Source: a virus. From it: a stretch of 26,250 bases of DNA. How positions within the stretch are numbered: position 1 is the stretch's first letter; every line of letters begins with the position of its first letter. The stretch lies in the IMG/VR virus record IMGVR_UViG_3300020411_001304, positions 1-26,250 of that record. One strand, 5' to 3'. Under the pieces are notes generated by a model. The model did no database searches. It was not told the origin of the DNA and was given only the letters and a program-made list of their open reading frames with translations. The translations under genes were made by a program, and so were the position numbers. Positions 1 to 26,250 of the stretch are shown here, in pieces.

Positions 1-83
1 GTGAGTCTAACTCCCCAGTGCATCATCCACATGAATGATGCTATAAACAGGAGTTTCTCCCTACCAGTCATTTCTTTACTCAT
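1..83 (-). CDS. Partial small hydrophobic protein, runs off the window
   Basis: The reading frame starts at ATG 83 and stays open to base 1, giving 27 visible residues (MSKEMTGREKLLFIASFMW and onward). After a short charged N-terminus there is a hydrophobic Met/Phe/Trp-rich stretch, so this may be a small membrane protein; that is inference. The ATG overlaps the TGA of the upstream 45-codon ORF (ATGA overlap), the arrangement expected for translational coupling. A second ATG at 71 is preceded by GTAAAG and could also serve as the start. I do not recognise a family. The C-terminus lies outside the window. Confidence 0.5.
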   Translation of the reverse strand, partial: MSKEMTGREKLLFIASFMWMMHWGVRL

Positions 84-217
84 TTGAAATTCTTTAGTAG
101 TTTGAGAGTGTCAGCATCCAAGTTGTCTTGGAAACCTTCCTCTTCACTGAAGACCTCCACAAGATCTAAATTGCCGTAATCATCTTCATCTCTGAAGTAG
201 TTGTACTCACGTTCCAT
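80..217 (-). CDS. Small acidic hypothetical protein (45 aa)
   Basis: ATG at 217 to TGA at 80. The protein is strongly acidic (MEREYNYFRDEDDYG at the N-terminus, FSEEEG in the middle) and ends LKLLKNFK. No family is recognised. Support comes from position: its stop overlaps the start of the next ORF by an ATGA junction, and it lies downstream of a terminator and a highly structured leader. The frame is open upstream of 217 back to a TGA near 339 but contains no ATG, GTG or TTG there, so 217 is the only ordinary start. No clear Shine-Dalgarno sequence is visible before it. The strong self-complementarity upstream suggests that region is RNA structure and not an extended coding region. Confidence 0.5.
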   Translation of the reverse strand: MEREYNYFRDEDDYGNLDLVEVFSEEEGFQDNLDADTLKLLKNFK

Positions 218-239
218 GTTAGAAATGCAAAGGAATAGT

Positions 240-285
240 GATGGTTTCCTATCGCCTCCATGTCTGAAACCATCAAAGGGACATG
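240..285 (-). ncRNA. Candidate H-type RNA pseudoknot in leader of small ORF
   Basis: Read on the minus strand, four segments lie in the order A-B-A'-B'. A is CATGTC (285-280), B is GATGGTTTC (274-266), A' is GACATG (264-259) and B' is GAAACCATC (248-240). A pairs perfectly with A' (6 bp) and B with B' (9 bp). The connecting loops are 5, 1 and 10 nt, the classical geometry of an H-type pseudoknot. It ends 23 nt before the ATG at 217. I cannot match it to a named riboswitch or frameshift element. The pairing is seen directly; function is unknown. Confidence 0.5.
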
Positions 286-290
286 CAGCA

Positions 291-405
291 GTTGAGAGAG
301 TGGGGCATCGACATAGGTTTCACCTATATGCCCAAATTTACCCTATGGGAATCGCTTACACCTGAACCCCCAGAACTGGGGCATAGGAACCACATATCCC
401 TCAAC
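291..405 (-). ncRNA. Candidate multi-helix structured RNA
   Basis: On the minus strand the segment is closed by GTTGAGGGA (405-397) paired to TCTCTCAAC (299-291), with one G-U. The helix continues after a 3-nt bulge as GTGG (393-390) with CCAC (303-300). Inside it are CCTATG (387-382) paired to CATAGG (347-342), which encloses a hairpin CCCCA-GTTC-TGGGG (381-368). A two-step hairpin follows: GGGCAT (333-328) with ATGCCC (308-303), around ATAGGT-GAA-ACCTAT (327-313). All helices nest apart from competition for one base. The segment lies between the fibre-gene terminator and the small ORF at 217. No named RNA family is recognised; it could be a cis-regulatory leader or a free small RNA. Confidence 0.5.
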
Positions 406-420
406 AAATATATAATGCCA

Positions 421-448
421 TAAAAATACCCCCTTGTATAGGGGGTAT
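421..448 (-). terminator. Intrinsic terminator after the fibre gene
   Basis: A 9-bp perfect stem (ATACCCCCT with AGGGGGTAT, 426-448, 5-nt loop) is followed on the minus strand by a short T run. It lies about 20 nt past the stop of the large fibre gene, so it should end the late fibre transcript. Confidence 0.8.
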
Positions 449-468
449 GTGACACTTTGTAATCTGTC

Positions 469-3400
469 CTACAGTTTGCAGATATAACAGAGTTCTAAGT
501 ATGCAGGTCTATTATCGAGTGTAAATGATAACGTACTGAATTCATCTTGACCTGATCCATATGAATTTATACCCTGACCATATCCACTTGATCCTGCTGT
601 ACTTACAGTCACACCAGAACTACTTCCATCATTACTGAACTGGAATGGGTGATGGTGATGTATAGCGTGGAAGTTACCTACTGCTTTACCAAGTGAGTTA
701 CCTGCTTTACCTGATCCAGTAGGAGTATCAGTTCTTCGTGGGTCATCAATACCTGGATTTGAGGATACAGCAGTAAAGTCATGCCATCCATCTCCAGCTC
801 CACCACTACTCTGTTGCTGTTCTACCTTGATCTGATATTGGTTATTACCAACAGAGGATCCCATAGTATACCTTAGACTTCCTGCTGTTATTGTAGCACC
901 ATTAGTATTGGATCCTACATTCGAACCATTATAGTAGAAGTTATAGGTTCCTCCACCTCCACCACCAGAGAATGTCTGCTCTTCAACTTCATTAGTGAAA
1001 CTCATCTGAGTTGCAGTAGTATGAGTAGCAGAACCAGGAATAAAGGTTACAGGACCAACAAGGAATCTTCTGGTAGAAGTATAGTTCCACTCAGCAAAGG
1101 TCATTCTCTCTACAGTAATTCTGTATATGTCACTGGTTGAGTTCTGACTTATATTTGAAACTTCGAAAGTTGCATTAGCATCAGTACCAGAACCATCCCA
1201 GAATTCTATTCCAGGAGTTGCACCAGCTACAACATTTAGTCCTCCTAAATTTGTTCCAGCAGTATATGTTCCTTGATAAGTCTGTCCACCTGTTACAGTA
1301 GCAGTCTGTGATGATATTGTTCCAGAAGTAGAACTACCTTGTGTACAACTAATACCCAATGAAGGTATTTCATATGTTCCTAGTGCTGTACCATTTTGAT
1401 TAGGATTATCTAACCATGAGAAGTCAACCGTAATAGTAGCAGTACCAGAACCACCACATACCATATCAACTCTGCTATTAGCAGGATCATGAACAAATGA
1501 AATTGTAACTGAACCTGAACCACCAGAACTAACTAGACCTTCACCTTTGAATCTATACTGTCCCCAATAGTTCCATGTACCATTAGTATATCCTTGAGAA
1601 ATACTCCAAGGGTTGATTGCTCTTAGAGCACCTTCATAGAAGAAGTGGAATCCTGCCATACCAGAACCAGCAATACCAGCAGAACTTACTGTACTTGCCA
1701 TATAATTATTAGAATCATATGCGTTGCTAAGTACAGTTGTCCATCCTAGATTAGTAGTATGAATACCATTTTGTGATATCTGACCAGCACCACCAAGATC
1801 CCAATCAATATCTACTGTAACATTAGGTGGTTGTGACCACGTACTTGATGTAGCAGTAGTCTTGACAGCCATCGCTCTAACAGGAGATATTTGGGTATTA
1901 GGTCCCCATGTTGTAGACCATGAACCACCACCTGATCCAGTAAATTCAACATAGTTTTGTGATGTATGACCTGGTCCATATATTGTGTTCCAACTCGTTG
2001 TTCCACCACCACCTCCAACACTACCACCAGTACCTGGTCCAGATCTCATATTACCCTTACCAGATATATCTAAGAATGCACCACTGTTAGATCCTGGGAA
2101 TGTATTACTTTGTGAGTTCTGTCCATCATATAATGGATCGGGTGCTACTGTTGTATTGTGAGCATCATTTATCAATGCACCAGATGGCAATGTTCCCCAC
2201 TCAGCACCAGGACTTCCACCACCACCAGATGCAGTAGCATCTACATCATCTGTATGTTCTACAGTTATACTATGAGTATGACGGAAGTAGTTGTGATTTA
2301 TTCCGTGTGAGTGACCAGGAATTTCAGGTCTTGATAGTTCGTGACCATAGATTGATAACTTCGCTTTTACTGTATTAGTATCATGACCACCAGTCATTGC
2401 ACCTGTGGCTGTTGTACTTCCACCTTTTACGAATTTATCTCGAAGGTCTGGTACTGAAATAGTATTACCAAATCTATCCTTATGAGTAGAACCATCACAT
2501 AAACAATATCCTTTAGGTAGATTTGAATATGCTCCACCCCATATTATAATTGCACCAACTGGTAATGCTTGGTTTTGAATATCATCTCTTACATGAGCAT
2601 CAAACATTGTTGGTGCTGCTGAAGTAAACTCTTTACCAGATCCAGACCAATTACCATACACACTAGACTTCTGGGGATTTGATCCCATATCTCCTAATGG
2701 ATTAGATGAATTGATCGCTGGAGACATTGAAGAAGTAGTACCATCATATCTCAAGAAGCACTCTGTACTTGTACTCTGATAAGATTGTACAGCATTGTGA
2801 CTTGTAGGAACTATGATACCACTATTTGCTCCTAAGAACTCAAGATCATCTTGGATGTAAACATTATCATCCATATGAACTTCATCAGCGAATTTCACTG
2901 TGTGTCCATCAGCAACTTCAAATGAATATAACTCAGTACCAATACTCTTCATCTGAGGTATCTCAGTCGATGCAGTATTAGTGAAGAATAAAGCAGAAGG
3001 TTTAGCTTGACTTGCACCTGAACCATCTTTCTTCATCCATAATATAGGATTACTTGAACTATCATCAACACCAATATAATAGTCACGTTTTAGATTAGCA
3101 CCTGATACAGTAGAACCTTTTACATATAGTTCTGCTCTTCTTGATGCAACTCTATAGTATGCATTGATACCTAAAGAACCTGTACTACCATCACCAGATT
3201 GATCCTCGAAAGGATATAAACCACCTGTTTGTGTTAGACCTGTTTGATACCACCATCCTTTTGTACCACCAGTATCAGAAGGTAAATATATCCATGCTTG
3301 GTTATTCTTACCAGAACCACCGAATGCTGCCTTTGGTTTATATGCTAAATCACCATGATGCTTACCAAGACCCCATTTAGAACTAACCTTTGTTTGTTGT

Positions 3401-6400
3401 GGACCAAATAGGTTTACAATTGGAGCACCATCACCAGTAGCATAAGCAGTTGGTCTTGTTGATGAACCCCATAGAGTAATATCTTTACTATGGTTATCTT
3501 CGTTAGCAGCCTCAGTTTTTAGATTATCCTCATTATTAATATTCTCAACAACCGTTGATCTAAGGTTTACATTATTAGTTGAGAATAAACCATGAATACC
3601 TTCATATTCTCCTCCAGCAGCAGGATCATATCCATTAGGTGCTCCATAGAAACTTACTCTTTGCTTGACATTCTCTGCTTCACAAGGACTATTGAACTCA
3701 ACACCACCATAGAATACACTGTTGTTACCAGCATGTCCAAATTGTCTATCTGGATCCTCATCCTGATCTGAGTTCTCTACTGTTAGAGTACCCATTACTG
3801 TTAGGTTCCAGAAACTTGCAACTCTTGGAAGATCAGTATCTTCGTTCTCACCTTCATCCTCTATTGCCTTCTTCTCTTCAACTGGAATAGATGATATTTC
3901 AAGTATAGACTCATCAATAATCTCAATTTGTCCAGTAACAGCATTGATCTTCTGAGTACCAACATACAAGTCACCTTGTGAGTTTAGACCTGAATAGAAT
4001 ACAACACCAGCATCTTCCTTCTTAGACTGTGATACAACTACTTCTCTATCAGATAGATCTCGTTGTTGTTTAGATGGGAATGCAGTTGAATAGTTACCTG
4101 GCCCATATCCAACATATTCAAATGTATGGTTTCCAGATCTTACAAGTGATGGTCGTCTAAGTTCAACCTCAATACCAGTTGCATCAGTTCGAGTATTTAC
4201 ATTAGTTGGCTTATATCCAATTGGGAATAGTCTTGATTGATCTTCTCTACCTCTTCTTGCAAAACCTTTTCTAGCAGAACAAATAGTACCAATTGAAGAA
4301 GTCAAATAGTTATTATCATCAAGGAATTTTTCAGCACACTCTCTTGTAATACTATTGACTCTAAGATCAGAGTATACCCAACCATGAATCCTGTGATCAG
4401 CACATGACTGAGCTGCAGGAGGGTTATCTATTGGGTTATCTGCATCTAACGCAGGATATAATTCAGCAACATTCTGACTAAACTTATGTTTCTTGAACCA
4501 GTTCTGTGCTAAGTTTCCACTTTCACCACGAATCATTGTACCGTGGTCTATTGAAATATCAGCAAGTAATAGAGTTAGATAGTATACACCATCTTGAACC
4601 TGTGGAATAAAGTCTTGAACCTCAGAGATATCGTAGATATAATATGTTCTTTCATACTGAGTATAGTCTGTTGATGCACCACCAGCCCATGTATCCATCA
4701 CATATCCATCATCATTTGTCCTTAGTTTGACAACATATCCTAAGAATGGAGGACGTGCATCTCTAACATCTTTTGGTAGAACATAACGGAATCTGTATGT
4801 TCTATCATAATTAGGTCTATTATCTTTCTGCCTAAAGATAGATGCTAATCTTGTTGTCTTTGGAGCACCTTGAGTAGAAGTATAGCTAGTATCAGTTAGA
4901 ACTTGATCAATAATTTCATTACCAATTGCAGTACCACCTGAAGGAGTATGACTATGCTTAGTTAGAATACACCAGTTACCTGAAGATTTGGTTTCAGGGT
5001 CTGCTGTCTGATTATTCAACTTTGTAGGATCATACTGTATTGGTTGTCTTGATTCCCATGAAGTACCAGTAGCACCAGCAAATTCAGTATCAGTAGTCCA
5101 CTGACCAGCATTAGCATATACCTTACATCCTCCTGCTGCCATAACACCACCAAGAGTAATCAAGGAGTTACCAGCAATAGCAGCAGCACGACCACCACCA
5201 GTGGTAGGATCATCTTGAGTTATCTTAAATCTAGTCCTACTTGTAGGATACACATAATAGAATTTTTCTGTACTTATTGCTCCACCAACTGATAATTGAG
5301 GTAAGGTATCATTAGCAGCTGATGTTCCAAAGAATACTGGTTGACCAGCATCAAATCCATGAGGAATTTCTGTATAATTTGCTGCGTCTGCATCGTTTAC
5401 AGTAATAAACTCATTAGTTGTGGATTCAGTTTTGAACTCATGTGCTATAGGAATTGGTTTTACATCAGAAGTATACTGATATATTTTCAATTCACACTTA
5501 TTAGGATTATTGATATCAGCATTTGTTGGTGGGTTCTGAGATCTTAGATCAATAGAAGTACCAGCTCTTGCTTCTTCAATAGTCTTAGCTAATTTGAATT
5601 CATTAGCAACTGTCTGTATATTACCTGTACCATCAGACCAGTTAGAATCTTTCCATCTACTACCATTTTCAGTAATAATATAGTAAGTAGTGTTTGGAGT
5701 CATACCATCAGGTAGATATCCAACCTCAGATGAAACTCTTACTGGAGTACCTGTGTACCATCTATATGAGTCACCAGTTGTCTTTAGTTTACATATATTG
5801 GTATTAGGATTGACATTGAAAGTCTTTATCTGAACATGTTCAAATAAACCATCAGAGTCAGTATTAGTTGCTACAAAGGTTGATTTCTTTACTGGCTGTG
5901 CTCCATCCCTTTCAATTGCATAGACAGACTCATCTTCTTTACCACCAAATAGATACTTGGATTCAAATAGATATGTTGGTGTTTTATCTGGTAATAATGC
6001 TTCCCATAGATATAATCTCTTTCTTCTATTGGTAGTATTTGCTGCCTGAGTTTTCTTGACATCAAATGGATACCAACTAAATTCTTTTACTTCATCAGGA
6101 TCTAATTCTTTAGGTGGAATAATGTGTGTAATCCTACCAACTTTATCTTGTGGGAATGACTTCTCTCTGAAACCAACTGCTCTCAATGCAGTGTTACCAA
6201 AGTTAGAGTTGGAGTTAGTAATAGAAATATCACCACCATCTTCAATCAAATGGTGATCACAGAATCCAACAGCGAACACAGACACCGCCTGAATCAATCC
6301 TTCATATCTAATATGAATATGGAATGTTCTCCAGTTGTCTTGATAATATGCTGATCCATCACTGTGTAGTGTAGATACCTTAGTAGGTGTAGGATCAGAT

Positions 6401-8196
6401 GGTAATTCGTTTCCTGTTTCACCTTCTTTCAAGAATACAGGTTCCATCAGTACGTTCTGACTGATATCAGGATTACCTAAATTCTGATACATGTACTTGA
6501 TGAATGCTCTATCATCTTTCTGTAGAGACACACCAGTGTACTGTGCCACAACCATTGACTTGAATCCAGTTGATTTGGATCCATCACAGAACATACCACA
6601 AATACCAAACACTGATCTAATAGAACAGTTGAATATGTATGGTGATGCTGAGTCAACAGTATCAATATCAGCAATCAATGTTGCAGCAGCAGTATTATCA
6701 AATACGTAAGTCTGCTGAATTGTATTAGGTGCTAATATCTTCTCACATTCAATAGTAGTAGCATTTAGAACACTTGCTACAAACACAGTACCATTAATAT
6801 CACCACCAAATCCAGAGGATTGTGATGTCTGGGTAGCATCTAACTTGATAAGAGATATAATCTGCCCTTTGAATAGACCATGAGAACCTCTTGTAGTCAC
6901 ACTAAGCTTATACTTAGTACCTACAACCTTAGTAATAGAGATAGATGCAATCTTATTGTCTACGTTTAGAGGACCAACAATTCTATTTTCCTGTTGTCTT
7001 GCTTCTACTTCACCTTGAGCATCAGTAATAGGATCTTCAATAGATGTAGCAGAGAAACCTCTTGCAACCTTAGCATAGAATAATCCTAGATCATTCAGTT
7101 TAGTTACAGTAGTATTGATTGAATGTTGTACTGGAGCACTTGTTCCTAATTGACTTCTATATACATCTACTTTACTCAAATGAGGATATACTTTCTTTAC
7201 CCTAACAATTTCTCTATTAGCAGCAGTGGCATTATCTATTAACAGATAATCACCCATATGAATTCTTGCTTGAGAACCACTATTGATCTTGTTTAGATCA
7301 ATAGATGTATCTCCAGATGCTATATTAGCAGCTAATGTAATATCAGGAACCGTCATTCCATTAGCGAATGCGAATCCAGTCAATTTATGGTGAGAACCTA
7401 AACCAGTTGTATCAGTATTGGTTAGTGATTCTTTAGTTGTCTTCCACTCGTAGTTCTGACTATACTTTGTATACTTAATATTATCAGCAGGATCATTAGT
7501 TGCATACCTATAGATACCACCAGTATTGGTAGGAACAGCATCAAAAATTGAGAACTGCCAGAAATAACATCCACCAGTTACCCTAAAGAATGCTGCTCTA
7601 GGTAATGTAGCATTTGGAGCTTCCTCAATATATACGCCAGGAAGTTTATAGTCTGTAGTTTCTTGATTATTATTATCTGCATCCAAGTAATCTGCATACA
7701 TTGGATCAGGGACATACCTTGGTCTGATTCTAGTTTTTCTTAGATCAGAACCTACAAGAGATGTACCCCTAGGAATAACAACACCACCTTCATAAGAGTT
7801 GAACTTGAATAGGTCGTTATTATCATCAAAGATGTCAAAGTTGGATTGGTCGGTTAGTTGTGGTATTACATCTACGCCATTAAGTTGCTGATCAGTATCC
7901 CAATAATTATTTGTTGTATCCCAATTTACAAAATAACCAGGTCTATTATCAATCCAATGATCTCCTGGACTTAGTAATACTGTATATTGGTCATACTTAT
8001 CGTTTCCTCTATCAGGACCAGCGACATAACTAAATCGAGCAACTTCAAGCAAAGCCCTCTGTATAGTTTTGAACGGTCTTGTAGGAGAATTACCCCTATT
8101 TGTAATCAGATCCGAAGCATTGAACTCATTAGGGTCAACATATAAGAAACGTCCTTCTGTTGAACTAATGAGATTTGATAAGCGAGTTAATGACAT
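469..8196 (-). CDS. Giant tail fibre / virion structural protein with tail-collar C-terminus (2575 aa)
   Basis: This very large minus-strand protein follows the baseplate genes and is probably a baseplate-attached fibre. Residues about 1-150 (NRGNSPTRPFKTIQRALLEV) resemble the N-terminus of large marine T4-like structural proteins, in which a PFKTIQ.AL stretch opens a pectate-lyase-like beta-helix. A phage tail-collar segment starts near residue 1880 (PVGAIIIWGG, GYCLCDGS, VPDLRDKFVKGG), followed by HxH-rich sequence near 1960 (GHSHGINH, RHTHS). The protein ends in the usual closing strand NRPAYLELCYICKL. Opening and closing collar strands are separated by about 650 residues of Gly/Ser/Thr-rich beta sequence, likely an inserted receptor-binding region. 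The start has GGAA seven bases upstream and its own late promoter. Fold assignments come from motif reading; the fibre role is inferred. Confidence 0.8.
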   Translation of the reverse strand: MSLTRLSNLISSTEGRFLYVDPNEFNASDLITNRGNSPTRPFKTIQRALLEVARFSYVAGPDRGNDKYDQYTVLLSPGDHWIDNRPGYFVNWDTTNNYWDTDQQLNGVDVIPQLTDQSNFDIFDDNNDLFKFNSYEGGVVIPRGTSLVGSDLRKTRIRPRYVPDPMYADYLDADNNNQETTDYKLPGVYIEEAPNATLPRAAFFRVTGGCYFWQFSIFDAVPTNTGGIYRYATNDPADNIKYTKYSQNYEWKTTKESLTNTDTTGLGSHHKLTGFAFANGMTVPDITLAANIASGDTSIDLNKINSGSQARIHMGDYLLIDNATAANREIVRVKKVYPHLSKVDVYRSQLGTSAPVQHSINTTVTKLNDLGLFYAKVARGFSATSIEDPITDAQGEVEARQQENRIVGPLNVDNKIASISITKVVGTKYKLSVTTRGSHGLFKGQIISLIKLDATQTSQSSGFGGDINGTVFVASVLNATTIECEKILAPNTIQQTYVFDNTAAATLIADIDTVDSASPYIFNCSIRSVFGICGMFCDGSKSTGFKSMVVAQYTGVSLQKDDRAFIKYMYQNLGNPDISQNVLMEPVFLKEGETGNELPSDPTPTKVSTLHSDGSAYYQDNWRTFHIHIRYEGLIQAVSVFAVGFCDHHLIEDGGDISITNSNSNFGNTALRAVGFREKSFPQDKVGRITHIIPPKELDPDEVKEFSWYPFDVKKTQAANTTNRRKRLYLWEALLPDKTPTYLFESKYLFGGKEDESVYAIERDGAQPVKKSTFVATNTDSDGLFEHVQIKTFNVNPNTNICKLKTTGDSYRWYTGTPVRVSSEVGYLPDGMTPNTTYYIITENGSRWKDSNWSDGTGNIQTVANEFKLAKTIEEARAGTSIDLRSQNPPTNADINNPNKCELKIYQYTSDVKPIPIAHEFKTESTTNEFITVNDADAANYTEIPHGFDAGQPVFFGTSAANDTLPQLSVGGAISTEKFYYVYPTSRTRFKITQDDPTTGGGRAAAIAGNSLITLGGVMAAGGCKVYANAGQWTTDTEFAGATGTSWESRQPIQYDPTKLNNQTADPETKSSGNWCILTKHSHTPSGGTAIGNEIIDQVLTDTSYTSTQGAPKTTRLASIFRQKDNRPNYDRTYRFRYVLPKDVRDARPPFLGYVVKLRTNDDGYVMDTWAGGASTDYTQYERTYYIYDISEVQDFIPQVQDGVYYLTLLLADISIDHGTMIRGESGNLAQNWFKKHKFSQNVAELYPALDADNPIDNPPAAQSCADHRIHGWVYSDLRVNSITRECAEKFLDDNNYLTSSIGTICSARKGFARRGREDQSRLFPIGYKPTNVNTRTDATGIEVELRRPSLVRSGNHTFEYVGYGPGNYSTAFPSKQQRDLSDREVVVSQSKKEDAGVVFYSGLNSQGDLYVGTQKINAVTGQIEIIDESILEISSIPVEEKKAIEDEGENEDTDLPRVASFWNLTVMGTLTVENSDQDEDPDRQFGHAGNNSVFYGGVEFNSPCEAENVKQRVSFYGAPNGYDPAAGGEYEGIHGLFSTNNVNLRSTVVENINNEDNLKTEAANEDNHSKDITLWGSSTRPTAYATGDGAPIVNLFGPQQTKVSSKWGLGKHHGDLAYKPKAAFGGSGKNNQAWIYLPSDTGGTKGWWYQTGLTQTGGLYPFEDQSGDGSTGSLGINAYYRVASRRAELYVKGSTVSGANLKRDYYIGVDDSSSNPILWMKKDGSGASQAKPSALFFTNTASTEIPQMKSIGTELYSFEVADGHTVKFADEVHMDDNVYIQDDLEFLGANSGIIVPTSHNAVQSYQSTSTECFLRYDGTTSSMSPAINSSNPLGDMGSNPQKSSVYGNWSGSGKEFTSAAPTMFDAHVRDDIQNQALPVGAIIIWGGAYSNLPKGYCLCDGSTHKDRFGNTISVPDLRDKFVKGGSTTATGAMTGGHDTNTVKAKLSIYGHELSRPEIPGHSHGINHNYFRHTHSITVEHTDDVDATASGGGGSPGAEWGTLPSGALINDAHNTTVAPDPLYDGQNSQSNTFPGSNSGAFLDISGKGNMRSGPGTGGSVGGGGGTTSWNTIYGPGHTSQNYVEFTGSGGGSWSTTWGPNTQISPVRAMAVKTTATSSTWSQPPNVTVDIDWDLGGAGQISQNGIHTTNLGWTTVLSNAYDSNNYMASTVSSAGIAGSGMAGFHFFYEGALRAINPWSISQGYTNGTWNYWGQYRFKGEGLVSSGGSGSVTISFVHDPANSRVDMVCGGSGTATITVDFSWLDNPNQNGTALGTYEIPSLGISCTQGSSTSGTISSQTATVTGGQTYQGTYTAGTNLGGLNVVAGATPGIEFWDGSGTDANATFEVSNISQNSTSDIYRITVERMTFAEWNYTSTRRFLVGPVTFIPGSATHTTATQMSFTNEVEEQTFSGGGGGGTYNFYYNGSNVGSNTNGATITAGSLRYTMGSSVGNNQYQIKVEQQQSSGGAGDGWHDFTAVSSNPGIDDPRRTDTPTGSGKAGNSLGKAVGNFHAIHHHHPFQFSNDGSSSGVTVSTAGSSGYGQGINSYGSGQDEFSTLSFTLDNRPAYLELCYICKL

Positions 8197-8232
8197 CTTT
8201 TATTTCCAGTGGGCATACCAATCCTATAATGA

Positions 8233-8240
8233 TATTTATA
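8233..8240 (-). promoter_or_regulatory. T4-type late promoter for the fibre gene
   Basis: The minus strand reads TATAAATA, an exact match to the T4 late promoter -10 element (recognised by gp55-type sigma with gp33 and sliding clamp). It lies 37 nt upstream of the fibre ATG and downstream of the stop of the preceding small ORF. Confidence 0.7.
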
Positions 8241-8256
8241 CATTCCCACTATCAGT

Positions 8257-8472
8257 CTATAGATCTTTATGATCTAATATGGGTTGCATTGGGTCTACAA
8301 ATTTGAGTGTATCCTCATCAAGTAACTTCTTACAGAAGTCTAATACATTCATAAATTCTTCTAAAGTTTCACACTTTACGTGTCTACAATCACCATCATC
8401 TGAATAGAGATGAAACTCTCTAGCCATAGTGTTGACCACTACTCGTGATAGACACTCATCTTGTTTATCCAT
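8257..8472 (-). CDS. Conserved-looking small hypothetical protein (71 aa)
   Basis: ATG at 8472, four bases after the stop of the spike gene, so it is probably cotranscribed with the hub genes. The core (EFHLYSDDGDCRHVKCETLEEFMNVL, written here as two parts: EFHLYSDDGDC and HVKCETLEEFMNVL) resembles small proteins of unknown function that I recall from marine T4-like phages. They share a YSD(D/E)G stretch followed by an EFMNVL helix. An internal ATG at residue 16 (MAREF) would give a product closer to that pattern. There are three Cys residues in the core. No function is assigned. Confidence 0.7.
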   Translation of the reverse strand: MDKQDECLSRVVVNTMAREFHLYSDDGDCRHVKCETLEEFMNVLDFCKKLLDEDTLKFVDPMQPILDHKDL

Positions 8473-8476
8473 AATA

Positions 8477-9178
8477 TTAGTTCAGATAGATTTTCTCTCC
8501 TTTTATACGGAGATTTTTCTTGATATTTATTGTACCAGTATTATCTAGTACATCAACTGTCCACTTTCCTTTAGTTACAGTAGTATTGTAGTCCTTTACT
8601 ACATTTACTGCCATAGTACCAGCAGATTCCATATTTATAGCATTCTTTGGATTAGTCTGTTTGACACCAAATCCAGCATCAGATTGAATTAGAGTATAAG
8701 ACTCTTGATGTGACTTATATGTTTGTGAATTCAATTCATGATGTCTTGACTTATTTGTATATGTATTAGTAACATCAACTGTTCTCTCAGTAGATTTATG
8801 TAGAGAAGTTCCATCTACAGTAAAATTTTCTCCTTTACATGATGTTTTCACAGTACCAGAGTATTGATAGTCTGCTAACTTACCTTGATGAGTAAAACCA
8901 AAATCCTTTCGGACTTCCATTTTTAGTTCACCATTGAAAGCTACAGTATTTGTTTCATTACCTTTAGATTTCACAAATAATTGCTTTGCAGCAATGATAC
9001 TTATAGTACCATCAGCCTGAAACTTTATACTACTTCCAGAAACATGACGGAATGTTGTAGTATTAGAACCAGGAGTTGCATTGACAGTAAAATAAGTACC
9101 ATCAAAAAAGGTAGTTCCGTAGGTATGAGAAGGTTGTCCCTTCTCATTTGGAATTGGAGGTGAACTTAGTGCTCCCAT
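8477..9178 (-). CDS. Baseplate central spike / gp5 C-terminal beta-helix-like protein (233 aa)
   Basis: The sequence is Thr/Ser/Asn/Lys-rich with short alternating strands throughout and almost no predicted helix, as in the trimeric beta-helix needle that forms the C-terminus of T4 gp5 and of VgrG proteins. The segment SGSSIKFQADGTISI (about residues 48-62) resembles the spike entry strands of VgrG/gpV proteins, and strands such as NGELKMEV and GTINIKKNLRI follow. It starts four bases after the stop of the OB-domain gp5-like gene. Here the needle is therefore a separate polypeptide, whereas in T4 gp5 it is made as one chain and then cleaved. The role as the membrane-piercing spike is inferred from fold and neighbours. 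Confidence 0.65.
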   Translation of the reverse strand: MGALSSPPIPNEKGQPSHTYGTTFFDGTYFTVNATPGSNTTTFRHVSGSSIKFQADGTISIIAAKQLFVKSKGNETNTVAFNGELKMEVRKDFGFTHQGKLADYQYSGTVKTSCKGENFTVDGTSLHKSTERTVDVTNTYTNKSRHHELNSQTYKSHQESYTLIQSDAGFGVKQTNPKNAINMESAGTMAVNVVKDYNTTVTKGKWTVDVLDNTGTINIKKNLRIKGEKIYLN

Positions 9179-9182
9179 AATT

Positions 9183-11804
9183 TTATGGACAATCTATAGA
9201 CATAATGGACTCTTGACCTTCGATCTTCTTGACAAGATCTGGATCAGTTGCAGACATATACCTTATTATAGCATATACTTTAGCAGATGTCCCTTTAAAT
9301 TCATCAATAGGAACACCAGTAATAGGTTCATCTTTGATGAATATACGAGGCATTGATGTATAACCTTGACCAGAATTAGTGATCTTGATATCAGTTATTC
9401 TACCATAAGTGTTGATACATTCAGCAGTAGCACCAGATCCACCACCACCTTCAATGGTTATTATTGGATTCTTATAACCCTCACCAACATTCTCTATAGC
9501 AAAACCTTGAAGAACACCAACAATACCCTGATTTGATGTGGATATAATCAATGTAGTATCAGTCTGATTAGTCAAAGTATTAGGATCTTTGACTGCTTCA
9601 TTACTACTTGGATCTCCAACATCTCCACCACAAGGAGTTATATTTACTGTAGGAGTTTCTCTGAATACATATCCTTCTTCATTTTGGAATGATACCGCAG
9701 TGATGGATCCATTTTCATCAACGAAAGCAGTTCCTTTTAGGAAATGATCTTGTACTTCAAGATCTGTTTCTGGATCATACATTGTTGTTGATACAAATGC
9801 ATCAGGAGCACAGTTACCATTAGAACCATTACCATATCCACTTCCACCCTCATATACTATAGCATCTTTATGTGGATAACCATCTTCATCAATTGGTAAT
9901 TGAACCCATGCACCACCACCTTTACCATTAGCTTTAGGAATATATGCACTTGATCCTGCTACTTGGAAGAAATAGTCATGATTACCACAAGTCCTTACCC
10001 ATGATCCTGCAACAAATGGATCATCTAAATCAAGAACCTTATGCTTTTTATCTAATGGGAAATAGTCTTTGAGTTTTCCTGATATATTATATTCAGGACC
10101 AGTACCAGATACTTGAGTGAACTGTGTGAGTAAACCTATATCACCTAATACTTTAACAGCATCATAAGCTGCTTGAGGATCATTTATAGACGCTGCTATA
10201 TTAGTTGCAAGAGTTTGCATTGTTGCATCAATTTCAACTTGATCTGTCAATCCAGTTGCTTTCAATGCTGCTTCTACATCAAGAGTATCATCATTATAAG
10301 CAATTATTACTTCAGATGGAATAAACCCACATAGTTTCTCTCCAATCTGATCCATACCATCCATATCAGTAATACCAATTCCAAATGAAGATGCAATTAC
10401 ATCCATAGAATTAGTTTTATCTTTAGTAGCATCATCACAAACTGGTAATGGACCACCTGCTAACTTCTGTAATTTTGCATCTAAGTTAGGATTACCTAGA
10501 TCAGGTAATAATGGTTTTGGTCTTTGCTTTCCAGACTTTGTATTGAATAACTTACTTCTTACACACTTGTTGAGATCAGGATCTACACAAGAAGCAATGC
10601 CAAGAATTTTCTTTAGGAATCCACCAACTTTACCCATAATCCCTGTGATGCTTCCTAATGCTCCACCTATCTTTGACATCAATCCTTTGATCTTACCCAT
10701 AATACCACTGATCTTATCTAAGATACCACCAAATAACTTATCCGTAATAGCAGATAAGAGACAATCAGCATTGTTTATGACTTTCTTCAAATTCTTGAGC
10801 ATACCATTTAGAATGTTTTTAAACATTCCTTGTAGTTTATTCAAGATACCTTCCTGAAAAGCACACTTCAAAACACCAAGTATACCATCCTGTTCACCTT
10901 TCAATGCTTCTAACTCAAAAGGATTAGCAGTTTGAACTGCTTTCATTACATCAGGGAATTTTGACTTGACTTCATCCTGTAATAGTTTACTAACAGCAGT
11001 CATTGGAGACTGCATAATATTACCCATTATCTGTGAGTAATTTTGTACTTTGCTTGCCATGTTTATGACAGCACCAGTCTGAGTATTGATCCACTTCTCA
11101 CCTATCTGAGTTGCATTCTCCAGTTCAGCAGTAAACTCAGACATCTGAACCAGCATATGATCTTTAGTAGCAGAAACCTTACAGACTCCATCAGCTTCTG
11201 CTACTTCATATTCTTCCTCTTTAGCAAGTGCAACTGCAGCCACACTAGCTGCTGCATCTGATACTAATTCTTTTGCCTTTACTACTTCAGATTCAACATC
11301 CGCAAATATTCCAGTAGGAAATACTGAATGATGTGGTTGATCATTTGTTGGGTCTACTGTTTTCTGTGATACTTGTTTAGCTTTAGTTGTAGGTGAAACC
11401 CAATTTGGTTTACTATAAAGATTCTCAGGAGCAGCAAATGTTGCTCCTGGTACTGCACTGAAATTATCAGTTTTAGAAACTGCTCCTAAGCAACCTTGAA
11501 CAATAGGTATCTGTGCATCTTCACCATCTAGGAAAAATCCTATTACCCATTGACCAGGAACCAACATAGATTTTGTACCCTGTCCACTTGCTTGAGATAA
11601 AGTAGCAGGAGTCATTATCTGAGCCCAAGGTAAGTCATCAGAAGAAACATCAGTCCTATTGGAATGATATCCACAAATTCTTACCTTGACTCTGTTGGAG
11701 TTCTTAGCGGTATCTACAGATTTTTCTACTTGACCTATCCACCAAATAAATTGTTCTCTACCAATAAAATTTGGTTTGATCAGTTGGTTAGCTAATACAG
11801 ACAT
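9183..11804 (-). CDS. 5: Baseplate hub subunit gp5-like, OB domain, no lysozyme domain (873 aa)
   Basis: Residues about 12-115 look like the gp5/VgrG OB domain: FIWWIGQVE, NRVKVRICGYH, LPWAQIMTPAT, LVPGQWVIGFFLDGEDAQIPIVQGCLG. This is the domain that sits on gp27. No T4-lysozyme domain follows. Residues about 305-405 are Gly/Lys/Ile/Met-rich amphipathic segments (GIMGKIKGLMSKIGGALG, KVGGFLKKILGI). The C-terminal third carries about three loosely repeated units of the form GxGYxxxPxIxI...GA (near 695-725, 760-795 and 800-848). Its ATG overlaps the upstream ORF stop by one base, and the separate beta-helix spike lies four bases downstream. The hub role is well supported by the OB domain and by the adjoining gp27-like gene. 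The function of the amphipathic part is unknown. Confidence 0.8.
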   Translation of the reverse strand: MSVLANQLIKPNFIGREQFIWWIGQVEKSVDTAKNSNRVKVRICGYHSNRTDVSSDDLPWAQIMTPATLSQASGQGTKSMLVPGQWVIGFFLDGEDAQIPIVQGCLGAVSKTDNFSAVPGATFAAPENLYSKPNWVSPTTKAKQVSQKTVDPTNDQPHHSVFPTGIFADVESEVVKAKELVSDAAASVAAVALAKEEEYEVAEADGVCKVSATKDHMLVQMSEFTAELENATQIGEKWINTQTGAVINMASKVQNYSQIMGNIMQSPMTAVSKLLQDEVKSKFPDVMKAVQTANPFELEALKGEQDGILGVLKCAFQEGILNKLQGMFKNILNGMLKNLKKVINNADCLLSAITDKLFGGILDKISGIMGKIKGLMSKIGGALGSITGIMGKVGGFLKKILGIASCVDPDLNKCVRSKLFNTKSGKQRPKPLLPDLGNPNLDAKLQKLAGGPLPVCDDATKDKTNSMDVIASSFGIGITDMDGMDQIGEKLCGFIPSEVIIAYNDDTLDVEAALKATGLTDQVEIDATMQTLATNIAASINDPQAAYDAVKVLGDIGLLTQFTQVSGTGPEYNISGKLKDYFPLDKKHKVLDLDDPFVAGSWVRTCGNHDYFFQVAGSSAYIPKANGKGGGAWVQLPIDEDGYPHKDAIVYEGGSGYGNGSNGNCAPDAFVSTTMYDPETDLEVQDHFLKGTAFVDENGSITAVSFQNEEGYVFRETPTVNITPCGGDVGDPSSNEAVKDPNTLTNQTDTTLIISTSNQGIVGVLQGFAIENVGEGYKNPIITIEGGGGSGATAECINTYGRITDIKITNSGQGYTSMPRIFIKDEPITGVPIDEFKGTSAKVYAIIRYMSATDPDLVKKIEGQESIMSIDCP

Positions 11805-12070
11805 TATTCGTCATATACCCTACATTCAAATGCATCAGGATGATTATCACAATAAACTTCTAAGTGCTGATCCTCATGTCTTGTATGATAGTCATTGATC
11901 TTGGCATCATTACTATTTACCTCTTCACCTTTATGATACTCTTCGTAATTAGCATGGACATCTTTCAAATCTGCTTCAGTGTACTCCAACATTCCGTGAT
12001 TAACATGCTCCTTATGATCCTTTGGATCGATATAAACTTCATGATCTAAATCGTGTTTAATTTCAGACAT
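11804..12070 (-). CDS. Small His/Asp/Glu-rich hypothetical protein (88 aa)
   Basis: A very hydrophilic, acidic and His-rich protein (DLDHEVYIDPKDHKEHVNHG, NDYHTRHEDQHLEVYCDNH) with two Cys near the C-terminus. It sits between the gp27-like and gp5-like hub genes, one base from the former and overlapping the latter by one base (TAATG), so it is made with the hub. It may be a minor hub component or assembly factor, but that rests on position only. The His/Asp/Cys content is compatible with metal binding. I recognise no family. Confidence 0.7.
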   Translation of the reverse strand: MSEIKHDLDHEVYIDPKDHKEHVNHGMLEYTEADLKDVHANYEEYHKGEEVNSNDAKINDYHTRHEDQHLEVYCDNHPDAFECRVYDE

Positions 12071-12071
12071 T

Positions 12072-13409
12072 TTATACCTCGTTGTTTTGATCTCGTAAGA
12101 GAAGTAAGTGTGTCATAGCCATATTTTTATCTATAGAATGAACAACCTTAGCAATTAGGTAATAACCACTTTGCTTTTTGTCAATTCTATCTTCATCCGC
12201 AGTATCGGTTCCGCTTTGTGATTTATATATTTGGAGAATAATTTTATCTCCTGCACGTAATTTAGCGTTACCTGGTATATTTATCTCAACTTTTTGGTTT
12301 TTGAATAAATCAGCACGAACAATTTGTTGGGCTAATGACTGTCTTATTTTATCATATCTATCCTCTTCTGCCTTCTCTTTTGTTGATTCGTACATCTCAT
12401 TGTTGATTATACGAGTCATAATTCTGGTTGGTTTATCCTCCCAGAGTTGTGCAGTATCTTCATCAGCAGAAGGTTTATCAGCATCAGCTAAGTGACCCAT
12501 TGCTGAGAAGTTACCACCATCCAATTTATAAACTGCTTCATTATACCTCAAAGAAGATACATCAAAGAATCCAACTAAATTAGATCTAGTTCCTCTTATC
12601 AACTGAGTTTCAATATTATTATTTGCTATTGCAGTTAGTTTTCTAACTATACGACTTTCTTCTTTAGAATCTGCATCATCTGCACCACTAACCACATTAT
12701 AATGATAGGTATCAACTTCACTATCACCTTTAATTTTAGAATTGGTAGGGGCAGCATCTCCACCTTTACTTGATGCACCCATCAATTCATCCATTGATTT
12801 GAAATTATATCCATCAGAAGTTTGCCAGAAAAGATATCCAGCAGTTCCTATACCTTCACCTTTAGTAGTTGTTACTGAAGGAATAGATTTATTACAAACA
12901 ATCTTACATATAAAATCTAATGGTCTGTCTCTCATAGCAGTGACAGTCAATGTCTCAGCCTCTAATCCTGTAGTTACCTCCTGTGTACTCTTTAGACCAT
13001 CCTTCAAAATATTCTTGACAATCTCAGAAGGAGACATCTCCTTATATAACTTTTCAACTCTAGTAGTAAGATTAGCCATTGCTTCCTTACTCATACATCT
13101 CAAAACCATTACTGACTTATCAAGACTAGCAGGTCCACCACCTTCAACACCATAAACAACCATATTCGCAGTCATCTTTTCATCTTTGTCAGTAGTAATT
13201 TTCAATTCTACTTCCTCACCATTCCTCAAAGGAAGGTCTGACAATAAACTCTTAGAACTTGTATCAACAATAGCAATATCAGCTTCTATAGTAGGAAATG
13301 ATATACCTTCCTTATAGATGATAGAAGCTATTTTTGCTTGAGTAAGTTCAACGTCTTTTATTTTTACTGATAAGGAATAATCACCAGCACCTACCTTTTT
13401 ATCACTCAT
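12072..13409 (-). CDS. 27: Baseplate hub protein, gp27/gpD-like (445 aa)
   Basis: The layout fits the phage hub family (T4 gp27, P2 gpD, VgrG N-terminal part). An N-terminal strand-rich domain (YSLSVKIKDVELTQAKIASI, FPTIEADIAIVD) is followed by a segment with MSPSEIVKNILKDGLKS (about 125-141). Next comes RPLDFICKIVCN, then GYLFWQTSDGYNFKSMDEL (about 200-220), typical of the second hub barrel. A C-terminal domain (NAKLRAGDKIILQIYKS, GYYLIAKVVHSI) closes it. At 445 residues it is somewhat longer than T4 gp27 (about 390). It overlaps the tape-measure stop by four bases (ATGA) and lies upstream of gp5, its expected partner. The family is supported by pattern and position; the exact gp27 orthology is inference. 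Confidence 0.7.
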   Translation of the reverse strand: MSDKKVGAGDYSLSVKIKDVELTQAKIASIIYKEGISFPTIEADIAIVDTSSKSLLSDLPLRNGEEVELKITTDKDEKMTANMVVYGVEGGGPASLDKSVMVLRCMSKEAMANLTTRVEKLYKEMSPSEIVKNILKDGLKSTQEVTTGLEAETLTVTAMRDRPLDFICKIVCNKSIPSVTTTKGEGIGTAGYLFWQTSDGYNFKSMDELMGASSKGGDAAPTNSKIKGDSEVDTYHYNVVSGADDADSKEESRIVRKLTAIANNNIETQLIRGTRSNLVGFFDVSSLRYNEAVYKLDGGNFSAMGHLADADKPSADEDTAQLWEDKPTRIMTRIINNEMYESTKEKAEEDRYDKIRQSLAQQIVRADLFKNQKVEINIPGNAKLRAGDKIILQIYKSQSGTDTADEDRIDKKQSGYYLIAKVVHSIDKNMAMTHLLLLRDQNNEV

Positions 13410-16168
13410 CGTATATTGTTCAACTCCATAGATTGTATAAGACTCAATGCCTCATTTGTATTTGTATGAGCAACACTTGATGCAGATATTGAACTCTCCT
13501 GAGTACCACTAGCATCTGCACCAACATCAACACTATTCAATACATCCTGTGCTACTCTTTGTGGTTCATTCAATATTGTACTCATTCCTAAACTTGTACC
13601 AAGAACAACATCAGTCAATGCTTTTATCTTTGCTTCATGCGTTACACCCTTTGCACTCATTATACCACTAACATCCATACCAGCCAACCCACCTTCTTGG
13701 AACCTAGAGAAGGTGTTATTCAAATTATTCAACGAACCATGTCCCATTATACTTGCAGCATTTCTATTGAGAACAAATTCACCACGTTCTAATATTGCTG
13801 GAACACTATCACCAGAAGGAGATCCACCAATTACACTACCACCTCTTTGTTTTCCATATTTCGCTATTTGCTCTTGCTTGGACATATTGGCAAATGCCAT
13901 ATATTCATCCATCGGAACTTCTTTTCCGTTTATATATCCCTTGCCTAACTCCATATCAAATCTAGCTGACACCTTTTTCTCAGAACTGATACTGCTAGAT
14001 GTCTCTTCTCCTTCAACATTAGTTGCTCCACCAGCACGACCATAATCGTTACCTTCAGTAGCAAACAATGGAGCACCTTTACCAATAATATCCATATCAC
14101 GAATATCATCAGGTAATATACCACCAATCATTCTTGCTAACTTTCTACCAGCAATTTCACCAACAATACCACCTGCCATTGCTCCAACAAAGGATCCTGG
14201 TCCAGGAAGAGCTGCTGATCCTGCTGCTGTTCCAGCAACAGAACCTAGGATACCACCCATAGCACCCATAATAGCATTTCCTGGAGCTGCTCCCATACTA
14301 ATTTCTATTGCTGCTGTCAATGCTCCAAGTAGCATATCTAATCCTGGAATTGGAAATGCTTTTCTTGCTTTCTTCATTCCTGCTAATGCTGGCTTTGCTT
14401 TGCTTCCTATCTTCTTCACCAATCCACCCATCATCTTCTTGACTTGCTTAGGTTTTAGATTTTTAGCATCTTTCAACTTACTAATCTTTTTCAACATTGG
14501 GTTGCCTTGGATCAACTCATCAAGTTGACCACCAATTTTATCTTTCAACCTCCTAAACAACTCCATTGGGTTTAGACCTGCCAATGCCTCACCTATATCA
14601 GCATATTTTTTCTTAGCAAAATTTACACCCTTTACACCTAAATCAAATGCACCTTGTCCTAATCTCTTTGCTCCTCTCCATCCTTTACCAGCAAGATCCT
14701 TTGTTCCTGACCATAAATTACCAAGACCACCACCAATATTGTCCATCAATCCTGTTGCACCAGATCTTGCATTATCCATCAAGTTTCCAGCACCAGTCAT
14801 AATTGCCTTCCTAGAAGGAATCATATTCTTTGCTTTACCTAGCTGCTGACCTAGACCAGTTTGACCAAATCTCTGCCCTTGTGCTCTAAAGAAATTTCCT
14901 GATTTAGAAAGTGCTCCTTTGATACCTTGAGGACCACCTTCTTGAGCAATCTTTATTGCTTGTTGTTGAGATAATTCTCCAGCAAGTACACGTGCTCTAT
15001 TTACTTTAGAAACGTTATTTGCCTTCAAATTCTTCATTACATCAACTGCCTTATCAGCACCGAGCATTCTAGTTGCTCTACCAGTTGTGTTATTGACAAG
15101 ACTTCCCATTCTGGCAATATTGCCACCACCAGGTCCACGACTTACAAAATTCTTAGCAAAATTTATTCCACTTCCTCTAGGAGTAGCAAATCTAGGAGAA
15201 ATTCCCAATCCACCAGGTAAACCTCTTCCTCTTCCACGTCCATCTCCACCACCCATGCCACCTTGGTTGGTGACAAAAACATGCATTGGGTTTTGCTTTG
15301 TACCTAACTTCTGCCAACCTCTACCACCTGTACCACCTGATAATCCAGGAATCCTTATACCAAATAAACCAGCAATACCACTAATAGTATCAGTGAAATC
15401 AGTAACTATCTTAGTAGGATTTCTCAGGTAACGATAAGTTAGACCTAAACCTGCGATTCCTGAAAAGAGTTGGAAGATACCTCCAATACTCATTTTCAGA
15501 TTACCATTATTATCAAGTATCTTATCTAAACCTTGGGAAATATTCTTTATACCCCATCCAATAATATTTCCAATAAACTTTATAAACTTACCAGCAAACT
15601 TACCAATCTTATCTAATGTAGATGTAGGAATAGAACTGACAGCATCCATGATACCTTTAATAGCACCCATGAATCCTTTGACAATATTTCCAAGGAAATT
15701 ACTATTCTGCAATTTCTTTAGAACACCAAATGCAAGGAATCCACCAGCAATATTAGAAATAGCACTAAGAATACCTAGAGCACCTAAAAGACCTTTTGCT
15801 TTTCCTACTGCTCCTCCAACAGCTTTGCCAAGTCCTTCAAGAGCACTTTTACCAAGATTCTTTGCCCTATCTATTCTTTCTTCTCTTTGCCTTCTAAGAT
15901 CAGCCTTACGATATTTCTCATCCTCTTTTCTTCTTGTAATATCTAACTTATTTCTAGCAGTTATGGCAACCTTGATAGCCTTTATATTAGTATCAATGTT
16001 AGTGATGCTTGTAAGGGCTGTAGTGAATGCTTTACCATTCTTTTTGAAATACCCATCAGTAACACTAAAGTCAGACCCAACACCATTTTTATTTCCACCA
16101 CCAAAATTCACCGCCTTAGTAGGAGTGATATTGATAACTGTTGAGGTAAGGTCTATAGTTTTTGCCAT
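13406..16168 (-). CDS. Tail tape-measure / gp29-like protein (920 aa)
   Basis: A long protein with a basic, helical N-terminal region (KLDITRRKEDEKYRKADLRR, about 75-95) and Gly/Ala-rich hydrophobic segments near 120-150 (LLGALGILSAISNIAGGFLA) and about 615-690 (alternating Gly/Ala/Ile/Met). Near the C-terminus (about 777-817) is a stretch of the form GGSVIGGSPSGDSVPAILE followed by RGEFVLNRNA. This is a hallmark often seen near the end of tape-measure proteins. It lies directly after the gp26/gp51-like pair, as tape measures lie after tail assembly chaperones, and before the hub gene. T4 gp29 is the positional counterpart. The T4 protein is shorter (about 590 residues), so tail length may differ. 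The assignment is by motif and synteny. Confidence 0.7.
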   Translation of the reverse strand: MAKTIDLTSTVINITPTKAVNFGGGNKNGVGSDFSVTDGYFKKNGKAFTTALTSITNIDTNIKAIKVAITARNKLDITRRKEDEKYRKADLRRQREERIDRAKNLGKSALEGLGKAVGGAVGKAKGLLGALGILSAISNIAGGFLAFGVLKKLQNSNFLGNIVKGFMGAIKGIMDAVSSIPTSTLDKIGKFAGKFIKFIGNIIGWGIKNISQGLDKILDNNGNLKMSIGGIFQLFSGIAGLGLTYRYLRNPTKIVTDFTDTISGIAGLFGIRIPGLSGGTGGRGWQKLGTKQNPMHVFVTNQGGMGGGDGRGRGRGLPGGLGISPRFATPRGSGINFAKNFVSRGPGGGNIARMGSLVNNTTGRATRMLGADKAVDVMKNLKANNVSKVNRARVLAGELSQQQAIKIAQEGGPQGIKGALSKSGNFFRAQGQRFGQTGLGQQLGKAKNMIPSRKAIMTGAGNLMDNARSGATGLMDNIGGGLGNLWSGTKDLAGKGWRGAKRLGQGAFDLGVKGVNFAKKKYADIGEALAGLNPMELFRRLKDKIGGQLDELIQGNPMLKKISKLKDAKNLKPKQVKKMMGGLVKKIGSKAKPALAGMKKARKAFPIPGLDMLLGALTAAIEISMGAAPGNAIMGAMGGILGSVAGTAAGSAALPGPGSFVGAMAGGIVGEIAGRKLARMIGGILPDDIRDMDIIGKGAPLFATEGNDYGRAGGATNVEGEETSSSISSEKKVSARFDMELGKGYINGKEVPMDEYMAFANMSKQEQIAKYGKQRGGSVIGGSPSGDSVPAILERGEFVLNRNAASIMGHGSLNNLNNTFSRFQEGGLAGMDVSGIMSAKGVTHEAKIKALTDVVLGTSLGMSTILNEPQRVAQDVLNSVDVGADASGTQESSISASSVAHTNTNEALSLIQSMELNNIR

Positions 16169-16354
16169 TTATTTTACACCTGCTGCTGCTTCTTGGTTTC
16201 TTTTGTTTTGTTCTTTTAGGTGATCTGATAACATTTGCACATAGACATCTCGTTCCCAAGGAATCAAACTTTCAATTTCAGTAAGTGACCATTTATGATG
16301 TTGTATCATAGAAAAATTAGTCTCATAATATGATTCCAAGGAGATGTACCCCAT
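16169..16354 (-). CDS. gp51-like / tail assembly chaperone second ORF (61 aa)
   Basis: A short helical protein (YYETNFSMIQHHKWSLTEIE, then LIPWERDVYVQML, then KEQNKRNQEAA). The pattern of aromatic/His residues, a P-x-E-R turn and a basic helix recalls the second half of tail assembly chaperones (lambda gpT, T4 gp51 type). It starts two bases after the gp26 stop, in the -1 frame, and ends directly before the tape measure. Its ATG has an AGGAG about 16 bases upstream, too far for a good ribosome site. It may therefore be expressed partly or wholly as a frameshift extension of gp26 through the slippery heptamer at 16363-16369. The fusion would be about 298 residues. Confidence 0.65.
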   Translation of the reverse strand: MGYISLESYYETNFSMIQHHKWSLTEIESLIPWERDVYVQMLSDHLKEQNKRNQEAAAGVK

Positions 16355-16356
16355 TA

Positions 16357-17064
16357 TTACCCGAAAAAATCTCCTAATCCTTGTAGAGTGATTTCATGTT
16401 CTACTCCATTTTCAGGATTTGTGATATTAATCGTATGTTCTAATTTAGGCATGGTTTCAAAAAACTCTTGAACATGCTTGAACTGATCTGCTGTCATAGA
16501 ATCAATAAATTCCTTTAGTTCTTTTTGAGTACAATCAGAACTCTCATGAACTTCATCACCATGAACAATCTTATCAATACATTTGACAACAATATCAAAA
16601 GGATCCTGATCCTTTCCTTGGAAATTAGCTTCAATGAATGAATCCATACTAGGATACTTCATATAAAGAATAACCTCCTTTCCTAGATCAATCTCAGGAT
16701 TATGCCCTTCAGGGAAAGTTACCTGAATCTCTTCAACATTGACTGTTGTACTAACAAGTAGTTTATCATTATCAGGACAAGGTACACTTAGTTCTATAAC
16801 TTCTCCAACTGATTTACCTCTAATATTAAGGAAGATATATTCAATATCAAAGGAAGGTAACTCTTGAATTTTTACACTCTTAGTTACTATACAACTATTA
16901 ATAATATTTTTTATTGCATTCGCAATATCTTTTTCATTTTCTGATTCTGAAGCAAGCATCAGAACCTTTTCTTCTTTTACTAGAAATGGTCTATAACGTA
17001 GTGTCTTTCCATTAGACGGCAATTTCAACTCATATGTTGGAGCTGCAATTTTTGGTAATGCCAT
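16357..17064 (-). CDS. 26: Baseplate hub assembly protein gp26 (235 aa)
   Basis: The N-terminus ALPKIAAPTYELKLPSNGK followed by LRYRPFLVKEEKVLMLA is the signature of T4 gp26 (T4_baseplate family), and the length is close to T4 gp26 (208 residues). gp26 acts in hub assembly and is not a major structural part. By position before the tape measure it resembles the first-frame tail chaperone of other long-tailed phages. The C-terminus GLGDFFG is encoded over T TTT TTC, a slippery heptamer in the correct phase that would shift ribosomes into the downstream 61-codon ORF. A late-promoter-like CTAAATA lies 23 bases upstream of the ATG. Confidence 0.85.
   Translation of the reverse strand: MALPKIAAPTYELKLPSNGKTLRYRPFLVKEEKVLMLASESENEKDIANAIKNIINSCIVTKSVKIQELPSFDIEYIFLNIRGKSVGEVIELSVPCPDNDKLLVSTTVNVEEIQVTFPEGHNPEIDLGKEVILYMKYPSMDSFIEANFQGKDQDPFDIVVKCIDKIVHGDEVHESSDCTQKELKEFIDSMTADQFKHVQEFFETMPKLEHTINITNPENGVEHEITLQGLGDFFG
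16363..16369 (-). other. Candidate -1 programmed ribosomal frameshift site
   Basis: On the minus strand the gp26 frame reads GAT TTT TTC GGG TAA, so the heptamer T-TTT-TTC lies exactly as X-XXY-YYZ. A -1 slip gives CGG GTA ATA ATG GGG with no stop and enters the 61-codon ORF in frame. The zero-frame stop is three bases past the heptamer. AGGAGA (16375-16370) just upstream is complementary to TCTCCT about 24 bases later, which would loop out the slip site. Function is inferred by analogy with gpG/gpGT-type chaperones. Confidence 0.5.
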
Positions 17065-17086
17065 GATTTAATATTATATGTAATTC

Positions 17087-17093
17087 TATTTAG
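17087..17093 (-). promoter_or_regulatory. Late-promoter-like CTAAATA upstream of gp26
   Basis: The minus strand carries CTAAATA, one base from the T4 late -10 TATAAATA core, 23 nt before the gp26 ATG in the only gap between this gene and the gp54-like gene. The same heptamer occurs twice in the 17950-17982 spacer. Confidence 0.45.
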
Positions 17094-17100
17094 TAGGGTA

Positions 17101-17949
17101 TTAGAACATGTCCAAAGTAAGTTCATCAGCAACATGAGCATCAATCTCACCTTGACTATAGGAATCTCCTTTTCCTCCATCATTAGCGGAGTTATTGACT
17201 TTTGCTTTTTCCTCAATCGCTTGCTTGGTTCCTATACCTTCTTCATAACCAGTTTCTATATTATCTATTGTCTTCTTATCTTCAAATTGACCTACCTCTC
17301 TTTTTTGCTTTCCATCTTCACTCTCAGATTCTGATACAGCATCACCATATCCAGCATATCCACCAGCTACTTGTTCACTCGATAATCCACCATATATGTT
17401 ATCAAAAGTTTCATATGCAAATTGTACTGAAAATTCTAGTGCAGAATTATTAGATCCTGAAGCAAGTGATAGATCAGCAACCATAATAGGATATGCATTA
17501 TATACGTTAGTTACCATCGATACACTACCATCTCTTTCCAATTTCTTTATTATAATCTTAGGATCTACATAATCCTCATAATAAGCAATTCTTATATCCT
17601 TTCTTCCTGTACTAGCTCCAGAAATTCTAGGAGCACAATCTTCTGCCCAATTATTCATAAGCTGATGTACTCTCATATCACCAGTTAGTGTATAAGTCAA
17701 TGTAAACTCATTGAACATTATACCTGTTACATATTTTCTTTCAACACCTAAACCCATGTCTCCACGAATTTGACCTGTTGTAAAACTTCTACCAGGCACT
17801 GTCGCACTAGACACCAAGTATTTTGAATGAGCATTCAAATCTATAACATCTTGAAAGTATCCACCATGTCCAGAGTAAATTACTTCATACCTATTGGCAG
17901 ACGCAACCCCAGATGATAATATTTTACTGACGTTTTCGTATATTCCCAT
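17101..17949 (-). CDS. 54: Baseplate tail-tube initiator, gp54-like (282 aa)
   Basis: The sequence has the character of the tail-tube fold shared by T4 gp19, gp48 and gp54. A first strand region (ANRYEVIYSGHGGYFQDVI) is followed by LVSSATVPGRSF, a long beta region (FNEFTLTYTLTGDM) and a late segment YNAYPIMVADLSLAS then LEFSVQFAYETFDNIYGG, typical of the closing strands. The last about 80 residues are acidic, low-complexity and likely disordered. gp48 is identified separately across the divergent spacer, so gp54 is the best remaining assignment. gp54 would cap the hub and start tube polymerisation. Another tube-like baseplate protein cannot be excluded. Confidence 0.6.
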   Translation of the reverse strand: MGIYENVSKILSSGVASANRYEVIYSGHGGYFQDVIDLNAHSKYLVSSATVPGRSFTTGQIRGDMGLGVERKYVTGIMFNEFTLTYTLTGDMRVHQLMNNWAEDCAPRISGASTGRKDIRIAYYEDYVDPKIIIKKLERDGSVSMVTNVYNAYPIMVADLSLASGSNNSALEFSVQFAYETFDNIYGGLSSEQVAGGYAGYGDAVSESESEDGKQKREVGQFEDKKTIDNIETGYEEGIGTKQAIEEKAKVNNSANDGGKGDSYSQGEIDAHVADELTLDMF

Positions 17950-17982
17950 CTAAATAATGATTAGGGTATTATTATTATTTAG
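17950..17982. promoter_or_regulatory. Pair of oppositely oriented late promoters in divergent spacer
   Basis: CTAAATAAT at 17950-17958 (plus) and its exact inverse complement ATTATTTAG at 17974-17982 form a 9-bp inverted repeat. Each half carries a late-promoter-like CTAAATA. The plus-oriented copy would start transcripts near 17963 toward gp4, and the minus-oriented copy near 17969 toward the gp54-like gene. Each leaves a leader of about 20 nt, and the two transcripts would overlap by a few bases. Start points are estimates. Confidence 0.5.
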
Positions 17983-17983
17983 C

Positions 17984-18424
17984 GTGGCTTATAAAGGTAA
18001 ATACCAACCTATAAACTATAGAAAATATAAGGGTGATCCCACTAATGTGATTTATAGATCCTTATGGGAAAAGAAGTTTATGATATGGTGTGATAAAAAT
18101 CAACAAGTCCTTGAATGGGGTTCTGAAGAAATAGTAATCCCATATCGTTCACCTAAAGATGGTAGAGTGCATCGTTATTATCCAGATTTCTATATGAGAC
18201 TAAAGAATAATCAAGGTGCTATTACCAGATATGTAATAGAAATAAAACCTAGATATCAAGTAGTTGGTCCTAAAAAAGATAAAATAAAAAGAACTAAAAG
18301 ATATCTTGAAGAACAAAGGACTTTTGCCATAAATAAAGCTAAGTGGAGAGCCGCTGAACATTATTGTGCCAACAGGCAAATGCAGTTCAAAATACTAACC
18401 GAAAAAGAACTAGGTATCAAGTAA
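17984..18424 (+). CDS. 4: Head completion protein gp4 (146 aa from GTG start)
   Basis: This is a T4 gp4 (head completion, also called gp50) family protein: IYRSLWEKKFMIWCD, VLEWGSEEIVIPYRSPKDG, HRYYPDFYM, YVIEIKPRYQV. The family is thought to act at the filled head before tail joining. The motif set E...PDF...E-x-K (with the GTG start D68, E86, K88) is that of TnsA/PD-(D/E)XK-like nucleases, so a DNA-end-trimming activity is plausible. I chose GTG 17984, giving MAYKGKYQPI as in relatives. The in-frame ATG at 17957 adds nine hydrophobic residues and would lie upstream of the predicted late transcription start. The ORF abuts gp48 directly. Confidence 0.8.
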   Translation: MAYKGKYQPINYRKYKGDPTNVIYRSLWEKKFMIWCDKNQQVLEWGSEEIVIPYRSPKDGRVHRYYPDFYMRLKNNQGAITRYVIEIKPRYQVVGPKKDKIKRTKRYLEEQRTFAINKAKWRAAEHYCANRQMQFKILTEKELGIK

Positions 18425-19474
18425 ATGGGAAGATTATCTGGACCCCAAAGAAGAGCAGCACGAGCTGAAAGAGCACGATTGAGGGAGCTTGAAAAACAAA
18501 GGAAGATTGATGAAGCTGCTGCCCAAGAAGCAGCAACTGCTCAGAAAGAGCAAGCTGAACGAGAAGCAAATGCAAAAGCAGCAATAAGAGTTGAAAAAAG
18601 TGGAAAGGCAAAAGATTGGATCAAAAACAATGCTGGTAAAACACTAAAATATCCTAGAGATATATTTACTAGCACTACAGATTACTTAGCATTTGACTTT
18701 TATGAATTTGGTCCTTATCTAGCAGATGGTAGTCGTGATGACGGTACAGCAGGTCCAAAACTAGGCACTATATTTACATATATGCCATCAAATATTGCTA
18801 CTGGATATCAACAGAACTGGGGTGGAGCAAAACTCAGTCCTACTGGAAGAGTTATGATGAATGCCATCAATCAGGCAGCACAAGGACAAGATAGAGATAC
18901 AGTTAGTGGTTATCTAAACAAAAATCTTTTAGCAGGTTCAGGTAAAACAGTTGCTGCTGATTTATTTGCAAAAGCATTGAATAATACTGGTTCTGATAAT
19001 CTAAGTGCAAATGCATTATTAGGTATGCAGCAAGGAATAGGAATCAACAATACTATAGAATTGTTTTGGTCTGGTCATGGTGGTCAAAGATCAACAACTG
19101 TAAGCATTAACATGGCTCCAAGAGGACCATCTGAACGTGATGAAATTGAAACTATAATCAAGACTTTCAAAATTGCGATGCACCCATCAAAAAATGCTAC
19201 TTCTGCTGCTGATGTTGGTGGAAGATTTGTTGAATATCCAATGGCTGTTCATATGAGATATATGACCAAATCAAAGGAAAATCCACATTTGAATAAATTC
19301 AAACCTATGGTTGTTCAAAGTGTAGCAACTAACTTTACACCAGATAACCAATATGTTGTACATGAGGATGGATCTCCAGTCGCATATAATTTACAAGTAA
19401 ACTTGAAAGAAATCAAACTACTTTATGCAGACGATATTATCAATTCATCAGATGGAGGAGGATTAGGTTACTAA
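18425..19474 (+). CDS. 48: Baseplate tail-tube cap gp48 (349 aa)
   Basis: Length matches T4 gp48 (364 residues). After a highly charged Ala/Arg/Glu/Lys helix (about residues 8-60) come DYLAFDFYEFGPYLAD and later NTIELFWSGHGGQRSTTVSI, then FVEYPMAVHMRYMTKSKEN and VAYNLQVNLKEIKLLYADDI. The last segment matches the closing strands of gp48/gp19-fold proteins. It starts one base after the gp4 stop and is followed one base later by gp53, the marine T4-like baseplate neighbourhood. gp48 caps the baseplate hub and is the platform for tail-tube assembly together with gp54. The N-terminal charged helix may run along the tape measure (inference). Confidence 0.75.
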   Translation: MGRLSGPQRRAARAERARLRELEKQRKIDEAAAQEAATAQKEQAEREANAKAAIRVEKSGKAKDWIKNNAGKTLKYPRDIFTSTTDYLAFDFYEFGPYLADGSRDDGTAGPKLGTIFTYMPSNIATGYQQNWGGAKLSPTGRVMMNAINQAAQGQDRDTVSGYLNKNLLAGSGKTVAADLFAKALNNTGSDNLSANALLGMQQGIGINNTIELFWSGHGGQRSTTVSINMAPRGPSERDEIETIIKTFKIAMHPSKNATSAADVGGRFVEYPMAVHMRYMTKSKENPHLNKFKPMVVQSVATNFTPDNQYVVHEDGSPVAYNLQVNLKEIKLLYADDIINSSDGGGLGY

Positions 19475-19475
19475 A

Positions 19476-20174
19476 ATGGCATTTTTCGAAAAATTACCAG
19501 ATTTACTATACGCATCCAAAATCACTAAGTCTGGTTTTGGAGATTATACTCGGATAAAAAATGTTTTCCGAATGTATAAACTTAGTGATAATGCAAAGCG
19601 TCATGCTGTGCAATTCTATAAGTACAATATTCCAGAAGGAAGTACACCAGAAATGGTAGCATTGGACATTTATAATAGTCCTAACTTTCATTGGGTTGTT
19701 CTAATGGTCAATGAAGTTGTAGATGTATATGAAGGTTGGCCCAAGGATAGAGATGTTCTTGAAAAATATACTGCTGAGAAATATGCACCTGACAAAATTG
19801 ATGAATCTACTCAACAACCTTTCTTAGATGGTCGTCATCATTATGAAACTTTGGAAAGAAAGGATAATAATGGTAATATTGTTATGAGAGCAGGATTACA
19901 AGTAGATGATGGATGGACTCAGGAAGTTACAATTTCCTCTTCTCCTTCAATAACTAAAACTCTAACTATTGCTAATGACTGTGTAGAAATATCTAACTTT
20001 AAATATGAAGAAAGGATAAATGATTCGAAACGTGAAATTGAACTTTTGAAACCTTCATACCTACCACAATTTGTAAAAGACTTTGAAGCTATTACCTCTT
20101 ACGAGGCTAACAGTGATCTCGAAGATAAGAGAACTAAGAAAACTGCTATCGATCTGGTTAGAAAATACTACTAA
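19476..20174 (+). CDS. 53: Baseplate wedge subunit gp53 (232 aa)
   Basis: Recognised by the N-terminal block FFEKLPDLLYA..., the segment MYKLSDNAKRHAVQFYKYNI, then PEGSTPEMVALDIYNSPNFH and WVVLMVNEVVDVYEGWP. The family contains a LysM-like wedge domain. T4 gp53 has 196 residues; the extra length here is in the C-terminal half, after residue about 110. In T4 it joins wedges around the hub late in baseplate assembly. It is the last gene of the plus-strand operon and is followed by a strong hairpin terminator. Confidence 0.85.
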   Translation: MAFFEKLPDLLYASKITKSGFGDYTRIKNVFRMYKLSDNAKRHAVQFYKYNIPEGSTPEMVALDIYNSPNFHWVVLMVNEVVDVYEGWPKDRDVLEKYTAEKYAPDKIDESTQQPFLDGRHHYETLERKDNNGNIVMRAGLQVDDGWTQEVTISSSPSITKTLTIANDCVEISNFKYEERINDSKREIELLKPSYLPQFVKDFEAITSYEANSDLEDKRTKKTAIDLVRKYY

Positions 20175-20175
20175 T

Positions 20176-20206
20176 AAAAAAAGGGGTCGTAAGACCCCTT
20201 TTCTTT
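20176..20206. terminator. Bidirectional intrinsic terminator between gp53 and gp32
   Basis: AAAAGGGGTC (20179-20188) pairs with GACCCCTTTT (20193-20202) across a GTAA loop, a 10-bp perfect stem. It has an A run on one side and a T-rich run on the other, so it can terminate both the plus gp53 transcript and the minus gp32 transcript, which converge here. Confidence 0.85.
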
Positions 20207-21119
20207 ATGCTTCTGCTAATCGTTGGAAATACGATAATGATTCGTCTTCATCAGCATCTGCTGCTGGAGCAGTAGTTGCTGCGAAACTTTCTCGGAATGC
20301 AGACTTTGGTTCTTCTACTACTGTATTAGATTCCTCTGTCTCCACCTCTTCATCAACAATTGCTTTTACCTTATTCTTTCTTCCACCTAGAACCAATGCT
20401 AAACGATTCTGAAGTTGCTCATAAGACTTGAACTTATCTGCTGCTGTAATTTCAGCAAGTGGATATTCAGTTTTCCAAAGTGCTTCAAGTTTAGCATCAT
20501 CTCCACCTAGAACAGGTGTTGGTGTAGCAAACTCGGACTTATCATAATTCCAATAACCATCAACCTTGCGGATCTTTAGTTTGAAATCAGCACCTTCCCA
20601 GAAATCAAATGGATTTACTGGAGTCTCATCTTGGAATGCAGGTTGCATTGCTTCCTGAATTTTATCAAAAATCTTCTTACCATATTTGAATAAGAAAACT
20701 CTACCTTCGTTCTCAGTATTCTTAGGATCCTGAACAACGAGGATATTACTGTAGTAAGAAAGCTTACGCTTCTGCTTACGAACAGTTTCTTTATCCTTAT
20801 CACTACCGCTATTCCATAGATCACGGTTATGATCGGATACTGGGTCTTTCTGGTTGAGTGTAGTTAGAGAGTTCTCTATATACCACCCACCTGGACCTTG
20901 GAACGCATGACTCCAAATTTTTGCCCAAGGAAGATCTTCACCTTCTGGTGCTGGTAGGAATCGTATCACAGCATATCCATTACCAGATGCGTCTAATTCT
21001 GGTTTCCAGAGTCGTTCATCCTTTCCATTGGATTGACCACCCTGTTTGGATTTCTCTAGTTCATCAGATAATTTTGCAAAAACAGATTTGTTATTGCGTT
21101 TTAGATCTGAAAAAGACAT
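20205..21119 (-). CDS. 32: Single-stranded DNA-binding protein gp32 (304 aa)
   Basis: Length equals T4 gp32 (301). The basic N-terminus (FSDLKRNNKSVFAKL) is the cooperative-binding region. The core has VIRFLPAPEGEDLPWAKIW, KRKLSYYSNILVVQDPKN, EGRVFLFKYGKKIFDKI and NPFDFWEGADFKLKI. The acidic C-terminus DADEDESLSYFQRLAEA is the protein-interaction tail. T4 gp32 holds a structural zinc through one His and three Cys; this protein contains no Cys, and the CP.C region is replaced by DHNRDLWNSGSD, so the zinc site is absent. It has a strong sigma70-like promoter overlapping a T4 late motif, and GGAG ten bases before ATG. It protects ssDNA in replication, recombination and repair and works with gp59, encoded just upstream. 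Confidence 0.95.
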   Translation of the reverse strand: MSFSDLKRNNKSVFAKLSDELEKSKQGGQSNGKDERLWKPELDASGNGYAVIRFLPAPEGEDLPWAKIWSHAFQGPGGWYIENSLTTLNQKDPVSDHNRDLWNSGSDKDKETVRKQKRKLSYYSNILVVQDPKNTENEGRVFLFKYGKKIFDKIQEAMQPAFQDETPVNPFDFWEGADFKLKIRKVDGYWNYDKSEFATPTPVLGGDDAKLEALWKTEYPLAEITAADKFKSYEQLQNRLALVLGGRKNKVKAIVDEEVETEESNTVVEEPKSAFRESFAATTAPAADADEDESLSYFQRLAEA

Positions 21120-21167
21120 GTTTTGTATTCTCCGTATTTGTAGATTTGGCTTGTTTGCTACTGTGTA

Positions 21168-21196
21168 ATCGTAGCACTTACTATTTATATTGTCAA
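21168..21196 (-). promoter_or_regulatory. Overlapping sigma70 and T4-late promoters for gp32
   Basis: On the minus strand, TTGACA (21196-21191), a 17-nt spacer ending in TGC, and TACGAT (21173-21168) form an extended -10 promoter. Inside the spacer lies TATAAATA (21189-21182), an exact T4 late -10 element. The TTGACA overlaps the stop of the DUF1825-like gene. This would allow gp32 transcription both early and late. Confidence 0.75.
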
Positions 21197-21531
21197 GCAG
21201 GTGGTTGTATACCCATCTTCATTGTCTTGATTATATGATCCATGTTTTTGAAAAGTTCATCAAAACTAACATTGTCAGGTATACCTAAAGATGTTGCTGT
21301 CATCCTCATCTTATCAAGCATTTCTTTTGCTTGAGGATCTGGATCTAATTGCATTCTAGTATGAAGTATTCTTTGTTTTTCAAGAAGAACCTCCATCTTA
21401 TCAATATGATTTATTCTCTGCTCTGCATTCATTGCAACATATCCAATAGAATCCTTATAGATCTCTGCTTGCATTTTTTGAATTTCTTCAATAGAATCCT
21501 TGACCTGCTGTGACTCAAAGAATTTACTCAT
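21193..21531 (-). CDS. DUF1825-like protein (112 aa)
   Basis: The pattern fits DUF1825, a small helical family typical of cyanobacteria: FFESQQVKDSIEEIQKMQ, then MNAEQRINHIDKMEVLLEKQ, RILHTRMQLDPDPQAKEML, and a C-terminal helix FDELFKNMDHIIKTMKMG. It is predicted to be nearly all helical. Its ATG overlaps the gp59 stop by one base, so it is in the gp33-gp59 operon, and its tail contains the gp32 promoter. The biochemical role is unknown. The position where T4-like phages often keep uvsY or other gp32 partners makes a replication/recombination accessory role conceivable, but this is only context. Confidence 0.7.
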   Translation of the reverse strand: MSKFFESQQVKDSIEEIQKMQAEIYKDSIGYVAMNAEQRINHIDKMEVLLEKQRILHTRMQLDPDPQAKEMLDKMRMTATSLGIPDNVSFDELFKNMDHIIKTMKMGIQPPA

Positions 21532-22121
21532 TACGCTTTTTCCTTTACTATCTGTACAAATTTTGGTATCTCTACTTTCACAAATGGTTCATACTTTTTC
21601 ATTTTAGAAGATACAGTCTCCCATATGGGATCATTAAGTAGTTTGTCATAATCTTTCTGGAATCTTAGAATCCTATTCAAAATAATAAGAGTTTCTATGC
21701 ATATTTTGCCAGAAAGGTATTTTCTCAATAATGGTGGATGACTGTTGGGTTTGCACTCCATTCCCTTTTCAAGTCCATCCTCAAAAATTTCGTCTATATC
21801 ATTGGAGAATTTATAGGTAAGATTTCTATTTCTTTTTCTCCAAGAATTGTAATTATTCTCACCATCTTTCAAAATAGATCTAATCCATAATTTAGAAGGA
21901 TCATCAGAAGCAACGAAGTTAGATAGGAAAAATTCAAGTATTTCCCCCTCACTTCTTTTACGAGACATTGCCTCAAAGAAGTATCTATCTTTTCTCATTT
22001 TGAAAGTTTGTTCTTTCACACTCGTCTTACCACCATAAAGGAAGTAATCGTAATTACCAGATCCAAAATGGTTTTTTAGTGCAAGATAAGTTCGGTAACA
22101 CTGGAAACCAGAGACCTTCAT
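21531..22121 (-). CDS. 59: DNA helicase loader gp59 (196 aa)
   Basis: Matches the T4 gp59 pattern: an N-terminal Tyr-rich helix (GFQCYRTYLALKNHF) and YDYFLYGGKTSVK, then FKMRKDRYFFEAMSRK (compare YQKRRDKYFFQKLSEK in T4), EILEFFLSNFVASDDPSKLW, a helical centre and a C-terminal region with ETLIILNRILRFQKDYDKLL and PIWETVSSKMKKYEPFV. Length is near T4 gp59 (217). gp59 loads gp41 helicase on gp32-coated forks and recombination intermediates. It overlaps gp33 by four bases (ATGA), and the gp33-59-32 order is the T4 order. Confidence 0.9.
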   Translation of the reverse strand: MKVSGFQCYRTYLALKNHFGSGNYDYFLYGGKTSVKEQTFKMRKDRYFFEAMSRKRSEGEILEFFLSNFVASDDPSKLWIRSILKDGENNYNSWRKRNRNLTYKFSNDIDEIFEDGLEKGMECKPNSHPPLLRKYLSGKICIETLIILNRILRFQKDYDKLLNDPIWETVSSKMKKYEPFVKVEIPKFVQIVKEKA

Positions 22122-22381
22122 ACTGGCAATTTAGCACGAGAAGTTTTCTTCATGAAGTTCAATGTAAGAGCTTCACATTTGATCTTTTCTTTTAGTGGTT
22201 TAGATATGAGTTTGTTTACTTTTTCAATCTCAATATCATTTTCTTCACAGTAATGACATACTGCTTCGATATAATTGAAGTCTCTCTCAGTTTGTACAAG
22301 ATGTTCAATATCTTTACTGAACTTTTCTTGTGTCATGAATTTTTCTTCAATTAGTTTTTCAACTTTTTTATCTTCAGCCAT
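22118..22381 (-). CDS. 33: Late-promoter transcription accessory protein gp33 (87 aa)
   Basis: A small helical protein with VQTERDFNYIEAVCHYCEEN (compare MVEEFGMSYLEATTAFLEEN of T4 gp33) and a C-terminal segment SKPLKEKIKCEALTLNFMKK. T4 gp33 bridges RNA polymerase to the sliding clamp for late transcription, which fits the TATAAATA-type promoters found in this window. I chose ATG 22381 (MAEDKKVEKL), which overlaps the nuclease stop by eight bases. An in-frame ATG at 22396 would add MLTIL. No clear Shine-Dalgarno separates the two. The gene sits immediately before gp59, as in T4-like genomes. Confidence 0.85.
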   Translation of the reverse strand: MAEDKKVEKLIEEKFMTQEKFSKDIEHLVQTERDFNYIEAVCHYCEENDIEIEKVNKLISKPLKEKIKCEALTLNFMKKTSRAKLPV

Positions 22382-23033
22382 GAGTATAGTTAACATAATC
22401 TTCTACATAATCTTTCAAGAGTTTCATGTATGTAAGTTTATCACGTTTTTCATAAACTTTCACGTCACCATCTTCACATGTCATAATAATGACTAATTTT
22501 TTGATAGGTAATTGTGTCCGTTCAAAGTACATCATACCATATGCCATGCACTGAACATAGTAGTGTTCAATCCACTTCTCTGGTTTGACCTTCTCTGATG
22601 TTTTGAAATCTATTACAGCAAGTTCACCTTCATACTCAGCAATACAATCTACTTGTCCTGCTAGATGTAATTGGTCACTATATAGAGTTCCTTCTAAACA
22701 ATGTATATTGTCTATTTTATCTAATATAGGTTTTGCTTGCTTGAACAAATATGTGGGTAAAGGATCTGCTTCTGGAACTTCTTGATTTTTTAGATAGTGT
22801 TCAATAAGTGTATGTGTAGCAGTACCCCTATTTGTTGCTCTTTTAGTCTTAGCATTTGCTGCTTCAAGACCAACCTTTTTTCTCCAGTTAGCAAATATCT
22901 CACGATTCCTATGACTTGTGATCGTAGTTATAGATGGATACTTATTATTCTCTGGAGTAACATAATAACGTGTTTCTCCTTCATGTAACCTATTTAGTTC
23001 AAATGTAGGAGTTTCAATGTGTGTGAAAGTCAT
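22374..23033 (-). CDS. PD-(D/E)XK exonuclease, Cas4/RecB/MGME1-like (219 aa)
   Basis: The motifs of the RecB-type nuclease fold are visible in order: RGTATH (69-74), GQVD (126-129, Asp129), AVIDFKTS with Asp142 and Lys144, and QCMAY (161-165, the QxxxY motif). There is no four-Cys iron-sulfur cluster as in Cas4, so it is nearer to MGME1-like single-strand DNA exonucleases. It overlaps phoH by four bases (ATGA). A role in degrading host DNA or trimming recombination intermediates beside gp32 and gp59 is likely but not shown. The active-site residues appear intact. Confidence 0.85.
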   Translation of the reverse strand: MTFTHIETPTFELNRLHEGETRYYVTPENNKYPSITTITSHRNREIFANWRKKVGLEAANAKTKRATNRGTATHTLIEHYLKNQEVPEADPLPTYLFKQAKPILDKIDNIHCLEGTLYSDQLHLAGQVDCIAEYEGELAVIDFKTSEKVKPEKWIEHYYVQCMAYGMMYFERTQLPIKKLVIIMTCEDGDVKVYEKRDKLTYMKLLKDYVEDYVNYTHG

Positions 23034-23788
23034 AGTGCGAGATTCATTTTTGCAATAATATAATTACGAACTAAACCAGATCGTACAATATCTCCGATTT
23101 CAAATCCGATCATAGAGAAGTCATCAGGCATGGCTTCCATAATCTTCATAAAATCTATTATACCATTTCTTTCATTAACTTTGGTCAAATCTGTTTGAAC
23201 ATGATCACCACAGAACATGATCTTAGTATTATCACCAACACGAGTGACAATAGAATCTAATTCGTGGAAATTCAAGTTTTGGCATTCATCAACTAATAAT
23301 ATACAGTTATCAAAAGTAGTACCACGTATAAATGATGTACTCAAGAAACTAATAGTCTCTTGTCCTTTTAGGTTCCCATATAGCATATCAAATTGCTCAT
23401 TAGTTGGCAACTTGAACATATACTTCACCATATTTGAATATGGTGTCTGGTAAAGATATGATTTATCATCATGATCACCAGGAAGAAATCCAATTTCACG
23501 AGTGGCAACAAGACTTCTAACGATATATACCTTATCATATGGAGTGGTAGGATCTAGAACATCTTTTAGTGCATTATATAATGTAATAAAAGTTTTTCCT
23601 GTTCCTGCACATCCATAAGCAAAGATATTCTTACCCTGACTATATGCATCAAAGAGTACACTTTGATTAGCAGTCAATGGTTTTATATCTACCATCAATT
23701 CTGTATTGATTGGTTTCTTACGTTTCATAACTCTGGTGGAGGTAGATCCGTTACCATTGCCGTTTTTCTTTTTACGAGGAGTTGACAT
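23030..23788 (-). CDS. phoH: PhoH-like P-loop ATPase (252 aa)
   Basis: After a basic, low-complexity N-terminus (RKKKNGNGNG), the PhoH domain starts with PLTANQSVLFDAYSQGKNIF. It has Walker A GCAGTGKT (59-66), the PhoH-typical YIVRSLVATREIGFLPGD (88-105), Walker B ILLVDE (163-168) with CQNLN, and sensor-like MFCGDHVQTDL (191-201). phoH is among the most widespread auxiliary genes of marine phages. The name comes from phosphate regulation in E. coli, but the biochemical role in phages is not settled; an RNA- or DNA-dependent ATPase activity is usual for the fold. It begins one base after the stop of the small 82-residue gene and overlaps the nuclease gene. Confidence 0.95.
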   Translation of the reverse strand: MSTPRKKKNGNGNGSTSTRVMKRKKPINTELMVDIKPLTANQSVLFDAYSQGKNIFAYGCAGTGKTFITLYNALKDVLDPTTPYDKVYIVRSLVATREIGFLPGDHDDKSYLYQTPYSNMVKYMFKLPTNEQFDMLYGNLKGQETISFLSTSFIRGTTFDNCILLVDECQNLNFHELDSIVTRVGDNTKIMFCGDHVQTDLTKVNERNGIIDFMKIMEAMPDDFSMIGFEIGDIVRSGLVRNYIIAKMNLAL

Positions 23789-23789
23789 A

Positions 23790-24038
23790 TTAGAGTGTTA
23801 GTTTAGGTGCGCCTGGTGCTTGTGATGCTTTATGAAGAACGTCATTCCATCCTGGTTTAGTTCTTCTTAGTTTGTCTTTCCAATCTCCGACATCTGTTGC
23901 CATAGGGGCTGTAGATGGATCACTCCAATCTCTAGTCCAATCGGGATTTTCATTACACCATTCGCTCCATTTATGAACACTCATAGAGACTTCCTTTTGT
24001 TCACCAGTCTCTTTATTGATAACAGGGTAAGTTGCCAT
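23790..24038 (-). CDS. Conserved-looking Trp-rich small protein (82 aa)
   Basis: Sequence MATYPVINKETGEQKEVSMS then VHKWSEWCNENPDWTRDWSD, ending PGWNDVLHKASQAPGAPKLTL. It has six Trp residues. I recall similar small proteins next to phoH in marine T4-like phages; they share the opening strand pattern TYPVxNxxTGEQKE and NPDW with FmdB-type zinc-ribbon proteins but lack the Cys pairs (one Cys here), so no zinc ribbon is expected. Function unknown. A late-promoter-like AATAAATA lies 21 nt upstream, overlapping the thyX stop. Confidence 0.75.
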   Translation of the reverse strand: MATYPVINKETGEQKEVSMSVHKWSEWCNENPDWTRDWSDPSTAPMATDVGDWKDKLRRTKPGWNDVLHKASQAPGAPKLTL

Positions 24039-24058
24039 AATAAGTTAGTTTACAAAAG

Positions 24059-24066
24059 TATTTATT
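24059..24066 (-). promoter_or_regulatory. Late-promoter-like AATAAATA before the phoH gene pair
   Basis: The minus strand reads AATAAATA across the thyX stop codon. It fits the NATAAATA late motif reported for marine T4-like phages and lies 21 nt upstream of the ATG at 24038. Confidence 0.45.
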
Positions 24067-24727
24067 TCCATTGAAGTGCTTCAGCAACTATTGGAAATTG
24101 TTCGGTGAATACCCTACGGCATTCTTCTGCAATCTCCATATGTTCTTTTTGAGTACCATGTGCTGAACGTAAATTTATATAGTGTATCCAAGAACGACAA
24201 GAACCAGTCATATAAATTCTGGTTGGTGTTGCTAATGGAAGAACAAATCTAGCACACTCCTTTGCAACTCCCTCTTGTAAGAGGGTATTGTATAAATCCA
24301 TTGCTGCACTAAAATGTGCTGCTATCTTGAGTTGTAAATCAACTACCTTTTCTGAAGGAATGTCATCGATACTATTCTGCCTATTTTTGAAATCCTGTCT
24401 CCTAAGATCAGGTTCAGGTATTGTAGGACTCAATAAATTAGCATCAGCATATCTTTGAGAAAATTCTTGAAAGGTAAAGGATCTATGTCTTAGTATTTGT
24501 GCAGCAAGTCCTCTAGTTGTTTCTATTTGGACTGTCATATGTGCCTGTTCAAAAACAGACCAATGACCATGATCACAACAATACTTTAGGAGCCCCGCTA
24601 CTTTCGGATTCTCCTGATTCTTCGGGTTCGACACTCTCGCTATGTACCCCATGATCTCCTCCGCTTTCGGTGTCACCGAGATCAATGTCACTTTCTGGGT
24701 CAATGACTGGTCTGACTGGGATTTCAT
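24062..24727 (-). CDS. thyX: Flavin-dependent thymidylate synthase ThyX (221 aa)
   Basis: ThyX makes dTMP from dUMP with FAD, NADPH and methylene-tetrahydrofolate. Seen here are KVTLISVTPKAEEIMGYIAR, CDHGHWSVFEQAHMTVQIE, the family signature RHRSFTFQEFSQRY (80-93 from this start; the usual form is RHRxxSxNExSxRY) and a C-terminal block SWIHYINLRSAHGTQKEHME. I chose ATG 24727, eleven residues before the first strand. ATG codons at 24769 and 24763 in the same frame would add up to 14 residues. No start has a good Shine-Dalgarno. Unusually, the first half of the N-terminal domain overlaps the end of the upstream 120-residue ORF in another frame, for 155 nt from this start. It supplies thymidylate for phage replication. 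Confidence 0.93.
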   Translation of the reverse strand: MKSQSDQSLTQKVTLISVTPKAEEIMGYIARVSNPKNQENPKVAGLLKYCCDHGHWSVFEQAHMTVQIETTRGLAAQILRHRSFTFQEFSQRYADANLLSPTIPEPDLRRQDFKNRQNSIDDIPSEKVVDLQLKIAAHFSAAMDLYNTLLQEGVAKECARFVLPLATPTRIYMTGSCRSWIHYINLRSAHGTQKEHMEIAEECRRVFTEQFPIVAEALQWK

Positions 24728-24935
24728 CTGGGTCGTACCATCCTGATTCAATGACTGTTTCATAACCAAAACCGTTTTTTAGTTCTCTTTGAGTGTTTGT
24801 AATTTTTTCGTTTACTGTACGAAGTTCCTTTTTTAGTCTATGAACTTCTTCTTCAGTATAATTCCAAGGATTCTTATCAGTATCCTTAATTGCACGTTTT
24901 AGATGTTTACGAGCAACCGCAAGAGTGTATTCCAT
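24573..24935 (-). CDS. Hypothetical protein with helical N-half and acidic tail (120 aa)
   Basis: ATG at 24935, 20 nt after a TATAAT extended -10 promoter. Residues 1-60 are charged and helical (LAVARKHLKRAIKDTDKNPW, EEEVHRLKKELRTVNEKITN), probably a coiled coil. Residues about 63-120 are acidic and disordered-looking (WYDPDEIPVRPVIDPESDID, then SVEPEESGESESSG). The acidic tail is read from DNA that also encodes the start of ThyX in the +1 frame. That shared segment is visibly richer in G+C than the rest of the window, as expected if both frames are kept. I recognise no family. The promoter and first 60 codons make it likely to be a real gene; the alternative is that the true product ends earlier through an error in the sequence. 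Confidence 0.65.
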   Translation of the reverse strand: MEYTLAVARKHLKRAIKDTDKNPWNYTEEEVHRLKKELRTVNEKITNTQRELKNGFGYETVIESGWYDPDEIPVRPVIDPESDIDLGDTESGGDHGVHSESVEPEESGESESSGAPKVLL

Positions 24936-24955
24936 AATGCGTTTTCAATGAATAT

Positions 24956-24985
24956 ATTATAGCACAAAAAAGGGGGTTGCGTAAA
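24956..24985 (-). promoter_or_regulatory. Extended -10 promoter for the thyX-phoH-gp33-gp59 operon
   Basis: The minus strand has TGC-TATAAT (24964-24956), a perfect sigma70 -10 with the TGn extension. TTTACG (24985-24980), 18 nt upstream, is a weak -35. The -35 region lies inside the terminator hairpin of the preceding operon, so terminator and promoter overlap. The same TGCTANNAT form occurs in the gp32 and 25434 promoters. Confidence 0.7.
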
Positions 24986-24992
24986 CCCCCTT
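24965..24992 (-). terminator. Intrinsic terminator after the DUF4278-like gene
   Basis: AAGGGGGTT (minus) pairs with AACCCCCTT, a 9-bp stem with 5-nt loop (24970-24992), followed by TTTTTT on the minus strand. It lies 23 nt past the stop at 25016. Confidence 0.85.
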
Positions 24993-25015
24993 ATAGTATT
25001 CAAGTAAGAGAACGT

Positions 25016-25165
25016 CTATGCAGTTGCTAAAACACGTTTGTGTCCTTTAGTGTCCACAAGGAATTTTACACCACGGTAAATTTCTTCGTGTTCAATAGGG
25101 CGTACTGTCTTATTAGGACGGTTCTCGGTGTCGTAGGTAACACCACGGTATGTGACTTTTGCCAT
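25016..25165 (-). CDS. DUF4278-like small protein (49 aa)
   Basis: ATG at 25165 with GGAG six bases upstream. The protein begins AKVTYRGVTYDTENRPNK and later has EIYRGVKFLVDT; the YRGV(T/K)(Y/F) repeats are the mark of DUF4278 proteins, which are common in cyanobacteria and cyanophages and have no known function. It ends KGHKRVLATA and is followed by a strong terminator. It is the second ORF of a short operon starting at the 25434 promoter. The 5' side overlaps the 3' edge of a riboswitch-like element, and CCAAA about 14 nt upstream can pair with TTTGG at the ribosome site, so its translation may be regulated. Confidence 0.75.
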   Translation of the reverse strand: MAKVTYRGVTYDTENRPNKTVRPIEHEEIYRGVKFLVDTKGHKRVLATA

Positions 25166-25198
25166 TGGCTTTCTCCAAAGTAGTAGGGATTTTGGCCC

Positions 25199-25380
25199 CG
25201 TTCCTTCAGTCGGCTTTTGCGTCCCACTCGCAATGAGGTGTTTCTTCTAACACGATACTGATCATCTCAGCACGTGTCTCTTCTTCTACCCTAAACTCCA
25301 TCATCTTGTCAACAAGTGATTGAGCTTCAAGGCAAGTTAAAGTAGAGGCAATGACTGCTAAATGAAACATGGGATGAACG
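25199..25380 (-). promoter_or_regulatory. Split glutamine-riboswitch-like element enclosing a 54-codon ORF
   Basis: The 5' half CGTTCATCCC (25380-25371) lies directly against the ATG of the 54-codon ORF. The 3' half, GGGACGCAAAAGCCGAC (25225-25209) and GAAGGAACG (25207-25199), covers the last codons, stop and following bases. CGTTC can pair with GAACG and TCCC with GGGA, as in the intact copy at 25385-25425, so the whole ORF would be the loop of helix P2. The 3' half lacks the AAGTA of the intact copy (CAAAAG for CAAGTAAG), so binding may be lost. Family identity is from memory of the glnA/Downstream-peptide consensus. Confidence 0.5.
25206..25370 (-). CDS. Small 'downstream peptide' ORF nested in riboswitch-like element (54 aa)
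   Basis: ATG at 25370 to TGA at 25206. The product begins MFHLAVIASTLTCLEAQSLV, a short hydrophobic N-terminus with Cys (a weak signal or lipoprotein candidate), followed by a charged helix (DKMMEFRVEEETRAEMI), and ends ECEWDAKAD-like (HCEWDAKAD). The last seven codons coincide with the 3' half of a glutamine-riboswitch-like element, so the C-terminus WDAKAD is dictated by the RNA motif. No Shine-Dalgarno is seen: the ten bases before ATG are CGTTCATCCC. The glutamine-riboswitch class 'Downstream-peptide' was named for short ORFs following it in cyanobacteria and phages. Function of the peptide is unknown. Confidence 0.6.
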   Translation of the reverse strand: MFHLAVIASTLTCLEAQSLVDKMMEFRVEEETRAEMISIVLEETPHCEWDAKAD

Positions 25381-25384
25381 ATTC

Positions 25385-25425
25385 CGTTCCGAGTCGGCTT
25401 ACTTGCGTCCCTTGAGGGATGAACG
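25385..25425 (-). promoter_or_regulatory. Glutamine riboswitch-like aptamer (glnA / Downstream-peptide type)
   Basis: On the minus strand, CGTTC (25425-25421) pairs with GAACG (25389-25385) as P1, and TCCC pairs with GGGA around a TCAA loop as P2. These are joined by ACGCAAGTAAG and a short CCG-ACT-CGG hairpin. The blocks CGTTCATCC, GGACGCAAGTA and GGAACG are, as I recall, the conserved parts of the glutamine-binding glnA and Downstream-peptide RNAs of cyanobacteria and marine phages. It starts a few bases after the predicted transcription start of the 25434 promoter. Ligand and output are inferred from the family. Confidence 0.7.
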
Positions 25426-25433
25426 TGTAGGAT

Positions 25434-25462
25434 ATGTTAGCATATCCATACTATATAGTCAA
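25434..25462 (-). promoter_or_regulatory. Sigma70-like promoter for the riboswitch/small-ORF operon
   Basis: TTGACT (25462-25457), a 17-nt spacer ending TGC, and TAACAT (25439-25434) on the minus strand. Transcripts would start near 25427, right at the riboswitch-like element. Same architecture as the gp32 promoter. Confidence 0.7.
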
Positions 25463-25489
25463 GCTAACTGTTATAAATATATTTTTTAA

Positions 25490-25575
25490 CTGTGAGGGTA
25501 AGAATCGAACTTACAAGTCCCGCCAGGAACACCAGGGAAACAACCTGGAGCGTTTACCAGTTTCGCCACCTCACA
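25490..25575 (-). tRNA. tRNA with GUU (Asn) anticodon and long variable arm
   Basis: All arms fold. The acceptor is TGTGAGG with CCTCACA, and the D arm is GCG...CGC with CTGGTAAA. The anticodon arm is CCAGG-TTGTTTC-CCTGG, giving anticodon GTT. The variable arm is long (GTTCC-TGGC-GGGAC), and the T arm is GTAAG-TTCGATT-CTTAC. Discriminator is G and CCA is not encoded. The anticodon GUU, G73 and the U1-A72 pair are features of bacterial tRNA-Asn, but the long variable arm and D arm (TGGCGAAACTGGTAAACGC) are those of tRNA-Leu. Base 37 is U, where a purine is normal. It lies ten bases after the stop of a class II aaRS-like gene. It is surely tRNA-like; the charged amino acid is uncertain, Asn being the best guess. 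Confidence 0.85.
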
Positions 25576-25579
25576 AAGG

Positions 25580-25597
25580 GATCCCTAATCAGGGATC
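25580..25597 (-). repeat. Inverted repeat over the stop of the aaRS-like gene
   Basis: GATCCCT and AGGGATC form a 7-bp perfect stem with a 4-nt loop that spans the stop codon, five bases before the tRNA. There is no T run, so it is a weak terminator at best; it may instead be a processing site separating mRNA from tRNA. Confidence 0.5.
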
Positions 25598-26250
25598 GCT
25601 TGCATGAGACGTTGCATTCCTATCCCTCCACCACTTCTGGGGAAGAAATCGAATTCTAGGAACTCATCAAGTTCTGCTTCAACTCTTTCCTTACCGAATA
25701 ATTTGAAGAGTAATTGGGCATATTGTCCATCAGAGATACTATAGAATGTTTCACGCATTTGCTCTTTATCAGTGCTACGTTCTGCACTACCAATAGTCTC
25801 TTTACCACCTATTATAACATCAATTTTCTTACTGGTGTCATCAGCATTTCTTGCCATATTCCAGAATGGTGATGTCCACTCAGGGAACTTAGTAATCATA
25901 CCTCGACCAATAGTCTTTTCATGGTCATGGTCAAGTTCCTTAGTCTTGAATAAATCACCCCATTCTTTGTAAGTTTTACATTGTAATGGTTCTACAGGAA
26001 TTCCTATATATTCGCATAATTCAAATTCCATCTCTCTAAGGTCATCTACACCTCCATGCATCTCAAATTCGAACATGGGGAAAATTACTTCATGTCTACC
26101 TGGAACAGGATTTGGTTCTGCCCTATATGAGGTTGAAACACAGAAAAATCCTGGTGCTTCGGGATTAGACAATAATTCGTATTCTAACCACATTTGACCT
26201 GTTTGGGGTAATGGCCAGGTTTCACCATTATACTGATATGTTGCTACTGT
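25585..26250 (-). CDS. Class II aminoacyl-tRNA synthetase-like protein, AsnRS/AspRS/LysRS type (partial, 221 aa visible)
   Basis: The frame is open to the window edge, so the N-terminus is missing; the internal ATG at 26193 is not the start, because sequence before it (YNGETWPLPQTGQ) reads on in frame. Motif 2 of class IIb synthetases is visible at 42-64: YRAEPNP with Arg43 and Glu45, then RHEVIFPMFEFEM. GGKETIGSAER (148-158) fits the segment before motif 3, and motif 3 is GGGIGMQR (207-214). The protein ends only seven residues after motif 3, shorter than true AsnRS/AspRS. A tRNA with an Asn anticodon lies ten bases downstream. It may charge that tRNA, or be a paralog that makes an amino acid or modifies a substrate, like AsnA. 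Whether an anticodon-binding domain exists cannot be seen. Confidence 0.75.
   Translation of the reverse strand, partial: TVATYQYNGETWPLPQTGQMWLEYELLSNPEAPGFFCVSTSYRAEPNPVPGRHEVIFPMFEFEMHGGVDDLREMEFELCEYIGIPVEPLQCKTYKEWGDLFKTKELDHDHEKTIGRGMITKFPEWTSPFWNMARNADDTSKKIDVIIGGKETIGSAERSTDKEQMRETFYSISDGQYAQLLFKLFGKERVEAELDEFLEFDFFPRSGGGIGMQRLMQAIPD

Follow-up and report, generated by a model that had tools for sequence, protein, structure and literature searches.

De novo pyrimidine synthesis is taught as a single pathway headed by carbamoyl phosphate and aspartate carbamoyltransferase, and in its canonical form UMP is made by CarAB, PyrB, PyrC, PyrD, PyrE and PyrF. Genes for PyrD, PyrE and PyrF are found around the gene studied here, but, in contrast to the canonical pathway, most of its cellular carriers lack CarB and PyrB and have a class II synthetase-like enzyme in their place. 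The closest described relative of this enzyme is AsnRS (class IIb; PDB 8tc8, 1x54), with which it shares the catalytic fold, the motif 2 and motif 3 arginines, the Glu of QxxLE and the Arg of GSxxR, whereas it differs from AsnRS in lacking the N-terminal OB-fold, in having EDP instead of EGG near the amino-group site and in its location in pyr operons. Another one-domain AsnRS paralogue with a metabolic function is archaeal asparagine synthetase A (PDB 3reu, 3rex; Z 23), but it has no tRNA partner and, as far as known, no linkage to pyr genes. EpmA/GenX (PDB 3a5y; Z 22.8) is also a one-domain class IIb paralogue; however, it is of the LysRS type and modifies EF-P, and our enzyme scores far below the EpmA cut-off.

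In phages the gene is accompanied by a tRNA that has the GUU anticodon, G73 and U1-A72 in common with bacterial tRNA-Asn, and the D arm, the long variable arm and the two unpaired bases before the T stem in common with bacterial tRNA-Leu. It differs from both in U37 and in a relaxed base 33, and some members lack the long arm; in contrast to tRNA-Leu, which has A73, all members have G73. In a library of mainly open-access journal papers we found no description of tRNA-linked or carbamoyl-phosphate-free pyrimidine synthesis. The cyanophage 'tRNA ligase' T4-GC194 of P-SSM2 and P-SSM7, which was only named and for which no tRNA or pyrimidine link was given (PMC3037559), is the same gene as that of the enzyme described here. 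It is found in six records of the Prochlorococcus phages P-SSM2, P-SSM5 and P-SSM7, with 75-76% identity and the annotation 'tRNA ligase'.

The sequence analysed was a 26,250-base IMG/VR fragment (IMGVR_UViG_3300020411_001304, positions 1 to 26,250; hereafter the window) of a T4-like marine phage with genes for a gp32-like ssDNA-binding protein, PhoH, ThyX and baseplate proteins. The cassette is encoded by the minus strand and closes the window on the right, where the AsnRS-like ORF (25585..26250, running beyond the contig end) is followed by the tRNA gene (25490..25575). The stop of the ORF at 25585 is separated from the tRNA by nine bases, and its 5' end is cut by the contig end, the first ~46 residues being missing. 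An inverted repeat read from the sequence (GATCCCT-GATT-AGGGATC, 25580..25597, minus strand) covers the stop codon of the enzyme and ends 4 bases before the tRNA. A hairpin that includes this stop codon, a few bases from the start of the tRNA, recurs in loci L001-L086, with the stem letters varying among phages and the fold kept, and it is possibly a processing or stability signal.

ARAGORN detected a single tRNA gene in the window, Asn (GUU), at 25489-25576 on the minus strand, and Rfam RF00005 matched 25490-25575 with 49.7 bits. The acceptor stem is UGUGAGG/CCUCACA with U1-A72 and G73 (at 25490), the D stem has 3 bp and a D loop lettered as in tRNA-Leu, and the variable arm is a 5-bp hairpin (GUUCC UGGC GGGAC). 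The anticodon loop reads UUGUUUC (U33, G34, U35, U36, U37), with the anticodon at 25539-25541 and U37 at 25538, so that this tRNA retains U33 but has a U at position 37; the 3'-CCA is absent from the encoded tRNA. Reading the minus strand confirmed what an earlier note on this DNA had described, namely GUU, U37, G73 and U1-A72 on a body with a D arm of the Leu type and an extended variable arm. In bacteria the anticodon and G73 suffice to move Asn identity to another tRNA body, U1-A72 is a determinant for the GatCAB amidation of Asp-tRNA-Asn, and G73 is an antideterminant that repels LeuRS (PMC9976931); the last of these agrees with the proposal of the same note that the tRNA is rejected by LeuRS via G73.

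A first scan revealed 80 close IMG/VR loci, and a tRNA of this type was located 3' of the gene in every locus with enough sequence, although in two of them (L064 and L068) it was more distant from the gene. With the cloverleaf set by hand and pairing counted over 20 diverse sequences, 99.8% of the pairs in the helices were kept, in comparison to 37-48% in slid controls, and two-sided changes were present at 19 of the 24 pairs. The set was widened by a covariance model made from the cloverleaf sequences and by a second scan with a distant query, to which the proteins of the second-scan loci were 59-79% identical. In total, the tRNA followed the gene on its 3' side in 113 of the 121 non-redundant phage loci with room for it (93%), 110 of these being detected by a script and three (L210, L228 and L242) by the covariance model. 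The script demanded the anticodon GUU but the covariance model did not, and GUU was present in all of the matches of the model beside the gene. Pairing at this level, the two-sided changes and the recurrence in over a hundred loci place the association beyond chance, and with high confidence the tRNA and the AsnRS-like gene constitute a conserved two-gene cassette; the earlier note had named a lack of co-occurrence in relatives as a refutation of its idea, and this refutation failed. Moreover, among 50,697 phage records the tRNA was present in only 6, which are the six cyanophage records with the gene.

The 252-kb genome of P-SSM2 has a single tRNA gene (PMC3037559), which is that of the cassette tRNA. 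GenBank (AY939844.2 / NC_006883.2, L082) puts the P-SSM2 tRNA-Asn PSSM2_199 at 164094-164179, within PSSM2_205, whereas in the sequence it is actually at 162083-162168, directly 3' of PSSM2_198. In P-SSM7 the cassette is neighboured (L083, 4585-4808) by tRNA-Ile(UAU), tRNA-Arg(UCU) and a 'tRNA-Leu(UAA)', the last of which has 73 bases and is shorter than the usual Leu variable arm permits. The enzyme gene occurred without a dedicated tRNA in 8 of the 121 phage loci. Phage-like contigs in which no tRNA adjoins the enzyme gene are L090, L092, L234, L238, L249, L251 and L268, and in L249 the gene is directly followed by PyrE.

Normal decoding needs U33 and a purine at position 37, and the ordinary tRNAs of the same loci have both with almost no exceptions. 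The cassette tRNAs were different in this respect: among the 95 distinct sequences base 37 was U in 86, G in 5 and A in 4, and base 33 was U in 80, C in 11, A in 3 and G in 1. At the same time, G73 was present in 95/95 and U1-A72 in 94/95, and CCA was encoded in 43/95, which implies that the end of the molecule is used as an acceptor. As these letters of the loop and the acceptor return across 95 distinct tRNAs, the possibility that the sequence is an ordinary Leu or Ser tRNA altered by mutation or by a sequencing error in the loop was rejected. Decoding of a four-base codon (AAAC), suggested by an apparently invariant GUUU in the first 77 sequences, was dropped because distant relatives have G37 or A37 and include short forms without a variable arm; these forms, of 74-76 nt only, also dismiss the long arm as an essential element. 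Judged by these letters, the tRNA is one that keeps the determinants for charging with Asn on a body poorly suited to ribosomal reading, and a non-translational role is probable.

The enzyme ORF of the window matched PF00152 (class II D, K and N synthetases) with 39.3 bits (cut-off 25, E=5e-10), in agreement with the earlier assignment of the neighbour to the Asn/Asp/Lys group of class II synthetase-like proteins. It also matched phrog_29758, a family of unknown function, with E=1e-126 over positions 46-267 of 267. The encoded protein is 76% identical to that of P-SSM2, and three huge-phage records have the gene at 46% identity. The ORF indeed ends after motif 3, as had been noted, but the abrupt end is not a truncation: all relatives are single-domain proteins that end just past motif 3 at about 267 residues (~267-300 aa across the family), and since they all stop at the same place, a truncated synthetase gene was excluded as an explanation.

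An AlphaFold model of a close relative, based on a 65-sequence alignment, had a mean pLDDT of 94.4, and its best fold match was AsnRS (Z 25.8 over 244 residues, 22% identity), followed by AspRS, archaeal asparagine synthetase A (Z 23.3) and GenX/EpmA (Z 22.8). The class IIb catalytic core is present with motifs 1-3, and R88, E90, R251 and R260 are invariant; the Arg of motif 2, the Arg of motif 3, the Glu of QMWLE and the Arg of SAER do not vary between phage and cellular forms. In the profile alignment the Glu of QMWLE and the Arg of GSAER fall on the corresponding residues of QLYLE and GGSMR in AsnRS. We take this Glu and Arg of the pocket to be the side-chain-reading residues of class IIb enzymes, and an Asn-like substrate is likely on the basis of these motifs. 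An N-terminal OB-fold anticodon-binding domain was not found, and the model aligns to the catalytic part only (e.g., to residues 119-415 of 1x54). Of the HMMs, the AsnRS equivalog model TIGR00457 gave 19.9 bits against a cut-off of 342.6, the archaeal-type AsnA equivalog at most 33.5 against 389, the AsnA NCBIfam models 15-34 against 309-389, and EpmA a score far below its curated cut-off. We therefore assign the enzyme to none of those families; according to the model it is a complete catalytic domain, and AsnRS is its nearest relative in fold.

The anticodon is out of reach for one catalytic domain alone, which implies that GUU is read either by a host charging enzyme or by a codon; the relaxed decoding features would favour the host charging enzyme. 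This bears on the orthogonal translation pair, in which the phage enzyme would put Asn on the chimeric tRNA and the latter would read AAC/AAU instead of the host tRNA-Asn. The conserved adjacency of the two genes, the AsnRS-type fold and pocket, and the U33 of 80 of the 95 tRNAs are consistent with such a pair. However, GUU is conserved better than the rest of the loop, yet the enzyme has no domain to bind the anticodon, U37 in 86/95 and C33, A33 or G33 in 15/95 are features almost never seen in the ordinary tRNAs of the same loci, and the cellular homologues are located in pyr operons and have no such tRNA; we consider this explanation distinctly unlikely.

A profile search of 84,980 genomes revealed 129 cellular relatives, the best 80 of which were about 51-67% identical, with carriers in Patescibacteria, Bacteroidota, Proteobacteria (Pasteurella atlantica, Bandiella), Myxococcota and others. 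No homologue of the gene was found in the plasmids searched. In the tree the tRNA-linked phage genes cluster within the cellular diversity, with two changes of label (0 of 500 shuffles gave a number as low). When 14 cellular genomes and two huge phages were searched for the cassette tRNA with the covariance model, only lower-scoring matches were obtained; the twelve of these regions that were read proved to be ordinary Leu, Asn, Ser and other tRNAs, except for one region without a called gene. Four 'cellular' contigs (L087, L088, L093 and L113) have the tRNA and resemble binned phage contigs, and the other cellular loci have no such tRNA. More broadly, L087, L088, L090, L092, L093 and L113 are labelled as bacterial or archaeal MAGs and resemble misbinned phage sequence.

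Clustering of the ORFs around the cellular genes uncovered orotidine-5'-phosphate decarboxylase, orotate phosphoribosyltransferase and dihydroorotate dehydrogenase as recurrent neighbours. Of the best 80 of the 129 cellular loci, 28 encoded PyrD, PyrE or PyrF no more than 5 kb from the gene, often in the same operon, and these loci include P. atlantica, Bandiella, Aureispira, Myxococcota, Dependentiae and Patescibacteria. In P. atlantica PyrF lies 5 bases downstream of the gene, and in Bandiella the gene is found with PyrF, PyrE and PyrD, followed by a gene that reads as Prs. The same company was present in more than ten phage loci: a PyrD-like gene, the enzyme, the tRNA and PyrE in L191 and L192; the enzyme, the tRNA, PyrF and PyrE in L215, L216, L217 and L219; PyrE and/or PyrF in L227, L228, L209, L249, L261 and L274; and Prs in L195. 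Pfam/NCBIfam models confirmed PyrF (113.5 bits, PF00215) and PyrD (64.2 bits, PF01180) of the phage loci, while PyrE was called from blast similarity, the PRPP-loop motif and weak HMM matches. Judging by this gene company, the cassette very probably belongs to pyrimidine synthesis. This link was not visible to the earlier note.

Gene company also weighs on the roles that had been offered for the tRNA. Recoding and escape from host tRNA cleavage both fit poorly with the relaxed bases (non-U33 in 15/95, U37 in 86/95), with an enzyme that has no anticodon domain and with pyrimidine genes as neighbours; the third option, a non-translational aminoacyl donor, fared best. Changes in the loop are a known means by which phage tRNAs evade host anticodon nucleases, and the unusual U37 could be seen as such a change, in which case the tRNA would be a defence decoy or spare that is not cut and is charged by the enzyme. 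But only one tRNA species is ever paired with the gene, the company is that of pyrimidine synthesis, and the homologues in cells are chromosomal and have pyr genes nearby, all of which makes a defence function extremely improbable.

The carriers were also searched for the upstream enzymes of the pathway. PyrB (TIGR00670) scored over the cut-off in 0/14 carriers and in 6/50 further carriers, in comparison to 14/14 control genomes; hence, 58 of 64 cellular genomes with the gene lack aspartate carbamoyltransferase, and the gene and PyrB occur together in six. PyrB is absent also from P. atlantica (G001), which is a complete chromosome, and from a genome (G330) in which the contig with the gene is at least 5.9 Mb long. 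Among carriers picked from those without PyrB, CarB (the large subunit of carbamoyl-phosphate synthetase, TIGR01369) was over the cut-off in 3/50 and missing in 47/50, and PyrC (dihydroorotase, TIGR00857) was over the cut-off in 0/50, with no match at all in 32/50. Sub-cut-off PyrC matches were obtained in many larger genomes, mostly Bacteroidota, where they fall just short of the cut-off, and also in 3 of the 14 controls; those of the larger genomes may be real PyrC. PyrF was present in 38 of 48 carriers picked in the same way, which implies that the losses are not due to genome incompleteness alone. In Saprospiraceae, where 183 of 199 genomes have a PyrB match, all four carriers were among the 16 without any (hypergeometric chance about 3e-5, the four carriers being related and not independent).

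The company of PyrD, PyrE and PyrF together with the absence of CarB and PyrB leaves a single gap, which is the step that produces dihydroorotate (or carbamoyl-aspartate in carriers with PyrC). An AsnA-like synthetase of asparagine or of a similar amide that provides an amino acid both for nucleotide synthesis and for the tRNA would agree with the high rank of archaeal AsnA among the structural matches (Z 23.3) and with the weak HMM matches; yet every AsnA score is far below the curated cut-off, and such an activity leaves the absence of PyrB and CarB in the carriers unexplained, so we regard it as very unlikely. We consider it somewhat probable instead that phages carry the cassette as part of a non-canonical route to pyrimidines, with the tRNA as a non-translational aminoacyl partner. 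In this route the AsnRS-derived one-domain adenylating enzyme would supply dihydroorotate or its direct precursor while avoiding carbamoyl phosphate (CarAB) and aspartate carbamoyltransferase (PyrB), and in phages it would be partnered by its own tRNA, the aminoacyl group of which would be reserved for metabolism and not for the ribosome.

Asparagine already has the C4-N3 amide of dihydroorotate, and one CO2-derived carbonyl, activated by ATP, would have to join its alpha-amine and its amide nitrogen for the ring to be closed; dethiobiotin synthetase, which closes a cyclic urea likewise, is a chemical precedent. This chemistry of Asn, CO2 and ATP is suggested only tentatively, as the likeliest of those considered. 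Asn could be supplied free or as Asn-tRNA, and the tRNA could deliver it where hosts make Asn only on tRNA, or could hold a charged pool apart from the ribosome. In its full form, as a tRNA-dependent de novo pathway from Asn (free or tRNA-bound), CO2 and ATP to dihydroorotate that bypasses CarAB, PyrB and PyrC and has a dedicated non-decoding tRNA, the scheme is conceivable but doubtful. In the carriers that retain PyrC the product could be carbamoyl-aspartate, and other chemistries would be beta-aspartyl-AMP with urea or the activation of N-carbamoyl-aspartate.

Several observations run counter to the proposed route and to the tRNA as its partner. No tRNA of its own accompanies the enzyme in cells, in the two huge-phage records that were searched or in 8 of the phage loci, which implies that the tRNA is dispensable for the basic reaction or that host tRNA-Asn serves; the cells and the phage loci indicate that it is an accessory and not a part of the core. 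In addition, PyrB is found alongside the gene in six genomes, Bacteroidota carriers have the PyrC-like matches mentioned above, U33 is kept in 80/95 tRNAs, and P-SSM2 and P-SSM7 have no pyrD and would need to feed the host pathway. The enzyme could instead make a pyrimidine precursor from Asn while the tRNA is a separate matter, charged by host AsnRS or by AspRS and GatCAB, and offsets the drain on Asn or aids translation. The identity elements suit host charging (PMC9976931), and cells and some phages have the enzyme but not the tRNA, but the relaxed decoding features and the absence of the tRNA from phage records without the enzyme speak against this separation, which we consider unlikely.

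If the favoured route, with the tRNA as a metabolic partner, is true, the pyrimidine pathway would have a second entry spread across Patescibacteria, Bacteroidota, Proteobacteria and phages, and a phage tRNA selected for charging and less for decoding would tie tRNA to nucleotide synthesis. It may also explain UMP synthesis in some reduced genomes that look like pyrimidine auxotrophs, and it makes the cyanophage 'tRNA ligase' gene, unexplained for 20 years, a testable enzyme.

Some minor features of the contigs were also recorded. A BMP-family (nucleoside-binding)-like lipoprotein is frequent on cassette phage contigs (L209, L215, L228, L274 and 13 more), and some of them have a 2OG-Fe(II) oxygenase-like protein, both functions being assigned by reading the sequence. 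In the window, an ORF at 24573-24935 (minus strand; phrog_6449/phrog_711) overlaps the ThyX ORF (24062-24769) out of frame by more than 100 bases, and the overlap (24573-24769, minus strand) reaches into the start of the ThyX homology.
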